From Jiangella muralis (GTDB taxonomy: Bacteria > Actinomycetota > Actinomycetes > Jiangellales > Jiangellaceae), in NCBI RefSeq assembly GCF_001270745.1, contig NZ_KQ434755.1, positions 166,542-230,541 of the forward strand: 64,000 bases of DNA. Reading direction: 5' to 3'. Made by a program: the position numbers and the translations under genes. Positions 1 through 64,000 of the stretch are shown here, in pieces; position 1 is the stretch's first letter; each line of letters opens with the position of its first letter. Under the pieces are notes generated by a model, which saw nothing but the letters and a program-made list of their open reading frames with translations, was not told the DNA's origin and did not search any database.

Positions 1-937
1 TGGACCCTCGCGGCACCATCGGATGGGCCGCGTCACCCAGCAGGGTCAGCCGCCCGCGGCTCCAGAACGGGAGCGGATCCTGGTCGACCATCGGATACTC
101 GAGGATCTGCTCGGACTGCCCGAGGAGCTTCGGCACGTCGAGCCAGTCGAAGCGCCAGTCGGCGAACCGGTCGGCGAAGTCCGTCAGGCGTCCCCGGCTC
201 TGCCAGTCCCGCTCGCCCCGCCGCGGCATCTCGATCTCCGCGACCCAGTTGACCAGTTGGAGGCCACCGGGCAGGCCGTTGCGGATGGGGTAGGTGACCA
301 GCTTGCCGGGCTGGAGCCAGCCGGCGCGGACCATCGTGGCGCCGCTCAGGAAGCGCGGGTGGGCGGCCACTCCCCGCCACATCATCACCCCGGAGTAGCG
401 CGCGGGTCCTTCGTCCGGATGCAGCGTCTTGCGGATCACCGAGTGAATCCCGTCGCAGCCGACGACGGACTCGGCGACGACCGGGTCGAGCGGGTCGCCG
501 TTGTCATCGGCGAACTCCAGCTCGACGCGGTCGCCGACCTCCCGGACCCGTTCGAGGCGGCTGTTCGTCACGATGGCGTCGGAGCCGCACCGGCGCCGTA
601 CCGCGTCCACCAGGACGGACTGCAGGTCGCCGCGGTGGATGGAGAACTGCGGGTGGTCGTGCCCCGCCCACCGGCCGGCCGGCTCGGTGAAGATGTGCTG
701 ACCGAAACGGTTGAAGAAGGACGCCTCGCGCGTCAGCACCGCCCGATCCGTGAGCTGCTCCTCGAGCCCGAGCCCGGCCAGGACCGCCGAGGCATGCGGC
801 AGCACGTTGATCCCGACGCCCAAGGGCTGCAGGCGAGGCGCCGCCTCGTAGATCCGGCTCCGGATGCCGTGCCGCTCCAACTCCAGCGCCAGCACCAGAC
901 CCCCGATGCCGCCGCCGATTATGGAAACGGTTCTCAC
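1..937 (-). CDS. FAD-dependent monooxygenase, cut by the left window edge
   Basis: Flavin-containing aromatic or heteroaromatic hydroxylase of the salicylate/p-hydroxybenzoate hydroxylase type; it would use NAD(P)H and O2 to hydroxylate a small substrate in the cytoplasm. The GTG start gives VRTVSIIGGGIGG, so the FAD-binding GxGxxG lies at residues 8-13. A DG motif (VGCDGIHSVIRK) follows near residue 165, and the second FAD motif GDAAHPM is the last thing visible before the edge. About 312 residues are seen and the C-terminus is missing. The GTG start was chosen because the dinucleotide-binding fold begins at once; the gene has no ATG here. It diverges from the IclR regulator about 90 bp away, which probably controls it. 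Substrate unknown. Confidence 0.85.
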   Translation of the reverse strand, partial: MRTVSIIGGGIGGLVLALELERHGIRSRIYEAAPRLQPLGVGINVLPHASAVLAGLGLEEQLTDRAVLTREASFFNRFGQHIFTEPAGRWAGHDHPQFSIHRGDLQSVLVDAVRRRCGSDAIVTNSRLERVREVGDRVELEFADDNGDPLDPVVAESVVGCDGIHSVIRKTLHPDEGPARYSGVMMWRGVAAHPRFLSGATMVRAGWLQPGKLVTYPIRNGLPGGLQLVNWVAEIEMPRRGERDWQSRGRLTDFADRFADWRFDWLDVPKLLGQSEQILEYPMVDQDPLPFWSRGRLTLLGDAAHPMVPRGS

Positions 938-1016
938 GCGTCCTCCCAGCTCGTCTCGTCCAGCGTGCGGCTCAGGCTACTGACGTGTTTCCGGCATGCG
1001 GGCAAGACTGCTAGGA

Positions 1017-1035
1017 TTTCCCGCCATGCGGGAAA
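1017..1035. promoter_or_regulatory. Palindromic candidate IclR operator over the iclR start codon
   Basis: TTTCCCGCCATGCGGGAAA is a perfect 8+3+8 inverted repeat whose centre contains the ATG at 1026. A degenerate copy, TTTCCGGCATGCGGGCAA, lies upstream at 988-1005. Both sit in the divergent promoter region between the monooxygenase and the IclR gene. A TAGGAT box at 1012-1017 would place the transcript start almost on the ATG, so the mRNA could be leaderless and autorepressed. The palindrome is seen directly; the operator role is inferred. Confidence 0.5.
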
Positions 1036-1769
1036 CGCTCACGTCCGTCGTCAACGCCGTCCGCCTCGTACGACTGCTCGCCGAACGTGGTCACCTGCGG
1101 GTCACGGAGGCGAGCAAGGCCCTGGGAATCAGCACGTCCACCAGCCATCGACTGCTCACGACGCTGGAGGACGAGGGGTTCGTCGAACGCGATCGCGTCA
1201 CCAAGGACTACCGACTGGGCCGGGTGCTGGTCGAGATCGGCCTTGCGGCCCTGGGCGATCTCGACATCCGCCGGTCCGCGCACCATCACATGGCGCGACT
1301 CGCCGCCCGGCTGGACGAGACGGTGCACCTGCTGGTGCTCCAGGGGGCCGGGGCACGGTTCATCGACGGTGTCGAGAGTCAGCAGTTGATCCGCGTGACG
1401 ATACGGACGGGCACGCTGCTGCCGGCGCACGCGACCTCCGGTGGGAAGGTGCTCCTGGCCGAGATGCCGCGCAAGGAACTGGAACGGCTGCTCAGCGCCG
1501 ACCTGCCGACCGTCACCGACCAGACCATCCACGCCCTCCCTGACCTGGTCGAGGAGTTCGAGGAGATCCGAAGGCTCGGCTACGCCCTCAACCGCGGTGA
1601 GAGCGACCAGGCGCTACGCGCCATCGCGGTACCGATCCGCGACGGCGCCGGTCGCGCCGTGGCCAGCATCGCCATCAGCGTGCCCACCGCCCGCGGCAAG
1701 ATCAGCCGGCTTCGTGGTTTCGTCGAGCCGCTCCAGCAGACCGCCGCGGCCATCTCCAAGGATCTGTGA
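1026..1769 (+). CDS. IclR-family transcriptional regulator
   Basis: DNA-binding regulator of small aromatic or acid catabolism. The N-terminal winged helix (TSVVNAVRLVRLLAERGHLRV to STSTSHRLLTTLEDEGFV) covers about residues 5-65. The IclR effector domain follows, with the typical ATSGGKVLLAEMP and GESDQALRAIAVPIRD segments. The ATG at 1026 gives 247 residues, the usual family length; an in-frame ATG at 996 would add ten residues and overlaps an operator-like repeat. The divergent monooxygenase gene is the obvious target. The ligand is not evident. Confidence 0.9.
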   Translation: MRETLTSVVNAVRLVRLLAERGHLRVTEASKALGISTSTSHRLLTTLEDEGFVERDRVTKDYRLGRVLVEIGLAALGDLDIRRSAHHHMARLAARLDETVHLLVLQGAGARFIDGVESQQLIRVTIRTGTLLPAHATSGGKVLLAEMPRKELERLLSADLPTVTDQTIHALPDLVEEFEEIRRLGYALNRGESDQALRAIAVPIRDGAGRAVASIAISVPTARGKISRLRGFVEPLQQTAAAISKDL

Positions 1770-1787
1770 GCCGGCCGCGGGCGTCGC

Positions 1788-2393
1788 TCAGGATGCGCTG
1801 TCGGAGCGGGACGGCGGGCAGCTGTCGCCGGGTTCCACCGTCAGCTCGTAGTGCCAGATCTCGTTGGCGTAGGTCTGGCACAGTCCGTAGTCGGAGCCGT
1901 AGCGGCTCATCCAGTACGCGGCGTCGGTCGGCCCGACGTCCACGGCGTCGCCGGTGACGTGCGCCGACTCGTCGGGGGTCGACACCCAGCGCAGCGCTTC
2001 CTCGCGGCTGCCGTGTTCGTCGATCGCCTGGTCGAGGAGCCGGTTCTGGTAGTCGGGGTCGCGCCAGCCGCTGTTGAGCTGGATCGTGATGCCGTCCTCG
2101 GCCGCGTCGTGGGTGGCGTCCCGCAAGGCGGCGAGAAGGTCCGGGTCGAGGTTGGCGACGGCCGGCTCGTCGGTGTCCGCGACGGTCACGACGCGGTCTC
2201 CGATGTCCCCGTCGTCGGCGACGCTGCGGTTCCGCCCGGGCTCGTCCGAGGCCACGGTGCGCCCGGACGTCACGGGATCCGCGGGATCGCCGCCGCAGGC
2301 GGTGAGGGCGAGCAGGCTAGCCACAGCGGCGAACGCCAAGGCCCGGGCCGGGATCGTTGCCTTCGGGTCGAACGAGGGGGTTGAGATCGTCAT
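1788..2393 (-). CDS. M15 (VanY-type) D-Ala-D-Ala carboxypeptidase-like lipoprotein
   Basis: Predicted surface lipoprotein with a zinc peptidase domain that would trim peptidoglycan stem peptides. The N-terminus has a hydrophobic segment ending in the lipobox LTAC. After a linker, the domain shows LNSGWRDPDYQ, the metal motif SAHVTGDAVDVG (SxHxxGxAxD type) and the C-terminal WHYEL, which supplies the third zinc ligand. At about 200 residues it is a minimal M15 domain. A GTG three codons upstream (2402) is an alternative start; no clear ribosome site separates the two. It converges with the IclR gene. Confidence 0.8.
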   Translation of the reverse strand: MTISTPSFDPKATIPARALAFAAVASLLALTACGGDPADPVTSGRTVASDEPGRNRSVADDGDIGDRVVTVADTDEPAVANLDPDLLAALRDATHDAAEDGITIQLNSGWRDPDYQNRLLDQAIDEHGSREEALRWVSTPDESAHVTGDAVDVGPTDAAYWMSRYGSDYGLCQTYANEIWHYELTVEPGDSCPPSRSDSAS

Positions 2394-2472
2394 GCTCGGC
2401 ACGCTACGAACGGCCGCCGGCCCGGGTCCTCCGTCCCAGGTGCCGAAGCAGAGTCCCCGAGGACAAGAAACC

Positions 2473-4032
2473 TCACCGCGAGGACGAGGCGGTGGCCAGC
2501 TCGAGGACCGGGTGGATGGCCACCATCCCCGCGGCCGTCGCGATCACCATCTCCAGGTAGTGCCGGACGAACCTCCGCCTCGAGACGCTCGTGCGGCAGG
2601 CCGCGCGGACGACCGGGGTCGGATTCCGGATCGCGAGCAGAGCGACCACGGCCGCCACGGTGGCGACGGCGGACGCGAGAGCGAGCCCGTGGGTGATTCC
2701 GGTCCGGCTGGTGCCGGCGATGCTCGCCGCGGCGAGGCTGGACGTGGCAGCCACACCGAGGGCGGCGCCGAACTCGTGGAAGGTGCTCAGGATGCCCGAG
2801 GCGATGCCGGCCTCGTGCTGCCCGGCCCGGGAGAGGGCGATGGTGGAGGCGCCGGCGAACACGGCGCCGAGCCCGACCGCGGCCACGCTCATCCCGGCCA
2901 CGATCACCCCCGTGCCGGCGAGCACCACGGGCAGCGCGGTGCCGGCCGCGGCCACCAGCAGGCCGGCCGCGGACACCGGGCCGGGGCCGCGACTGCCGAC
3001 CAGCCGGGCCGCGAGGTTGGCGCCGGCGACGGTGCCGAGCGCGACGGGCAGGAACATCAGGCTGGTGGCCAGCGCGCCGTACCCGCGGACGTGCTGCAGC
3101 GCGAACGTGCCGAGGAAGAACACCGAGATCATCAGCGCCGTGGCCACCATGATCAGGAACGTGCCGGTCGCGACCGAACGTCGCGCCAGCAACGCGGGGT
3201 CGATCAGCGGCGCGGCCGCTGCCCGCTGATGGGCGGCGAACCCCAGGGAGAGGGCGACGGCGACCGTGGCCGGCAGCAGGGTCGGCACGGCCAGCCAGCC
3301 GTGCTCGCCCGCGTTGGTCAGCCCGTACGCCGCGCTCGCCGCGGCGGCGGTCACCAGCAGCGCGCCGGCCGGGTCCAGTCGTCGCGTTCCGGCCGCGGCC
3401 GGGCGGTCGTCGCCGAGCCACCGGGCGAGCACCAGCAGGAGCACCACGCCGATCGGGACGTTGACGTAGAACACCCATGCCCAGCCGGGACCCGCGGTCA
3501 GCACCCCACCCAGGAGCACGCCGAGCGCCGCACCCGCGCCGCTCAGTGACGACCAGATGCCCAGCGCCTTGGTGCGCTCCTCCCCGTCGAACAGCCTGAC
3601 CGCCAGCGAGAGGGCCGCCGGCGAGAGCAGGGCCGCGCCGAGCCCCTGCGCCGCCCGGCCGCCGATCAGGCTGCCGGGGCCGTCGGACAGCCCGATGACC
3701 AGCGACGCCGCGGTGAAGATGCCCAGTCCGGCCAGCACCACGGTTCGGCTCCCGAGCAGGTCGCTGAGGCGGCCGCCCAGGAGCAGCAGGCCGCCGAAGG
3801 TCAGCGTGTACGCGCTCACCACCCAGGTCAGTGACGACCGGCTCAAGCCGAGATCGGCGCCCAGCTGGGGCAGCGCGATCACCACCACCGTCACGTCGAG
3901 GATCACCATCAGCTGCGCCACGCCCAGCAGCGCCAGCATCCGCCACCGCCTCGACACGGGCCCGGCCATCGACCCTGACCCCGATGCCGTCGGCTGGCCG
4001 GCCGGATTGGCCGCCGTCGCGTTCCCGGTCAT
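2473..4032 (-). CDS. MFS drug transporter of the 14-helix DHA2 (EmrB/QacA) type
   Basis: Proton-driven exporter of the inner membrane. After a short polar N-terminus the first helix carries LMVILDVTVVVIALPQLGADLG, the D1 motif of DHA2 antiporters. WVVSAYTLTFGGLLLLGGRLSDLLGSR contains the loop 2-3 motif A. About 14 hydrophobic segments follow in 519 residues, the family's normal size. The ATG at 4032 was chosen because a longer frame would run into the divergent MocR gene. The C-terminus has an additional hydrophobic tail past the last expected helix. Substrate unknown; the divergent MocR regulator is a natural controller. Confidence 0.88.
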   Translation of the reverse strand: MTGNATAANPAGQPTASGSGSMAGPVSRRWRMLALLGVAQLMVILDVTVVVIALPQLGADLGLSRSSLTWVVSAYTLTFGGLLLLGGRLSDLLGSRTVVLAGLGIFTAASLVIGLSDGPGSLIGGRAAQGLGAALLSPAALSLAVRLFDGEERTKALGIWSSLSGAGAALGVLLGGVLTAGPGWAWVFYVNVPIGVVLLLVLARWLGDDRPAAAGTRRLDPAGALLVTAAAASAAYGLTNAGEHGWLAVPTLLPATVAVALSLGFAAHQRAAAAPLIDPALLARRSVATGTFLIMVATALMISVFFLGTFALQHVRGYGALATSLMFLPVALGTVAGANLAARLVGSRGPGPVSAAGLLVAAAGTALPVVLAGTGVIVAGMSVAAVGLGAVFAGASTIALSRAGQHEAGIASGILSTFHEFGAALGVAATSSLAAASIAGTSRTGITHGLALASAVATVAAVVALLAIRNPTPVVRAACRTSVSRRRFVRHYLEMVIATAAGMVAIHPVLELATASSSR

Positions 4033-4123
4033 CGCCTGCCTTCTTCGACGTCGAACGGGCAGCTCGCGTCGATCACGTCCGCCACCGTAGGGGCGGGCCG
4101 GACCGCTGATAAGATCCAGTTCG

Positions 4124-5551
4124 ATGACCGCTAAAGGGTCCACTTCGCCCGACCTGTTGCTCATGCTCGATCGGTCCCGCCCGCGCTCCTTGCGGGTGCA
4201 GATCGAGGCCGAGCTGCGCCGGGCGATCCGGGCCGGTCGGCTGCAGCCGGGATCGGCGTTGCCGTCGACCCGGGCGCTCGCGGTCGACCTCGGTGTCACG
4301 CGGGGTGTCGTCGTCGACGCGTACGATCAGCTGACCGCCGAGGGATACCTGCTGTCGCGGCCGGGCTCCGGAACCGTGGTGAGCCCGGCGACCGCTCGCC
4401 CGGCGAGCAGCCCGCCCACCGTCCCGGCTGACGCCGGTGTCGACGTCGACTTCTATGCCGGCGAGTCCGATCTCGACGGGTTCCCCCGTTCCGCCTGGGC
4501 CAGGGCCACCCGTACCGCGCTGCAGACCATGCCGACCAGCGAGCTCGCGTACGGCCACGTCCAGGGCATCCCGTCACTGCGACACGAACTCGCCGACTAC
4601 CTGGGCCGGGTGCGCGGAGTCGACGCCGCGCCCGAGCACATCCTGGTCGGGCACGGGTTCAACCACGTCTTCGGTCTCGTCAGCAGGGTGCTCCGCGACT
4701 CCGGGCGGACGATCTTCGCGGTGGAGGACCCGGGCTACGATCGCGCCCGCGCCGGGCTCGAGTCGCTCGGCATCGCCTACCGCGGTGTCGACGTCGACGA
4801 CAACGGCCTCGTGGTCGACCAGCTCCGCGCCACGGGCGCCCGGGTCGTCGTCGTGACACCGGCCCACCAGCACCCCACCGGGGTCGTTCTCACGCCCGAA
4901 CGCCGGCATGAGCTGGTCGACTGGGCCCAGTCCGTCGACGGGTACGTGATCGAGGACGACTACGACGCGGAGTACCGCTACGACCGGCGCCCCGTCGGGG
5001 CGGTGCAGGGACTGGCGCCGGACCGGGTCATCCACGCCGGGACGACGTCGAAGGCGCTGGCGCCGGGCGTCCGGCTGGGCTGGCTGGTGCTTCCCCCTGC
5101 CCTCGTCGACCGCGTGGCCGATCACCGTCGCACCACCGACGGATCGACGTCGGGCATTCTCCAAGCCACGTTCGCATCGTTCCTGGGCAACGGCGATCTC
5201 GACCGCCACCTGCGGCGGATGCGTCGCGTCTATCGACAGCGCCGGGACGGACTGGTCGCCGCGCTGGCCCGGTGGCTGCCCGAGCTGACCCCGAGCGGGG
5301 CGGCCGCGGGACTCCACGTCCTGGTCCGGCTACCACCTCAGGCGGACGAGTCCGAGGTCGTCGATCGAACCCTGGCGGCGGGCGTCCGGGTCTACCCGCT
5401 CGCGCAGTACCGGCCACCGCACGGTCGTCCGCTTCCGCCGGCCCTCGTGCTGGGCTACGGCTCCGTCACGCCGCAGCAGTCCGATCACGGGGTGCGGGTG
5501 CTCGCGACGACGCTCGAGGAGGCGTTGCGCACGAGATCGGGACGCCGCTGA
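4124..5551 (+). CDS. MocR/PdxR-type regulator (GntR helix-turn-helix fused to aminotransferase fold)
   Basis: Transcription factor using a PLP-dependent aminotransferase fold as sensor. Residues about 20-85 form the GntR winged helix (LRRAIRAGRLQPGSALPSTR, GVTRGVVVDAYDQL). The fold-type I domain follows from about 110, with EDDYDAEYRYD and the Schiff-base lysine in HAGTTSKALAPGVRLGW. At 475 residues it is full length. A TAAGAT box at 4110-4115 lies so close to the ATG that the transcript may be leaderless. No pdxST genes are adjacent, so control of the divergent MFS gene is as likely as vitamin B6 control. Confidence 0.9.
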   Translation: MTAKGSTSPDLLLMLDRSRPRSLRVQIEAELRRAIRAGRLQPGSALPSTRALAVDLGVTRGVVVDAYDQLTAEGYLLSRPGSGTVVSPATARPASSPPTVPADAGVDVDFYAGESDLDGFPRSAWARATRTALQTMPTSELAYGHVQGIPSLRHELADYLGRVRGVDAAPEHILVGHGFNHVFGLVSRVLRDSGRTIFAVEDPGYDRARAGLESLGIAYRGVDVDDNGLVVDQLRATGARVVVVTPAHQHPTGVVLTPERRHELVDWAQSVDGYVIEDDYDAEYRYDRRPVGAVQGLAPDRVIHAGTTSKALAPGVRLGWLVLPPALVDRVADHRRTTDGSTSGILQATFASFLGNGDLDRHLRRMRRVYRQRRDGLVAALARWLPELTPSGAAAGLHVLVRLPPQADESEVVDRTLAAGVRVYPLAQYRPPHGRPLPPALVLGYGSVTPQQSDHGVRVLATTLEEALRTRSGRR

Positions 5552-5582
5552 AGGACCGGGCGCCGCACCCGGGGGATCCCGC

Positions 5583-6374
5583 TCACAGGGTTCGGCGCAC
5601 GCGTGGGCCCAGGGATCGACGCCGGTCCCTCCACATGCGCTGGTCTTCCCGGGTCCGAGCGACCAGCGCCGGGTCGATCTCGGCCATCGCCACACCCTCC
5701 TCGGCGCCGAGTCGGACGATGGGCCGGCCGAGCGGATCGTAGACCGCCGACCCGCCGATGAAGTCGCTCGGAGCGCCGACGAGGCCGCTGAACACGACGT
5801 ACATCCCGTTGTCCAGCGCGCGGGCGGCCTTGTGCAGGTCCCGGCGATGACCGCCGCCGGGAAAGTAGGCGCCGCTGTTGACATAGACGATGGCACCGCC
5901 CGCGGCGGCGGCAGCGGCGTGCTCCGGGAAGTTGGCGTCGTAACAGACCGACAGTGCGAACTCGACCCCGTCGAGGCGGAAGCCGGCCCCGTTGTCCCCG
6001 GCCGTGAACACGGGGGTTTCCAGGTGGAAGAGGTGCTGCTTGTCGTACGCGGGCCAGGGCGCGTGGTCCGCCGAGAGGACGAGACTCGTGAGCGTCCTGC
6101 GGTCACCTCGATCCAGCGCGCTGTTGAGCACGACCACCACCCCGGTGGCGTCGACGACCGCTTGCACCGGAGCGAGCCACGCCGGCTCGTCGAGCGTGGG
6201 AAGCCCGCCCGTGAAGACCGTCGGGTCGTACCCCGTCGAGACGGCCTCCGGCAGGACCACGAGCTCGGCGCCCCCGTCGACGGCCTGGCCGACCCAGCGC
6301 GCCGCCACCTCCATGTTCCGGGAGACGTCGCCCGGCACGGCCTCGAACTGCACTGCGGCGACCCGCACACCCAT
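5583..6374 (-). CDS. Carbon-nitrogen hydrolase (nitrilase superfamily amidase)
   Basis: Cytosolic amidase of the omega-amidase/carbamoylase group, cleaving a non-peptide C-N bond. The Glu-Lys-Cys triad is visible: Glu in LVVLPEAVSTGY, Lys in YDKQHLF and Cys in LSVCYDANFPE. Start MGVRVAAVQF is typical for the family, and 263 residues is normal. It converges with the MocR gene and diverges from the lectin gene. It resembles genes labelled hydrolase in amide or nitrogen salvage, but nothing nearby names its substrate. Confidence 0.87.
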   Translation of the reverse strand: MGVRVAAVQFEAVPGDVSRNMEVAARWVGQAVDGGAELVVLPEAVSTGYDPTVFTGGLPTLDEPAWLAPVQAVVDATGVVVVLNSALDRGDRRTLTSLVLSADHAPWPAYDKQHLFHLETPVFTAGDNGAGFRLDGVEFALSVCYDANFPEHAAAAAAGGAIVYVNSGAYFPGGGHRRDLHKAARALDNGMYVVFSGLVGAPSDFIGGSAVYDPLGRPIVRLGAEEGVAMAEIDPALVARTREDQRMWRDRRRSLGPRVRRTL

Positions 6375-6491
6375 CGGGACAGCATGACACCCGGCGACAG
6401 GGCATGAAGCCGGCGTGACGCCGATGCGACGTCACGTCCGGGTTGTCTGCCCTCGTCAGAGCTCACGGAACCACAAAGGCGGACCCGAAAC

Positions 6492-7049
6492 ATGAGATCA
6501 GGAAACCAGTGGATGACGTCCCCGGCGCGCGGTCGAGGGCGCACCCGGATCGTCATCGTCGTCCTTGTCGCGATCTTCGCCGCGGCCATGTCAACGGCCA
6601 GCGCGGCCGCCCGGCCCATTGACGTCCCCGTCCAGCCGAGCGACGTGGTCGCCCCGTCGGGGGTCTATATTCCGCCGGGCACCCCGGGGCCGTTCAGGAT
6701 CCGGAACCCCACGACGGATATGTGCCTGGATTCCAACAGTACGTACATCTATTACGGAAAATGCAACTCCTCGGATGCAGGGCAGAAATGGGGTTGGTGG
6801 AACGGTGGATGGCTGATCAGCCTCCAGACGGGGAAGTGCGTCGCCCCCTACGGGGACTGGCTCCCGCCGTACCTCTCGCTAGGCTCCTGCTGGCCGGAGC
6901 CCAAGAGTCTGCAATGGGTCCATCAGAACCAGGCGATCAAGAACGAGCTCAATGGAAACTGCGTCCATGCGGGGCCTGAAGGCAACATCGTGTTCACGCA
7001 ATCGTGCTCGACGTCGCAATTCCAGGCGTGGTCAGTGACGTACTGGTAA
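6492..7049 (+). CDS. Secreted ricin-type beta-trefoil lectin domain protein
   Basis: Small secreted carbohydrate-binding protein. A signal peptide spans about residues 1-40 (RIVIVVLVAIFAAAMSTASAAA). It is followed by one RICIN trefoil of about 130 residues with FRIRNPTTDMCLD, QKWGWW, LQTGKCVAPYG, LQWVHQN and C-terminal FQAWSV, the expected QxW-type subrepeats. No catalytic domain is attached, so it is a stand-alone lectin of 185 residues. Cys pairs in each subrepeat suggest disulfides outside the cell. Base composition is a little lower in GC than its neighbours. Confidence 0.85.
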   Translation: MRSGNQWMTSPARGRGRTRIVIVVLVAIFAAAMSTASAAARPIDVPVQPSDVVAPSGVYIPPGTPGPFRIRNPTTDMCLDSNSTYIYYGKCNSSDAGQKWGWWNGGWLISLQTGKCVAPYGDWLPPYLSLGSCWPEPKSLQWVHQNQAIKNELNGNCVHAGPEGNIVFTQSCSTSQFQAWSVTYW

Positions 7050-7094
7050 GTGGGCGGTCCGGTGGCGATGTCACAGCCTTGCCGGTCCATCTCG

Positions 7095-7121
7095 TCTGGG
7101 GGTTGAGAGTCAACCCCCAGA
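7095..7121 (+). terminator. Perfect 12-bp hairpin between lectin and SDR genes
   Basis: TCTGGGGGTTGA, a GAG loop, then the exact reverse complement. No T-run follows, so it may be a hairpin terminator of the actinomycete kind, an mRNA 3' stabiliser, or an operator for the downstream SDR gene, whose start is 17 bases further on. Confidence 0.45.
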
Positions 7122-7137
7122 GAGATTCGGAGCAACG

Positions 7138-8004
7138 ATGAGCAAGGTGTGGTTCGTCACCGGTTCGTCCCGCGGCCTGGGTCGCGAGTTCGTCGAGGCG
7201 GCCCTGTCCCGCGGTGACAAGGTGGCAGCGACCGCCCGGAACAGCGCGACCCTGAAGGATCTGGTCGCCGCCCACGGCGATGCGGTGCTCCCGCTCGACC
7301 TGGACGTCACCGACAGGGTCGCCGTGTTCGCGGGCGTACGGCGGGCCGCCGAGCACTTCGGCCGTCTCGACGTCGTCGTCAACAACGCCGGCTACGCCCT
7401 GGTCGGCGCGGTCGAGGAACTGGCCGAGCAGCAACTGCGGAACGTGCTGGAGACCAATCTGTTCGGCGCGCTGCGGGTCGTCCAGGCAGCGCTGCCGTAC
7501 CTGCGCGCGCAGGGCAGCGGGCACGTCATCCAGATCTCGTCCATGGCCGGCCTGTTCTCGGCGCCACTCGGCGGCGGATACCACGCGTCGAAGTGGGCGC
7601 TGGAGGGCCTGATCGACTCCCTCGCGCAGGAGGTCGGCCCGTTCGGCATCAAGGTGACGGTGGTCGCGCCGGGCGGCTTCGCCACCAGGCGTGGCGGGGA
7701 GAAGCCCGATCCGCTCACCGACGGCGACCAGGCCGAGCGCAACCCGATCTACGACGGCATCCGTGAGCGCATCGCCGCGTTCGTGGACAAGTCGCCCGGC
7801 GGCGACCCGGCGGCCGCGGCCCGGGCGCTGCTCACGATCGTCGACGCCGAGAACCCGCCATTGCGGGTGTTCTTCGGCCCGCAGGGCTATCAGATCGTCC
7901 AGAAGGTCTACGCCGACCGGCTCCAGACCTGGGCCGACTGGCAGGAGCTCGCCGTCGAAGCCCACGGCAAGGCCGAACACGACCTCGGGCCCACCGAGGT
8001 CTGA
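7138..8004 (+). CDS. Short-chain dehydrogenase/reductase (classical SDR)
   Basis: NAD(P)-dependent oxidoreductase of the cytoplasm. It has the Rossmann motif TGSSRGLG at residues 7-14, NNAGYA, the active-site Ser in QISSMAGLF and the YHASK (YxxxK) motif. 288 residues is slightly longer than average because of a C-terminal extension typical of the oxidoreductases annotated as SDR family NAD(P)-dependent. It stands alone and the substrate cannot be inferred. Confidence 0.9.
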   Translation: MSKVWFVTGSSRGLGREFVEAALSRGDKVAATARNSATLKDLVAAHGDAVLPLDLDVTDRVAVFAGVRRAAEHFGRLDVVVNNAGYALVGAVEELAEQQLRNVLETNLFGALRVVQAALPYLRAQGSGHVIQISSMAGLFSAPLGGGYHASKWALEGLIDSLAQEVGPFGIKVTVVAPGGFATRRGGEKPDPLTDGDQAERNPIYDGIRERIAAFVDKSPGGDPAAAARALLTIVDAENPPLRVFFGPQGYQIVQKVYADRLQTWADWQELAVEAHGKAEHDLGPTEV

Positions 8005-8350
8005 GCACTTCTGTGACCCACGGCATAGGCCGCTCCCGTCAGCAATCGGGGCGCCGTCCCGGGGGTCGTGCTCTGGGTGTGTCGAGGACGGTTTCTGCCA
8101 TCGAGGACGGCTTTCGCTGGTGAGGACGGCGGGGCGGGTCCTGGTCTGGGGTGACGTCCTGGTCTGTGGTTGCGCTTTATGGCGGGGTTCGGGGCTGGTG
8201 GCGTGACTGGGGACCAGGACGTGACGGCAGACCAGGACGTCGGCGCTACCAACCTGGGTGTGAGGCGCGTCCTGGGTGTGAGGCGCGCTTTCGGGCTCGA
8301 AATGGGTGTTCGGCGCGCGTGAGACCCAGGACGCGCCTCACGCCCGGGCG
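8005..8350. repeat. Gene-free, palindrome-rich stretch beside the IS element
   Basis: No credible gene. Two inverted repeats dominate. The perfect 14-bp arms GACGTCCTGGTCTG lie at 8153-8166 and 8228-8241, with further TCCTGGTCTG copies nearby. Long arms at 8256-8288 and 8313-8345 match in 29 of 33 positions, and the left arm is itself a tandem of GGGTGTGAGGCGCG. A 14-mer at 8097-8110 recurs, inverted and with one change, in the other gene-free island (27068-27081). The region ends exactly where the IS left end begins. It may be structured RNA, a palindromic repeat element or remains of older insertions. Confidence 0.6.
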
Positions 8351-9838
8351 TGTCAGATGGTCTGTGTAAGCGGTCGGTCCTACCGAAGGGGCCATCATGA
8401 CCGCTGTGACCAATGGGACTGGCGTGACGAGGGACAAGAAGGGCGCTGCGGCGCGGCGGGCTGACCGGGCGGATCTGCCGGGTTCGAGGGCCGCGGCCGA
8501 GCTGGCCGGGTCCGGAGCGCTGGACGAGTTGTTCGCGAAGATCGATGCTGGCGAGATCGAGTTGACCGGCGACGGCGGGTTCATCCCGGGTTTGATCAGG
8601 GCCACCCTCGAGCGCGGTCTGCAGGCCGAGCTGACCGAGCACCTGGGGTATGAGAAGGGCGACCCGGACGCGGCGCAGTTCCCGAACAGCCGCAACGGGT
8701 CGACGCCGAAGACGGTCGCTACCCAGACCGGTGACGTCGACCTCGCGATCCCACGCGACCGCGACGGCGTGTTCGTGCCGCGGCTGGTCCCGAGGGGCAG
8801 CCGCCGGCTGGGCGGGCTCGACGAGATGATCATCTCGCTGTATGCGGGCGGGATGACGGTCCGCGACATCGAGCACCACCTCGCGACCACGATCGGCACC
8901 GAGCTGTCGGCCGAGACGATCAGCAACATCACCGACCAGGTCGCCGACGAGGTGCTGGCCTGGCAGCAGCGGCCGCTGGACGCGCTCTACCCGGTGATCT
9001 ACCTCGACGCCATCATCGTGAAGGTCCGCGACGGCGCGCACGTGGTCAACAAGGCCGCCCACATCGCCGTCGGCGTCGACATGGACGGCATCAAGCACGT
9101 GCTCGGGATCTGGCTCCAGCACAGCGAGGGCGCGAAGTTCTGGGCCGGGGTGTGCGCCGACCTGGCCAACCGCGGGATCCGCGACGTGCTCATCGTGTGC
9201 TGCGACGGACTGGCCGGGCCCCCGGAGGCGATCGAGGCGACCTGGGCGGCAGCCACCGTCCAGACCTGCGTGGTCCACCTGATCCGCGCCTCGATGCGGT
9301 TCGTCGGCTACGGCGACCGCAAGGCCGTCGCCGCGGCGCTCAAGCCGGTCTACACCGCCGCCGGCGCCGATGCCGCCCGGACCGCGTTCGAGACCTTCCG
9401 CGACACCGCGTTGGGCCGCAAGTATCCTCACGCGGTCGCGACCTGGGAGAACGCCTGGGAGCGGTTCATCCCGTTCTGGCGTTCCCGCCCCAGCTGCGCC
9501 GGGTCATCTACACCACCAACTCGATCGAGTCGCTGAACTACCAGCTACGCAAGATCATCAAGAATCGCGGCCACTTCCCCAACGACGACGCCGTGATCAA
9601 GCTGCTGTGGCTGGCGATCTGCAACATCGAGGACAAACGAGCCCGGCAACGCGCCAAAGAACGCGGCATCCCCGCCGACCAACGCAAGGCACCCGGCCGA
9701 CTCGTCGAGGGCCAGATCGTCACGAACTGGAAACAGGCCCTGGCCCAACTCGCCATCGCCTACCCCGACCGCATCAACCCCCACCTATAAACCGCTCACG
9801 AGAGAAGAACAACCGGCTCCTTACACAGAAACTTGACA
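8351..9838 (+). mobile_element. IS256-family insertion sequence (about 1.49 kb)
   Basis: Terminal inverted repeats are TGTCAGATGGTCTGTGTAAG at 8351-8370 and, on the other strand, TGTCAAGTTTCTGTGTAAG at 9838-9820. They share TGTCA and CTGTGTAAG with one indel. Between them is a single IS256/mutator-type transposase. The 8-bp flanks (8343-8350 and 9839-9846) do not match, so no target duplication is visible. The element is either old or has had one flank rearranged. It separates the SDR gene from the arylsulfatase gene. Confidence 0.85.
8397..9790 (+). pseudogene. IS256-family transposase, frameshifted
   Basis: Mutator-type DDE transposase broken by a one-base deletion near 9476. The first part (379 residues if read straight on) carries Asp204 in VIYLDAI and Asp270 in CCDGLAG, and runs well to WERFIPF. 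From there the family continuation LAFPPQLRRVIYTTNSIESL is found in another frame and continues to INPHL at 9790. The catalytic Glu (codon 9527-9529) is therefore lost from the first-frame product. Restoring one base gives a normal-length transposase. No slippery heptamer is seen, so decay or a sequencing error is more likely than programmed frameshifting. Confidence 0.85.
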
Positions 9839-10078
9839 GGCTCACGGCCAACGTGTGGACCCCGGCGAACGCGGCAGACCCGGGCGCACGGTCGGCCAGC
9901 CAGCGAGAAGCCCGGCCCGACCGGGCCGGTCGGCAGCACCGGCAGCAGCGGCCGCCGGGCGAAGGCAGTCTCACCCCGATCGGGTGGTGAAAGGAACGTC
10001 CCGGCGACCGAACGATGGATGGACCCGACATCGGCCGGTCGACGAGCGGCGTACTCGCCGGAGAGGAGCCCCCCAATC

Positions 10079-12403
10079 ATGGCTGACAAGGACTTCAACG
10101 GGGTGATCAACCTCGATGTCCGCGACTCCGTGCCCGACTGGGGCCCGTACACGCTGCCGACGGCGCCCGAGGACGCACCCAACGTGCTGGTCGTCCTCTA
10201 CGACGACACGGGGATGGCGTCCTGGTCGCCGTATGGCGGGCGGATCAACATGCCGACCCTGCAGCGGCTGGCGGACAACGGGCTGACCTATACGCAGTGG
10301 CACACCACGGCGTTGTGCTCGCCGACGCGTTCCTGCCTGCTCACCGGCCGCAACCACACGATGAACGCGATCGCGAACATCATGGAAGGCGCGAACGGCT
10401 TCCCGGGGAACTCCGGCCGGATCCCGGCCGAGTGCGCCACCGTCGGCCACGTCCTGCAGGACAACGGCTACAGCACCTTCTGGCTGGGCAAGAATCACAA
10501 CGTTCCCGAGCAGGACAACTGCAGCGGTGGCAGCCGGTCGCAATGGCCGCTGCAAATGGGCTTCGACCGGTTCTACGGCTTCCTCGGCGGCGAGACCAAC
10601 AACTGGTACCCCGACCTGTGCGAGGACAACCACTACATCGAGCAGCCCTACACGCCGGAAGAGGGCTATCACCTGTCCAAGGATCTCGCCGACCAGGGCA
10701 TCAAGATGCTCCGTGACCAGCAGGCGTCGAATCCGTCGAAGCCCTGGTACATGTGGTTCTGCCCAGGGGCCAACCACGCGCCGCACCACGCCCCGAAGGA
10801 GTACATCGAGAAGTACCGGGGCAGGTTCGACGACGGGTACGAGGCGTACCGCGAATGGGTGCTCGCCCGGATGGTCGAGCGTGGCGTGCTGCCGGCCGGT
10901 ACCGAGCTGACGCCCGTCAACCCGATGGCGGACGACGCGGCCAACCCGGCCGATGTCGTGCGTCCGTGGGATTCGCTCAGCGACGACGAGAAGAGACTGT
11001 TCGCCCGCATGGCCGAGGTGTTCGCCGGGTTCTCCGAGTACACCGACGCCCAAGTGGGCCGCATCGTGGACTACCTGGAAGAGACCGGCCAGCTGGACAA
11101 CACCATCATCTTCTACTGCGCCGACAACGGGGCGTCGGGGGAGGGATCGCCGGACGGATCGGTGAACGAGAACAAGTTCTTCAACAACTACCCCGACGAC
11201 ATCGACGAGAACCTGGCGCAGTTGGAGAACCTCGGCAGCCCGGAGACCTACAACCACTACCCGACCGGTTGGGCCGTGGCCTTCAGCACGCCGTTCCAGA
11301 TGTTCAAGCGGTACTCGCAGTACTCCGGCGGGACGTGCGACCCGATGGTGATCCACTGGCCTCAAGGTATCGAGGCGCGCGGCGAGATCCGCCACCAGTA
11401 CCACCACGCGACCGACGTGGTGCCGACGGTCCTGGACGTGGCCGGCCTGGAGATGCCGGACACCTACCGCGGGGTTCGCCAGCACCCGCTGGCCGGCGTG
11501 TCGATGCGCTACAGCTTCGACGCGCCCGACGCGCCGACGCGGAAGCGGCGCCAGTACTACAACATGCTCGGCACCCGCGGCATCTGGCAGGACGGCTGGA
11601 AGGCGTCGGCCGTGCATGCCCCGTTGACCAGCAAAGGGCACTTCGACCAGGACGAGTGGGAGCTCTATCACGTCGACGAGGACCGCTCCGAGTCGAAGGA
11701 TCTGGCGGCGGAGCACCCCGAGAAGCTGCGGGAGTTGATCGGCGTCTGGTTCGAGGAGGCCGAGGCCAACAACGGGCTGCCGCTGGACGACCGCACGGCG
11801 ATGGAGCAGCTGACCATCGAACGGCCACAGGCCGAGCCGCCGCGGACCCGCTACGTCTACTACCCGGGCAGCAGCGCCGTCCCCGAGGGCGTGGCGGTCA
11901 ACGTCCGCGGCCGGTCATTCAAGATCATCGCGGACGTCGACCTCACCGAGGGCGCTGAGGGCGTGATCTTCGCCCACGGCTCCCGGTTCGGCGGTCACGC
12001 CCTGTTCCTCCAGGACGGGAGACTGCACTACGTGTACAACTTCCTGGGCATCCCGCCGGAGCAGGCCTTCCGGTCCGACCCGCTCACCCCCGGCCCGCAC
12101 GCGCTGGGCATGGCGTTCACCCGGGAGGCGGCGGGCCCGCACAAGGAATCGGTCGGCACCACCCGGCTGTACGTCGACGACCAGGTGGTCGCCGAGGGGC
12201 CGATGCGGGCCCAGGTCGGCAAGTTCACCCTCTGCGGTGACGGCCTCTGTGTCGGCTTCGACAGCGCCGACGCGGTGAGCCGCGGCTACCGGGCGCCGTT
12301 CACCTTCACCGGCGGCAAGATCCTCGGCGTCGGCGTCGACATCAGCGACGAGAGCTACCTCGACCTCGAAACGGAGGCGATGGCGGCGCTGGCCCGGGAC
12401 TGA
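10079..12403 (+). CDS. Arylsulfatase (formylglycine type), no signal peptide
   Basis: Sulfatase of the alkaline phosphatase superfamily, hydrolysing sulfate esters for sulfur or carbon supply. Metal-binding NVLVVLYDDTG opens the domain. The formylglycine motif CSPTRSCLLTG has its Cys at residue 80. FCPGANHAPHH and FYCADNGASGEGSPDGS give further metal and substrate residues. After about 560 residues there is a C-terminal region of about 210 residues with a jelly-roll-like pattern. The ATG at 10079 follows a strong GGAGAGGAG site; the longer frame back to 9833 is rejected. The 774-residue product starts with a polar N-terminus, so it appears cytosolic. Confidence 0.9.
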   Translation: MADKDFNGVINLDVRDSVPDWGPYTLPTAPEDAPNVLVVLYDDTGMASWSPYGGRINMPTLQRLADNGLTYTQWHTTALCSPTRSCLLTGRNHTMNAIANIMEGANGFPGNSGRIPAECATVGHVLQDNGYSTFWLGKNHNVPEQDNCSGGSRSQWPLQMGFDRFYGFLGGETNNWYPDLCEDNHYIEQPYTPEEGYHLSKDLADQGIKMLRDQQASNPSKPWYMWFCPGANHAPHHAPKEYIEKYRGRFDDGYEAYREWVLARMVERGVLPAGTELTPVNPMADDAANPADVVRPWDSLSDDEKRLFARMAEVFAGFSEYTDAQVGRIVDYLEETGQLDNTIIFYCADNGASGEGSPDGSVNENKFFNNYPDDIDENLAQLENLGSPETYNHYPTGWAVAFSTPFQMFKRYSQYSGGTCDPMVIHWPQGIEARGEIRHQYHHATDVVPTVLDVAGLEMPDTYRGVRQHPLAGVSMRYSFDAPDAPTRKRRQYYNMLGTRGIWQDGWKASAVHAPLTSKGHFDQDEWELYHVDEDRSESKDLAAEHPEKLRELIGVWFEEAEANNGLPLDDRTAMEQLTIERPQAEPPRTRYVYYPGSSAVPEGVAVNVRGRSFKIIADVDLTEGAEGVIFAHGSRFGGHALFLQDGRLHYVYNFLGIPPEQAFRSDPLTPGPHALGMAFTREAAGPHKESVGTTRLYVDDQVVAEGPMRAQVGKFTLCGDGLCVGFDSADAVSRGYRAPFTFTGGKILGVGVDISDESYLDLETEAMAALARD

Positions 12404-12420
12404 CGCGCGCCGGCCCGGGA

Positions 12421-13071
12421 TCACCGATCGTCGTCACGCCGGGCCGCGGAGCGCCAGTCGCGGAAGCCGATGACGATGACCCGCATCTCGCGGCGGGCGC
12501 CGTCCTTGATCCGTTCTTCGAGGTCGGGACGTCCGTCGGGCAGGTCCGCGACCTCTTCGGCGTGGGAGACCATGTTCCGCACGAACAGCCGCGCGACCAT
12601 CTGCACGTCCTCGCTGCTCCAGGTCTCGATGTGCGGCAGCCGCGCGAGCACGATCGCCAGCTCGCTGACGAACAGGTCGAGTTCGTGCTGGATCGCCCGG
12701 CGGACGGCCGGCGATCCGCCGACGCGTTCCCGGGCGACGAAGTCGAAGTGCGCGCGGTTCTGCTTGACGGCGTCGACGAGGATCTCCGCGGACGCGTCGA
12801 TGATGTGGTCGAAGACGTGCGGGTCGCGCTGTGCGTCGCGGATCATCCGCCGCAGCGTCGCGAACGACTGCTCGACCAACGCCAGGCCGAGTTGTTCCAT
12901 CGAGTCGAAGTGGCGGTAGAACGCCGTCGGCACGACGCCCGCCCGGCCGGCGACCTGCCGCAGGCTGATCTGCGCGAACCCGTAGCGGCGGCTCAGCTCG
13001 AGAGCGGCGTGCAGCAGCGCCTCGTGGGTGCGTTCCTTCTGAGCTTGTCGGGCGGCGGCCTGGGCGGGCAT
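12421..13071 (-). CDS. TetR-family regulator, DesT-like
   Basis: Repressor likely to sense acyl-CoA composition and control the adjacent desaturase genes. The HTH lies at about residues 10-60 (ALLHAALELSRRYGFAQISLRQVAGRAGVVPTAFYRHFDSM), followed by an all-helical ligand domain. 216 residues from the ATG at 13071; an extended frame to 13191 would run through the divergent promoter. It diverges from a ferredoxin reductase and desaturase pair, the same three functions as desT-desC-desB of Pseudomonas aeruginosa, and the shared promoter holds a DesT-like palindrome. Confidence 0.85.
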   Translation of the reverse strand: MPAQAAARQAQKERTHEALLHAALELSRRYGFAQISLRQVAGRAGVVPTAFYRHFDSMEQLGLALVEQSFATLRRMIRDAQRDPHVFDHIIDASAEILVDAVKQNRAHFDFVARERVGGSPAVRRAIQHELDLFVSELAIVLARLPHIETWSSEDVQMVARLFVRNMVSHAEEVADLPDGRPDLEERIKDGARREMRVIVIGFRDWRSAARRDDDR

Positions 13072-13174
13072 GACGCCGAGCTTAGGGCGTGTCGCCGGTG
13101 TACGCGTGTTCTCCTCGTGCGCGAGGTCACACGGCGTTCCCATTGTCTTTCGCCCGCGCTCGGCCCACGATTTG

Positions 13175-13192
13175 AGTGCACGCGTGTTCACT
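13175..13192. promoter_or_regulatory. DesT-like operator upstream of the desaturase operon
   Basis: AGTGCACGCGTGTTCACT is an 18-bp palindrome with 7 of 9 half-site positions symmetric. It resembles, from memory, the DesT box of P. aeruginosa (AGTGAAC..GTTGACT type). It lies between the TetR gene and the reductase and overlaps a possible GTG start at 13176. Binding by the adjacent TetR protein is inferred. Confidence 0.6.
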
Positions 13193-14297
13193 GAGCGAGG
13201 AGGCCGCGATCAGCGTCATCCGCAGGCTGCTCGGCTCGCGCGCCGTGGCGGCGCTGACCTCACCGCACTCGGTCGACCACTACCTCGAGTATCTGCATCC
13301 GATGCTCACGGTCGCACTCGTCCGCGCCCGGGTCGTCGAGGTGATCCGCGACACCGCGCAGGCGAGCACGGTCGTGCTGCGCCCGAACGGGGCCTGGGAC
13401 GGCTTCGCCGCGGGGCAGCACGTGCAGTTCGGGGTCGAGGTCGACGGCACCCGGCGGATTCGCTGCTTCTCCGTGTCCAGCTCGGCCGCTCGCGCCGATG
13501 GCACCTTCAGCGTGTCGGTCAAGGCGCATCCGGACGGCTATGTCTCGCAGTTCGTGCACCGTGACCTCCGGCCGGGCACCATCGTCCGGCTCTCCCAGGC
13601 CGGCGGCGAGTTCGTCCTGCCCGCCCGGGTTCCCGACGACCTGTTGCTGCTCAGCGGCGGCAGCGGCATCACGCCGCTCATGTCGATGCTGCGCACGCTG
13701 CGCGACACCGGGCACCGCGGCCGGGTGACGTTCCTGCACTATGCCCGCTCCCGGGCGGACGAGATGTTCACCGCCGAGCTCGACCAGCTGGCCGGCGCCG
13801 AGTTCGCGCACCTGCACCGCGTCTACACCCGCGAGCCCGGCCGCGGCGGCGAGCTCACCGGACGGTTCACCCCCGAGCACCTCGAGCGGCTCGGCGTCGA
13901 CCCCGCCGCCACGCTCGGCTACGTCTGCGGGCCGGCCGGGCTCATCGCGACCGTCCGGGACACCTATGAGCGCCTCGGCGCCGGCGCGATGCTCCGCACC
14001 GAGCACTTCAAGGTGCCCGCGGTCGACACCGACGCGGCCGACGCCACCGGGGCGCTGACGTTCGACGAGAGCGACGTCGTGGTCGACAACGACGGCGGCA
14101 CCATCCTGCGGCAGGCCGAGGCGGCCGGCCTGCGCCCGGACTTCGGCTGCCGGATGGGCGTCTGCAACACCTGCGCGGTCAAGAAGAACCACGGCGCCGT
14201 ACGCCACGTCATCAGCGGCGACGTGAGCGCCAACACCGACGAGACGATCAAGATCTGCGTGAACGTCCCCGTCGGTGACGTGAGCATGGCCCTGTGA
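13176..14297 (+). CDS. Ferredoxin reductase with 2Fe-2S domain, electron donor to the desaturase (DesC/Rv3230c-like)
   Basis: Passes electrons from NAD(P)H through FAD and a plant-type 2Fe-2S centre to the desaturase downstream. Order: FAD domain with RIRCFSVSSSA, NAD(P) domain with LLLSGGSGITPLMSMLRTL, and C-terminal ferredoxin with FGCRMGVCNTCAVKK plus a last Cys in KICVNVP. About 370 residues, as in the Rv3230c family. The start is uncertain. GTG 13176 lies inside the operator with no ribosome site, whereas a strong AGGAGG at 13198-13203 precedes an in-frame ATC at 13209, just before the conserved RRLLGSRAVAAL. The desaturase gene follows after 21 bp. Confidence 0.88.
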   Translation: MHACSLSEEAAISVIRRLLGSRAVAALTSPHSVDHYLEYLHPMLTVALVRARVVEVIRDTAQASTVVLRPNGAWDGFAAGQHVQFGVEVDGTRRIRCFSVSSSAARADGTFSVSVKAHPDGYVSQFVHRDLRPGTIVRLSQAGGEFVLPARVPDDLLLLSGGSGITPLMSMLRTLRDTGHRGRVTFLHYARSRADEMFTAELDQLAGAEFAHLHRVYTREPGRGGELTGRFTPEHLERLGVDPAATLGYVCGPAGLIATVRDTYERLGAGAMLRTEHFKVPAVDTDAADATGALTFDESDVVVDNDGGTILRQAEAAGLRPDFGCRMGVCNTCAVKKNHGAVRHVISGDVSANTDETIKICVNVPVGDVSMAL

Positions 14298-14318
14298 CGG
14301 GCGACGGAGAGGACACCG

Positions 14319-15575
14319 ATGTTCGGCAAGCGCAAGCCCGCACCGATCGAGCCGTTGAGCGCCTCCAGCCACGACGAGGCGCCGAAGCCGCTGGTCGGCG
14401 CCGACGCTGAGAAGCGGTCCCCGATCGGCCTGGACTACATGAGCTACGAACAGCTCGAGGAGTTCGGCAACGAGCTCGACACCGTCCGCCGGCGCGTCCT
14501 CGACGATCTCGGCCAGACCGACGCCGACTACATCCGCCGGGTCATCAAGGTCCAGCGCGCCTTCGAGGTCCTCGGGCGCATCGGGCTGTTCTTCCCGTTC
14601 TTCTGGCCGGTGTTCGTCGCCGGCATCGCGCTGCTCGCGCTGGCCAAGATCCTGGAGAACATGGAGATCGGGCACAACGTCATGCACGGCCAGTACGACT
14701 GGATGAACGACCCGATGGTCGACGGCAAGCGGTACGAGTGGGACATCGTCGCGCCCGCGCAGGACTGGAAGCACGGTCACAACTACGTCCACCACACGTA
14801 CACGAACATCCACGGCATGGACCGCGACATCGGCTACAACCTGTTCCGCATCGACAAGGACCAACCCTGGTACCCCAGCCACCGCTTCAACCTGCCGCTG
14901 GCATTCGGGCTCATGCTGGTCTTCGAGTGGGGCGTGATGTACCACGGCGTCGAGCTCGACGAGTACCTCGCGGGCAGGCTGCCGAAGGACGAGTTCCAGG
15001 CCCGCAAGAAGCGGGCGCTGCGCAAGATCGGCCGCCAGCTGCTCAAGGACTACCTGCTCTTCCCCGCGCTCACGCTGCCGCTGGTGCCGTTCACCTCGTG
15101 GTGGGTGCCGCTGGCGGTCCTGGGCGGCAACGCCATCGCCAACGTCATCCGCAACATCTGGGCGTTCAACGTCATCTTCTGCGGCCACTTCCCGGCCGAC
15201 GTGGAGACGTTCGCCAAGGAGGACGCCGAGAACGAGACGCGCGGCCAGTGGTACCTGCGCCAGCTGCTCGGCTCGGCCAACATCAGCGGGAGCCGGCTGT
15301 TCCACCTGCTGACCGGCAACCTCAGCCACCAGATCGAGCATCACCTGTTCCCCGACATCCCGGCCCGCCGCTATCCCGAAGTGGCCCGGGACGTGCGCCG
15401 CCTGGTCGAGAAGTACGGGCTGCAGTACAACACCGGGCGGTTGTCCAAGCAGCTGCTCAGCGTCGCCCGGCAGCTGGCCACCCTCGCCGTCCGGCCGGAC
15501 GATCCCTACCAGCGCGGCAACAGCCCGGAGTCCAAGGCCCTGCGCCGGGCCCGGCGCGAGCGGCAGGCGGCCTGA
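14319..15575 (+). CDS. Membrane fatty acyl-CoA desaturase (DesA3/DesB-like)
   Basis: Di-iron integral membrane enzyme that introduces a cis double bond into acyl chains to adjust membrane fluidity. Three histidine boxes are intact: GHNVMH, HGHNYVHHTY and HQIEHHLFP. Hydrophobic helices surround them (FFPFFWPVFVAGIALLALA; LFPALTLPLVPFTSWWVPLAVLG). 418 residues is normal. It forms a two-gene operon with the reductase upstream. Substrate position (delta-9 is usual for the family) is inferred from homology only. Confidence 0.92.
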   Translation: MFGKRKPAPIEPLSASSHDEAPKPLVGADAEKRSPIGLDYMSYEQLEEFGNELDTVRRRVLDDLGQTDADYIRRVIKVQRAFEVLGRIGLFFPFFWPVFVAGIALLALAKILENMEIGHNVMHGQYDWMNDPMVDGKRYEWDIVAPAQDWKHGHNYVHHTYTNIHGMDRDIGYNLFRIDKDQPWYPSHRFNLPLAFGLMLVFEWGVMYHGVELDEYLAGRLPKDEFQARKKRALRKIGRQLLKDYLLFPALTLPLVPFTSWWVPLAVLGGNAIANVIRNIWAFNVIFCGHFPADVETFAKEDAENETRGQWYLRQLLGSANISGSRLFHLLTGNLSHQIEHHLFPDIPARRYPEVARDVRRLVEKYGLQYNTGRLSKQLLSVARQLATLAVRPDDPYQRGNSPESKALRRARRERQAA

Positions 15576-15655
15576 CGCTCTGCACGCGTAGTGCCTGCCA
15601 TGATGGGGGAGCGTCGCCGCGCAGGTCCCCTCGCCGCGAACGCGAGGGGGTACGC

Positions 15656-16960
15656 ATGACGATCTTCCGCGGGGCGGTGTTCGACACTCCGGAGAGCCCG
15701 TTCGCCGGCGGACGGCTGCGTGCGTCCTCGGACGAGGGCATCGTGGTGCGCGACGGGGTCATCGAGGCGCGCGGGCCGTTCACCGAGCTGCGCGGCGCCC
15801 ACCGGGACGACGACGTCGTCGCGCTGGACGGTGGGCTGCTGCTCCCGGGGTTCGTCGACACGCACGTGCACTTCCCGCAGGTGCGGGTCATCGGCGGGAT
15901 CGGCCTGCCGCTGCTGGAGTGGCTGGAGCGCCGGGCGCTGCCGGAGGAGGGCCGCCTGGCGGACCCGGCGTACGCGGCGCGGGTGGCGGCGGATTTCGTG
16001 TCCGGGCTGGTGGCCGCGGGTACCACGGCCGCGATGGTGTTCGGGTCGCACTTCCAGGCAGCGGTCGACGCGCTCTTCGAGTCGGCGGCCACGGCCGGGC
16101 TACGGGTGACCAGTGGGCTCGTCGTCAGCGATCGGAACCTGCCCGCGGAGCTGCTCAGCACGCCGGAGCGGGCCTACGAGGAGAGCGCCGGGGCCGCGCG
16201 TCGCTGGCACGGCGTCGGGCGGGCCCGGTACGCCGTCACGCCGCGCTTCTCGCTGTCGTCCAGCGACGCGCTCCTCGCGGCCTGTGCGGCCGTGCTCGAC
16301 GACGTCCCCGGCGCGTTCTTCACGTCGCACGTCAACGAGAACCTCCAGGAGATCGAGCAGGTCACCCGGCTCTTCCAGCTGAGCACGTACGTCGCCACCT
16401 ACGATCGGCACGGACTCCTCGGCCGGCGCAGCGTGCTCGCGCACAACGTCCACCCGGGTGACGACGAGCTCGCGACGCTGGCCGCGCGGACCGCGTCGAT
16501 CGCGCACTGCCCGACCAGCAACGCCGCGCTGGGGAGCGGTCTCTTCCCGCTGGCCCGGCACGTCCATCAGGGCGTCCGGGTGGCCCTCGGTTCGGACGTC
16601 GGGGCCGGCTCCGGCTTCTCGCTGCTGAAGGAGGGCCTGCAGGCGTACTACACGCAGCAGCAGCTCGGTGCGGACGGTTATGCGCTCTGGCCCGCCCACC
16701 TGCTCCACCTGGCGACGTCGGCCGGCGCCGCCGCGCTCGACCTGCCCGACGTGGGTCACCTCTCCGTCGGGCAGCGGTTCGACGCGGTATGGCTGCGGCC
16801 GGCGCCGGGCTCGACGTACGACGTGGCGTTGCGGCACGCGAGCGGGCCGGACGACGCGCTGGGCAAGACCTTCACGCTCGGCACGACGGCCGACGTCGCC
16901 GGGGTGTGGATCGACGGCGAGCCCGTGCGGCTCGTTGACCGGCGGCGACCCACGGGCTAG
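15656..16960 (+). CDS. guaD: Guanine deaminase
   Basis: Converts guanine to xanthine and ammonia, the entry step of the purine pathway that follows. Amidohydrolase fold with the metal motif VDTHVHFPQVRVIG. Later come HCPTSNAALGSGLFPL and LGSDVGAGSGFSLLKE, which together are diagnostic of GuaD rather than other deaminases. 434 residues from the ATG at 15656, after a GAGGGGG ribosome site; the longer frame upstream overlaps the desaturase. It is separated by 163 bp from xdhA, so it may have its own promoter. Confidence 0.92.
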   Translation: MTIFRGAVFDTPESPFAGGRLRASSDEGIVVRDGVIEARGPFTELRGAHRDDDVVALDGGLLLPGFVDTHVHFPQVRVIGGIGLPLLEWLERRALPEEGRLADPAYAARVAADFVSGLVAAGTTAAMVFGSHFQAAVDALFESAATAGLRVTSGLVVSDRNLPAELLSTPERAYEESAGAARRWHGVGRARYAVTPRFSLSSSDALLAACAAVLDDVPGAFFTSHVNENLQEIEQVTRLFQLSTYVATYDRHGLLGRRSVLAHNVHPGDDELATLAARTASIAHCPTSNAALGSGLFPLARHVHQGVRVALGSDVGAGSGFSLLKEGLQAYYTQQQLGADGYALWPAHLLHLATSAGAAALDLPDVGHLSVGQRFDAVWLRPAPGSTYDVALRHASGPDDALGKTFTLGTTADVAGVWIDGEPVRLVDRRRPTG

Positions 16961-17039
16961 CGTGGATCGCATGAGGACGTCGCCGTCGGTTCCGGGTGAC
17001 GTTCGCGCGCGCGTGCATTCGACCGCGTGGACTCGAGGC

Positions 17040-17107
17040 CGTATCGCCCACGGCGTCTAGCCGACCTCCAAACCGCCGATCACACCCATCGAACGATGGG
17101 GCGATAC
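17040..17107 (+). promoter_or_regulatory. Two overlapping inverted repeats in the xdh leader
   Basis: Arms CGTATCGCCC (17040-17049) and GGGCGATACG (17098-17107) are exact reverse complements. A smaller hairpin CCCATCGAACGATGGG (17085-17100) uses the first bases of the right arm, so the two pairings compete. The stretch ends 16 bases before the xdhA ATG, just ahead of its TGGAG ribosome site. It could be an operator pair for a purine-responsive regulator or an RNA switch; I recognise no named riboswitch class. Confidence 0.45.
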
Positions 17108-17123
17108 GACTTTGGAGTGCCGT

Positions 17124-18541
17124 ATGGCCGAGATCATGGTCAATGGCCGGTCACATGACCTGACCGGTGTTCCACCACACACCAACGCCCTCGACTTCTT
17201 CCGTGCCTGCGGTCTGACGGGCGCCAAGGAGGGGTGCGCCGAGGGCGAGTGCGGCGCCTGCGCGGTGCTGGTCGCGCGGCCCGCCGCCGACGGCTCGGGG
17301 ACCGCCGAATGGACCGCGATCAACTCCTGTCTCGCGCCGGCGGCGGCGCTGGACGGCCAGGAGGTCGTCACGTCCGAAGGCCTCGGCACGCCGGACGCGC
17401 TGCACCCGGTCCAGCGGGAGCTGGCGGTGCGCGGCGGCTCGCAGTGCGGGTACTGCACGCCCGGCTTCGTCTGCGCGATGGGCGCGGAGTACTACCGGAC
17501 GGATCGGGCGCCGGCCGGAGCCGGCGGCCGCTACCACGGCGCGAACGGCTTCGACCTGCATGCGATCGGCGGCAACCTGTGTCGCTGCACGGGCTATCGG
17601 CCGATCAAGGACGCCGCCTTCGCGCTCGGCTTCCCGGCGCCCGACGACGTCATGGCGCAGCGTCGCGAGCAGGCCGCGCCGGCCGCGGTGGCCACGACGC
17701 TCGGCGGCGACGAGGCGGCATTCGTCCGGCCCGCGAGCCTGGCCGACGCGCTGCGCCTGCTCCGCGAGCACCCGGGCGCCGTGATCGTCGCGGGCAGCAC
17801 GGACTGGGGCGTCGACGTGAACGTGCGTGGCCATCGGGCCGGGCTGGTGGTCGCGGTCGACCGGCTGCCGGAGCTGCGCGGCTTCTCGGTGACCGATGCC
17901 GAGCTGCGCATCGGCGCGGCGCTGACCTTGACCGAGGTCGACACGCGACTGGCCGGGCGACTCCCGCTGGTGTCCGCGATGATCGCGCGGTTCGCGTCGC
18001 GGCTGATCCGCAACAGCGCCACGCTCGGCGGCAATCTCGGCACCGGCTCGCCGATCGGCGACGCGCCGCCGGCGCTGCTCGCCCTGGACGCCGCCGTGGT
18101 GCTGGCCTCGGCAGAGGGGACACGGACGCTGCCGCTGGCCGACTACTTCACCGGCTACCGGGAGTCGAAGCGCCGTCCGGACGAGCTGATCACCGAGGTG
18201 GTCGTGCCCCGGCCGGTGAGCGAGCTGACGGCGTTCCACAAGATCGCCAAACGGCCGTTCGACGACATCTCCTCGGTGGCGGCCGCCTTCGCCCTCGACG
18301 TCGCCGCCGGCGTGGTCCGGCGGGCGCGCGTCGGGCTCGGCGGGGTGGCCGCGACGCCGATCAGGGCGCTCGCGACCGAGGCCGCACTGGAGGGGCGCCC
18401 GTGGACCGCCGAAACCGCCGACGCGGCCGCGGCGGTGCTGGCGGCCGAGGGCACGCCGATCTCGGACCAGCGGGCGAGCGCGGCCTATCGGTCGGCGATG
18501 CTCGGGCAATCGATCCGCAAGCTGTTCGCGGAGGTGACACC

Positions 18542-18545
<4 letters not shown>
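17124..18545 (+). CDS. xdhA: Xanthine dehydrogenase small subunit (2Fe-2S and FAD domains)
   Basis: Electron-transfer subunit of the molybdenum hydroxylase that oxidises hypoxanthine and xanthine to urate. Plant-type 2Fe-2S ligands are in GCAEGECGACAV and the Cys of INSCLAP. The second cluster uses QCGYCTPGFV and NLCRCTGYRPI. The FAD domain follows from about residue 190, with VIVAGSTDWGVD and NSATLGGNLGTGSPIGD. The ATG at 17124 has a TGGAG site six bases upstream. The stop overlaps the xdhB start (ATGA). Confidence 0.94.
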
Positions 18546-20838
<2,293 letters not shown>

Positions 20839-20842
<4 letters not shown>

Positions 20843-21660
20843 CGACGTGGCTCGCGGGGGTGGCCGGGCTGCGGGCGGCACGGGAGCCCGGAGTGCTCGT
20901 GACCATCACGGGCGTGCGCGGCCACGCGCCGCGCGAGGCGGGCGCCAAGATGGTCGTCTCGGCATCGTCGAGCTGGGCGTCGATCGGCGGCGGCAACCTG
21001 GAGGCCGACGCCGTCACCCGGGCGCGCACCCTGCTGTCCGCCGGCGGCGTCGCGCCCGAGTCGTACACGGTGAGCCTGTCGGACAAGGCGCCCGGGCCGC
21101 ACGGCGTCCAGTGCTGCGGCGGTGAGGTGACGGTGTTGCTGGAGCCGCTGCCGGTCGTGCCGGCCGTCGCGATCTTCGGGGTGGGCCACGTCGGCCTGGA
21201 GCTGGCCCGGATCCTGGCCCGGCACGACCTGGAGCTGCACCTGGTGGACTCGCGTGCGGAGTCGCTGTCCGACGCCGCCCTCGCGCCGCTGGCCGACGCG
21301 GTCGCGGCCGTGCACGCGCACCACATCCCGGTGATCCCCGAGCTGGTGCTGGCCGAGCTGCCACCCGGCACCCGCGTGCTGGTGCTGACGCACGACCACG
21401 CCGAGGACTTCGCGATCGTCGACGCCGCGCTGCGCTGCGACCATCTCGGCGGCATCGGGCTGATCGGATCGTCGGCGAAGTGGGCGCGGTTCCGGTCCCG
21501 GCTGCTGGAGTCGCTGCCGGCCGAGGTCGTGGACCGGGTGGAGACGCCGATCGGGCTCGCGGGCCTCTCGACGAGTAAGGACCCGGCCGCCATCGCGGTG
21601 TCGGTGGCCGCCGCGCTGCTGGCCGCGACCGAGCACGAGGAGACCCATGCCGGACGGTGA
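20839..21660 (+). CDS. xdhC: XdhC-type molybdenum cofactor insertion/sulfuration factor
   Basis: Chaperone that binds molybdopterin and promotes its sulfuration before insertion into XdhB. XdhC features: PREAGAKMVV near the N-terminus, HGVQCCGGEV with paired Cys, and a Rossmann segment IFGVGHVGLELARIL in the middle. 273 residues from a GTG that overlaps the xdhB stop. The C-terminal IGLIGSSAKWARF segment is typical of the family. Not part of the final enzyme. Confidence 0.92.
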
Positions 21661-22885
21661 GGCGCGCGGCGTCGAGGAGCTGGCGGCGTCGTTGCTCGGC
21701 CAGTTCGACGCGCGGCTGGCGGCGGCGGACGCGGCGCTGGCCAGGGCGTATCCGGGGGCGCGGCCGGGGCGGCAGCCGGTGCACACGGTGTACGTCCCGG
21801 CGGACCGGCACACCGCCGGGCTGGTGCCGGCCTACGGCGCTGTCGCACTGGAACTGCTGGACGAGCACGCGGACCGGTTCGCGGCGATCGTCCGGGACCC
21901 CGACCTGGTGGCGCGGGTGCGGGACAAGCTCGCGGCCGAACCCGTCGAGGACCTCCGCGTCGACTTCGAGGACGGCTATGTCGGCCGGACCGACGCCGAC
22001 GAGGACGCCGACGTCGTCCGTTCCGCCACGGCCCTGGTGCAGAGCAGGGCGACGGGCGAGGCGGCGCCGTTCGGCGGCATCCGGATCAAGAGCCTGGAGG
22101 CCGCGACCCGGGCCCGCGCCGTCCGGACCCTCACGTCGTACGTCGCGGCGCTGGCCGGAGCCGGCGCCGGCCTCGACGGCTGGGTCGTGACGCTGCCCAA
22201 GGTGACCAGCGTCGACCAGGTCGCGGCGATGGTGCATGCGTGCGAGGTGCTGGAGACCGGGCTGGGCCTGGAACCGGGCGCGCTGAGGTTCGAGGTGCAG
22301 GTCGAGACGCCGCAGTCGATCCTCGGACCCGACGGGACCGCGCTGGTGGCGCGGATGGTCCAGGCGGCCGGGGACCGGCTGACCGGGCTGCACTACGGCA
22401 CCTACGACTACTCGGCCTACTGCGGGATCGCCGCCGAGCAGCAGTCGCTGGAGCATCCGGTGGCCGATCACGCGAAGCTGGTGATGCAGGCCGCCGCGGC
22501 CGGCACCGGCGTGCGGCTGTCCGACGGCTCCACCAACCTGCTCCCGGTCGGCGGCGCCGACGACGTCGCCGCGGCCTGGGCCAACCACCACCGCCTCGTC
22601 CGCCGGTCGCTGGCGCGCGGCTTCTACCAGGGCTGGGACCTGCACCCGGCGCAGTTGCCGACGCGGTACGCCGCGACCTACGCCTTCTACCGGGACGGAC
22701 TGGCCCGCGCGACGGCCCGGCTGGCGGACTACACCCGCAACACCATGACCGGCATCGCCGACGAGCCGGCGACCGCCCGGGCGCTGGCCGCGTTCCTGCT
22801 GCGCGCCGTCGACTGCGGTGCCGTCGACGCGGCCGAGGTCGTCGACGCCGATGTCCTCCACACGCTGGCCAACCCGAGACGCTAG
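21647..22885 (+). CDS. DUF6986-type protein, HpcH/CitE-like TIM barrel
   Basis: Often annotated as phosphoenolpyruvate kinase or aldolase-like, without a proven reaction that I know of. The fold resembles the CitE/HpcH lyases: VDFEDGYVGRTDADEDAD, GGIRIKSLE, VTLPKVTSV, metal-ligand Glu in VQVETPQSIL, then YGTYDYSAYCGI. 412 residues. It overlaps xdhC by 14 bases and is followed after 9 bases by uricase, so it is embedded in the purine operon. A role in using the glyoxylate released at the end of the pathway, by aldol or Claisen-type addition, is plausible but inferred. Confidence 0.75.
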   Translation: MPDGEARGVEELAASLLGQFDARLAAADAALARAYPGARPGRQPVHTVYVPADRHTAGLVPAYGAVALELLDEHADRFAAIVRDPDLVARVRDKLAAEPVEDLRVDFEDGYVGRTDADEDADVVRSATALVQSRATGEAAPFGGIRIKSLEAATRARAVRTLTSYVAALAGAGAGLDGWVVTLPKVTSVDQVAAMVHACEVLETGLGLEPGALRFEVQVETPQSILGPDGTALVARMVQAAGDRLTGLHYGTYDYSAYCGIAAEQQSLEHPVADHAKLVMQAAAAGTGVRLSDGSTNLLPVGGADDVAAAWANHHRLVRRSLARGFYQGWDLHPAQLPTRYAATYAFYRDGLARATARLADYTRNTMTGIADEPATARALAAFLLRAVDCGAVDAAEVVDADVLHTLANPRR

Positions 22886-22894
22886 GAGCAGCCG

Positions 22895-23782
22895 ATGGCC
22901 CACACGCTGGGGCTCAACCAGTACGGCAAGGCGGAGTCCCGCGTCGTCCGGATCGTCCGGGACACGCGGCGGCACGAGCTCCGCGACCTGAACGTGTCGA
23001 CGTCGCTGCGGGGCGACTTCGCCGCCGCGCACATCACCGGCGACCAGGCCGCGGTGCTGCCGACGGACACGCAGAAGAACACCGCGTTCGCCTACGCGAA
23101 GCTGCACGGCGTCACGTCGGTCGAGGACTACGCGCTCGCGCTGGGCAGACGGCTGCTGGAGGCGTGTCCCGCCGCCGAGGCGGCGCAGGTGCGGGTCGAG
23201 GAGTACGGCTGGGACCGCATCGGGGACCACTCGTTCGTCCGCCGCGGCGGCAGCGTCCGCACGGCCGCGGTGACCGTCGGGCGCGACGCCACGCACGTGC
23301 TGTCGGGGATCTCGGGCCTCGCGCTGCTCAACACGACGGACTCGGAGTTCACCGGCTTCCTGAAGGACGAGTTCACCACGCTGGCCGAGACCGACGACCG
23401 GGTCCTCGCCACCTCGCTCGTGGCGAGGTGGCGGCACACCGACGTTGACGGCGTCGACTGGAACGCCTCGCACGAGGCCGTCACCGCGACGCTGCTGAGC
23501 ACCTTCGCCGGCACGTATTCGCGCGCCCTGCAGGAGACGCTGTACGCGATGGGCTGCGCCGTTCTCGACGCGCAGCCGGGGCTGGCCGAGATCAGGTTCT
23601 CGGCGCCCAACCTGCATCACTTCCCGGTCGACTTCAGCGGCTTCGACGTCGACGGGCTCAGCAACGACGGCGAGGTGTTCGTCGCCGCGGACCGGCCGTA
23701 CGGGCTGATCGAAGCGCAGGTGACCCGCGACGACGTCCCACCCGCGGACGACGCGTGGCTGGCCGTTGCGGGGTTCTGCTGA
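22895..23782 (+). CDS. Urate oxidase (uricase)
   Basis: Oxidises urate to 5-hydroxyisourate with O2, without a cofactor. The two tunnelling-fold halves are present: GDQAAVLPTDTQKNTAFAYAK near residue 55, carrying the active-site Thr, and LLNTTDSEFTGFLKDEFTTL with DRVLATSL in the second half. 295 residues, normal. There is no peroxisomal tail, as expected in bacteria. The stop overlaps the uraD start (TGATG). Confidence 0.95.
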   Translation: MAHTLGLNQYGKAESRVVRIVRDTRRHELRDLNVSTSLRGDFAAAHITGDQAAVLPTDTQKNTAFAYAKLHGVTSVEDYALALGRRLLEACPAAEAAQVRVEEYGWDRIGDHSFVRRGGSVRTAAVTVGRDATHVLSGISGLALLNTTDSEFTGFLKDEFTTLAETDDRVLATSLVARWRHTDVDGVDWNASHEAVTATLLSTFAGTYSRALQETLYAMGCAVLDAQPGLAEIRFSAPNLHHFPVDFSGFDVDGLSNDGEVFVAADRPYGLIEAQVTRDDVPPADDAWLAVAGFC

Positions 23783-24222
23783 TGCCCGGCGTGGCGACGA
23801 CGCGGGAGACGCTGCTCGGCTGCCTGACGGTGCCGCGCTGGGCCGACGACGTCCTGGCCGGCCAGCCGTACGCCGACCGGGCGGCGCTGCTGCGGGCGGC
23901 CTCCGTGGCCGCCGGTGAGTTGACTGACGAGGAGCTGGACCAGGCGCTGGCGGGTCATCCGCGCATCGGTGAGCGCGGGGACGCGCAGTCGCAGCGGGAG
24001 CAGTCGGGGGCCGGGGACCCGACCGGGCGGCTGGCGGCCGGGAACGCGGCGTACGAGCAGCGGTTCGGCCGGGTGTTCCTGATCCGTGCGGCCGGCCGCG
24101 ACGCCGAGCAGATCCTCGGTGAGCTGGACCGGCGGCTGCGCAACGACGACCGGGCCGAGCGGGCCGAGACCGTCGACAACCTACGAGAGATCGCGCTGCT
24201 GCGACTGGAGGCGACCTTGTGA
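23782..24222 (+). CDS. uraD: OHCU decarboxylase
   Basis: Converts 2-oxo-4-hydroxy-4-carboxy-5-ureidoimidazoline to S-allantoin. Signature residues: HPRIGERG with the catalytic His, SQREQSGA, and NAAYEQRFGRVFLIRAAGR, then LREIALLRLEATL at the C-terminus. 146 residues from the ATG that shares one base with the uricase stop; the frame extends nine codons upstream into uricase and that start is rejected. Confidence 0.92.
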   Translation: MPGVATTRETLLGCLTVPRWADDVLAGQPYADRAALLRAASVAAGELTDEELDQALAGHPRIGERGDAQSQREQSGAGDPTGRLAAGNAAYEQRFGRVFLIRAAGRDAEQILGELDRRLRNDDRAERAETVDNLREIALLRLEATL

Positions 24223-24521
24223 GCACCCTGTCCACGCATGTCCTCGACACCGCCGCCGGCCGGCCGGCCGAGGGCATCCGGGTCACCCTGGAGACGCGCG
24301 ACCGCGACCCGCTCGGCGAGGGCGTGACGGACGCGGATGGCAGGGTCGCCGCGCTCGGCCCGGACCGGCTGGACGCCGGCGACTACGTGCTCCGCTTCGC
24401 CACGGCGGGCTCCTTCTACCCGGAGGTGGTCATCGTCTTCACCGTCGCCGACGCCGGGCAGCACTACCACGTGCCGCTGCTGCTGAGCCCCTACGGCTAC
24501 ACGACCTACCGTGGCAGCTGA
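24219..24521 (+). CDS. uraH: 5-hydroxyisourate hydrolase (transthyretin-like)
   Basis: Hydrolyses the uricase product to OHCU. 100 residues with N-terminal LSTHVLDTAAGRPAEGI, the central Arg-containing strand and the invariant C-terminus YRGS, which builds the active site. GTG start overlaps the uraD stop; the end overlaps allantoinase by 11 bases. With uricase and uraD it gives stereospecific allantoin formation. Confidence 0.94.
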   Translation: MSTLSTHVLDTAAGRPAEGIRVTLETRDRDPLGEGVTDADGRVAALGPDRLDAGDYVLRFATAGSFYPEVVIVFTVADAGQHYHVPLLLSPYGYTTYRGS

Positions 24522-25845
24522 CCTCGACCTCGTCGTCCGCGCCCGGCGGGCTGTCGTCGGCGCGGCCGAGGTGCCCGCCGCCGTGGGCATCGCGGACGGG
24601 CGGATCGCCGTCGTCACGACGTACGACGACGCGCCGCCGGCCGCCCGGACCGTCACCCTCGACGACGACGAGGTGCTGCTGCCCGGCCTGGTCGACACGC
24701 ACGTGCACGTCAACGAGCCGGGCCGGGCCGAGTGGGAGGGGTTCGCCACCGCGACGCGTGCGGCCGCCGCGGGTGGCGTCACCACGATCGTCGACATGCC
24801 GCTGAACTCCGTCCCGCCCACCACCACCCTCGCCGCGCTGGAGGTCAAGCGGCGGACGGCCGAGGGCCGGGTCTGGGTGGACGTCGGCTTCTGGGGCGGC
24901 GCCGTGCCGGGCAACCGCGCCGACCTGGAGCCGCTGCACCGGGCCGGGGTGTTCGGCTTCAAGTGCTTCCTGCTCGACTCCGGCGTGGAGGAGTTCGGCC
25001 ACCTCGAGCCCGACGAGTTCGCGCTGGCGATGCGGGACTGCGCCCGGCTGGGTGCGCTGGTGATCGTCCACGCCGAGGACGGCCGGCTGCTCGACGAGAC
25101 CGCGCTCGACGGAGCCCACTACGCCGGCTTCCTCGCCTCCCGCCCCGAGGCGGCCGAGCGGGCCGCCGTCGGCCTGGTCATCGAGCAGGCCCGCGGGACC
25201 GGCGGCCGCGCCCACATCGTCCACCTCAGCAGCGCCGCGGCCGTGCCGGCCCTGCGCGAGGCCCGCGCGGCCGGCGTCGACGTCAGCGTCGAGACGTGCC
25301 CGCACTACCTGACCTTCGAGGCCGAGCAGATCGCCGACGGCGCCACCGAGCTCAAGTGCTGCCCGCCGATCCGCGACGCGGCCAACCGCGAGGGGCTCTG
25401 GGCCGCGCTGGCCGGCGGCGACGTCGACTTCGTCGTCTCCGACCATTCGCCGTGCACCGCCGAGCTCAAGGCGCAAGGCGGCGGCGACTTCGGCGCGGCG
25501 TGGGGCGGGATCGCGTCGGTCCAGCTCGGGCTGCCGGCGGTGTGGACGGCCGCCCGGGCCCGGAACCACCCGCTGGTCGACGTCGTGCGGTGGATGGCGG
25601 CCGCGCCGGCGGACCGGATCGGGTTGCGCCACAAGGGCCGCATCGCGGCCGGAGCCGATGCCGACCTGGTGCGATTCGCGCCGGACGAGGAGTTCGTCGT
25701 GGATGTCGCGAAGCTGCACCACCGCAACCCGGTCTCGGCCTACGCCGGGCGCCGGCTGACGGGGGTGGTCCGCGAGACGTGGCTGCGCGGCCGGCCCGTC
25801 GCCGACACACCCCAGGGGCAGCTATTGAGGAGTGGGGAGCGATGA
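24511..25845 (+). CDS. allB: Allantoinase
   Basis: Opens the hydantoin ring of allantoin to allantoate. Cyclic amidohydrolase with VDTHVHVNEPGRAEWEGF (metal HxH), the carboxylated Lys in GVFGFKCFLL, HAEDGRLL, HIVHLSSA and SDHSPCTAELK. These features separate it from dihydroorotase and hydantoinase. 444 residues from a GTG inside the end of uraH. The stop overlaps the allE start. Confidence 0.93.
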   Translation: MAADLDLVVRARRAVVGAAEVPAAVGIADGRIAVVTTYDDAPPAARTVTLDDDEVLLPGLVDTHVHVNEPGRAEWEGFATATRAAAAGGVTTIVDMPLNSVPPTTTLAALEVKRRTAEGRVWVDVGFWGGAVPGNRADLEPLHRAGVFGFKCFLLDSGVEEFGHLEPDEFALAMRDCARLGALVIVHAEDGRLLDETALDGAHYAGFLASRPEAAERAAVGLVIEQARGTGGRAHIVHLSSAAAVPALREARAAGVDVSVETCPHYLTFEAEQIADGATELKCCPPIRDAANREGLWAALAGGDVDFVVSDHSPCTAELKAQGGGDFGAAWGGIASVQLGLPAVWTAARARNHPLVDVVRWMAAAPADRIGLRHKGRIAAGADADLVRFAPDEEFVVDVAKLHHRNPVSAYAGRRLTGVVRETWLRGRPVADTPQGQLLRSGER

Positions 25846-26654
25846 ACGACTACTACGTTCCGCGGGGCGGGTTGCCGCCGCAGACGGCCCTCACCACGGA
25901 CCGCGCGCGTTTCACCGAGGCCTACGCCGTGATCCCGGCCCGCACGCTCAGCGACATCACCGCGTCGTTCCTGCCCGGCTGGGCGAACACGCGGCTCTGG
26001 GTGCTGGCCAGACCACTGTCGGGCTTCGCGGAGACGTTCAGCCAGTACGTCGTCGAGGTCTCGTCCGAGGGCGGCTCCGACCGGCCCGAGCCGGACCCTT
26101 CGGCGGAGGCCGTGCTGTTCGTCGTGGACGGGTCGCTCACCCTGACCGTCGACGGCGGCTCGCAGGTGCTGGGGCCGGGCTCGTACGCCTACCTCCCGCC
26201 CGGCACGTCCTGGTCTCTGCTGAACGAGGCTGAGGCGACCGCGACGTTCCACTGGATCCGCAAGCGCTACCAGCACGTCGACGGCGTCGACGTCCCGCCC
26301 GCCTTCGTGACCCGCGAGCAGGACGTCACCCCGGTCGACATGCCCGGCACCGGCGGCGCCTGGTCGACGACCCGCTTCGTGGACACCGCCGACCTGCGGC
26401 ACGACATGCACGTCAACATCGTGAACTTCCGGCCCGGCGCGACGATCCCGTTCCCGGAGACGCACGTGATGGAGCACGGCCTCTACGTCCTGGAGGGCAA
26501 GGCGGTCTACCTGCTCAACGAGGACTGGGTGGAGGTCGAGGCCGGCGACTTCATGTGGCTGCGGGCCTTCTGCCCGCAGGCCTGCTACGCCGGCGGGCCC
26601 GGGCCGTTCCGCTACCTCCTCTACAAGGACGTCAACCGGCACGTCCCACTCTGA
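25842..26654 (+). CDS. allE: (S)-ureidoglycine aminohydrolase (bicupin)
   Basis: Releases ammonia from ureidoglycine to give S-ureidoglycolate, the last purine step present here. Two cupin domains: the first with VLFVVDGSLTLTVDGG, the second with ETHVMEHGLYVLEGKAVYLLNEDWVEVEAGDF, where the His/Glu residues bind manganese. C-terminal RYLLYKDVNRH is characteristic. 270 residues. AllE normally acts on the product of allantoate amidohydrolase (AllC), whose gene is not found in this window. Confidence 0.92.
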   Translation: MNDYYVPRGGLPPQTALTTDRARFTEAYAVIPARTLSDITASFLPGWANTRLWVLARPLSGFAETFSQYVVEVSSEGGSDRPEPDPSAEAVLFVVDGSLTLTVDGGSQVLGPGSYAYLPPGTSWSLLNEAEATATFHWIRKRYQHVDGVDVPPAFVTREQDVTPVDMPGTGGAWSTTRFVDTADLRHDMHVNIVNFRPGATIPFPETHVMEHGLYVLEGKAVYLLNEDWVEVEAGDFMWLRAFCPQACYAGGPGPFRYLLYKDVNRHVPL

Positions 26655-27415
26655 CGCCAGCTGACCGGCCGGCACCAGGGACGACGTGGTGGCGCCCAGT
26701 GCGGTGGAACGTTCTAGCGATCTCGGCCGCGACGACGGTGCGCCCGCCCCCCGGGTGCGCCGCTGGGTGGGATCACTGTGCTTGCTGGGTGGCGTTGCTG
26801 TTGCCAGGGGAACAGTGATTCGCCCCACCCGGCGCAGCGGATCCACACGGTGGCGTTGGGGATCGTGTAACGGTTCGCCGTTGTCCCGCAGTTCGCCGTT
26901 TTGCGGCAGTGGGCCGTCCCCCTGCTGCCCATTTTCTTAGCCGCGCACGCGCGCGGTCTAAGAACGGGCAGCTATCAGGGGGACGGGGGAAGTGCGGGCA
27001 GAGCCCGCCCGAGTGCGCCGTTCGCCGTTCCTGCCGTGCACCGTTGCGTCGTCCTCGACTCCCGGAGCCGTCTTCGATGGCGGGAGTCGTGTTCCGGGCG
27101 CCGTTGGACGATTCTGGCCATCGAAGACGACCCAGATCGTCGACGTCACTCGTCTCGTGGGCACGTCACCCGCCGCAGCACCGGATGACGGTCGTCGTCG
27201 CGGCCATGCGGTGCTTTCGCGGGTGAGGTGCACCCGGCGCGGGTGAAGTGGGGCGTGCCCAGTCTTTCCCCGTCCCCCTGACAGGCCCGGCTCAGGCGGC
27301 CGCCCGGCGGATTCACCCAGGCGGGGTGAGGCGCCGGCCGGTCCTCGACGGCGATCCTCGTGAAGCGACGACCGCACGTGACCTGGTCGAATCGTCTCGA
27401 GGCGCGGGAGCTTCC
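26655..27415. repeat. Gene-free island with at least three large inverted repeats
   Basis: No reading frame here has convincing protein character. Inverted repeats: arms at 26757-26779 and 26811-26834; arms at 26914-26946 and 26951-26986, almost without loop, each containing a TTCTTAG and a CCCCCTG block; GTCTTCGATGGC at 27070-27081 with its complement at 27117-27128. In the last, CGACTCCCG (27056-27064) can alternatively pair with CGGGAGTCG (27081-27089). The CCCGTCCCCCTGA block recurs at about 27270, and TTCGCCGTT is repeated several times. It may be a structured RNA locus or a nest of palindromic repeats. Confidence 0.6.
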
Positions 27416-27835
27416 ATGTCCGACATCCGATCAGCCACCGACGACGGGTCGGGGCCGGCGACCGCCGCGCACCGCAGCGCCGCGGTGCCGGCAGCGGCGC
27501 TCATGATGCTCGTCGGCGCGTTCCAGGTGCTGCAGGGGCTGGCGGCGATCCTCGACGACGATGTCTTCGTCGTGCGCGCCAACTACACCTACGACTTCGA
27601 CGTCACGGCATGGGGCTGGGGCCACCTGATCATCGGGGCGATCCTGGTGGTCTCGGGTCTCTTTCTCCGCACCGGGAGCGCGATCGCCGGTGGCGTCGGC
27701 ATGGCGCTGGCCGGGATGAGCGCGATCGCCAACTTCGCCTTCATACCGTATTACCCGTTCTGGGCGATCCTGATCATCGGGCTCGACGTCTTCGTGATCT
27801 GGGCCATCGCGAGGTCGGGAATCCTGGAGTCCTGA
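27416..27835 (+). CDS. Small four-helix membrane protein, DUF7144-like
   Basis: Function unknown. 139 residues with four hydrophobic stretches (AALMMLVGAFQVLQGLAAIL, WGHLIIGAILVVSGLFL, IAGGVGMALAGMSAIANFAF, WAILIIGLDVFVIWAIA). It has the pattern of the DUF7144 family: a short loop FVVRANYTYDFDVTAWGW after the first helix and YYPFWA before the last. Its stop shares a base with the start of the following phosphatase gene (TGATG), so the two are co-translated. Confidence 0.8.
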   Translation: MSDIRSATDDGSGPATAAHRSAAVPAAALMMLVGAFQVLQGLAAILDDDVFVVRANYTYDFDVTAWGWGHLIIGAILVVSGLFLRTGSAIAGGVGMALAGMSAIANFAFIPYYPFWAILIIGLDVFVIWAIARSGILES

Positions 27836-28761
27836 TGAACGCCGAACTCAGTTCGTGGCGCGACGGCGATGCCCGCGTGGCGATCACCGACTTCGTCCGC
27901 CGGGTCACGACCGAGGGCGGCGCCGACTACGTCGACCCCGTCGATCGGGTCGCCGTGGTGGACAACGACGGCACGCTGTGGACCGAGAAGCCGATGCAGA
28001 TCGAGATCGGCTTCATCCTCCAGCGGCTGGCGGCCATGGCCGAACAGGCTCCGGAGCTGCGGGCGAAGCAGCCGTGGAAGGCGGCCTACACGGACGACTA
28101 CGAGTGGCTGGGCGGCGCCATCACCAAGCACTATGGCGGCGACGACTCCGATCTGAAGGTGCTGATGGGCGGCTTCGTCCAGGCATTCGCCGGGATGTCG
28201 GCGGAGGACTATCTGGCGGCTTCGGGGGAGTACCTGCGCAACGGGTCGCACCCCACGCTGGGGCGGGCGTTCCGTCAGTGCGCGTACCCGCCGATGGTCG
28301 AACTGCTGCGCTACCTGGAGGCGCACGGCTTCGCGGTCTACATCGCCTCGGGCGGCGACCGGGACTTCATCCGGGCGATCAGCGACGAGGTGTACGGCAT
28401 CCCGTCCGAACGGGTGATCGGCAGCTCCAACGCCCTCGCCTACCAGGAGGACGAGCACGGCGCCGCCGTCGTGTACCGGGCGCAGCCCGACGTGTTCGAC
28501 GACGGGCCGGTCAAGGCGGTGCGGATCTGGAGCCGCATCGGTCGCCGGCCCATCCTGTCGGCCGGGAACGCCAACGGTGACCTCCCGATGCTGGAGTTCA
28601 CCGGCGGGCCGTCGCTGCCCGCGCTCCGGCTGGTCGTCCTGCACGACGACGAGGAACGCGAGTTCGCCTACACCGACGGCGCCGACGAGCTGCTCGAACG
28701 GGCCGACCGCAAGGGCTGGACGGTGATCAGCGTCCGGGACGACTGGACGACCGTCTTCTGA
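27835..28761 (+). CDS. HAD-superfamily phosphatase (phosphoserine phosphatase-like)
   Basis: Predicted soluble phosphomonoesterase. Motif I is VVDNDGTLW (DxDGT), motif II lies in YIASGGDRDF and motif IV in SAGNANGDLPML. A helical cap sits between about residues 60 and 160. 308 residues. The substrate is unknown; the coupling to a DUF7144-type membrane protein is the only context. It converges with the next gene, leaving 4 bases. Confidence 0.85.
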   Translation: MNAELSSWRDGDARVAITDFVRRVTTEGGADYVDPVDRVAVVDNDGTLWTEKPMQIEIGFILQRLAAMAEQAPELRAKQPWKAAYTDDYEWLGGAITKHYGGDDSDLKVLMGGFVQAFAGMSAEDYLAASGEYLRNGSHPTLGRAFRQCAYPPMVELLRYLEAHGFAVYIASGGDRDFIRAISDEVYGIPSERVIGSSNALAYQEDEHGAAVVYRAQPDVFDDGPVKAVRIWSRIGRRPILSAGNANGDLPMLEFTGGPSLPALRLVVLHDDEEREFAYTDGADELLERADRKGWTVISVRDDWTTVF

Positions 28762-28765
28762 CCCC

Positions 28766-29431
28766 TCAGATGATCTTCGGGAAGGCGATCAGCAGGCCCA
28801 CGCCTACGAGCAGCAACGTCGTCGCGCCACCGAGGACGACCCAGGTCAGCGTCGCCGACCGGAGGCGCTGCGACACCGCGGTGAAGAAGAGCACGAGCGC
28901 GAAGAGGACGGTCAGCAGCGTGTAGTCGTCGCCGCGCTGGTTGCTCTCCAGCGCCTTCGCGAACAGCGTGTCGGCACGTGCGTCGGACTCCTCGGCCTCG
29001 GCCGCGCCCGGCGGCTGGTACTCCGGTAGCGCGAACGGGCCCTTGGGCGCGTCGGGGTTCTCCAGCGGCCTCATCGCGATCCAGGCATCGAAGGCCACCG
29101 CGAAGTGGTCGGTGAACCGCGTCTCGACGAAATCGGTCAGCGCGTCGTCACCTTCGGCGACGGCCTGCACGTACACCGCGAAGACGTCGAGGTCGAAGTT
29201 CCGGGCCGCATCGGCCTCCGCATCGAAGCGCGACGCCTCGATCCGTGCCCCCGACGCCTGGGAGAAGGCGATGGACATCTCGCCGCCCCACTTGCTCGCC
29301 TCGAAGCCGCTCCACGCGGTGAGCACGGCCGTGACGGAGAGCAGGACGACCGCCACCAGTTCACGGGCACCCGCGCTCGCGTCGCCGCTCGCGTCGTCCT
29401 CGTCCTCGGCCTCGGCCTCGGGCACCGTCAA
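28766..29431 (-). CDS. Membrane protein of unknown function (DUF4337-like layout)
   Basis: 221 residues: an acidic cytosolic N-terminus, one helix (LVAVVLLSVTAVLTAWSGFEA), about 110 mostly polar residues predicted outside with many Asp and Ala, then two helices (YTLLTVLFALVLFFTAVS; WVVLGGATTLLLVGVGLLIAF). The SGFEASKWGGEMS segment after helix 1 is the most conserved-looking part. The arrangement matches DUF4337-type proteins. No function can be assigned. Confidence 0.75.
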   Translation of the reverse strand: MTVPEAEAEDEDDASGDASAGARELVAVVLLSVTAVLTAWSGFEASKWGGEMSIAFSQASGARIEASRFDAEADAARNFDLDVFAVYVQAVAEGDDALTDFVETRFTDHFAVAFDAWIAMRPLENPDAPKGPFALPEYQPPGAAEAEESDARADTLFAKALESNQRGDDYTLLTVLFALVLFFTAVSQRLRSATLTWVVLGGATTLLLVGVGLLIAFPKII

Positions 29432-29500
29432 CCTCCATGGTCCGACTGCACCTACGGTGCTGCTCGACCAGGGGGGCCGGCATCACCTCGTCCGGGTGAA

Positions 29501-30649
29501 TCAACCGCGGGCGGCCCACCGGCCGGTGATCGACCAGAGGTCGTAGGAGTACAGCGTGTCGCAGGTGGCCTGGCTCCAGTCGGGGTCGTCGATGGTGGGC
29601 AGGCTGGAGCAGGAGCTGGTGAAGACCACCTCGACGCCGCGGGCGTCGGCGAGCCGGCCGTGCCAGGTGCGCACCAGGCCGGCGTTGTGGTTGCGGGTGA
29701 ACCCGGTGAGGGCGCGGTCGAGGTCGCCCAGTGGCTGCCACGTGCCCGTGCCGGCGAGAAGATCCTTCAGGCTCAGGCGGGCGACCTGCACTGAAGGGCC
29801 GATCCACCACGGGTTGTCGGTGGGGTAGGGGTGCTGTTCGCGGACGACCACGACGTCCTGCCCGGCTCGGTCGAGGGCGAGGTCGAATCCGTTGAGGTAG
29901 TCGGGAGCGCCGTCGGCGCCGGTGAGTCCGTCCGTCGGCAGCAGGACGGGCGGGCTCACCCGCAGGCGCTCCACGTGCGTGAGGTCGACGACGCTGGCGT
30001 AGGCGCGGGTCGAGGTGTCGCCGCGGGTGTAGGCCAGGAGCACCCGCCCGGAGTTCCCGGTGAGCGCGACGGCGGTCGGCTGGCCGGCGCCCCACTGGTC
30101 GGTGCGCTCCGACGTCACGATCGGCTCGGGGTACTTGACCCAGGGCCCGTCCGGGTGGGTCGCGAAGGCGACGCCGACCTGGTTGTGCGCGCTGGCGTCG
30201 ACGTCGTTGCCCAGGTAGAACATCGCGTACGAGTAGCGCGTACCGCCGTACTGGAACCGTCCGGCGACGACGCTGGGGTCGCAGGTGTGGAAGCTGTCCC
30301 AGGCCGGAGCCGGTGCGGCGTGCAGGACCGACCTCGTCTCCGTCACGACCCCGTCGACGCGCTTGGTGAGGTAGATGTGGTCCTCGATCACCCGGGACTG
30401 GTCGTTGTGGCAGGACCAGATCCACTCGGTGTCGCCGTCGCGCACGACTGACGGCGCGTAGGTGTAGAACCCGGGCGCGGGCTGGTACACCGCGGCCAGC
30501 GAGGCGGGGTCCCAGGTGACCGGGTCGCGATCCGGTCGCGGGCTCGCGCCGTCCGGCGCCGCTGCCGTGCCCAGTGGCGCGAGCAGGGCGCCGACGCCCA
30601 GCGCGGCCGCCAGCATGCCGACTCGCCTGATGGTGCGGAAAGGTGCCAT
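29501..30649 (-). CDS. Secreted five-bladed propeller protein, GH43-like
   Basis: Exported protein with a signal peptide (RRVGMLAAALGVGALLAPLGTAAA) and a beta-propeller that resembles glycoside hydrolase 43/62/68 folds: repeated YAPSVVRDGDTEWIW, CDPSVVAGRF, YSYAMFYLGND, GVEVVFTSSCSSLP. The first-blade Asp usual in GH43 appears as Ala (YAPS), while the CDPSVV blade keeps Asp, so activity is uncertain. 382 residues from the ATG at 30649, preceded by GGAGG. It diverges from the nucleoside hydrolase operon across a promoter with two LacI-type operators, so it belongs to that regulon. Confidence 0.72.
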   Translation of the reverse strand: MAPFRTIRRVGMLAAALGVGALLAPLGTAAAPDGASPRPDRDPVTWDPASLAAVYQPAPGFYTYAPSVVRDGDTEWIWSCHNDQSRVIEDHIYLTKRVDGVVTETRSVLHAAPAPAWDSFHTCDPSVVAGRFQYGGTRYSYAMFYLGNDVDASAHNQVGVAFATHPDGPWVKYPEPIVTSERTDQWGAGQPTAVALTGNSGRVLLAYTRGDTSTRAYASVVDLTHVERLRVSPPVLLPTDGLTGADGAPDYLNGFDLALDRAGQDVVVVREQHPYPTDNPWWIGPSVQVARLSLKDLLAGTGTWQPLGDLDRALTGFTRNHNAGLVRTWHGRLADARGVEVVFTSSCSSLPTIDDPDWSQATCDTLYSYDLWSITGRWAARG

Positions 30650-30696
30650 CGAGGGCCTCCATTGTCCGTCGTGACAGGGCATCTACTCGTGCTGCG

Positions 30697-30708
30697 CTAT
30701 TCGAGTAG
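30697..30708. promoter_or_regulatory. LacI-type operator 1 (CTAyTCGArTAG)
   Basis: CTATTCGAGTAG is a 12-bp palindrome with the central CG typical of LacI operators. Its longer form CTATTCGAGTAGA is an exact inverted copy of the second operator. It lies on the side of the propeller-protein promoter; a half-site CTACTCG occurs at 30683-30689. Confidence 0.8.
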
Positions 30709-30716
30709 ATAGATGC

Positions 30717-30745
30717 TTGCGGCGGCGAGTCTACTCGAATAGCAT
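30717..30745 (+). promoter_or_regulatory. Promoter with LacI-type operator 2 for the nucleoside/ABC operon
   Basis: TTGCGG (30717-30722), 17 bases, then TAGCAT (30740-30745). Operator CTACTCGAATAG (30731-30742) covers the spacer and the start of the -10 box, an ideal position for repression. Transcription would begin about 60 bases upstream of the nucleoside hydrolase start. Confidence 0.75.
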
Positions 30746-30811
30746 GCGTCGACGGCGGGCGACGACGACCGCTTGCGAACACGGCGATGTGCCACCGGCA
30801 GACGGGAACCC

Positions 30812-31720
30812 ATGACCTACGACAGCTCGACGGCGCGGCCCGACGCGGACGTGGCCCGCTCCTCCTTCGCCCTCGACACCGACATCGGCACGGACGTCGA
30901 CGACCTGCTCGCCCTCGCGCTGGCCCTGGGCTCGCCCGAACTGGGCGTCACGGCCGTGACGACGGTGTACGGCGACGTGGACCTGCGCGCCCGGATCGTC
31001 GCGAAGGCGTTCGCCACGGCGCAACGCCCGGCGCCGCCGATCGCCGCGGGCGAGCCGGAGACGCTGTCCGGGCGGCCGGTGTGGTGGCCGGGGCACGAGG
31101 GCTCCACCATCGCCGACCTCGCCGAACAGCGCTACACGGCCACCAGGGACGCCGTCACGGAGCTCGCGGCCAGTGCGACCGTCGTCGCCATCGGCCCGCT
31201 CACGAACGTCGCCGTCGCCCTGCGCCGGCCCGGCCGGGTGACGCAGCGCGTCGTCATGATGGGCGGCGAGTTCCGGGCCGGCGTCGTCGAGCACAACGTC
31301 CGCTGCGACGTGACCGCGGCCGCCGAGGTCTTCGCGTCCGGCCTGGAGCTGCTGGCCGTCGGCCTCGACCAGACGAAGCGCATCCGGCTCGGACGGGCCG
31401 AGCTCGACGCCATCTCGCCCCGGGGGCCGCTCGGCGCGCTGATCGGCGCGGAGATGCGCCGCTTCTGGGCCTTCACCGATCAGGACTTCAACGTGCCGCA
31501 CGACCCCATCGCCGTGCTCACCCTCGCGCGTCCCGAGCTCTTCACGACCGAGCGCGGCACGATCACGGTCGAGACCGAGGGCGACGGCGCGGGAACGACC
31601 CGGTTCGCCGCCGACCCGGCGGGGCCGCACGAGGTGGTCGTCGACCTGGACGTGCCGCGGGTGACCGAGGAGATCGTGCACCGGATCCTCGCCGCGGCGC
31701 GGCCCGCCACCACCGCCTGA
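30812..31720 (+). CDS. Inosine/uridine-preferring nucleoside hydrolase
   Basis: Cleaves the N-glycosidic bond of a ribonucleoside to base and ribose. The calcium-binding motif is present as DTDIGTDVDD at about residues 22-31 (usual DTDxGxDDA). VVAIGPLTNVAVAL and MMGGEFRAG follow, with the C-terminal Asp in VPHDPIAVL. 302 residues from ATG 30812. First gene of an operon with a binding protein, two permeases and a ribokinase-like kinase, which fits uptake of a nucleoside, hydrolysis, and phosphorylation of the released sugar. Confidence 0.92.
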   Translation: MTYDSSTARPDADVARSSFALDTDIGTDVDDLLALALALGSPELGVTAVTTVYGDVDLRARIVAKAFATAQRPAPPIAAGEPETLSGRPVWWPGHEGSTIADLAEQRYTATRDAVTELAASATVVAIGPLTNVAVALRRPGRVTQRVVMMGGEFRAGVVEHNVRCDVTAAAEVFASGLELLAVGLDQTKRIRLGRAELDAISPRGPLGALIGAEMRRFWAFTDQDFNVPHDPIAVLTLARPELFTTERGTITVETEGDGAGTTRFAADPAGPHEVVVDLDVPRVTEEIVHRILAAARPATTA

Positions 31721-31756
31721 CACCCATCCCAGCATCGCTCGAAGAGGAGAAACGCC

Positions 31757-33067
31757 ATGGGAACGTCCACTACCCGGATCCTCCCATTCGCCGCCGCGAT
31801 CGGCGCGGGACTGCTGCTGCTCGCCGGCTGCGGCGGGTCGTCGACGGACGGCTCGGGTGGTGGTGGCGGCGACGAGGAGATCACCCTGACCTTCGCGAAC
31901 GCCGATCCGGCCGAGACCTGGGCCACGGTGATCGAGGGGTTCGAGGCGCAGCACCCGAACATCACCGTCAAGCAGCTCAACATTCCGTACGCGCAGTACA
32001 CGAGCACCATCAACCAGCGGATGGGTTCCGGCGGCGACGGGATCGACCTCATGGTCGTCGACGCCGGCGGCGCCGTGCTCGACTGGAACAACCGGGGCTA
32101 CCTGGCCGACATCACCGACCTGCGCGAGGACGCCGTCGCCGCGGCCGTGAGCGAGAGCATGGTCACCGCACGCGAGGTGGACGGGAAGCTGCTCGCGCTG
32201 GCGCCCTGGACCACCTCGCAGTTCCTCTACTACAACGTCGACGTCCTCGCCGCGGCCGGTGTCGAGCCGCCGCCCGGCGACCCGGCGACGCCGTGGACGT
32301 ACGAGCAGCTGACCGAGGCGGCGCGGACGGTCCAGAGTGCCGGTGCGGCGGAGTACCCGCTGCTGTTCGACCAGTGGGACACCTACTACCAGCTGCAGAT
32401 GATGGGCGTCTCCGCCGGGGGCGGCGACGGCATCGACGCCGACGGGGTGGTGGACTTCTCCGGCGACGGCTGGCAGCGCGCCCTGACCTGGTATCACGGC
32501 CTGTTCGAGGACGGGCTCTCGCCGCGCGGCATCACCAACGACAAGAACGGCGCGCTGTTCCAGGAGGGCAAGGGCGCCTTCATCATCTCCGGGCCGTGGG
32601 GCGTGAGCGTGGCGAACGCGGGCGGCATCAACTACGGAGTCGCGCCGGCGCCCTACTTCGAGGGCGGTGAACCGGCGACGTCCACGGACTCGTGGGCGGT
32701 GGGCATCTCGGCCAAGTCGGAGAACCTCGACGCCGCCAAGGAGTTCCTGCGCTACCTGACCATCGACCCGGCCGGCAACGCCCAGGCGGCCGAGGTGGCC
32801 GGCATCACGCCCACCAACAAGGAGGCGTTCGCGGCCTACGTCGAGGGGGTCGAGGCCTCGGCGGGTGCGGCGACGGCCGGCTTCGGGGCGATCCTGCAGT
32901 ACCAGCTCGAGAACAACGCCGTGCACCGCCCGGCCGTGGTCGGCTACAGCGTGTTCGAGCCGGGCGCCGGGCAGTTGTTCTCCGACATCCGCAACGGCTC
33001 CGATCCGGCCGAGCGTGCCGCGCAGGCCGACGAGGAGATCGGCGCCCAGATCGAGCGCTTGCGGTGA
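31757..33067 (+). CDS. ABC transporter substrate-binding lipoprotein (sugar family 1)
   Basis: Extracellular solute-binding lipoprotein of the importer encoded by the next two genes. Signal segment ends in lipobox LLAGC, followed by a Gly/Ser linker and EEITLTFANADPAETWATVIEGFEAQHPNI, the usual start of family 1 binding proteins. 436 residues. GAGGAG ribosome site before the ATG. The stop overlaps the first permease start (TGATG). Ligand inferred to be a nucleoside or related glycoside from the operon. Confidence 0.92.
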   Translation: MGTSTTRILPFAAAIGAGLLLLAGCGGSSTDGSGGGGGDEEITLTFANADPAETWATVIEGFEAQHPNITVKQLNIPYAQYTSTINQRMGSGGDGIDLMVVDAGGAVLDWNNRGYLADITDLREDAVAAAVSESMVTAREVDGKLLALAPWTTSQFLYYNVDVLAAAGVEPPPGDPATPWTYEQLTEAARTVQSAGAAEYPLLFDQWDTYYQLQMMGVSAGGGDGIDADGVVDFSGDGWQRALTWYHGLFEDGLSPRGITNDKNGALFQEGKGAFIISGPWGVSVANAGGINYGVAPAPYFEGGEPATSTDSWAVGISAKSENLDAAKEFLRYLTIDPAGNAQAAEVAGITPTNKEAFAAYVEGVEASAGAATAGFGAILQYQLENNAVHRPAVVGYSVFEPGAGQLFSDIRNGSDPAERAAQADEEIGAQIERLR

Positions 33068-33996
33068 TGCGCGCGGCGACGGCGACCCGGCGGACGGCCG
33101 CGCGGCCGGCCGGGTCGGGTCGCCGGCGGCGCCGGTCCGTCCGGACCACGCTGGTGGCCCTCGCCATGCTCAGCCCCGCGCTCATCGCCCTGGTGCTGAT
33201 GCGGGTCGTGCCGATGATCAGCGCGGTGAGCGAGAGCTTCCGGCACGTCTCGCTGGCGACCGGCGCATCGGAGTTCGACGGCCTCTCGAACTACACCTAT
33301 CTGCTCACGGACTCCGGGTTCCACTCGGTGCTCGTGGTGACGCTCGTCTTCAACCTCGTCCTCAATCCCGCGATCGTGCTGCTGTCGACGGCGCTCGCGC
33401 TGCTCACCGCGCAGCGGCTGCCCCTCGTCGGGCTGTGGCGCTCGATGATCTTCGTGCCCGCCGCCGTGCCGGGCGCGGTGGTGGCCCTCATCTGGAGCAC
33501 CGCGCTGCAGCCGGACGGCCTCGTCAACGCCCTGCTGGAGGTCGTGGGCCTGCCGCCGCAGCCGTTCCTGACGTCGGCGAGCCAGGCGGCGTTCTCCATC
33601 GGCATCATGGTCACCTGGGGCGCCCTCGGGTACTGGATGATCTTCGTGATCGCCGGGCTCAAGGACATCCCCGACTCGCTGTACGAGGCGGCGGCGCTCG
33701 ACGGCGCGGGGTGGTGGCGCCGGCTGTTCTCGATCACGCTCCCGCTGCTCAAGCGGCCGATGGCGTTCGTCCTGATCGCCTGCACGGTGGGCTCGTTCCT
33801 GTTGTTCGCGCCGGTGCAGATCCTGACGAAGGGCGGCCCGAACGGGTCGACGAACCTGATCATGTTCGACATCTACAACCGGACCTACCTGCTCGGCGAC
33901 GTGGGCGTCGGGCAGGCGGAGGTCGTCATCCTCATGCTGCTGCTCGCCGTCATCGTGGCCGTCCAGTTCCGGCTGCTCAGGGAGGAGAAGGCATGA
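33067..33996 (+). CDS. ABC transporter permease (MalF/UgpA type)
   Basis: Membrane subunit of the carbohydrate-type importer, 309 residues with six hydrophobic helices after a basic N-terminus. The EAA loop that contacts the ATPase is DSLYEAAALDGAGWWRRLFSITLPLL. The start shares a base with the binding-protein stop, and the stop overlaps the next permease by four bases. No ATPase gene is in the operon; a shared MsiK-type ATPase encoded elsewhere is the usual actinomycete solution. Confidence 0.92.
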   Translation: MRAATATRRTAARPAGSGRRRRRSVRTTLVALAMLSPALIALVLMRVVPMISAVSESFRHVSLATGASEFDGLSNYTYLLTDSGFHSVLVVTLVFNLVLNPAIVLLSTALALLTAQRLPLVGLWRSMIFVPAAVPGAVVALIWSTALQPDGLVNALLEVVGLPPQPFLTSASQAAFSIGIMVTWGALGYWMIFVIAGLKDIPDSLYEAAALDGAGWWRRLFSITLPLLKRPMAFVLIACTVGSFLLFAPVQILTKGGPNGSTNLIMFDIYNRTYLLGDVGVGQAEVVILMLLLAVIVAVQFRLLREEKA

Positions 33997-34829
33997 GGCG
34001 CTCGCGCGGCGGGACGGTCGTCCTCACGGCCGCGGCGATCCTCGCCGCGCTCGCGGTCTTCCTCCCGGTGTGGTGGGTGTTCGTCTCGTCCACCCGGCCG
34101 GGCAACAGCTACGTCGAGAACATGACGCCGTTGTCGTGGCTCGCGTTCGTGCCGGTGGGCGGCGACCTCACGAACTACTCCGGGCTGTTGTCCGGGCCGT
34201 TCCTCACCGGTCTGTTCAACAGCTTCCTGGTGGCCGGCCTCACCATCGCGCTCGGCCTGGCCATCGCGGTGCCCGCGGCGTACGCCCTCGCGACGATCGA
34301 CTTCCCGGGGCGCGGCGTCGTGTTCACCTTCATCGTCGTGGTGGCCATGATCCCGTTCGACGCCATCGCGATCCCGCTGTCGAGCCTGTTCCAGGACTGG
34401 CACCTGAGCGACTCCTACGCGGGCCTGGTGCTGCCCGCGCTGGCCAACGGCTTCGCGATCTTCGTCCTGCGGCAGTTCTTCCTGGGCATCCCGGCGGAAC
34501 TGCTCGAGGCCGCGGAGGTCGACGGGCTCGGACGCATCGCCACGCTGTGGCGCATCGTCCTGCCGTTGTCGAAGCCCGCGCTCATCGGCGCCGGCATGAT
34601 GCTCTTCCTGTCGCAGTGGCAGGCCTACCTGTGGCCGCTGCTCATCGGGACCTCGCCGGAACGACAGCTCGCGCCGATCGCCCTGGCCAACCTCAGCACG
34701 CTGTTCACCGTCGACCTCGGGCAGATCTTCGCCGGCTCCTTCGTGCTGACGATCATCCCGATGGTGCTGTTGCTGTTCTTCCAGAAGCAGTACACGGAGT
34801 CGTTGTCGACGACGGGGCTCAAGGGATGA
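33993..34829 (+). CDS. ABC transporter permease (MalG/UgpE type)
   Basis: Second membrane subunit, 278 residues, six helices. The EAA loop is ELLEAAEVDGLGRIATLWRIVLPLSKPAL. The periplasmic loop after helix 1 (STRPGNSYVENMTPLSW) is typical of this position. The ATG overlaps the previous stop and the kinase start overlaps its own stop, so the whole operon is translationally coupled. Confidence 0.92.
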   Translation: MRRSRGGTVVLTAAAILAALAVFLPVWWVFVSSTRPGNSYVENMTPLSWLAFVPVGGDLTNYSGLLSGPFLTGLFNSFLVAGLTIALGLAIAVPAAYALATIDFPGRGVVFTFIVVVAMIPFDAIAIPLSSLFQDWHLSDSYAGLVLPALANGFAIFVLRQFFLGIPAELLEAAEVDGLGRIATLWRIVLPLSKPALIGAGMMLFLSQWQAYLWPLLIGTSPERQLAPIALANLSTLFTVDLGQIFAGSFVLTIIPMVLLLFFQKQYTESLSTTGLKG

Positions 34830-35734
34830 CCGCGCCGGTCGTGGTCGTGGGCTCGCTCAACGTGGACCGCACGTACCGGGTGCGGCGGCTGCCCGCGGCG
34901 GGGCACACGATCCACGCGCGGAGCCGCTCGACGGCGGCGGGCGGGAAGGGCGCGAACCAGGCCGTCGCCGCGGCACTCCTCGGCGCCGACGTCGCGCTCG
35001 TGGGCGCCGTGGGCGACGACCAGGGCGGCGACGACCTGGTGGAGTCGGTCGCCGCGGCGGGGGTCGACGTCACGGGCATCGTGCGGGTGGACGCGCCGAC
35101 GGGCGAGGCCGTCGTCCTCGTCGACGCGGACGCCGAGAACCTGATCGTCGTCAGCGGCGGGGCGAACCTGTGCCTCGACGCCGCGGCGGTGACCTCGGCC
35201 GTGCGGGCCGCCCGGTTCGTCGTCGCCGGCTTCGAGGTGCCCGACGACGCCGTGCTCGCCGCCGCGGCCCGGGCCCGGGAGCTCGGCGCGCGCTTCGTCC
35301 TCAACCCGTCGCCGATGCGGCGGCTGCCCGCCGGACTGCTCGGACCGGGCGCGCTGCTCGTGGTGAACGAGCACGAGCTCGCGATGCTGGCCGGCGGCGA
35401 CGCGACGGTGGGCGAGCGGGCCCGCGCGGCGAGCGGGCGGCTCGGCGGCTGTGACGTCCTGGTGACGCTGGGCGCGCGGGGAGCGCTCCTCCACGAGGCG
35501 TCGACCGGTCACCCGGCCGAGATCGTCGCGCCGCGGGTCGACGCGGTGGACACCACCGGGTGCGGCGACGCGTTCATGGGCGCCCTGGTGGCCGGGCTGG
35601 CAGCCGACCTGGACCCGGCCGCCGCCGCGACCCGGGCCGTCGAGGCCGGCGCGTTCGCGGCGACGCGGCCCGGGGCGCAGAGTTCCTATCCGACGTCAGA
35701 GGAGCTCACCCGGTGGCGCCGCGACCGTCAGTGA
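34826..35734 (+). CDS. PfkB-family sugar kinase, ribokinase-like
   Basis: Phosphorylates the sugar released by the nucleoside hydrolase, most likely ribose to ribose 5-phosphate. Substrate-binding VVGSLNVDRTYRV and GGKGANQAVAAALLGA, then the anion-hole motif DTTGCGDAFMGAL with the catalytic Asp. Most ribokinases read TTGAGD there; the Cys is a mild variation. 302 residues. Its end overlaps the convergent LacI gene by 7 bases. Confidence 0.9.
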   Translation: MTAPVVVVGSLNVDRTYRVRRLPAAGHTIHARSRSTAAGGKGANQAVAAALLGADVALVGAVGDDQGGDDLVESVAAAGVDVTGIVRVDAPTGEAVVLVDADAENLIVVSGGANLCLDAAAVTSAVRAARFVVAGFEVPDDAVLAAAARARELGARFVLNPSPMRRLPAGLLGPGALLVVNEHELAMLAGGDATVGERARAASGRLGGCDVLVTLGARGALLHEASTGHPAEIVAPRVDAVDTTGCGDAFMGALVAGLAADLDPAAAATRAVEAGAFAATRPGAQSSYPTSEELTRWRRDRQ

Positions 35735-36747
35735 CCCGGCGGGCAGCCGCACGAGGCGCGCACCACGAGGCGGACGGGGACGAGGCCGGCCGCGGCGGGC
35801 GTCGCCCGGCCCAGGACCGCCCGCAGCGCCGCATCCGCGATGGCCGGGACGGGCTGTTCGACGGCGGTGAGCGGCGGGTCGCTGAACACGGCGTCGTCGG
35901 TGCCGTCGAACGAGACGACGGCGAGGTCGTGCGGCACCGAGATGCCGAGCTCGCGGGCAGCGGCGAGCAGGCCGAGCGCCTGCACGTCGGAGGCGACGAA
36001 CACGGCGTCGGGCCGGGGCGCCCGCGTCAGGAGATCGATCGCCGCCTCATGGCCGGCGACCCGGCTGTACTCCGCGGTCCGGAGCAGGTCGGGTTCGGCC
36101 GGCAGCCCGGCCGCCGACAGCGTGGCCGCCCAGCCCGCGCGCCGTTCGTCGGCGCCGGGTGCGCCTTCTCGTCCGCCCAGGTGCGCGATGCGGCGCAGCC
36201 CGTGCTCGACCAGGTGGGTCACGGCGAGCCGCGCGCCGCCCTCGTTGTCGACGATGACGGACAGCTGGCCGGGCTGGCTGCGCTGGTTGAGGTACACCGT
36301 CGGCGTGCCGTTGACGTCGGCCATCGAGTCCGGGTCGAGGCTGACGATGATCAGGCCGTCGATCTGGTGGCTCACCAGGGACTCGATCTGCGCGCGCTCG
36401 CGGTCGGGATCGTCGTCGGAGTCGCCGAGCAGCAGGGCGTAGCCGGCCGTGAACGCCTGGTTCGACAGCTCGCGCGCCAGCGCCCCGAAGTAGGTGTTGC
36501 TGACGTCCGGGACGACGAGGCCGACGGCCTGGGCGCGTTGAAGGCGCAGCGCCCGGGCGACGGCGTTGGGGCGGTAGTCGAGCTCGCGCATCGCCGCCAG
36601 CACCTTCTCGCGGGTGGCGGCGGCCACCGGGCGCGGGCCGTCGTTGGTGACGTAGCTGACGACGGCCGTGCTCACCCCGGCCAGCCGGGCGACGTCGGTC
36701 CGCGTGGGTGCGCGTCGGCGCTGGGTGTGGCCGGAAGAGTCGTTCAT
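35728..36747 (-). CDS. LacI-family repressor of the nucleoside/propeller regulon
   Basis: HTH at about residues 14-60 (TRTDVARLAGVSTAVVSYVTND, then the hinge helix PNAVARALR), followed by a periplasmic-binding-like effector domain (VGLVVPDVSNTYFGALARELSN; FVASDVQALGLLAAARELG). 339 residues from the ATG at 36747; the longer frame runs through its own operator. The same 12-bp palindrome lies upstream of this gene and in the 30.7 kb divergent promoter, so autoregulation and control of both transcription units are predicted. A ribose- or nucleoside-like inducer is inferred. Confidence 0.92.
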   Translation of the reverse strand: MNDSSGHTQRRRAPTRTDVARLAGVSTAVVSYVTNDGPRPVAAATREKVLAAMRELDYRPNAVARALRLQRAQAVGLVVPDVSNTYFGALARELSNQAFTAGYALLLGDSDDDPDRERAQIESLVSHQIDGLIIVSLDPDSMADVNGTPTVYLNQRSQPGQLSVIVDNEGGARLAVTHLVEHGLRRIAHLGGREGAPGADERRAGWAATLSAAGLPAEPDLLRTAEYSRVAGHEAAIDLLTRAPRPDAVFVASDVQALGLLAAARELGISVPHDLAVVSFDGTDDAVFSDPPLTAVEQPVPAIADAALRAVLGRATPAAAGLVPVRLVVRASCGCPPGH

Positions 36748-36775
36748 CGAAACCTGCGCCTTTCGTCGTGCGACG

Positions 36776-36805
36776 AGTATAGGAGCACGGTATCTATTCG
36801 AGTAG
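36776..36805. promoter_or_regulatory. LacI-type operator 3 and lacI-side promoter
   Basis: CTATTCGAGTAG at 36794-36805 (extended palindrome TCTATTCGAGTAGA) lies 9 bases before the start of the rightward gene and upstream of the leftward LacI gene. On the minus strand a TATACT -10 box occupies 36781-36776, so the operator would cover the -35 region of the repressor gene. Confidence 0.75.
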
Positions 36806-36814
36806 AGTCCTGCC

Positions 36815-38002
36815 ATGCCGACCCCCGTCATCGTGGTCACCGACCTCTACCAGCCACCCGAGGACCCGGGTGACAACTTCGACCTGCTGCTGCCGTTCGG
36901 GCTCGACCGCATCGACCTGCGGGCGATCGTCCTGGACGTGTCGATCGAGAAGCGCGAGTCGGTGAGCGAAGGCGTGCCGGGCTACCCAGGGCCGCGGGAA
37001 CCGGGCATCATCCCCGTCACGCAACTGAACGCCCTGTTCGGCCGGCAGGTGCCGTACGGCATCTCGCCGTTCGCCCGCATGCGCACCGTCGACGACCAGC
37101 TGCGCGACGTGCCGCCGTTCCAGCAGACCGGGCCGGAGCTGCTGCTGGACACCCTGCGGGCGTCGGACACGCCCGTCCACCTCATGTCGTTCGGATCGGC
37201 CCGCCCGATCGCCGTCGCGTTCAACCGCGACCCGGGCCTGTTCCGCGACAAGGTCGCGCGCATCCACCTCAGCGCGGGATCGACGTCACTGGACTACCTG
37301 GAGTGGAACGTCTACCTCGACCCGCTGGCGATCATCCGGCTGGTCGACGCCGGTCTGCCGCTCGCGCTGTACCCGTGCGCCACCGAGGTCGACTGCTTCT
37401 CCTACGGCGCGCACAACACGCTCTGGTGGTTCGACGACCTGCGCTGGATCGATGGCCTCCACCCGGCGCTCAAGCGCTATCTGCTCTACGGGCTGGGCGT
37501 GTCGACGCGGATCGACTTCCTGCGAGCGCTCGACGAGGATCCGCCGGCCGAGATCGCCGAGCGCGTCTACGGCCGGCGGCACGCGGTCTGGGAGACCGCC
37601 GCCTGGATCGAGGTGTCCGGCTCGGCGCTCGTGCGGCACCAGGACGGTACCCACGAGATCGTCGCCGCGGCCGACGTCGCGCCCGGCGATGTCGTGGTGC
37701 GGAACGAGCTGGCGCCCTGCCACGCCGCATCTCATCCGACCGGCCTCTACACGTTCGAGCTGACCGGCCAGGACCCGAACGCGCTCGTGTTCGTCCGGGA
37801 CGATCCGCAGGAGTACGAACGGGCGCTGCGCGACGCGTTGCCGCGGCTCTATGCCTCGTTCACGCCGGCCGGCTGGCTCGGATCGACCCTCGGCCCGCTG
37901 CGCGACCCAGGGCCACGGCAGTACGCCGGCCCCTTGGGCCAGGCGCGCCTACCGCTCGGCGAGGACGATGGGGCCGCTCGGCCCGCTGCCGCCGGCGGGT
38001 AG
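36815..38002 (+). CDS. Nucleoside hydrolase-like protein, divergent
   Basis: Shares the nucleoside hydrolase fold pattern but not the classical metal motif. The N-terminus reads VIVVTDLYQPPEDPGDNFDLLLPFGLD, where the DTDxGxDDA signature is split by an insertion. Later parts include VHLMSFGSARPIAVAFN (the usual GPLTNVA strand) and IHLSAGSTSLDYLEWNVYLDPLA, comparable to the NVRCDPEAA region. 395 residues, longer than the family norm. It is controlled by operator 3. Either a hydrolase for an unusual N- or C-riboside, or a binding/sensor derivative. Its last 54 bases overlap the convergent membrane-protein gene. Confidence 0.7.
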   Translation: MPTPVIVVTDLYQPPEDPGDNFDLLLPFGLDRIDLRAIVLDVSIEKRESVSEGVPGYPGPREPGIIPVTQLNALFGRQVPYGISPFARMRTVDDQLRDVPPFQQTGPELLLDTLRASDTPVHLMSFGSARPIAVAFNRDPGLFRDKVARIHLSAGSTSLDYLEWNVYLDPLAIIRLVDAGLPLALYPCATEVDCFSYGAHNTLWWFDDLRWIDGLHPALKRYLLYGLGVSTRIDFLRALDEDPPAEIAERVYGRRHAVWETAAWIEVSGSALVRHQDGTHEIVAAADVAPGDVVVRNELAPCHAASHPTGLYTFELTGQDPNALVFVRDDPQEYERALRDALPRLYASFTPAGWLGSTLGPLRDPGPRQYAGPLGQARLPLGEDDGAARPAAAGG

Positions 38003-38866
38003 GGCGAGGAACGGCGCGAGCGCTTCGGCCGTGGCGTCCAGGCGTTGCCACACCCGCGGCGAGCGCAGCCGCAGGAACCCTCCGGTCAGCAGGAACAGCT
38101 CGTTGCCGACGATCTCGACCTCGGCCGACCGGCCGAACCCGAGCGCGTGCTCGACGACGCCGGTGTCGAGCAGCAGCCGCTGCAGCAGCGGGTAGCCGGG
38201 CTTGGTGCTCCACACCCGGGTCCCGGCCGGGCCGTCGACCGGATCGACGTCGCGGAGGTTGCGCGGCCGGCCCTGCGCGCGTGTCGTCACCAGGGTGTGC
38301 GGATAGGACTCACGCAGGGTGAAGACCACGTAGCCGGCCTCGAAGGTGTCGGACTCCGAGGCGCCGTCGTCGTAGGTCTCCTGGTAGTTCGCGACGACGA
38401 AGCCCCGCGGCTCGGGCGCCTCGAAGCGGTCCAGGTGACTGCGCCGGGTGGCGGAGCCGAAGATGTGCGCCTGCTGCCGGGGGCCGCCCGCCTCTGGTTG
38501 GTACCGCAGGCCGTTGGCCAGGGCGAACTCGGTCAGCCGGAGCCTGGTGCGGGCGCGCGGGCCCCAGGAGTCGTGCCGCGTCCACCAGGTGATGACGACG
38601 ACCGCCACCATGCTCGCCGCCCACAGCGCCGCCATGGACACGCCCAGGACGGTGCGTCCTTCGGTGGCGAGCACGGCAACCGGCAGCACGGGCGCGCCGA
38701 CGACGAGCAACGTCGTCAGCAGCGCGAACTGGGACCGCTTCCACCAGCGGGGTTCGGCGAGATCGGCGCCGTGCCGGCCGGCGATCGCCTCGGCCCGGAA
38801 CCGGCGCCACCGCGACCACGTCGCGCGACGGGACAGCGGCGTGGTGTCGAGCCTTTCGTGGGCCAT
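37949..38866 (-). CDS. Membrane protein of unknown function
   Basis: 305 residues: polar N-terminus, two hydrophobic helices (ALLTTLLVVGAPVLPVAVLA; VSMAALWAASMVAVVVITWW), then a cytosolic domain of about 200 residues with FALANGLRYQPEAG and FVVANYQETY. The soluble part resembles proteins annotated as DUF3137-like or galanin-type hypothetical membrane proteins, without a known role. The ATG at 38866 has a GGAGG site. Not linked to its neighbours in function. Confidence 0.7.
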   Translation of the reverse strand: MAHERLDTTPLSRRATWSRWRRFRAEAIAGRHGADLAEPRWWKRSQFALLTTLLVVGAPVLPVAVLATEGRTVLGVSMAALWAASMVAVVVITWWTRHDSWGPRARTRLRLTEFALANGLRYQPEAGGPRQQAHIFGSATRRSHLDRFEAPEPRGFVVANYQETYDDGASESDTFEAGYVVFTLRESYPHTLVTTRAQGRPRNLRDVDPVDGPAGTRVWSTKPGYPLLQRLLLDTGVVEHALGFGRSAEVEIVGNELFLLTGGFLRLRSPRVWQRLDATAEALAPFLALPAGGSGPSGPIVLAER

Positions 38867-38979
38867 GGGCCTCGGCCTCCCGGGGGCGACGGCGGCAGGA
38901 GATCCCCATGTTCCCACGCCGGGGTGGACAGCTCAGCACCAGTCATTCGACCGATGCAGCCGGACTCGGGAGACGCGCC

Positions 38980-40377
<1,398 letters not shown>

Positions 40378-40417
40378 TCAGCCTAGCCAAGGGCCGCCGG
40401 ACGACGTGCACGACGGG

Positions 40418-40730
40418 TCAGCCGACGTGCTGTTCGACCGCGGTGTCGGGGCGGACACGGTCCTCGTCGGGGATGTCGCCCATGAACGCCAGCCACTGGG
40501 AGAACCGGTCGCCGCGGCGGACGAGCTCGAGGCCGTAGAGCTCGTCGATGCCTTCGGGGTTGACGACCAGCTTGTAGCGGTCGTCGCGCAGCATGCGCTG
40601 GGCGTAGGGGAAGTGGTGGCCGTGGAACTCGCACAGCACCTCCTGACGCCAGTCGGCCGGCTGCCCACCATGGGCGAGCGGGACGAGGCTGCGGCCGCGC
40701 CACGGAGGCCGCGGTTCCCGGTCCGCAGGG
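40418..40730 (-). pseudogene. Remnant of a sulfatase C-terminus
   Basis: One frame encodes a stretch strongly reminiscent of the end of a choline-sulfatase/arylsulfatase-like enzyme: GRSLVPLAHGG, ADWRQEVLCEFHGHHFPYAQ and DDRYKLVVNPEGIDELY. It then jumps directly to LVRRGDRFSQWLAFMGDIPDE, the normal last helix, suggesting an internal deletion of roughly twenty or more residues. No start codon, no formylglycine motif and no upstream domain are present. It is overwritten at its 5' side by the promoter of the next operon. Not the same sulfatase type as the one at 10 kb. Confidence 0.65.
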
Positions 40731-40759
40731 TTGGCTTTGCAACCGCTTGCACCTATGCT
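40731..40759 (+). promoter_or_regulatory. Promoter A with TGCAAnCGnTTGCA operator
   Basis: TTGGCT (40731-40736), 17 bases, TATGCT (40754-40759). The LacI-type palindrome TGCAACCGCTTGCA (40738-40751) fills the spacer. It drives the operon starting at 40811. Confidence 0.8.
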
Positions 40760-40810
40760 GACGGCACACGCGTGCCACCCGACCCGGACCGACGATCGAC
40801 GAGGTGTCCC

Positions 40811-41827
40811 ATGAAGACGCTGCCCGAGCTCCATCGAGCTCTTGCCACGCCGAGCGCGGCACTGGTCGAGGATCTGCGGGACACCCCGGGTGACATCGTC
40901 GTGCTCGGTGCGGCCGGGAAGCTCGGGCCGAGCCTCGTCATGCTCGCGCTGCGCGCTCTGGCCGAGGCCGGCTCGGCGGCGAGGGTGCACGCCGTCTCGC
41001 GTTTCGGCGACTCCGCGGTGGCCGACGAGCTGCGCGCCGCGGGTGCGCACGTCATCGTCGCGGACATCGCCGGCGACGACGCCCTGGCCGCGCTGCCCGA
41101 CGCGGAGAACGTGATCCTCCTCGTCGGGGCGAAGTTCGGCACGCAGGGCAACGAGGCCGCCATGTGGGCGACCAACACCTACCTGCCCGGACGGGTGGCC
41201 GAGCGCTACCGGTCGGCGCGGATCGTGGCGCTGTCCACCGGCAACGTGTACCCGCTGGTGGCCACGGCATCAGGCGGCGCCAGTGAGGCCGACCCGGTGG
41301 GGCCGGTGGGTGAGTACGCGATGTCGTGTCTCGGGCGCGAACGCGTCCTCGCGCACGCCGCCCGCGAGCACGGAACGCCGCTCGCGCTGATCCGGCTCAA
41401 CTACGCGGTGGAGCCGCGCTACGGCATCCTCGTCGACCTCGGCCGGCAGATCCTCGCCGGCGAGCCGGTCGACGTCACCACCGGGCACGTCAACCTCGTC
41501 TGGCAGGGCTATGCGAACGAGGTGATCCTGCGGGCGTTGCGCCATGCCGCCAGCCCCGAGTTCGTCCTCAATCTCACCGGTCCCGAGACGCTGTCCACCC
41601 GCCGGCTGGCCGGGAAGCTCGGCGCCGCGTTGGGCCGCGACGTCACCATCACCGGGCAGGAGGCGCCGACCGCACTGCTGGCCGACGCCGCACGATGCCA
41701 CGCGCTCTTCGGCTACCCGGCGCGGAGCCCCGACGACCTGGTGCGTGACGTCGCCGAGTGGCTGCTCGCCGGGGGAACGGTGCTCGACAGACCCACGAAA
41801 TTCCAGGTGCGGGACGGGAGATTCTGA
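40811..41827 (+). CDS. NAD-dependent epimerase/dehydratase family protein
   Basis: Extended SDR. The Rossmann motif appears as VVLGAAGKLGPSLVMLALRA at about residues 30-49, and the active-site region is ALSTGNVYPLV then GEYAMSCLGRERV, where the usual YxxxK is replaced by YAMSCLGRE, so the catalytic Lys seems absent. Comparable variants occur in uronate-dehydrogenase-like and hypothetical epimerases. 338 residues. First gene of an operon with a DapA-like lyase, NagB and NagA. Acts on a sugar or sugar acid, unspecified. Confidence 0.82.
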   Translation: MKTLPELHRALATPSAALVEDLRDTPGDIVVLGAAGKLGPSLVMLALRALAEAGSAARVHAVSRFGDSAVADELRAAGAHVIVADIAGDDALAALPDAENVILLVGAKFGTQGNEAAMWATNTYLPGRVAERYRSARIVALSTGNVYPLVATASGGASEADPVGPVGEYAMSCLGRERVLAHAAREHGTPLALIRLNYAVEPRYGILVDLGRQILAGEPVDVTTGHVNLVWQGYANEVILRALRHAASPEFVLNLTGPETLSTRRLAGKLGAALGRDVTITGQEAPTALLADAARCHALFGYPARSPDDLVRDVAEWLLAGGTVLDRPTKFQVRDGRF

Positions 41828-42861
41828 TGCCACCGTTGGAGACCTTCGCTGCCGGGACGGTGATTCCCGCCATGCCGCTGGCGCTCACCGAGGAGTTGTC
41901 CTTCGACGAGCGGCGGCAGCGTGCGCTGGTGCGGTACTACCTCGCCGCGGGCGCGGGCGGACTGGCCGCGGCCGTGCACTCCACCCAGTTCGCGATCCAC
42001 ACGACGCACGCCGGCCTGCTGCGGCCCGTCCTGGAGCTGGTGGCCGACACCGCCAGGAAGGAGGGCTCGCCGGACCTCGTGCTGGTGGCCGGGGTGGTCG
42101 GCGAGACCGATCAGGCGGTCGCCGAGGCGGAGCTCGCGGCGTCGCTCGGCTACGACGCGGTGCTCCTCGCCCCGTACGGCGTCGGCGACCGGAGCGAGGA
42201 CGCGCTCCTCGACCGGGCCCGCAAGGTGGGCGACGTGCTGCCGGTCATCGGGTTCGCGCTGCAGCCCGCGGTCGGCGGCCGGCGGCACTCCCGCGGCTAC
42301 TGGACCCGGCTGGCCGACATCCCCAGCGTCCTCGGCGTCAAGGCGGCGCCGTTCGACCGGTACGCCACGCTGGACATCGTGAGCGGCCTCGCCGCCTCGT
42401 CCAGGCGCGACGCCGTGACGCTCTACACCGGCAACGACGACCACATCGTCGGCGACCTGGTCGCGTCCTTCGCGCACGCCGACGGCAGCCGCACCCGCTT
42501 CGCCGGCGGGCTGCTCGGTCAATGGTCGGTCTGGACCCGCGGCGCCGTCGAGACGCTCGAGCTGGCCCGGCTCGCCCGGGACGGCGACCACGCGGCGCGG
42601 CTGGCCCTGGACGGCATCGACGGCCCGCTGACCGACGCCAACGGCGCGATCTTCGATGCTTCAGGCGGCTTCGCCGGGTGTATCCCCGGCATCCATGAGG
42701 TACTACGCCGGCAAGGGCTGCTGGCGGGAACGTGGTGCCTCGACCCGCACGAACGGCTCTCGCCCGGCCAGCTCGACGAGATCGACCGGATCTGGGCCGC
42801 TCATCCGCAGTTGCGCGACGACGAGTTCGTCGCCGCGCACCTCGATGAGTGGCTCGCCTGA
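41827..42861 (+). CDS. Dihydrodipicolinate synthase family (DapA/NanA-like) lyase
   Basis: TIM-barrel class I aldolase or dehydratase, 344 residues. The Schiff-base Lys is in SVLGVKAAPFDRY and the phosphate/carboxylate-binding-type segment is YYLAAGAGGLAAAVHSTQF. The strand that normally carries the catalytic Tyr reads VIGFALQPAVGG, lacking it, so the reaction probably differs from DapA or NanA. Start overlaps the previous stop (TGATG). In context it may cleave a 2-keto sugar acid or an N-acylated ulosonate. Confidence 0.8.
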   Translation: MPPLETFAAGTVIPAMPLALTEELSFDERRQRALVRYYLAAGAGGLAAAVHSTQFAIHTTHAGLLRPVLELVADTARKEGSPDLVLVAGVVGETDQAVAEAELAASLGYDAVLLAPYGVGDRSEDALLDRARKVGDVLPVIGFALQPAVGGRRHSRGYWTRLADIPSVLGVKAAPFDRYATLDIVSGLAASSRRDAVTLYTGNDDHIVGDLVASFAHADGSRTRFAGGLLGQWSVWTRGAVETLELARLARDGDHAARLALDGIDGPLTDANGAIFDASGGFAGCIPGIHEVLRRQGLLAGTWCLDPHERLSPGQLDEIDRIWAAHPQLRDDEFVAAHLDEWLA

Positions 42862-42906
42862 TCCGTCCGCGTCCCCGCTTCGAGAGAGACACGAGGAACC
42901 CGCTCC

Positions 42907-43662
42907 ATGACGACGATCCCCGCCACCGACGGCGTCCCCGTCACCATCTCCCGCAGCTCCGAGGAAGCCGGCGCGTCCGCGGCGCGCGCGGCCGCCGGGG
43001 CCATCCTCGCCGCCATCGCGGCCTCGGGCCGGGCCCGGGTGATCTTCGCCAGCGCGCCGTCGCAGGAGGCGATGCTGCGAGGGCTGGCCGGCGACGCCCG
43101 GATCGACTGGTCGCGCGTTCACGGCCTGCACATGGACGAGTACATCGGCATCGATCCGGCCGACCCGCGGGCGTTCGGCGCCTGGCTGGCCGAGCGCCTC
43201 CCGGTGGACCGGTTCGCGTCGTTCGCCCGCATCGATCCGTCCGGGGACGCCGAGGCGGAGGCGCGCCGCTACGAGGCGGTGGTGCGCGCCGAGCCCGTCG
43301 ACCTGACCTGCCTCGGCTTCGGCGTCAACGGGCACATCGCCTTCAACGAGCCCGGCAGCGACCTCGACGACACCCGGTTCGTCCGGACCGTCGAGCTGGC
43401 CCCGGCGTCGCGCCAGCAGCAGGTGACCGACGGGCTGTTCGGACGGGTCGACGACGTGCCCGGCCGGGCGATCACGCTGACCGTCCCGGCGCTGCTGAGC
43501 GCCCGCACCCTGGTCGCGACCGTGCTCGGGCGGCAGAAGGCGGCCGCGGTCTCGGCCGCGCTGACCGGCCCGATCTCCGCGGCCTGCCCGGCCAGCGCGA
43601 TCCGCCGGCACCTGGCCGCGACGGTGCATCTGGATGCCGCGGCCGCCAGCGGGATCGACTGA
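42907..43662 (+). CDS. nagB: Glucosamine-6-phosphate deaminase family protein
   Basis: Converts GlcN-6-P to fructose-6-P and ammonia. NagB motifs: LHMDEYIGI with the proton-relay Asp and LGFGVNGHIAFNEPG with the ring-opening His, then a conserved C-terminal helix. 251 residues. It lies directly before a GlcNAc-6-P deacetylase, the normal partner step. Confidence in the exact substrate is moderate because isomerase-domain relatives act on other 6-phosphosugars. Confidence 0.87.
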   Translation: MTTIPATDGVPVTISRSSEEAGASAARAAAGAILAAIAASGRARVIFASAPSQEAMLRGLAGDARIDWSRVHGLHMDEYIGIDPADPRAFGAWLAERLPVDRFASFARIDPSGDAEAEARRYEAVVRAEPVDLTCLGFGVNGHIAFNEPGSDLDDTRFVRTVELAPASRQQQVTDGLFGRVDDVPGRAITLTVPALLSARTLVATVLGRQKAAAVSAALTGPISAACPASAIRRHLAATVHLDAAAASGID

Positions 43663-43666
43663 GCCG

Positions 43667-44695
43667 GTGACGCCGCCGTCCGGTCGCCTGCCCGGGCTCG
43701 TCGACCTCCAGGTCAACGGCTTCAGCGGCATCGACCTCAATCGCGACGACCTCGCCGCCGACGACGTCGTCGCGCTGACGCGGGAGCTCTGGGCGGCCGG
43801 CGTCACCCGGTACCTGCCGACGCTGATCACCGGGAGCGAGGCGCGGCTGACGGCGGCCATGCGTGCCGTCGCCGCCGCCCGCCGGGCCGGCCCGCTGATC
43901 GCGCACAGCATCGCCGGAATCCACGTCGAGGGCCCGCACATCTCCGCGGCCGACGGCGCCCGGGGCGCGCACGACCCGGCCTGGATCAGGCCACCGGACA
44001 CCGCCGAGCTGGACCGGTGGATCGCGGCGAGCGAAGGGCTGGTGCGGATCGTCACGGTCGCGCCGGAGACAGACGGCGCCGCCGCCTACATCGCGCACGC
44101 CGTGCGGCGCGGCGTCACCGTCTCGCTCGGTCACGCCGCGCCCGGCGCCGCCGACATCCGGGCCGCGGCCGGCCACGGCGCCACCCTCAGCACCCACCTC
44201 GGCAACGGGTGCGCGCCCGCCGTGCCGCGCCACCCCAACCACCTGTGGGCCCAGTTGGCCGAGGACCGGCTCACGGCGATGTTCATCGCCGACGGTCATC
44301 ACCTGCCCGCCGACACGCTGACCGCGATGATCCGGGCGAAGACGCCGGCGCGATCCGTGCTGGTCAGCGATGCCGCGCCGCTCGCCGGATCACCGCCGGG
44401 AACCTACGCCACGAGCGTCGGCGGCCGGGTCACCGTCGAGCCGGGCGGCGCGCTGCGGCTGGCCGGGACGTCCCTGCTGGCCGGATCGGGTGCGAGCCTG
44501 CTCGACTGCGTCCGCTGGGCCGCCGGGCAGCTGCCGTTCGACCGCGCCGCCCTGTGGGCGATGGCGAGCACCACGCCGGCCCGCCTGCTCGGCGGGCACG
44601 ACGCGAGCGGCGACAGCGTGGTGGTCGAGGCCGACGGCGACGCCTGGGCGGCCGCCCGCACCGAGGTCACCGGCACGGTCGTGCACGGACGCTGA
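43667..44695 (+). CDS. nagA: N-acetylglucosamine-6-phosphate deacetylase
   Basis: Removes acetate from GlcNAc-6-P. Amidohydrolase with GLVDLQVNGFSGIDLN, metal Glu in GIHVEGPHIS, LGHAAPGAADI, STHLGNGCAP and catalytic Asp in VLVSDAAPLAG. GTG start 4 bases after nagB. 342 residues, slightly short because the N-terminal beta-sandwich part is trimmed, so the protein starts almost at the barrel (GRLPGLVDLQ). Ends 4 bases before the convergent ManD gene. Confidence 0.9.
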   Translation: MTPPSGRLPGLVDLQVNGFSGIDLNRDDLAADDVVALTRELWAAGVTRYLPTLITGSEARLTAAMRAVAAARRAGPLIAHSIAGIHVEGPHISAADGARGAHDPAWIRPPDTAELDRWIAASEGLVRIVTVAPETDGAAAYIAHAVRRGVTVSLGHAAPGAADIRAAAGHGATLSTHLGNGCAPAVPRHPNHLWAQLAEDRLTAMFIADGHHLPADTLTAMIRAKTPARSVLVSDAAPLAGSPPGTYATSVGGRVTVEPGGALRLAGTSLLAGSGASLLDCVRWAAGQLPFDRAALWAMASTTPARLLGGHDASGDSVVVEADGDAWAAARTEVTGTVVHGR

Positions 44696-44699
44696 CACC

Positions 44700-45938
44700 T
44701 CACCAGTCGTGGACGGTGCCGTCGGTGAGGCGGTTGTAGGGCAGGTAGGCCCGCTCGTACGGATACTTTCCGGCCTCGTCGACGTCGAGTGTGACGCCGA
44801 GGCCGGGCTGGTCGCCGGGGTGCAGCAGGCCGTCGGTCCAGGTGAAGGTCTGCCGGAACACCTCGTCGGTGCGGGTGCCGTGCTTCATGTACTCCTGGAT
44901 GCCGAAGTTGTGGATCGCCAGCCCCAGGTGCAGCGCGGCGGCCATGCCGACGGGGGAGATGTCGGTGGGGCCGTGCATGCCCGACTTGATCTGGTACTGG
45001 GCGGCGAAGTCGAGGATCTTGCGCAGGTGGGTGATGCCGCCGGTGTGGGTGACGGCGGAGCGGACGTAGTCGATCAGCTGCTCGGTGACGAGCGTCTGGT
45101 AGTCGTAGACGGTGTTGAAGATCTCGCCGATCGCGAGCGGGGTGGTGGTGTGCTGGCGGACCAGGCGCAGGCCCTGCTGGTTCTCGGCGGGGGTGCAGTC
45201 CTCCAGCCAGAACAGGTCGTACGGCTCCAGCGCCTTGCCCAGCTTGGCGGCCTGGATCGGGGTCATCCGGTGGTGGCCGTCGTGCAGCAGTGGCAGTTCG
45301 GGGCCGAACTCGCCCCGGACCGCCTCGAACACGCCCGGCAGGTGGCGCAGGTAGGCGCGGGTGTCCCAGTCCTCCTCTTGCGGGAAGGCGCCGCGGCTGG
45401 CCGGCTCGTAGTCGTACCGTGCGCCGGCGGTGTCGTCGGCGCGCTGGTTGGCCGCGACGCCGTAGACGGCGTTGAGTCCGGGGACGCCGGTCTGGACCCG
45501 GATGGCGCGGTAGCCCTGCTCGAGGTGGTCGCGGATGCTGTCGAACAGCTCGGGCAGGTCGCGTCCGGAGGCGTGGCCGTAGGCGAGCAGCCCGGTGCGC
45601 GAGGCGCCGCCGAGCAGTTGGTAGAGCGGCATCCCGGCGGCCTGGGCCTTGAGGTCCCACAGGGCGACGTCGACGGCGGCGATGGCGGCCATCGTGACCG
45701 GGCCGCGCCGCCAGTAGGCGCTGCGGTACAGGAACTGCCAGGTGTCCTCGATGCGGTGCGGGTCGCGGCCGATCAGCAGCGGCACCACGTGGTCGCGCAG
45801 GTACGACACGACGGCCAGCTCGCGGCCGTTCAGGGTCGCGTCGCCCAGCCCGACCAACCCGTCGTCGGTCGTCAGCCGCAACGTCACGAAGTTGCGACCC
45901 GGGCTCGTCACGACGACCTCGGCCTGTTCGATGATCAT
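44700..45938 (-). CDS. D-mannonate dehydratase (enolase superfamily ManD)
   Basis: Dehydrates D-mannonate to 2-keto-3-deoxy-D-gluconate in hexuronate breakdown. ManD features: [18 protein letters not shown] at the N-terminus, Tyr in GARYDYEP, the metal Asp and general acid His in [11 protein letters not shown], metal Glu in [11 protein letters not shown] and GEIFNTVYD. 412 residues, C-terminus GTVHDW typical. Related enzymes of the same look can be low-activity gluconate dehydratases, so specificity is likely but not certain. Next to a mannonate-type SDR. Confidence 0.88.
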
Positions 45939-45955
45939 GGTTCTCCCTCGTGTGG

Positions 45956-46732
45956 TCAGATCGTCATCGCGGAGAAGCCGCCGTCGACCCGGACGAGCGC
46001 GCCGGTGACGAAGCCCGAGGCGCGGCCGGAGGCGAGCCACAGCAGGACGCCGTCGAGCTCCTCCGGCTCGCCGAGCCTGGCCAGCGGGGTGTGGCCGATG
46101 ATCGACTCGATCCGCTCCCGCGTCAGCACGGCCCGGTTCTGCTCGGCTGGGAAGAACCCGGGCACGATCGCGTTGACGCGGATGCCGTCGGGCGCCAGCT
46201 CCCGGGCCAGGTACTGGGTGAGGTTGCCGACGCCCGCCTTGGCGACACCGTAGCCGAGGACGCGGCTCAGCGGCGGACCGGACGACGCGGACGAGACCGT
46301 GATGATCGAGGCGCCGCCGGGCCGGCCGGCCATCAGCGGCGCGAACGCCTGGCAGAGCCGGAAGACCGACCCGAGGTTGACGTCGAGCAGCCGCGACCAC
46401 TCGGCGTCGTCGATCTCGGCGAACGGGGTCGTGCTGTTGACGCCCGGCGCGGCGACGAGAACGTCGAGGCCGCCCACGCGGGCGGCGGCGTCCTGCACCG
46501 AGGCCCGGTCGGTCGCGTCGACGGCGAGGAACGTCGCCCGGCCGCCGGCCTCGCGGATGGCGTTGACGACGGCCTCGCCGCGCGGCGCGGACCGGCCCAG
46601 CACCGTCACCTCGGCGCCGGCGGCGGCCAGGCTGGCGGCGAACCGGCCGCCGAGCACGCCGGTGCCGCCGACCACCGCGGCCCGCGAACCGGTGAGGTCG
46701 AACAGCTCGGCCGGTGGGCGGACGGGCGTCAT
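45956..46732 (-). CDS. SDR oxidoreductase, mannonate/fructuronate reductase-like
   Basis: Short-chain dehydrogenase of 258 residues: [39 protein letters not shown] (YxxxK) and C-terminal [15 protein letters not shown]. The combination with an FDL(T/S)G start and the adjoining ManD suggests reduction of D-fructuronate to D-mannonate. Start overlaps the stop of the upstream oxidoreductase gene by four bases, so it is co-translated with it. Confidence 0.85.
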
Positions 46733-47727
46733 CGGGGCCGCACCGGGCGGCCGGTCCGCGCGGACGCGTACGCGGCCTCGATGAACGCGACCGCAGCGCG
46801 GGCCTGGACGGACGTCACCAGCGGCGGCGTGCCCTGCTGCACCGCCGCCACGAAGTCGGACAGCTGGGCCAGCTGCTGATCGACGGGGTCGAACTCCGGG
46901 ACCTCGTGGCCGTCGCGCGACACGAAGTGCGTGATCTGCTCCGAGAGGGTGACGACCGTGCCGCCGTCGCCCGTCACCGCGACCCGCAGCGGCAGGTCGC
47001 CGTACGCCGTCGTGGTGGCCAGGAACGTGAGCAGCGCGCCGCTGCGGAACCGCGCCGTGATCGTGATGGCGTCCTCGACCTCGATGCGCTCGTGGGCGAG
47101 CAGCCCGCTGTGGGCGTAGACCTCCTCGACGTCGCCGAGCAGCCAGAGCGCGAGGTCGACCAGGTGCACGCCCTGGTTCATCAGAGCGCCGCCGCCGTCC
47201 AGGGCCCAGGTGCCGCGCCATGCGCCGGAGTCGTAGTACTCCTGCGTGCGCCAGAGCGCGATCTCGATGTTCGCGGTGGTGATCCGCCCCAGGCCGCCCG
47301 AGGCGATGGTGCGGTGCAGGAACTGGTTCTCGGCGGCGAAGCGGCGCTGGCTCACGACGGTGACGACCTTGCCCGACCGCTTCTCCGCGTCGATGATGCG
47401 GTCGGCCGCGTCGACCGTCACCTCGAGCGGCTTCTCCAGCAGGACGTGCTTGCCCGCGTCGAGGGCGGCGACGGTGACGTCGGCGTGCAGCCCGGAGGGG
47501 ACGCAGACGACGACGGCGTCGACGTCGTCGCGGGCGAGCAGCTGCTCGACCGACGGCGCGGCCTCGGCACCGTACTCGGCGCCGACGGCCCGGGCGGCGT
47601 CCGCGTCGGCGTCGGCGAGGCCGGCGAGCTCGGCCGGCGAGGCGGGCGACAACAGCCGCTCGACGTGGGAGCGGCCGATCACGCCGACGCCGATGACTCC
47701 GAGGCGCGGCCGAAGGGACGAGGTCAC
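46729..47727 (-). CDS. Gfo/Idh/MocA oxidoreductase 1
   Basis: NAD(P)-dependent sugar oxidoreductase. Rossmann [21 protein letters not shown] motif in [11 protein letters not shown], and the C-terminal half barrel with [21 protein letters not shown], where the His of the active site lies. 332 residues from a GTG with a GGAGGG site. Second gene of the leftward four-gene operon. Substrate could be a hexosamine- or uronate-derived sugar; not evident from sequence. Confidence 0.88.
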
Positions 47728-48596
47728 GGGCGTTCCCTCCGGTTCTCGAGCGCCTCGACGACGGCGCTCATCACGACGACGGGGGACAGCAGGTGCTTGC
47801 GGCCGGCCGGCGCCCGTCCCGTCTCGACGGTCGTGACGAAGCGCGCCAGCGCGGGTGCGTTGTAGTCGCGGTCGAGGGTGAGCTCGCGGGCGACGACGCC
47901 GTCGACGCCCGTCGCCGTGGCGTGGAACGGGACCCGGTGGTCGGCGTCCGGGACGATGAACGTGAGGACCACCGCCACGCCGGCGATCCGCAGCAGGGCG
48001 ACGGTGGTGTCGCCGTCGCGCGTCACGCTCGCCGTCACCGAGCCGGGCTCGACGACCGGGTTGCCGAGGATCTCCAGCGCCGCCTCGACGTGGTGGATGC
48101 CGTAGAAGAACAGGCCCGAGTACTCGCTGCCGGGGTCGCCGGGCCCGACGATGCTCAGCTGGCGCAGCGCGCCCCGGGCGGCGTCGTCCGCGAGGTCCGC
48201 GATCTGCGGGACGAACCGCAGCGCCGAGCCGGACACCAGCACGGCCGGTGCCTTCTCCGCCGCGTCGAGCATCGCCTCGGCGTCGTCGATGGTCGTCGCG
48301 AACGGCTTGTCGACCAGCACGGGGATGCCGGCGGCGAGCAGCGGCTCGGCCTGCTCGCGGTGCCGGGCGCCGTCGCGGGTGGAGATGATCGCGGCGTCGA
48401 CGAGCGGGATGAGGTCGGCGGGGTCGTCGACGACCTGCTCGATGCCGCCCTGGGCGCGCAGCGTCTCGTTGCGCTCGGTGCCGCCGCCGGCGAGGGCGAC
48501 CACCCGGAACCCGGGGTGGCGCTGCTCGGTGTTGAGGAACCGGATGAAGTGATCGGTGTGGGAGTTCTCGGTGCCGATGAAGCCGATACGTCTCAC
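47724..48596 (-). CDS. Gfo/Idh/MocA oxidoreductase 2, atypical nucleotide loop
   Basis: 290 residues. The N-terminus reads RIGFIGTENSHTDHFIRFL, so the canonical GxGxxG is replaced by GTENSH, as in a recognisable subgroup of this family. The EKP motif is DKP (VLVDKPFATTI). YGIHHVEAALEILG carries the expected active-site His. First gene of the leftward operon; GTG start, 48 bases downstream of operator B. May use NAD(H) differently or act as a binding protein. Confidence 0.82.
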   Translation of the reverse strand: MRRIGFIGTENSHTDHFIRFLNTEQRHPGFRVVALAGGGTERNETLRAQGGIEQVVDDPADLIPLVDAAIISTRDGARHREQAEPLLAAGIPVLVDKPFATTIDDAEAMLDAAEKAPAVLVSGSALRFVPQIADLADDAARGALRQLSIVGPGDPGSEYSGLFFYGIHHVEAALEILGNPVVEPGSVTASVTRDGDTTVALLRIAGVAVVLTFIVPDADHRVPFHATATGVDGVVARELTLDRDYNAPALARFVTTVETGRAPAGRKHLLSPVVVMSAVVEALENRRERP

Positions 48597-48634
48597 GGTC
48601 GGGTGGCTCCCTGTGTCGGGTCGGAGGTGCGGCC

Positions 48635-48663
48635 AGCTTGCCGTGCAAGCGGTTGCAGGTCAA
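48635..48663 (-). promoter_or_regulatory. Promoter B with TGCAAnCGnTTGCA operator
   Basis: On the minus strand TTGACC (48663-48658), 17 bases, CAAGCT (48640-48635). The operator TGCAAGCGGTTGCA (48644-48657) fills the spacer. It faces the leftward operon 48596 to 44700. Confidence 0.7.
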
Positions 48664-48713
48664 GTCTCGCGGCCCGTAGAGTGGCCCCGTGACCGCCAGG
48701 TAGCTCGCCTGCT

Positions 48714-48799
48714 CGCTGGAGCTCTGCCGTCGTTCTCGACTGCAGAGCACCATCGCGCGATGGAGGTCTGCAGTCGCATCCGACCGCAGAGCTCCAGCG
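48714..48799. repeat. 86-bp nearly perfect inverted repeat in a leader region
   Basis: Two 43-base arms meet without a loop at 48756/48757. 36 of 43 positions pair: outer CGCTGGAGCTCTGC, a GTCG step, CGACTGCAGA, and inner CCATCGC, with small symmetric mismatches between. It lies between promoter B and the rightward oxidoreductase start at 48856 and encodes nothing convincing. It could be an RNA attenuator, a recombination or repeat element, or a large protein-binding site. Confidence 0.75.
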
Positions 48800-48855
48800 G
48801 CTCGGCCGGGCCCCCTGCCAGCAGCTCGGACCATCGGCGTAGAAGAGGAGCGAAC

Positions 48856-49881
48856 GTGGCAGCAACGGCACTCGGCGTCGGGATCGTCGGCCTGGGCAGC
48901 ATCGGCGCGACCCATGCCCGGGCCCTACGCGACGTCGAGGGCGTCGAGGTCCGCGCGGTCAGCGGCGGGCGGCCGGACGCAGCCGCGGCGGCCGGTTGGC
49001 CGGACGCCGTCCGGCTGGCGCCCGACGAGGTCCTGCGGCACCCGGGCGTCGACGTCGTCGCCGTGTGCGCGCCGACGCAGTGGCACGCCCCGCTCGCCGT
49101 CGCCGCGGTCGAGGCGGGGCGGCACGTGGTCGTCGAGAAGCCGCTGACCACCAACGTGGCCGACGCCCGGCGGCTGGCCGCCCTGCAGCGCGAGCACGGG
49201 CGGCTGGTGGCCATGGTCGCGCAGCGCCGCTTCGAACCGGAGTACGCCGCCCTGAAGTCGCTGGCCGACGCCGGCCGGCTGGGCGCGATCCGGCTGGGCA
49301 CCACGCACGTGCACTGGTACCGCGACGACGCCTACTACGCGGCGGCGCCCTGGCGGACGTCGATGGCCGGTGGCGGCGGCTCACTGCTGAACCAGGGCGT
49401 GCACAACGTCGACCTGCTCCGCTGGCTGTGCGGGCCGGTCGAGGAGGTCACGGCCCAATACGCGACGCTCGGCCGGGACATGGACGCCGAGGACACGACG
49501 GTGGCGACGCTGCGGTTCGCCTCGGGCGCGCTCGGGCTGGTCAGCACGTCCACGGCGACGCCGCCCGGCGCGCCGGCCACGGTGGCCCTGCACGGCTCGT
49601 CCGGCGTCGTCGAGCTGGGACAGGGCGAGGTGCTGCGGTGGGACGTGCCGGGGGTGCCCGCGCCCTCGTCGGACGGTCAGGTGGCCAGCGGCGCCGCCGA
49701 CCCGCTGGCGATCGGCGTCGCCGGGCACGCCCGCATGTGGCGGGCGATCGTCGAGGCGATCAGGTCGGGGGAGCGCTACGGCGCCGACGCCGAGGACGCC
49801 GCCGACACCGTCCGCCTGCTCTGCGGCATCTACGAGGCGGCCCGGTCCGGCGCGCGAGTGCGCCTGACGGACCTCGCGTGA
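48856..49881 (+). CDS. Gfo/Idh/MocA oxidoreductase 3
   Basis: 341 residues with a classical GIVGLGSIGATHARAL Rossmann motif, EKP in VVVEKPLTTNV, QRRFEPEYAALK, and GGGGSLLNQGVHNVDLLRWLCG in the substrate domain. GTG start after GAGGAG; the longer frame upstream crosses the 86-bp inverted repeat and is rejected. It converges with nanE. Similar in layout to oxidoreductase 1, suggesting related substrates. Confidence 0.87.
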   Translation: MAATALGVGIVGLGSIGATHARALRDVEGVEVRAVSGGRPDAAAAAGWPDAVRLAPDEVLRHPGVDVVAVCAPTQWHAPLAVAAVEAGRHVVVEKPLTTNVADARRLAALQREHGRLVAMVAQRRFEPEYAALKSLADAGRLGAIRLGTTHVHWYRDDAYYAAAPWRTSMAGGGGSLLNQGVHNVDLLRWLCGPVEEVTAQYATLGRDMDAEDTTVATLRFASGALGLVSTSTATPPGAPATVALHGSSGVVELGQGEVLRWDVPGVPAPSSDGQVASGAADPLAIGVAGHARMWRAIVEAIRSGERYGADAEDAADTVRLLCGIYEAARSGARVRLTDLA

Positions 49882-49890
49882 CGGCACGCC

Positions 49891-50568
49891 TCACGGCGCC
49901 ATGGCGGCGCGGAACTGCCGGGTGAGCGTGGCCGGATGCGTGATGGCGGTGCCGACACAGACCGCCCACGCGCCACGGGCCAGCCCTTCCCGGGCCTGAG
50001 CGGGGGTGTGGAAACGTCCCTCGGCGACGACGGGGAGCGTGCAGCGGCCGACCATCGCGTCGAGGAGCTCGAGGTCGGGGCCGGTGGTGCGGGCACGCTC
50101 GGGCGTGTAGCCGGCCAACGTGGTCGCGAGGACGTCGACCCCGGCCTCCTGCGCGGCCAGGGCGTCGTCGAGCGACCCGCAGTCGGCCATGACGGTGACG
50201 TCGACGAGTTCGCGCAGCTCGGCGACGGTGGTGGCCAGAGTTCGCCGGTCCGGCCGCGGGCGGCGGGTGCCGTCGACGGCGACGATGTCGGCTCCCGCCT
50301 CGGCCACCGCCAGCGCGTGGCGGAGCGTGGGGGTGATCACCACATCGCCGTCGCCGTCCTTCCAGATGCCGACGACGGGAACGCCGAGGCGGGGTCTCGC
50401 CGCTCGGATGTCGGCGGTGCCCTGGAGCCGGACCGCGACGGCGCCACCGGCGGCCACGGCGTGGGAGACCCGCGCCATGGTGCCGGGGTCGCGCATGGGT
50501 TCGCCGGGGTAGGCCTGACACGACACGATCAGGCCGCCGCGAAGCCCGTCCAGAAGGCTGCTGGTCAT
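49891..50568 (-). CDS. nanE: N-acetylmannosamine-6-phosphate 2-epimerase
   Basis: Epimerises ManNAc-6-P to GlcNAc-6-P, feeding NagA and NagB. NanE hallmarks: GGLIVSCQAYPGEPM at the start, AVRLQGTADI, PVVGIWKD, VAVDGTRRPRP, MADCGSLDDA, catalytic Lys region and VVAEGRFHTPAQA, ending VGTAITHP. 225 residues, normal. It shares an intergenic region with operator C and diverges from oxidoreductase 4. Its presence points to a ManNAc-containing or sialic-acid-like substrate. Confidence 0.92.
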   Translation of the reverse strand: MTSSLLDGLRGGLIVSCQAYPGEPMRDPGTMARVSHAVAAGGAVAVRLQGTADIRAARPRLGVPVVGIWKDGDGDVVITPTLRHALAVAEAGADIVAVDGTRRPRPDRRTLATTVAELRELVDVTVMADCGSLDDALAAQEAGVDVLATTLAGYTPERARTTGPDLELLDAMVGRCTLPVVAEGRFHTPAQAREGLARGAWAVCVGTAITHPATLTRQFRAAMAP

Positions 50569-50652
50569 GCGTCCGTGCCGACATCGATGCGCATCTGCTC
50601 TCCGAGGTCGCTAGGAGTGGTGACCGGATCCCGGCCTGACGGCAGTCTGCGG

Positions 50653-50690
50653 TGCAATCGGTTGCAGAGTCAAGGCGCTGACCCTACCCT
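50653..50690 (+). promoter_or_regulatory. Promoter C with TGCAAnCGnTTGCA operator
   Basis: Operator TGCAATCGGTTGCA (50653-50666) overlaps a -35 TTGCAG (50662-50667); after 17 bases comes TACCCT (50685-50690). It drives the 50724 operon and may also repress the divergent nanE gene. Confidence 0.72.
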
Positions 50691-50723
50691 GGCCTCTGAC
50701 ATCCGAACGGCAACGGAGGCGAC

Positions 50724-51731
50724 ATGATCCGCCTGGCAGTGCTCGGTGCCGCACACGCGCACGTCGCCTACGCGCTGGACGAGGCCGCGCGGCGGGACGA
50801 CGTCGTCCTCGTCGCGGCGGCCGAACCCGACGCGTCGTCGCGGACGGCCTTCCTGGCCGGCCTGGGTGACGTGCCGGTGTACGACGACGTCGCGGCGCTG
50901 CTCGACCGGCACGAGGTGGACGTCGCCGTCGTCGCCGGCGTCTACGCCCAGCGCGGCGACGGCGCCGTGGCCGCGCTGGAGGCGGGCGCGCACGTCCTGG
51001 CCGACAAGCCGCTGTGCACCTCGCTGGAGCAGCTCGACGCGATCGCCGCGGCGGCGGCGCGCACCGGCCGGCACGTCTCGGTGCTGTTCGAGAAGCGGTT
51101 CTCCCCGGTGACGCTGGCGGCGCGCCGGCTACTGGACGACGGCACGCTCGGCGACCTCGCCCTGGTCGCGAGCACGGGCCCGCACAAGCTGCGGCTGCCG
51201 GACCGGCCGCCGTGGTTCCTGTGCCGCGACGGCTACGGAGGCATCGCGGCCGACCTGCCGGTCCACGACATCGACCTCGTGCTCGCGCTGTCCGGAGCGA
51301 CGTCGGGAACGGTGGCCGCGCTGGCCGGCAACGCCCGCGCGGCCGCGCACCCGGACGTCGACGACCACGTGGCGGTCCTGCTGCGCGCGGGCTCCGTCAC
51401 GGCGACGATCGAGGCGCACTGGCTCTCGCCGGAGGCCGCCGACCTGCACGGTCACTATCGGATGCGGCTCACCGGCAGCCGCGGGACCGCCGAGCTGGAC
51501 TGGGCCTACGGCACGCTCCAGGCGGCCACGCACGACCGCGCGCCGTGGTCCGAGCCGCTCCCGTCCGGCCGTCCGCCCGCCGCCTACTTCTTCGACGCCG
51601 TGGCCGCCGGCGCGGAGCCGGAGATCTCGACCGCCGCGAGCCTGCTCGCCACCCGGGTCGCGCTACTCGCCCAGGCCAGTGCCGACGCCGGCGGCGCACC
51701 GCGGTCCTGGTCGGCCGCGGGGAGCGAGTGA
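50724..51731 (+). CDS. Gfo/Idh/MocA oxidoreductase 4
   Basis: 335 residues. The nucleotide loop is LAVLGAAHAHVAYAL rather than GxGxxG, and the EKP motif is DKP (VLADKPLCTS). FEKRFSPVTLAARRLL and IAADLPVHDIDLVLALSG carry the expected Lys and His/Asp. Its stop overlaps the GTG of the hydrolase gene. Together with oxidoreductase 2 it forms a second, less typical pair of this family in the cluster. Confidence 0.84.
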   Translation: MIRLAVLGAAHAHVAYALDEAARRDDVVLVAAAEPDASSRTAFLAGLGDVPVYDDVAALLDRHEVDVAVVAGVYAQRGDGAVAALEAGAHVLADKPLCTSLEQLDAIAAAAARTGRHVSVLFEKRFSPVTLAARRLLDDGTLGDLALVASTGPHKLRLPDRPPWFLCRDGYGGIAADLPVHDIDLVLALSGATSGTVAALAGNARAAAHPDVDDHVAVLLRAGSVTATIEAHWLSPEAADLHGHYRMRLTGSRGTAELDWAYGTLQAATHDRAPWSEPLPSGRPPAAYFFDAVAAGAEPEISTAASLLATRVALLAQASADAGGAPRSWSAAGSE

Positions 51732-52660
51732 CGGTGGCCGGCGAGGCGATCGAGGAGGCCGCGCTCCGCGCATGGTGGCGGACCTGGCTCGGCGCGGTGC
51801 CCGATCCCGAGGGGACGTTCGCCGTCGACGCCCCGGTGCCGGACGGCTCCGGCGTGCGGCGCCGCACCGTCCGCCTGAACTCCTACGGCTCGGTGCTGGA
51901 GGCGGCGCTCGTGTCGCCCGACGTGCCGGGCCGCCTGCCCGTGGTGGTCGTGCCGTTCTACGAGGTCGCGACGGTGCTGGGCGAGCGCACCGAGCGCACC
52001 CGCGGCTGGTCCGACGCGCGGCTGCGGTCGTGCTCGTACGGCCGGCACCTGGTGGACCGCGGCTTCGCGGTGCTCGCGGTCCCGTGGTGGTTCGAGCTGG
52101 TGGCCGGCCCGGTGGGCGAGACGGCGTCGCTGCACGAGCGGTACGGCCCGCCCGCCGCCCGCCACCAGGCGTCGCTGCCCATGACGGGTCTGGGTCGCGG
52201 CGTCGCCGATCTCCTCCTGGCCGTCGACGCACTGGTGTCGGTGCCGTGGATAGACCCGGCCCGCATCGGCGCGCTCGGGCACTCGCTCGGTGCCAAGCTG
52301 GTCCTGCACCTGGCCGCCCTCGACGTCCGCATCCGGGCGGCGGTCGCCCACGAGGCGGGCCTGGGCTTCGCCCATTCCAACTGGTCCGATCCCTGGTATC
52401 TGGGCTCGCACCTCCCCACCGGCCGTGACCAGGATCAGCTGCTGCGGCTGGTGGCGCGGCGGTCGTTCCTGCTGGCCGGTGGCGGTGCCTCCGACGGACG
52501 GCACAACGAGGAGCTGGTCGACCGGGCCCGCGAGGCGTGCGGGGACGCTGCGGGGTTGCACACGCTCTACCACGACAACGGACACGCACCGCCCGATCAC
52601 GTGCTGGCCGCCTGCTACACCTGGCTGACCGCCCATCTGGAGAGGAACGCACGCCCATGA
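51728..52660 (+). CDS. Alpha/beta hydrolase, acetyl-esterase-like
   Basis: Intracellular serine hydrolase of 310 residues. The nucleophile elbow is ALGHSLGAK with Ser186, the His probably lies in YHDNGHAPPDH, and an oxyanion strand is VVVVPFYEVATV. It resembles dienelactone hydrolase/acetyl xylan esterase relatives. Overlaps its neighbours at both ends (GTGA; ATGA). Removal of an O-acyl group from the imported sugar is a reasonable guess. Confidence 0.8.
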   Translation: MTVAGEAIEEAALRAWWRTWLGAVPDPEGTFAVDAPVPDGSGVRRRTVRLNSYGSVLEAALVSPDVPGRLPVVVVPFYEVATVLGERTERTRGWSDARLRSCSYGRHLVDRGFAVLAVPWWFELVAGPVGETASLHERYGPPAARHQASLPMTGLGRGVADLLLAVDALVSVPWIDPARIGALGHSLGAKLVLHLAALDVRIRAAVAHEAGLGFAHSNWSDPWYLGSHLPTGRDQDQLLRLVARRSFLLAGGGASDGRHNEELVDRAREACGDAAGLHTLYHDNGHAPPDHVLAACYTWLTAHLERNARP

Positions 52661-53661
52661 CCGACCTCAAGGTCTACGTCGCCATCCGCCCGGACGAGTT
52701 CGACCGGCTGTACACGCCGGATGCGCAGGACCGCCTTCACTCGCTCGCGCAGGTCGAGGTCGCCGCCGGCGAGGGCAGGATGGCGCTGCCGGACGACGTC
52801 GCGACCGGCTACGACGCGATCCTCACGTCCTGGAGCACCGCACCGTTCCTGCCTGGGGTGGTGCGCGGCCCGCGGCTGCGCCTGGCGGCGCACACCGCCG
52901 GTTCCGTCCGAGGACTGTTCCCGCGCACCACGCTCGAGAACGGACTCCGGCTGACCCAGGGCGGCGCCGCCGCGATGGCTCCGGCGGTCGCCGAGCTGGC
53001 CATCACGCTGGTGCTCGCGCTGCTGCGCAACCTGCACCGGCACGACCGGGAGCTGTGGACGAGCCGCGACTGGGCGGCGGCGCGCGAACCGGAGCTCGGC
53101 CGGGCGTTCTCGGCCCGCCGGGTGGGCATCGTGGGGCTGAGCCGCGTCGGCCGGCACTTCGCCTCGATGGCGCGTGGCCTGGGCGTGCGGACGGTCGCCG
53201 CGTACGACCCGTACGCCGACCCCGCCTCCGCTGCCGCCGACGGCGTCGAGTTGGTGGGCCTGGACGAGCTCTTCGCGAGCTGCGACGTCATCAGTGTTCA
53301 CGCGCCGTCGACGGAGGAGACGCGTCACCTGGTCGGCGCGCGGCAGCTGGCGGGGCTGCCGGACGGCGCGGTCGTCGTCAACACCGCTCGTTCGTGGAGC
53401 GTGGACCAGGACGCCCTGCTGCGCGAGGTCGCGTCCGGCCGTCTGCTGGCCGGCCTCGACGTCTTCGACGAGGAGCCGCTGCCGTCGGACAGCGGCTTCC
53501 TGGGGCTGCCGAACGTCATCGTCGCCCCGCACGTCGCCGGCGGCACCGTCGAGGCCCGGCACCAGCAGGGCGACATCGTCGTCGACGAGCTCACCCGCTT
53601 CGCCGCCGGTGCGCCGCTGCTGCACGAAGTGACCGTCGACGCCTACGACCGCCTCGCCTGA
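52657..53661 (+). CDS. D-2-hydroxyacid dehydrogenase
   Basis: NAD-dependent oxidoreductase of the SerA/GhrB group, 334 residues. Rossmann VGIVGLSRVGRHFASMA, catalytic Arg in VVVNTARSWSVD, Glu in DVFDEEPLPSDS and His in IVAPHVAGGT. Last gene of the operon beginning at 50724. It could reduce or oxidise a 2-keto acid produced by the cluster. Confidence 0.9.
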   Translation: MTDLKVYVAIRPDEFDRLYTPDAQDRLHSLAQVEVAAGEGRMALPDDVATGYDAILTSWSTAPFLPGVVRGPRLRLAAHTAGSVRGLFPRTTLENGLRLTQGGAAAMAPAVAELAITLVLALLRNLHRHDRELWTSRDWAAAREPELGRAFSARRVGIVGLSRVGRHFASMARGLGVRTVAAYDPYADPASAAADGVELVGLDELFASCDVISVHAPSTEETRHLVGARQLAGLPDGAVVVNTARSWSVDQDALLREVASGRLLAGLDVFDEEPLPSDSGFLGLPNVIVAPHVAGGTVEARHQQGDIVVDELTRFAAGAPLLHEVTVDAYDRLA

Positions 53662-53693
53662 CGGCACCGGCGAGTCTCGGCCGATTCGAATGC

Positions 53694-53738
53694 TTGACGG
53701 GCCGCAATGGCCCGGCTAGGTTATTGCAACCGCTTGCA
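53694..53738 (+). promoter_or_regulatory. Promoter D with TGCAAnCGnTTGCA operator
   Basis: TTGACG (53694-53699), 17 bases, TAGGTT (53717-53722), and operator TGCAACCGCTTGCA (53725-53738) over the expected transcription start. It drives the ABC importer genes. The best matched promoter of the four. Confidence 0.82.
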
Positions 53739-53818
53739 GTGGCGCCAGGCTCGGCCGGCCGCAGTGGCCCTCGAGGGCGTGCAGGCGGACACAGAACCCA
53801 GGCCCGGAAAGGGACATC

Positions 53819-55078
53819 ATGGGAAAGAAGAAGGTCATACGGTATGCGGCAGTGGTTGCCGGTCTGACGCTGTTCGTTGCCGGCTGCGGCGGCGACGACG
53901 ACGCGGGCACAGCGTCGGACGATCCCACCACGGTGGAGGGGAACGTCCTGTTCTGGACGTATCCCATCGGCGTGAGCGGCGAGGACGGCTTCTGGGACCC
54001 GATCGTCGCCGAGTTCAACGAGCAGTACCCGAACGTCGAGATCGAGGTCGTCGTCCAGCCCTTCCAGAAGCGCGAAGAGACGCTGGTCACGGCCATCGCG
54101 GGGAACCAGGCGCCTGACGTCGTCTACCTGAACCCCAACTACATCCCGCGCTTCGGCGGCGACGGGCTACTCGAGCCCGTCGGCGACCTCGTCGACGACG
54201 AGTTCAACGACGCGGCGGTCGACTCCATGAGCTGGGAGGGCGAGCTCTACTCCGTCCCGCTCCTCATGCAGATCTTCCAGTCGGTCTGCAACACGGCGGT
54301 CCTGGACGCCGCCGGCGTCGACACGTGTCCGGAGACCTGGGATCAGCTGAGGGAGATCGCGCCCGCGGTGAAGGACGCGGGGTTCTACCCGACGCACTAC
54401 GAGGGCGCGCTCGGCGTGACGCTCACCCAGACGTTCTACCCGTACCTGTGGCAGGCCGGCGGGGAGGTTCTGAACGAGGACGGCACGGAGGCGGCGTTCA
54501 ACAGCCCGGAAGGGATCAAGGCGCTGGAGTTCCTCACCGAGCTCGCCGGCAACGAGTGGATCGCCGCGCGCAGCCTCACGGTGCTGGACCCGTTCGAGCA
54601 GACCCCGTCGGGCAAGGGCGAGACCGCCTACCTGCCCTCCACGAGCCTCGCGTCGCTGCGGGGCGTCGGGCTGGACGAGACCCTCGAGGTCGTACCCCCG
54701 TTGAAGGACGTCGAGCAGGTGGCCGCCGGTTCGGTCGGTGGCCTGTCGATCATGTCGTCCAGCGAGGTGAAACCAGCCGCCCGGGCATGGGTGGAGTTCA
54801 TGACGTCGGCGGAGCAGATGGGCTCCTTCGTCCACGCGACCGGCTACTTCCCGGCGCGCGACACCATCACCGGGTTGTTCGACGACGATCCGAAGTTCGC
54901 CGACGGCCAGCAGTACCTGCACCTGGTGCGGGCCGGTATCGGCCATCCCGAGGAACTGGCCATCACGGACCTCATCAGCCCGCACATCCAGGCCGCGCTG
55001 CTGGGCCGGGCCAGCCCGGAAGACGCGCTCGCGGCGGCGGAGAGCGAAGTCAACGACCTGCTGGCACGGCGGGGCTGA
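53819..55078 (+). CDS. ABC transporter substrate-binding lipoprotein
   Basis: Sugar-type (family 1) solute-binding lipoprotein of 419 residues. Lipobox FVAGC follows a KKK N-terminus and hydrophobic segment. NVLFWTYPIGVSGEDGFWDPIVAEFNEQYP opens the mature domain, and APDVVYLNPNYIPRF and AGSVGGLSIMSSS are typical strands. It should bind the oligosaccharide or amino-sugar derivative used by the cluster. Expressed from promoter D. Confidence 0.92.
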   Translation: MGKKKVIRYAAVVAGLTLFVAGCGGDDDAGTASDDPTTVEGNVLFWTYPIGVSGEDGFWDPIVAEFNEQYPNVEIEVVVQPFQKREETLVTAIAGNQAPDVVYLNPNYIPRFGGDGLLEPVGDLVDDEFNDAAVDSMSWEGELYSVPLLMQIFQSVCNTAVLDAAGVDTCPETWDQLREIAPAVKDAGFYPTHYEGALGVTLTQTFYPYLWQAGGEVLNEDGTEAAFNSPEGIKALEFLTELAGNEWIAARSLTVLDPFEQTPSGKGETAYLPSTSLASLRGVGLDETLEVVPPLKDVEQVAAGSVGGLSIMSSSEVKPAARAWVEFMTSAEQMGSFVHATGYFPARDTITGLFDDDPKFADGQQYLHLVRAGIGHPEELAITDLISPHIQAALLGRASPEDALAAAESEVNDLLARRG

Positions 55079-55099
55079 GGACGGCCGCACAGCCAACCA

Positions 55100-55131
55100 C
55101 CCGGCGCGTCCCACCGATGGGGCGCGCCGGG
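55100..55131 (+). terminator. Intercistronic hairpin after the binding-protein gene
   Basis: CCCGGCGCGTCCC, six-base loop, then its complement with one G-T pair; GTTCTTT follows. Such hairpins commonly reduce transcription into the permease genes so that the binding protein is made in excess. Confidence 0.75.
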
Positions 55132-55157
55132 GACCGTTCTTTGAGAGGAGGGCCGCC

Positions 55158-56072
55158 ATGACCGTCGCAGACCTGCGGCGCACCCGGTCCGGTACGACCC
55201 CGCAACGCTGGTGGAAGGCCAGGGGCGCGATCATCGCGTACGCCTTCATCGCCCCCTACGTCGTGCTCTTCCTGGCGTTCAGGATCGGGCCGGCGATCTT
55301 CGGAACATTCCTCAGCCTCGCGGAGTACGGCCTGGCCGGCGACATCACCTTCGTCGGCCTGGACAACTTCTCCAGGCTGTTCAACGACCCGATCTTCTGG
55401 AACGCGCTCAAGGTGACGGTGCTGTACACCGTCATCGCGATTCCGCTGACCGTGGCGATCTCCATCGGCATGGCCGTGCTCTGCAACAGGACGTTGCGCG
55501 GGATGAGCGCCTATCGTGCTGTGTTCTTCCTGCCGGTCGTCACCAGCAGCGTGATGTCGGGCATCGTGTGGGTCTGGATCCTCGGCGAGGAGGGCCCGCT
55601 CAACTGGCTCCTCACGTCGGTCGGCCTGCCCGCGGTGCCCTGGCTGAATCACGACATCGTCGTGCTGCTCTCGCTGGCCGTCGTCAGCGCGTGGACGCAC
55701 TTCGGCTACGACATGCTCATCCTGCTCGCCGGGATGCTGGCCATTCCGACCGAGTACTACGAGGCGGCGGAGGTCGACGGCGCCAACGCGTGGGAGCGGT
55801 TCAGGCACATCACCCTGCCGTTGTTGAAGCCGGCCCTCTTCTTCGTCATCGTGCTCGAGATCATCCGCTCCTTCCAGGTCTTCGACACGATCTACGTGAT
55901 GACCGGCGGCGGTCCGGTCCGCTCCAGCTATTCGCTGACGTTCATGATCTACGACCAGGGATTCGGCTACTTCGAGTTCGGCTACGCGAGCGCCGCCGGT
56001 GTCGTGCTCCTGGTCATCACCCTGGCGGTGTCGCTGGTCCAGCGGCGGCTGATGCGAGGAGGCACGACGTGA
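55158..56072 (+). CDS. ABC transporter permease (MalF/UgpA type)
   Basis: 304 residues with six hydrophobic helices. The EAA loop reads EYYEAAEVDGANAWERFRHITLPLLKPAL. AGAGGAGGG site before the ATG. Its stop overlaps the next permease start. As in the 33 kb importer, no ATPase gene is adjacent. Confidence 0.92.
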   Translation: MTVADLRRTRSGTTPQRWWKARGAIIAYAFIAPYVVLFLAFRIGPAIFGTFLSLAEYGLAGDITFVGLDNFSRLFNDPIFWNALKVTVLYTVIAIPLTVAISIGMAVLCNRTLRGMSAYRAVFFLPVVTSSVMSGIVWVWILGEEGPLNWLLTSVGLPAVPWLNHDIVVLLSLAVVSAWTHFGYDMLILLAGMLAIPTEYYEAAEVDGANAWERFRHITLPLLKPALFFVIVLEIIRSFQVFDTIYVMTGGGPVRSSYSLTFMIYDQGFGYFEFGYASAAGVVLLVITLAVSLVQRRLMRGGTT

Positions 56073-56968
56073 GTGCGCCGGTGAATCTCGACGAGACGCT
56101 GGAGCGGTCGACGGCACAGGCCCCGCGGGCCACGAGCGCGGGCCGGGCCGGACGCCGTGGCCGCCGGCGGCGTCCGCGCTGGATCCATGTGCCGCTGGTC
56201 GTCCTGGCGTTCGCGACCGCGTTCCCGTTCTACGCCATGGTGGTGCTGGCGCTGCAGCCGGGCAAGCCCATCGACCTGCCCGGATCGCTGCTGCCGTCGA
56301 ACATCTCGTTCGACGCGTTCAGTGCGGCGCTCGGCAGCGACCGGACGGCGGGGTGGGCCTGGAACTCGGCCGTGTACTCCATCGTGTCGGTCGTGCTGGT
56401 GCTGCTGCTGGCGTCGATGGCCGGCTACGCGTTCGCCAAGAAGCGCTTCTTCGGCCGTGAGGTGATCTTCTGGGTCTTCGTCGCGACGATGATGATCCCG
56501 GGGCACCTGACCCTGATTCCGCTGTTCATCACGATCTCGGAGCTGAACGGCCTCGACACCATGTGGGGACTGATCGTCCCGACGCTGGCCAACGCGCAGG
56601 CGATGTTCCTGATGCGGCAGTTCATTCAGGAGATTCCCGACGAGCTCATCGATGCCGCACGCATCGACGGCGCCGGCGAGCTGCGCATCTACTGGTCGAT
56701 CATCCTGCCGCAGACCAAGCCGATCATGGCGACCCTCGGGACGTTCGTCTTCCTGTGGCACTGGAACGACTTCCTCTGGCCGCTGGTGTCCATGCGCAGC
56801 CCGGAGAACTACGTGTTGACGGTCGGGCTGAACAGCATCCAGGAACAGAACGTCCCGCTCGCCACCGTGATGGCGGCCGCCGCCGTCACGTTCGTTCCCA
56901 CGTTGCTCGTGTTCTTGTTCCTGCAACGGTTCTTCGTCCGCGGCGTGATGATGAGCGGCCTGAAGTGA
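56069..56968 (+). CDS. ABC transporter permease (MalG/UgpE type)
   Basis: 299 residues, GTG start overlapping the previous stop. A basic, Arg-rich N-terminal tail precedes six helices. The EAA loop is ELIDAARIDGAGELRIYWSIILPQTKPIM. The C-terminus FFVRGVMMSGLK is standard for this subunit. Confidence 0.92.
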   Translation: MSAPVNLDETLERSTAQAPRATSAGRAGRRGRRRRPRWIHVPLVVLAFATAFPFYAMVVLALQPGKPIDLPGSLLPSNISFDAFSAALGSDRTAGWAWNSAVYSIVSVVLVLLLASMAGYAFAKKRFFGREVIFWVFVATMMIPGHLTLIPLFITISELNGLDTMWGLIVPTLANAQAMFLMRQFIQEIPDELIDAARIDGAGELRIYWSIILPQTKPIMATLGTFVFLWHWNDFLWPLVSMRSPENYVLTVGLNSIQEQNVPLATVMAAAAVTFVPTLLVFLFLQRFFVRGVMMSGLK

Positions 56969-56993
56969 TCCAACCAGCGAGAGGTGACGCCAC

Positions 56994-57947
56994 ATGGTCA
57001 ACAGGGTGACGGTCGCCGCGGTGTCGGCGTTCGCGCAACCGTGGGACGAGCAGGTGAAGCCGGCCGACGTCGTCGACCGGATGATCACGCATTGGGGCGA
57101 GCGGCTGGAGACCGTCATCCACCAGCGGCCGGACCTGCTGGTGCTGCCGGAGTACTGCGACCGGCCCTACGTCGCGACCTACCCACGCGACCTCCTCGAG
57201 GAGTACTACGCCATCCGCGGCGATCGGATCCGCGACTTCTTCGCGGAGAAGGCGGCCGAGTTCGGCATCAACATCGCCTACTCGGCGTCCCGGGACACCC
57301 CGGCGGGCCGGTTCAACTCGACCCAGTTCCTCGGCCGCGACGGCGCCGTCGTGGGCGTGTACGACAAGTGCTTCATCACCGACGGTGAACGGTCGGTGAT
57401 GGGCGTGACGCCGGGCGCCGGCGCCCGCACCGTCCAGCTGGACTTCGGCAGCGTAGCCGGAACCATCTGCTTCGACCTGAACTTCGAGGAGCTGCTCGTC
57501 GACGTCGCCCGGCTCCGGCCGGACCTGGTGGTGTTCAGCTCGGCCTTCCACGGCGGGTACCTGCAGAGCCACTGGGCCTACACCGCCCGGGCGCACTTCG
57601 TCGGGGCGATCTACCCGCCGTCGAAGAGCGCCGTCCTGAACCCGTTCGGCGAGGTGATCTCCACCAGCACCAACTACCGGCACGAGACGATCGCCGAGAT
57701 CAACCTGGACTCGGCGCTCATCCACATCGACTTCAACGGCGTCAAGTTCAACGCGATCCGCCGCGAGTACGGACGCGACGTGCGCATTCACGACCCGGGC
57801 TCGATCGGCGCCGTCATGATCAGCTCGGAGCGGGACGGGCTGAGCATCGACGAGGTGATCGACCGGTTCGAGTTGGTGCGCCTGGACGACTACTTCACCC
57901 GCGTCCGGACGTTCCGCGCGGACGCGAGCCGAGCCGGAACCGTCTGA
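56994..57947 (+). CDS. Carbon-nitrogen hydrolase at the end of the ABC operon
   Basis: Nitrilase-superfamily amidase of 317 residues. Glu53 in LLVLPEYCDRP, Lys125 in VYDKCFITDGE and Cys159 in GTICFDLNFEE form the triad. Starts 25 bases after the permease stop, so it probably shares promoter D. Its presence in a sugar uptake operon suggests the substrate carries an amide or ureido group, or that it releases an N-acyl or N-carbamoyl group. Not closely similar to the amidase at 5.6 kb. Confidence 0.88.
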   Translation: MVNRVTVAAVSAFAQPWDEQVKPADVVDRMITHWGERLETVIHQRPDLLVLPEYCDRPYVATYPRDLLEEYYAIRGDRIRDFFAEKAAEFGINIAYSASRDTPAGRFNSTQFLGRDGAVVGVYDKCFITDGERSVMGVTPGAGARTVQLDFGSVAGTICFDLNFEELLVDVARLRPDLVVFSSAFHGGYLQSHWAYTARAHFVGAIYPPSKSAVLNPFGEVISTSTNYRHETIAEINLDSALIHIDFNGVKFNAIRREYGRDVRIHDPGSIGAVMISSERDGLSIDEVIDRFELVRLDDYFTRVRTFRADASRAGTV

Positions 57948-57965
57948 CTGCCCGCGGGACGACGG

Positions 57966-57995
57966 AAGGGGCCGCGCCGGATGGCGCGGCCCCTT
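57966..57995. terminator. Strong hairpin terminator between convergent operons
   Basis: AAGGGGCCGCGCC, GGAT loop and the exact complement ending in CCCTT make a 13-bp perfect stem. It lies between the amidase stop and the end of the leftward secreted-protein operon, so it can serve both strands. Confidence 0.9.
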
Positions 57996-58016
57996 CTCGT
58001 TGGCTGCCGTGAAGGA

Positions 58017-60911
58017 TCAGTCCACCACGCACTGTCCGCTGCGGGGACCGGTCACGGTGTTCGATCCGGCCTGCTCGATGATGGCCGGGCTGTTGCCGGT
58101 ACAGGCCAGTGGGCCGGTGATCTCGTTGTCGGCGAAGTCGACCTGGTCGGCGGCGTTGCCGGCCAGTTCGACGGGGCCGGTGACGGTGTTGCCGCTGAAC
58201 CGGAACCGGCCGGTGGTTCCGGCGATGGCGACCGGGCCGTTCAGCGTGGAGCCGGTGACCTCGACGGTGCCGGCCGAGCTGACGCGGAGCGGGCCGGTGA
58301 TCGTGGCGTCGGTGGCGTGCAGGCTGCCGCCGCCGCTGATGGTCACCGGTCCGTCGACCGTCGCACCGGTCACGCAGACGGTGCTGCCGTCGGCGGTCAG
58401 CGGTGCCGCGAGGTCCTCGTCGACGGTGACATCGCACCGCACTGCCGGTGCGGCCGGGGTCCAGCGCAGCAGCTCGGAGCCGGTCGCGTAGTAGTACCGG
58501 CCCTGGGCGTCGATGGCGAGGTTGGCGGTGTTGGTGGCGATGATCTCCATGTCCAGCGTCAGGGGATCGACCTCGAAGACCCGGCCGCTCGTGGATCCCA
58601 CCAGCATGCCGTTGTGCCAGTACAGCTCCCGCCCCCGGACATAGGCGGCGCTGTCGTCGGTGTTGAAGTACCGCCGCTGGGCGACGACCTGCCTCGTCTC
58701 GGGGTCGAACTTGAAGATCGAGTTCGCGGTCAGCCCCCACAGGTACCCGTCGTCGTCGAAGACCAGCGCCGAGACGTGGCCGTCGCCCGGCACCGGGACG
58801 GTGTCGAACACGACCTCGCCGGTGGCCGGGTCGAAGACGAACAGCTTGCCCTCGGTCTCGGTCGGTTCCTGACCAAGACCGCCGGTGATGCCGGAACCGC
58901 CGTAGAGCAGGCCGTCGCGGTACTGGAGCGCGTAGATCGACTGGTTCTGGATGAGGTTGTCGTGGACCTCCAGGGTCATCGACTCCGGGTCGAGGATCGC
59001 CAGCGCTCCGCCGAGCCGCGCCGGAATGGGGAAGGTGCCGACGGCCACCTTGTCGCCCATGCTGGTCATCGCGATCGGCCGGTCCTGCTCGTGGCCGACG
59101 TAGATTCTCGGCCGCGGGTTGACACCCGGCTCGAGCGGCTGCGACGGGTCGTAGACGTTGATGCCGGCATTGGTGTAGGTGCCGTAGATCAGCAGGCCGT
59201 CGTGCGAGTGGAAGTCCATGATCTGCCCACTCAGCGGCAGCGAGGTCGTCTCGTCGGTCTCCGGGTCGAGGTGGACGAAGCCGGCACCGCCGAGATACAC
59301 GTCGCCGGCCGGGCCGGCGCCGATGGAGCGGATGAGGATGGCGGCGCCCAGCGCCTCGGTCGGCCGTGTGCCGCACTCGCCGCTGACCGGATCGTAGGTG
59401 TAGAACGTGCCGTCGGCGCGCGCGGTGACGAGTGTCTTGTCGGAACCGCCGTCGTTGGGCAGCGGCACCGGGTTCCACATGCGGGCGGCGCCGCCGTCGA
59501 GGTCGAAGCAGGTGGACCGCTCGGTTCCGGTGTCGAGGTCGTAGGCGACCGAGCCGCCACCCATCAGCGGAACCAGGACCTCGCGGTGGGTCTCTGCCCC
59601 ACTGACGGTCTCGAACACCGGGGAGACGCCGAGCCCGACGGCTTCCTGGCTGATCGTGTCGATCCAGGTGGAGGTCTCGAGGTCGTAGACGTGCAGCCGG
59701 TTCGACGGGTAGTACCGGACGAACAGCAGGTTCTCCCGGACGTCGACGTCGTAGGCGAACTCCTGGCCGGTCTCGGAGTCGGGGTTCGGGATGATCGTCA
59801 CCTGGTCGGTGGTCAGGTCGACGACGCCGACGGCGGCCGTCGAGCCGAGGCCGACGTAGGCCGTCTCACCGACGACGTCCATGCTGCGCACGTACTTGTT
59901 GCCGGCCTGGACCGTGCCGTGGTCGTGCCAGGTGCCGTCAGCGGGGTCGTAGGAGAAGACCTTGCCGTCGGGGTACGAGCCCCACACGATCCGGCCGGAC
60001 TCGGTGACGCCGGTGGCCCAGAGGTTCGTCTGGCCGAACGGCTTCTCCTTGATCAGTTCGAACGACAGGTCGTCGGGGTCGAACCGCCACACGGCGCCCA
60101 TGACGTCGCTGCCGACATAGATCGACCGGTCCGGCGCGGTGGCGTACGACCACGCCTGCCAGATGTTGTCCATCTCCTTGGACGCCAGCAGCTCGCCGGT
60201 GTTGATGTCGACGACACTGGCGATGGACGGCTCGCCCTTGGCGATCACCAGCCCGATGGCCCGGCCGGACGCGTCGGTGGTGTAGCCGATGCCGGCCGAC
60301 ACGAGATTGGTGATCGGTGTGCCCAGGCTCTCATGGGTGCCGCGGAACGGGGCCGGTTCGAACCGGACGTTGTCCACGTAGGCGTCGACGGTGGCGGTGC
60401 TGCCGCTGTTCATCACCACCTGGGCCTGCGTGGCGCCGTCCGGCACCGTGGTCGTCCAGGACTGCGGGGACCACGCGTCGAGGTCGGGGGACCACCGCAC
60501 GTTGTCGATGCCGACCCGCTCGCCCGCGCCGTCCAGGAAGTACATCGTGGAGTTGATCGTTCCGGACGTGACGTACAGATCGAGGCGGACCCGGTACTCC
60601 TCCCCGGCGGTGACGGGCACGGCAGCCGAGACGACGGCGCCGCCGTACTGCGTGTCCTCGTCGACGAAGTGCAGACTCCGGGAGCCGTCAGAGGCGCGCT
60701 CGTCGGTCACCTCGACCCGGACGGTGGGACGCAGCCACTGGGGTGACCAGCCCTCGATCTCTCCGCCGGCGCCGACGGCAGCCTCGAAGCTGGGATTGAC
60801 CAGCGGGTTGCCGGCCGCCTCGTCCGCCGCCGCGGTGGGCAGGGCAGCCAGCAGGCCACCGATGGCGACACTCGCCAGCATGGCTGGCACAGCACGTGTC
60901 GACAGGGTCAT
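58017..60911 (-). CDS. Large secreted propeller-solenoid protein, copy 1
   Basis: 964 residues, function unknown. Signal peptide (AMLASVAIGGLLAALPTAAA). Residues about 35-175 form a carbohydrate-binding-module-like jelly roll (NPLVNPSFEAAVG, IEGW, DAYVDNVRFEPAPF). From about 185 to 830 there are many propeller-like repeats with GYTTDASGRAIG, SIYVGSDVMGAVWRFDPDD, LFVFDPATGEVVFDTVPVPG and LYWHNGMLVGSTSGRVFEVDP. The last about 110 residues are five turns of about 20 residues with TVDGPV, TITGPL, TLNGPV, TVTGPV and EITGPL, ending TVTGPRSGQC. No catalytic motif I can name. Last gene of the leftward operon; starts one base after copy 2 ends. Confidence 0.85.
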   Translation of the reverse strand: MTLSTRAVPAMLASVAIGGLLAALPTAAADEAAGNPLVNPSFEAAVGAGGEIEGWSPQWLRPTVRVEVTDERASDGSRSLHFVDEDTQYGGAVVSAAVPVTAGEEYRVRLDLYVTSGTINSTMYFLDGAGERVGIDNVRWSPDLDAWSPQSWTTTVPDGATQAQVVMNSGSTATVDAYVDNVRFEPAPFRGTHESLGTPITNLVSAGIGYTTDASGRAIGLVIAKGEPSIASVVDINTGELLASKEMDNIWQAWSYATAPDRSIYVGSDVMGAVWRFDPDDLSFELIKEKPFGQTNLWATGVTESGRIVWGSYPDGKVFSYDPADGTWHDHGTVQAGNKYVRSMDVVGETAYVGLGSTAAVGVVDLTTDQVTIIPNPDSETGQEFAYDVDVRENLLFVRYYPSNRLHVYDLETSTWIDTISQEAVGLGVSPVFETVSGAETHREVLVPLMGGGSVAYDLDTGTERSTCFDLDGGAARMWNPVPLPNDGGSDKTLVTARADGTFYTYDPVSGECGTRPTEALGAAILIRSIGAGPAGDVYLGGAGFVHLDPETDETTSLPLSGQIMDFHSHDGLLIYGTYTNAGINVYDPSQPLEPGVNPRPRIYVGHEQDRPIAMTSMGDKVAVGTFPIPARLGGALAILDPESMTLEVHDNLIQNQSIYALQYRDGLLYGGSGITGGLGQEPTETEGKLFVFDPATGEVVFDTVPVPGDGHVSALVFDDDGYLWGLTANSIFKFDPETRQVVAQRRYFNTDDSAAYVRGRELYWHNGMLVGSTSGRVFEVDPLTLDMEIIATNTANLAIDAQGRYYYATGSELLRWTPAAPAVRCDVTVDEDLAAPLTADGSTVCVTGATVDGPVTISGGGSLHATDATITGPLRVSSAGTVEVTGSTLNGPVAIAGTTGRFRFSGNTVTGPVELAGNAADQVDFADNEITGPLACTGNSPAIIEQAGSNTVTGPRSGQCVVD

Positions 60912-60912
60912 G

Positions 60913-63816
60913 TCACTCCATCCCCAGCTGGCACTGCCCGTCGCGCGGCCCGGTCACGGTGTTCGAGCCGGCCTGGCCAACGAGGTAGGCGTTGTTGCCG
61001 GTGCAGGCGAGCGGTCCGGTGATCTCGTTCGCGGTGAAGCTGAACTCGTCGGCGGCGTTGCCGGTCAGGCGCACCGGTCCGCTGATCGTGTTGCCGGTGA
61101 ATCGGAGGCGGGTGCTGGTGCCGCCGATGTCGACCGGGCCACTCAGCGTGGATCCGGTGACGTCGAGCGTGCCGGCCGAGGTGACGCTGAGCGGGCCGGC
61201 GATCGTGGCGTCGGTGACGTGCAGGCTGCCGCCGCCGGACACGTTGACCGGTCCGTCGACCGTCACGCCGTTCACACAGACGGTGCTGCCGTCGGCGGTC
61301 AGCGGTGCTGCGCGGTCCTCGTCGACGGTGACGTCGCACCGCACCTCGGCCGCGGCGGGGGTCCAGCGCAGCAGCTCCGACGAGCGGCCGTAGTAGTACC
61401 GGCCGTCCCGATCGATGGCGAGGTTGGCGGTGTTGGTGGCGATGATCTCCATGTCCAGCGTGTCCGGGTCCACCTCGAAGACCCGCCCGCTGGTCGAGCC
61501 GACCAGCATGCCGTTGTGCCAGTAGAGTTCCCGGCCTCGGACGTAGGCTCGGCTGTCGTCGGTGTTGAAGTACCGCCGCTGCGCGACGACCTCGCGGGTG
61601 GCAGGGTCGAACTTGAAGATCGAGTTTGCCGTCACGCCCCAGAGGTAGCCCTCGTCGTCGAAGACCAGTCCGGACACGTGGCCGTCGCCAGGCACCGGAA
61701 CCGTGTCGAACACGACTTCCTCGGTGTCGGGGTCGAAGATGAACAGCTTGCCCTCGGTTTCAGTGGGCACCTGCCCAAGACCGCCGGTGATGCCGGAGCC
61801 GCCGTAGAGCAGACCGTCGCGGTACTGCAGGGCGTAGATCGACTGGTTGTGGATGATGTTGTCGTACACCTCCATCGTCATCGCCTGCGGGTCGAGGATC
61901 GCGAGCGCACCGCCCAGCCGGGCCGGCACCGGGAAGGTGCCGATGGCCACCTTGTCGTCCATGCTGGTCATCGCGATGGGCCGGTCCTGCTGGTGTCCGA
62001 CCCGCAGCCTCGGCCGCGGGTTGACGCCGGACTCCCAGGGGAGCGACGGGTCGTAGACGTCGATGCCCGCGCCGGTGTAGGTGCCGTAGATCAGTAGGCC
62101 GTCGTGCGAGTGGAAGTCCATGATCTGACCGCTCAACGGCAGGCTGGTGGCCTCGCCGGTGTCCGGGTCGATGTGCGCGAACGCGGCGCCGCCGGTGTAG
62201 ATGTCACCCGCTGGGCCGGTGCCGATGGTGCGCATCGTGGTCGCCGCGCCGAGCGCGTCGGTGGGCAGCATCTTGCAGGAGTCGGTGGCCGGGTCGAAGG
62301 CGAAGAACTCGCCGTTGTTGCCGCGCGCCGTCACCAGCACCTGGTCGGACATGCCGTCGATCTGCATCGGCACGTCGCTCCAGTTCCGCACCGCCGAGCC
62401 GCCGATGTCGAAGCAGGTGGGCCGGGTCGCCCCGGTGTCCAGGTCATAGGCCAGCGACTTGCCGCCGACGAGCGGGAACATCACCTCGCGGTGGGTCACG
62501 CCGTCGCGCACGGTCTCGAACTCCGGCGAGACGTTCAGTCCGACGACGGGCTGCTCGATCTCGTCCACCCAGGTGCCGGTGGTCAGGTCGTAGACGTGCA
62601 GGATGCTCGACGGCCGGTAGCGGACGAACATGAGGTTGCCGCGGATGTCGATGTCGTCGACGAACTCCTGGTTCGTCTCCGACGGCGGGTTCGGCAGGAT
62701 GGTCACCACGTCGGTGGTCAGGTCGACCTTGGCCAGGACGGCGGCGGTGGCGCCGAGGCCGACGTACGCGGTCTCGCCGACGATGTCGATGACCCGGGCG
62801 TACTTGTTGCCGGGGTTGACGGTGCCGTGGTCGTGCCAGCTGCCGTCGGTGGGGTTGTAGGAGAAGAGCTTGCCGTCGGGGTACGAGCCCCACACGACGC
62901 GGCCCGACTCGGTCATGCCGATGCCCCAGAGGTTCGTCTGGCCGTACGGCTTCTCGTTCAGCAGCTCGAAGGTCATGGCGTCGGGGTCGAACCGGTAGAT
63001 GGCACCGACGAAGTCGCTGCCGATGTAGATGCTGCGGTCGTCGGCGGTCACGTAGGTCCAGGCCTGGCCGATCTTGGGCATCTCCTGGCTGTGCAGCAGT
63101 TCGCCGGTGTTGATGTCCACCACGCTCGCGACCGACGGCTCGCCCTTGGCGATCACCACTCCGATGGCCCGGCCGGAGGCGTCGGTGGTGTAGCCGATGC
63201 CAGCCGACACGAGATCGGTCAGTGGCCGGCCGAGGCTCTCCTCGGTCCCGCGGAACGGCGCCGGCTCGAACCGGACGTTGTCCACGTAGGCGTCGACGGT
63301 CGCGGTGCTGCCGCTGTTCATCACCACCTGGGCCTGCGTGGCGCCCGCGGGCACGGTGGTCACCCAGGTCTGCGGGGACCACGCGTTGAGCACGGAGTCC
63401 CAGCTGTAGGTGTCGATGCCGACTCGGGTCCCGGCGCTGTCCAGGTAGTACACGGTGGAGTTCATGGTCCCGGACGTGACGTAGAGGTCGAGCCGGATGC
63501 GGTACTCCTCACCGGCGACGGCCGGTACCGCGGCGGAGGCGATGGCGCCGCCGAGCCTCGTGTCCGGGTCGGCGAAGTGCAGGCTCTGGGCGCCGTGGGA
63601 GGCGCGTTCGCCGGTCACCTCGGCGGTCCCCGCGGGCGGCAGCCACAACGTCGACCAGCCTTCGATCGCACCGTCCGCACCCACCGGTGCCTCGAAGCTG
63701 GGGTTGACCAGCGGATTGCTGCCGTCTTCCGCCGACGCCGCGGGCGCGGCGGCGGCCGGTACGGCCGCCATCAGCCCGGCCGCCAGGACCGAGACGCCTC
63801 GTCTTCTCCACGTCAT
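60913..63816 (-). CDS. Large secreted propeller-solenoid protein, copy 2
   Basis: 967 residues with the same architecture and very high similarity to copy 1 throughout. Signal peptide (VSVLAAGLMAAVPAAAAPAASA), jelly roll starting NPLVNPSFEAPVG, propeller with SIYIGSDFVGAIYRFDPDA and LFIFDPDTEEVVFDTVPVPG, and C-terminal turns TVDGPV, TIAGPL, TLSGPV, TISGPV, EITGPL, then NTVTGPRDGQC. Differences concentrate in the signal peptide and in the middle of the propeller (for example the region around NNGEFFAFDPATDSC). ATG at 63816 after AAGGAG. Recent tandem duplication is likely. Function unknown; export and the binding-type domain suggest polysaccharide recognition or cleavage. Confidence 0.85.
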   Translation of the reverse strand: MTWRRRGVSVLAAGLMAAVPAAAAPAASAEDGSNPLVNPSFEAPVGADGAIEGWSTLWLPPAGTAEVTGERASHGAQSLHFADPDTRLGGAIASAAVPAVAGEEYRIRLDLYVTSGTMNSTVYYLDSAGTRVGIDTYSWDSVLNAWSPQTWVTTVPAGATQAQVVMNSGSTATVDAYVDNVRFEPAPFRGTEESLGRPLTDLVSAGIGYTTDASGRAIGVVIAKGEPSVASVVDINTGELLHSQEMPKIGQAWTYVTADDRSIYIGSDFVGAIYRFDPDAMTFELLNEKPYGQTNLWGIGMTESGRVVWGSYPDGKLFSYNPTDGSWHDHGTVNPGNKYARVIDIVGETAYVGLGATAAVLAKVDLTTDVVTILPNPPSETNQEFVDDIDIRGNLMFVRYRPSSILHVYDLTTGTWVDEIEQPVVGLNVSPEFETVRDGVTHREVMFPLVGGKSLAYDLDTGATRPTCFDIGGSAVRNWSDVPMQIDGMSDQVLVTARGNNGEFFAFDPATDSCKMLPTDALGAATTMRTIGTGPAGDIYTGGAAFAHIDPDTGEATSLPLSGQIMDFHSHDGLLIYGTYTGAGIDVYDPSLPWESGVNPRPRLRVGHQQDRPIAMTSMDDKVAIGTFPVPARLGGALAILDPQAMTMEVYDNIIHNQSIYALQYRDGLLYGGSGITGGLGQVPTETEGKLFIFDPDTEEVVFDTVPVPGDGHVSGLVFDDEGYLWGVTANSIFKFDPATREVVAQRRYFNTDDSRAYVRGRELYWHNGMLVGSTSGRVFEVDPDTLDMEIIATNTANLAIDRDGRYYYGRSSELLRWTPAAAEVRCDVTVDEDRAAPLTADGSTVCVNGVTVDGPVNVSGGGSLHVTDATIAGPLSVTSAGTLDVTGSTLSGPVDIGGTSTRLRFTGNTISGPVRLTGNAADEFSFTANEITGPLACTGNNAYLVGQAGSNTVTGPRDGQCQLGME

Positions 63817-63853
63817 GTGGCACTCCTTCGCAAGTGGTGGCAGCGGGATGTCG

Positions 63854-64000
63854 TCAGAGGCCGGCGCATTGGCCGGTGCGGGCGCCGGTGACGGTGTTGG
63901 GTTCGCCGTCGCTGACCGGTGCGGGGTCGTTGCCGGTGCAGGCGAGGGCCCCGGTGATGGTGTTGCCGCCGACGACGGGTGGCGCCGTGGTGGTGTTGCC
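63854..64000 (-). CDS. C-terminus of a third secreted solenoid protein, cut by the right edge
   Basis: The last 48 codons of a leftward gene end with NTITGALACTGNDPAPV and NTVTGARTGQCAGL. This matches the final solenoid turn and Cys-containing cap of copies 1 and 2 (LACTGN...NTVTGPRxGQC). It ends 37 bases before copy 2 starts, so at least three such genes form one operon. Nothing upstream is visible. Confidence 0.78.
   Translation of the reverse strand, partial: GNTTTAPPVVGGNTITGALACTGNDPAPVSDGEPNTVTGARTGQCAGL

Follow-up and report, generated by a model that had tools for sequence, protein, structure and literature searches.

Tandem genes for secreted, predicted double-propeller proteins in Jiangella muralis and their possible role in glycan breakdown

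What is the function of the large secreted propeller proteins encoded in tandem at the end of this locus? The window, i.e. the whole stretch of DNA analysed (64,000 nt of Jiangella muralis; assembly GCF_001270745.1, contig NZ_KQ434755.1, positions 166,542 to 230,541), ends in closely spaced genes of this kind. A search of the open-licence PMC literature returned nothing on Jiangella beta-propellers, on secreted polysaccharide lyases with two seven-bladed propellers or on 14-bladed propellers. The explanation that we consider best, and put forward tentatively, is that these proteins represent an unclassified double-propeller family which binds and cleaves an acidic glycan, the fragments of which are imported and catabolised. 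We infer the acidic substrate, the catalysis, the lyase chemistry and the flow of products into a pathway containing two genes, here named c3 and c4.

Organization of the array and modular architecture of its products

The two full-length genes reported in the preliminary description of this DNA are indeed present: copy 1 (58017–60911, minus strand; 964 aa), encoding a secreted double-propeller protein, and copy 2 (60913–63816, minus strand; 967 aa; AlphaFold model m5b9849ba5ee6). They are separated by 1 base, share 75% identity and both have a GC3 of ~0.93. The third C-terminus, seen leaving the window edge (63854–64000, minus strand), belongs to copy 3, and copies 3 and 4 were found in locus L013, which extends past the window edge (L013 position + 53000 = window position). 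Copy 3 occupies window positions 63854–66280 (L013:10854-13280; 808 aa) and copy 4 positions 66318–69269 (L013:13318-16269; 983 aa with the ATG chosen), with gaps of 37 bases between copies 2 and 3 and again between copies 3 and 4. The latter two copies are 74% identical to each other and 32–34% identical to copies 1 and 2, and thus represent a different subfamily. The four propeller genes probably close a minus-strand operon with genes for GlcNAc-2-epimerase-like, enolase-superfamily and DUF4127 proteins (nothing on DUF4127 was found in open-licence PMC).

Copy 1 is composed of a signal peptide, a CBM_4_9-like module (residues 36–172), a 14-bladed propeller (residues 188–820) and a Cys-capped GPV solenoid (residues 826–961; 58029–58436, minus strand). 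The N-terminal carbohydrate-binding region that had been ascribed to the proteins was found in copies 1, 2 and 4, while copy 3 has none. PF02018 (CBM_4_9) matched copy 1 at 27.7 bits (cut-off 25.9) and copy 4 below the cut-off (22.2 bits vs 25.9), and was not listed for copy 2 at E≤1. Among ten homologues scanned, four (L049, L051, L054 and L065, all Bacillota) carry a C-terminal CBM_4_9 above the cut-off; FIMAH domains are also present in two of these proteins and Big-type domains in two. A hyaluronate-lyase-type domain was set aside, since its match lay below its cut-off.

The solenoid of copy 2 (60931–61338, minus strand; residues 827–962) contains GPV/GPL/GPR every 19–22 residues, in agreement with the GPV/GPL repeat noted earlier. 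The number of capping Cys residues was underestimated: instead of two per solenoid, all four array copies contain four, with one pair at the start, 20 apart, and one at the end, 24 apart (C827, C847, C938 and C962 in copy 2). The solenoid matched no Pfam family in any of the scans, and the single PDB match of its profile, a phage tail spike, was weak (E 0.008). It constitutes a separate, independently mobile secreted module, which also occurs in sialidase-like and peptidase proteins.

Propeller fold, conserved residues and comparison with known propellers

The long propeller recognised in the preliminary description comprises ~630 residues and, by strand count, 14 blades in the AlphaFold models of both copy 2 (propeller region 61354–63258, minus strand; residues 187–821) and a single-domain homologue. 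From the models, the blades are best read as two seven-bladed propellers, the 7+7 split being a predicted one. Mean pLDDT was 91 for copy 2 over the listed blocks (residues 191–820; lowest blocks 56 and 78) and 91.5 for the homologue. As had been suspected, no named family covers the whole protein. The NCBIfam scan of copies 1 and 2 gave only matches below the cut-offs, copy 2 used on its own as query found no PDB sequence below E 0.06, and the viral fold library yielded propeller-level matches only. Most of the fold matches listed are double propellers that are not known to be enzymes.

For the analysis of conserved residues, 67 clustered propellers were reduced to 66 profile-matched, 57 full-length and finally 53 non-identical sequences, which span three phyla and are often ~30% identical. 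Three residues (Y339, Y580 and R612, copy 2 numbering) are 100% conserved, and Q610 (97%), Q564 (89%), Q658 (87%) and S659 (84%) are highly conserved. Most of these residues fall within a polar patch in blades 9–11 of copy 2 (61795–62127, minus strand; Q564, Y580, Q610, R612, Q658, S659 and S674, the last being T in most family members), and strand order in the model suggests that they share one face of the propeller. The 53 propellers contain no His column above 60% (0.6 weighted frequency) and no invariant acidic residue. The best Asp columns reach 91%, and most of the conserved Asp residues fall, as judged by eye, in recurring blade motifs.

These data bear on whether the proteins belong to a described family of propeller lyases or hydrolases (PL22, PL24, PL25, PL42/GH145 or GH74). 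The propeller fold, secretion and sugar-gene context would agree with such an assignment, and GH74 xyloglucanases are likewise secreted and carry tandem seven-bladed propellers within a single chain, with an Asp catalytic pair. We nevertheless consider it very improbable. No Pfam model of the PL22, PL24, PL25 or PL42 type, nor of the remaining families (following our presumed assignment of models to families), matched copies 1 and 2 at E≤1 or the ten homologues at E≤0.001. No PL or GH chain occurred among the best 60 of 195 PDB profile matches or among the 50 fold matches listed in the model searches. The catalytic Asp pair of GH74 lies in the cleft between its two propellers; a possible difference is that no Asp is invariant in the array family. 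According to PMC8377490, the PL24, PL25 and PL42 lyases have a single seven-bladed propeller and use a catalytic His. They share with the array family the propeller fold and the presence of Tyr and Arg in their sites, and their substrates are acidic glycans. Their sites combine His with an Arg neutraliser, whereas the array family keeps Arg612 and has no conserved His. As no alignment column exceeds 60% His, it lacks the His/Arg site by which known propeller lyases are characterised. The PL22/PL24/PL25-type membership suggested in the preliminary description was therefore abandoned: the family models, the blade number (14, not seven) and the lack of a conserved His all speak against a lyase of known type.

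An extracellular oxidoreductase acting on a glycan, with a PQQ- or sugar-dehydrogenase-like propeller, is hardly more credible. PQQ_2 was detected above its cut-off in two relatives (L015:16482-18755 and L049:14884-18168), SGL was matched below its cut-off among the ten homologues scanned, and a glucose/sorbosone-dehydrogenase gene lies near the Rufibacter propeller copies. The PQQ_2 matches, however, do not extend over the whole propeller, and copies 1–4 have none.

The best natural solved matches of the propeller profile, among the best 60 of 195 PDB matches, were glycan-sensing HTCS domains, with other propellers also among the closest; chains that we take to be designed propellers, also among the best matches, were set aside when naming the closest natural relative. 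The HTCS domains (BT4663, 4a2l/4a2m; BT4673, 3ott) are likewise extracytoplasmic, glycan-related double propellers of the same repeat type, and, among the matches listed, had the best Foldseek E-values when the single-domain model was the query. Identity in the structural alignment is 13–14% and TM ~0.3, which indicates that the packing of the propellers differs. Moreover, HTCS proteins carry a kinase and a response regulator in the chain, whereas the array proteins carry the CBM and solenoid instead; no histidine kinase or response-regulator Pfam domain was found in copies 1 and 2 (E≤1) or copies 3 and 4 (E≤0.01). Two propellers per chain also occur in the eukaryotic WD40 proteins (SSU-processome chains; AIP1, 1nr0), which are intracellular scaffolds and show 10–14% identity; the SSU-processome chains had the highest TMq (0.56) among the single-domain-model matches listed.

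The likeness to HTCS, the closest natural solved relatives by both profile and Foldseek among the matches listed, favours non-catalytic glycan capture, in which the double propeller would bind oligosaccharides as HTCS domains do and pass them to the ABC importer, or hold the polymer at the cell. The lack of an invariant acidic residue and of a His column above 60%, together with the lipobox-like N-termini of two of the three Rufibacter copies (by eye), also fit this alternative, which we regard as possible but doubtful. Against it, a CBM at either end would be superfluous if the protein did nothing but bind, and Tyr and Arg are strictly kept despite the low identity among many sequences. Furthermore, three of 66 homologues examined by eye and by hydropathy (L055:9956-11848, L059:9989-11914 and L061:9920-11950; the judgement leaves aside four rows truncated at their start) show no hydrophobic signal segment even when the frame is read back to the preceding stop, and an enzyme acting on imported oligosaccharides fits such proteins better than surface capture. 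The signal peptides of the other proteins were likewise recognised by eye and from hydropathy.

Neighbouring sugar genes and their linkage to the propellers

The sugar importer and catabolic cluster convergent to the array were confirmed. They include genes for a sugar ABC solute-binding protein (53819–55078, plus strand), two permeases (55158–56072 and 56069–56968, both plus strand; the second was recognised as a permease by eye, in an ORF whose end is at 56968, and its start is approximate) and a carbon-nitrogen hydrolase (PF00795; 56994–57947, plus strand), the last gene of the convergent cluster. Another plus-strand cluster contains c3 (SDR/epimerase-like; 40808–41827), c4 (divergent N-acetylneuraminate-lyase/DHDPS-like; 41758–42861, start approximate) and a glucosamine-6-phosphate-isomerase-family gene (42907–43662); an amidohydrolase-family gene, NagA-like by eye, lies at 43634–44695 (plus strand).

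The product of c3 was confirmed by profile in six loci. In all ten aligned rows Tyr169 of the YxxxK motif is kept and the Lys position is Cys173; six further homologues have YxxxC (four) or no detectable motif (two). Without the SDR catalytic Lys, the role of c3 in the pathway is uncertain. c4 shares with the N-acetylneuraminate lyase/DHDPS superfamily a profile match (8u8w, E 6e-9) and an invariant Lys (Lys178, alignment numbering), taken for the Schiff-base Lys, but it is divergent, and of three members scanned one matched PF00701. The only solved relative of the operon's enolase-superfamily gene at E≤1e-5 is L-Ala-D/L-Glu epimerase, so its sugar-acid role remains putative.

In the distance count (105 propeller matches ≥85 bits among the matches listed and all 26 c4 matches, leaving out four weak matches in other families, G028, G038, G058 and G059), c4 lay within 20 kb of a propeller in 20 of 26 cases against 0.56 expected, although the genomes are related and the cases not independent; the other six were away from any listed propeller. 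Moreover, c4 occurs in 20 of 60 genomes, and these coincide with the 20 in which strong propeller matches were obtained. Among 72,556 plasmid records, propellers were found in 11, c4 in 20 and both in ten, nine of which carry them within 8 kb; seven of these nine are Streptomyces plasmids with 96–100% identical c4, which leaves three independent cases. Ten of the 20 records with c4 have no propeller, two of them being shorter than 1.2 kb. In Rufibacter (Bacteroidota) the gene row is c3-c4-propeller-propeller-propeller, and c3 and c4 occur together in 11 of the 38 stretches examined around propellers, a set that includes many short ones. This repeated linkage, including that on Bacillota and Streptomyces plasmids, argues against adhesion, matrix or signalling proteins without a nutritional role and with sugar genes as chance neighbours. 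The occurrence of the solenoid in unrelated secreted proteins and the versatility of propellers as binders would suit such proteins, which we consider improbable.

An extracellular carbohydrate role before uptake, as first proposed for the array, thus gains support from the CBM fusions, the adjacent sugar ABC genes and the strong c3-c4 link. In the preferred reading of glycan binding and cleavage, the secreted, modular proteins (double propeller and Cys-capped beta-solenoid, with a CBM-like region in three of four) would bind a uronate- or ulosonate-containing glycan at the Tyr/Arg/Gln patch of propeller 2 (Q564, Y580, Q610, R612, Q658 and S659). Tyr/Arg beta-elimination would be a likelier route of cleavage than acid hydrolysis. 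The adjacent ABC importer for sugars would then take up the fragments, and c4, the SDR-like c3 and nearby Gfo/Idh/MocA genes would provide for their degradation.

Glycosidase-family neighbours of the propellers include Bac_rhamnosid (two loci), Glyco_hydro_4, Glyco_hydro_31 and alpha-amylase. Attempts to deduce the substrate from neighbours failed, since rhamnosidase, GH4, GH31, GH13, glucuronyl-esterase-like, NagA/NagB-like and AGE genes vary by locus; no single polymer is favoured. A sialic-acid-type pathway is appealing in view of the AGE, NagB-like and ROK genes that accompany the neuraminate-lyase-like c4 at several loci, yet the divergence of c4 (E about 1e-9) is too great for a substrate to be named. 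One c4 locus without a propeller contains tricarboxylate-transporter and mandelate-racemase genes, a pointer to acids.

No search result named a family member as an enzyme, which, like the closeness to HTCS sensors and the varying glycosidase neighbours, weighs against the preferred reading. It is conceivable, though we would not count on it, that the array proteins are the first representatives of a novel family of carbohydrate-active enzymes, with a 7+7 double propeller, a His-free Tyr/Arg/Gln site, acidic-glycan cleavage, secreted and signal-less forms, a presence in at least three bacterial phyla and an undescribed sugar-acid pathway, in which c3 would be a Lys-less SDR and c4 a divergent neuraminate-lyase-like aldolase. 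If enzymatic, the family would enlarge the repertoire of propeller architectures and active sites known from glycan degradation, provide a substrate handle on the conserved but unassigned c3-c4 pair and account for the expansion of these genes to about twelve copies here and to as many as 17 matches (solenoid-only ones included) in related genomes.

We identified 12 propeller genes of this kind in the J. muralis genome, and relatives of them in Bacillota, Bacteroidota, other Actinomycetota and one haloarchaeon. Tandem copies recur in related genomes, an adjacent same-strand pair being present in 16 of the 20 genomes with strong propeller matches. Overlapping loci in the sample are L013 and the window, L016 and L017, and L058 and L077 (same contig). 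A 296-genome phylum sample, in which the matches come from the first-look candidates scored (part of all candidates), gave three non-own propeller matches (two partial) and one non-own c4 match, in different genomes. The c3-c4 pair itself was seen in Actinomycetota, Bacillota, Bacteroidota, Pseudomonadota and Planctomycetota.

Composition of the propeller array

The tandem array of full-length copies 1 and 2 (964 and 967 residues; minus strand, positions 58017-63816) described previously is indeed present, with a single base between the two genes. Reading of the DNA past the 64-kb edge of the window (contig C6 of the host genome G000, positions 166542-230541) revealed two further copies, with 37-base gaps; the array, for which at least three copies had been claimed, therefore comprises four genes. 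Directly upstream of copy 4, on the same strand, lies a DUF4127 gene (L013:16407-17909, window position = L013 position + 53000; Pfam E 7e-121), for which no paper was found in the open-licence PMC literature. Next to it, further upstream and on the array strand, are genes for an enolase-superfamily protein (MR_MLE_C) and an AGE-type (GlcNAc-2-epimerase-family) protein, from which a LacI gene diverges. The AGE-type assignment was made via a cluster of neighbour genes (c10), one member of which (L080:10070-11425) matches PF07221. Judging from strand and spacing, the four array genes probably close an operon of seven genes. The sole solved relative of the enolase-superfamily protein at E≤1e-5 is L-Ala-D/L-Glu epimerase, and thus any sugar-acid role is putative.

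By sequence identity the array is composed of two pairs rather than four equal members (75% between copies 1 and 2, 74% between copies 3 and 4, 32-34% between the pairs). In a maximum-likelihood tree of 53 propellers the two pairs occupied different, well-supported places. Copies 3 and 4 grouped with proteins of two other genomes of the genus, G003 and G010, which indicates that their duplication predates those splits. The same four-gene array was found in G004 (first pair 93% and 74% identical to copy 2), and a four-gene array is also present in G010, where every member is 30-33% identical to copy 2; therefore G004 alone shares the copy 1/2 pair here. Tandem copies are common in relatives: an adjacent same-strand pair was detected in 16 of the 20 genomes with strong propeller matches.

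The Cys-capped GPV solenoid at the C-terminus (58029-58436 in copy 1, 60931-61338 in copy 2; also in stretches L081-L084 from contigs C1, C14 and C23 of G000) has invariant Cys and glycine residues over 12 proteins of this genome, the carriers including four sialidase-like BNR proteins (two of them in tandem) and an M64 peptidase. It occurs in 21 of 296 Actinomycetota genomes (own included), in some cases as a small protein of its own that looks secreted. Since it is common to BNR, M64 and stand-alone proteins, the solenoid is, by its sequence distribution, an accessory module outside the definition of the propeller family. The tandem BNR_2 proteins (L082:3716-8231), each with the same solenoid as copies 1-4, show that propeller proteins have been duplicated in tandem more than once in this genome.

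Distribution and gene neighbourhoods

In G000, 21 matches were resolved into 12 propeller genes, after exclusion of solenoid-only matches and double counts. Matches were detected in 24 genomes of a 60-genome set (own included): 20 strong ones, in 20 of the 22 genomes of family f1 (the other two have a completeness of 75-81%), and 4 weak ones in other families. Among the first-look candidates scored in the 296-genome phylum sample there were 4 matches at 1e-20 (own included; two partial), hence the family is patchy in Actinomycetota. A GTDB scan yielded 17 loci, including those of Jiangella ureilytica, Bacillus and relatives, Paenibacillus, a Propionibacteriaceae strain and Rufibacter; 11 of 72,556 plasmid records carried a propeller, among them a chromosome-sized Nonomuraea record and one of the haloarchaeon Natribaculum.

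Sugar ABC importer genes were frequent in the 38 propeller stretches (overlaps included), with a permease in 20 and a binding protein in 18. Eleven of the 38, from Actinomycetota, Bacillota and Bacteroidota, contain the c3-c4 pair. The c4 protein (41758-42861, plus strand) is similar to N-acetylneuraminate lyase/DHDPS (E 6e-9), and of three members scanned one matched PF00701. One Lys of c4 does not vary in the alignment, and we take it to be the probable Schiff-base residue. In SDR-like c3 (40808-41827, plus strand) Cys replaces the Lys of YxxxK in 10/10 aligned rows, and 4 of 6 further homologues show the same replacement; the protein is conserved over several phyla.

In the 60-genome set c4 is present in exactly the 20 genomes with strong propeller matches. 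Of the 26 c4 genes, 20 lay within 20 kb of one of the propeller matches listed (0.56 expected), although these genomes are related and the 20 cases are thus not independent. Further linkage was observed in plasmids of Mesobacillus, Paenibacillus and Streptomyces, and in Rufibacter. Against such linkage, c4 and propeller matches outside the own genome never coincided among the first-look candidates scored in the 296-genome sample; one c4 copy of G000 (C2:360846) has no propeller closer than 274 kb on the same contig, and 10 of 20 c4-bearing plasmid records lack a propeller. In all six propeller-less plasmid loci inspected, a profile-confirmed c3 homologue was found at most two genes from c4, and five had transporter genes nearby (tricarboxylate-type, SBP-dependent ABC, sugar ABC or MFS); no transporter gene was present within the stretch inspected at the Planctomycete locus. 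One such locus combines a tricarboxylate transporter with a mandelate racemase, a gene content that hints at an acid as the pathway substrate. Eight of the clustered stretches encode a protein of about 408 residues (cluster c8; e.g. L016:9581-10807, L052:1660-2889), two scanned members of which had no Pfam match.

Fold, conserved residues and possible function

The model of copy 2 (27-row alignment) had a mean pLDDT of 79.9, low in the signal/CBM region and averaging 91 over residues 191-820; that of a single-domain homologue, L056 (22-row alignment), reached 91.5 (pTM 0.80). The modelled strand order gives 14 blades, the N-terminal strand completing the last one. We read these as two probable seven-bladed propellers, because the fold matches listed were largely double-propeller proteins. 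For L056, the matches listed included HTCS sensor domains, best by E-value (TM about 0.3), and SSU-processome chains (TMq up to 0.56). The PDB profile matches listed were headed by HTCS and by what we take to be designed propellers. No PL or GH chain appeared among the best 50 and 50 fold matches and 60 profile matches listed, which speaks against membership of the PL22, PL24 or PL25 lyases.

Y339, Y580 and R612 (copy 2 numbering) are invariant in 53 non-identical sequences, and Y264 (98%), Q610 (97%), Q564 (89%), Q658 (87%) and S659 (84%) are highly conserved; position 674 is Thr in 91%, and Ser in copy 2. According to DSSP limits in the model, the inner strands have Q564 (blade 9), Q610/R612 (blade 10) and Q658/S659 (blade 11) at their beginning, and the second strands have Y580 (blade 9) and position 674 (blade 11) at their end; all of these would thus lie on one face of propeller 2. 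PL24, PL25 and PL42 lyases use a His site, as described in PMC8377490, whereas no His column exceeded 0.6 in the 53 sequences, which disfavours a site of this type. A classical acid pair finds no support either: among the Asp columns D737 and D695 are the most conserved, at 91% (E688 79%), and by eye these and most other Asp residues belong to motifs repeated from blade to blade, such as xDP. The conservation pattern allows a site formed by Tyr/Arg or one that binds a carboxylate.

The family is real, unclassified (no named family has the whole layout, as the preliminary description stated) and carbohydrate-linked. Of the suggestion that its members are extracellular polysaccharide lyases or binding proteins, the link to carbohydrates stands; the predicted enzymatic function is plausible. 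Cleavage of acidic glycans, which we favour only tentatively, would be consistent with the CBM at either end, the extra modular domains, the strict Tyr/Arg conservation and three homologues without a signal peptide (L055:9956-11848, L059:9989-11914, L061:9920-11950). Non-catalytic glycan capture by the double propeller, to which kinship to sensors and the lack of a proven catalytic pair point, seems to us only somewhat less probable. In L061 the signal-less homologue and a secreted copy are neighbours, located behind an ABC importer.
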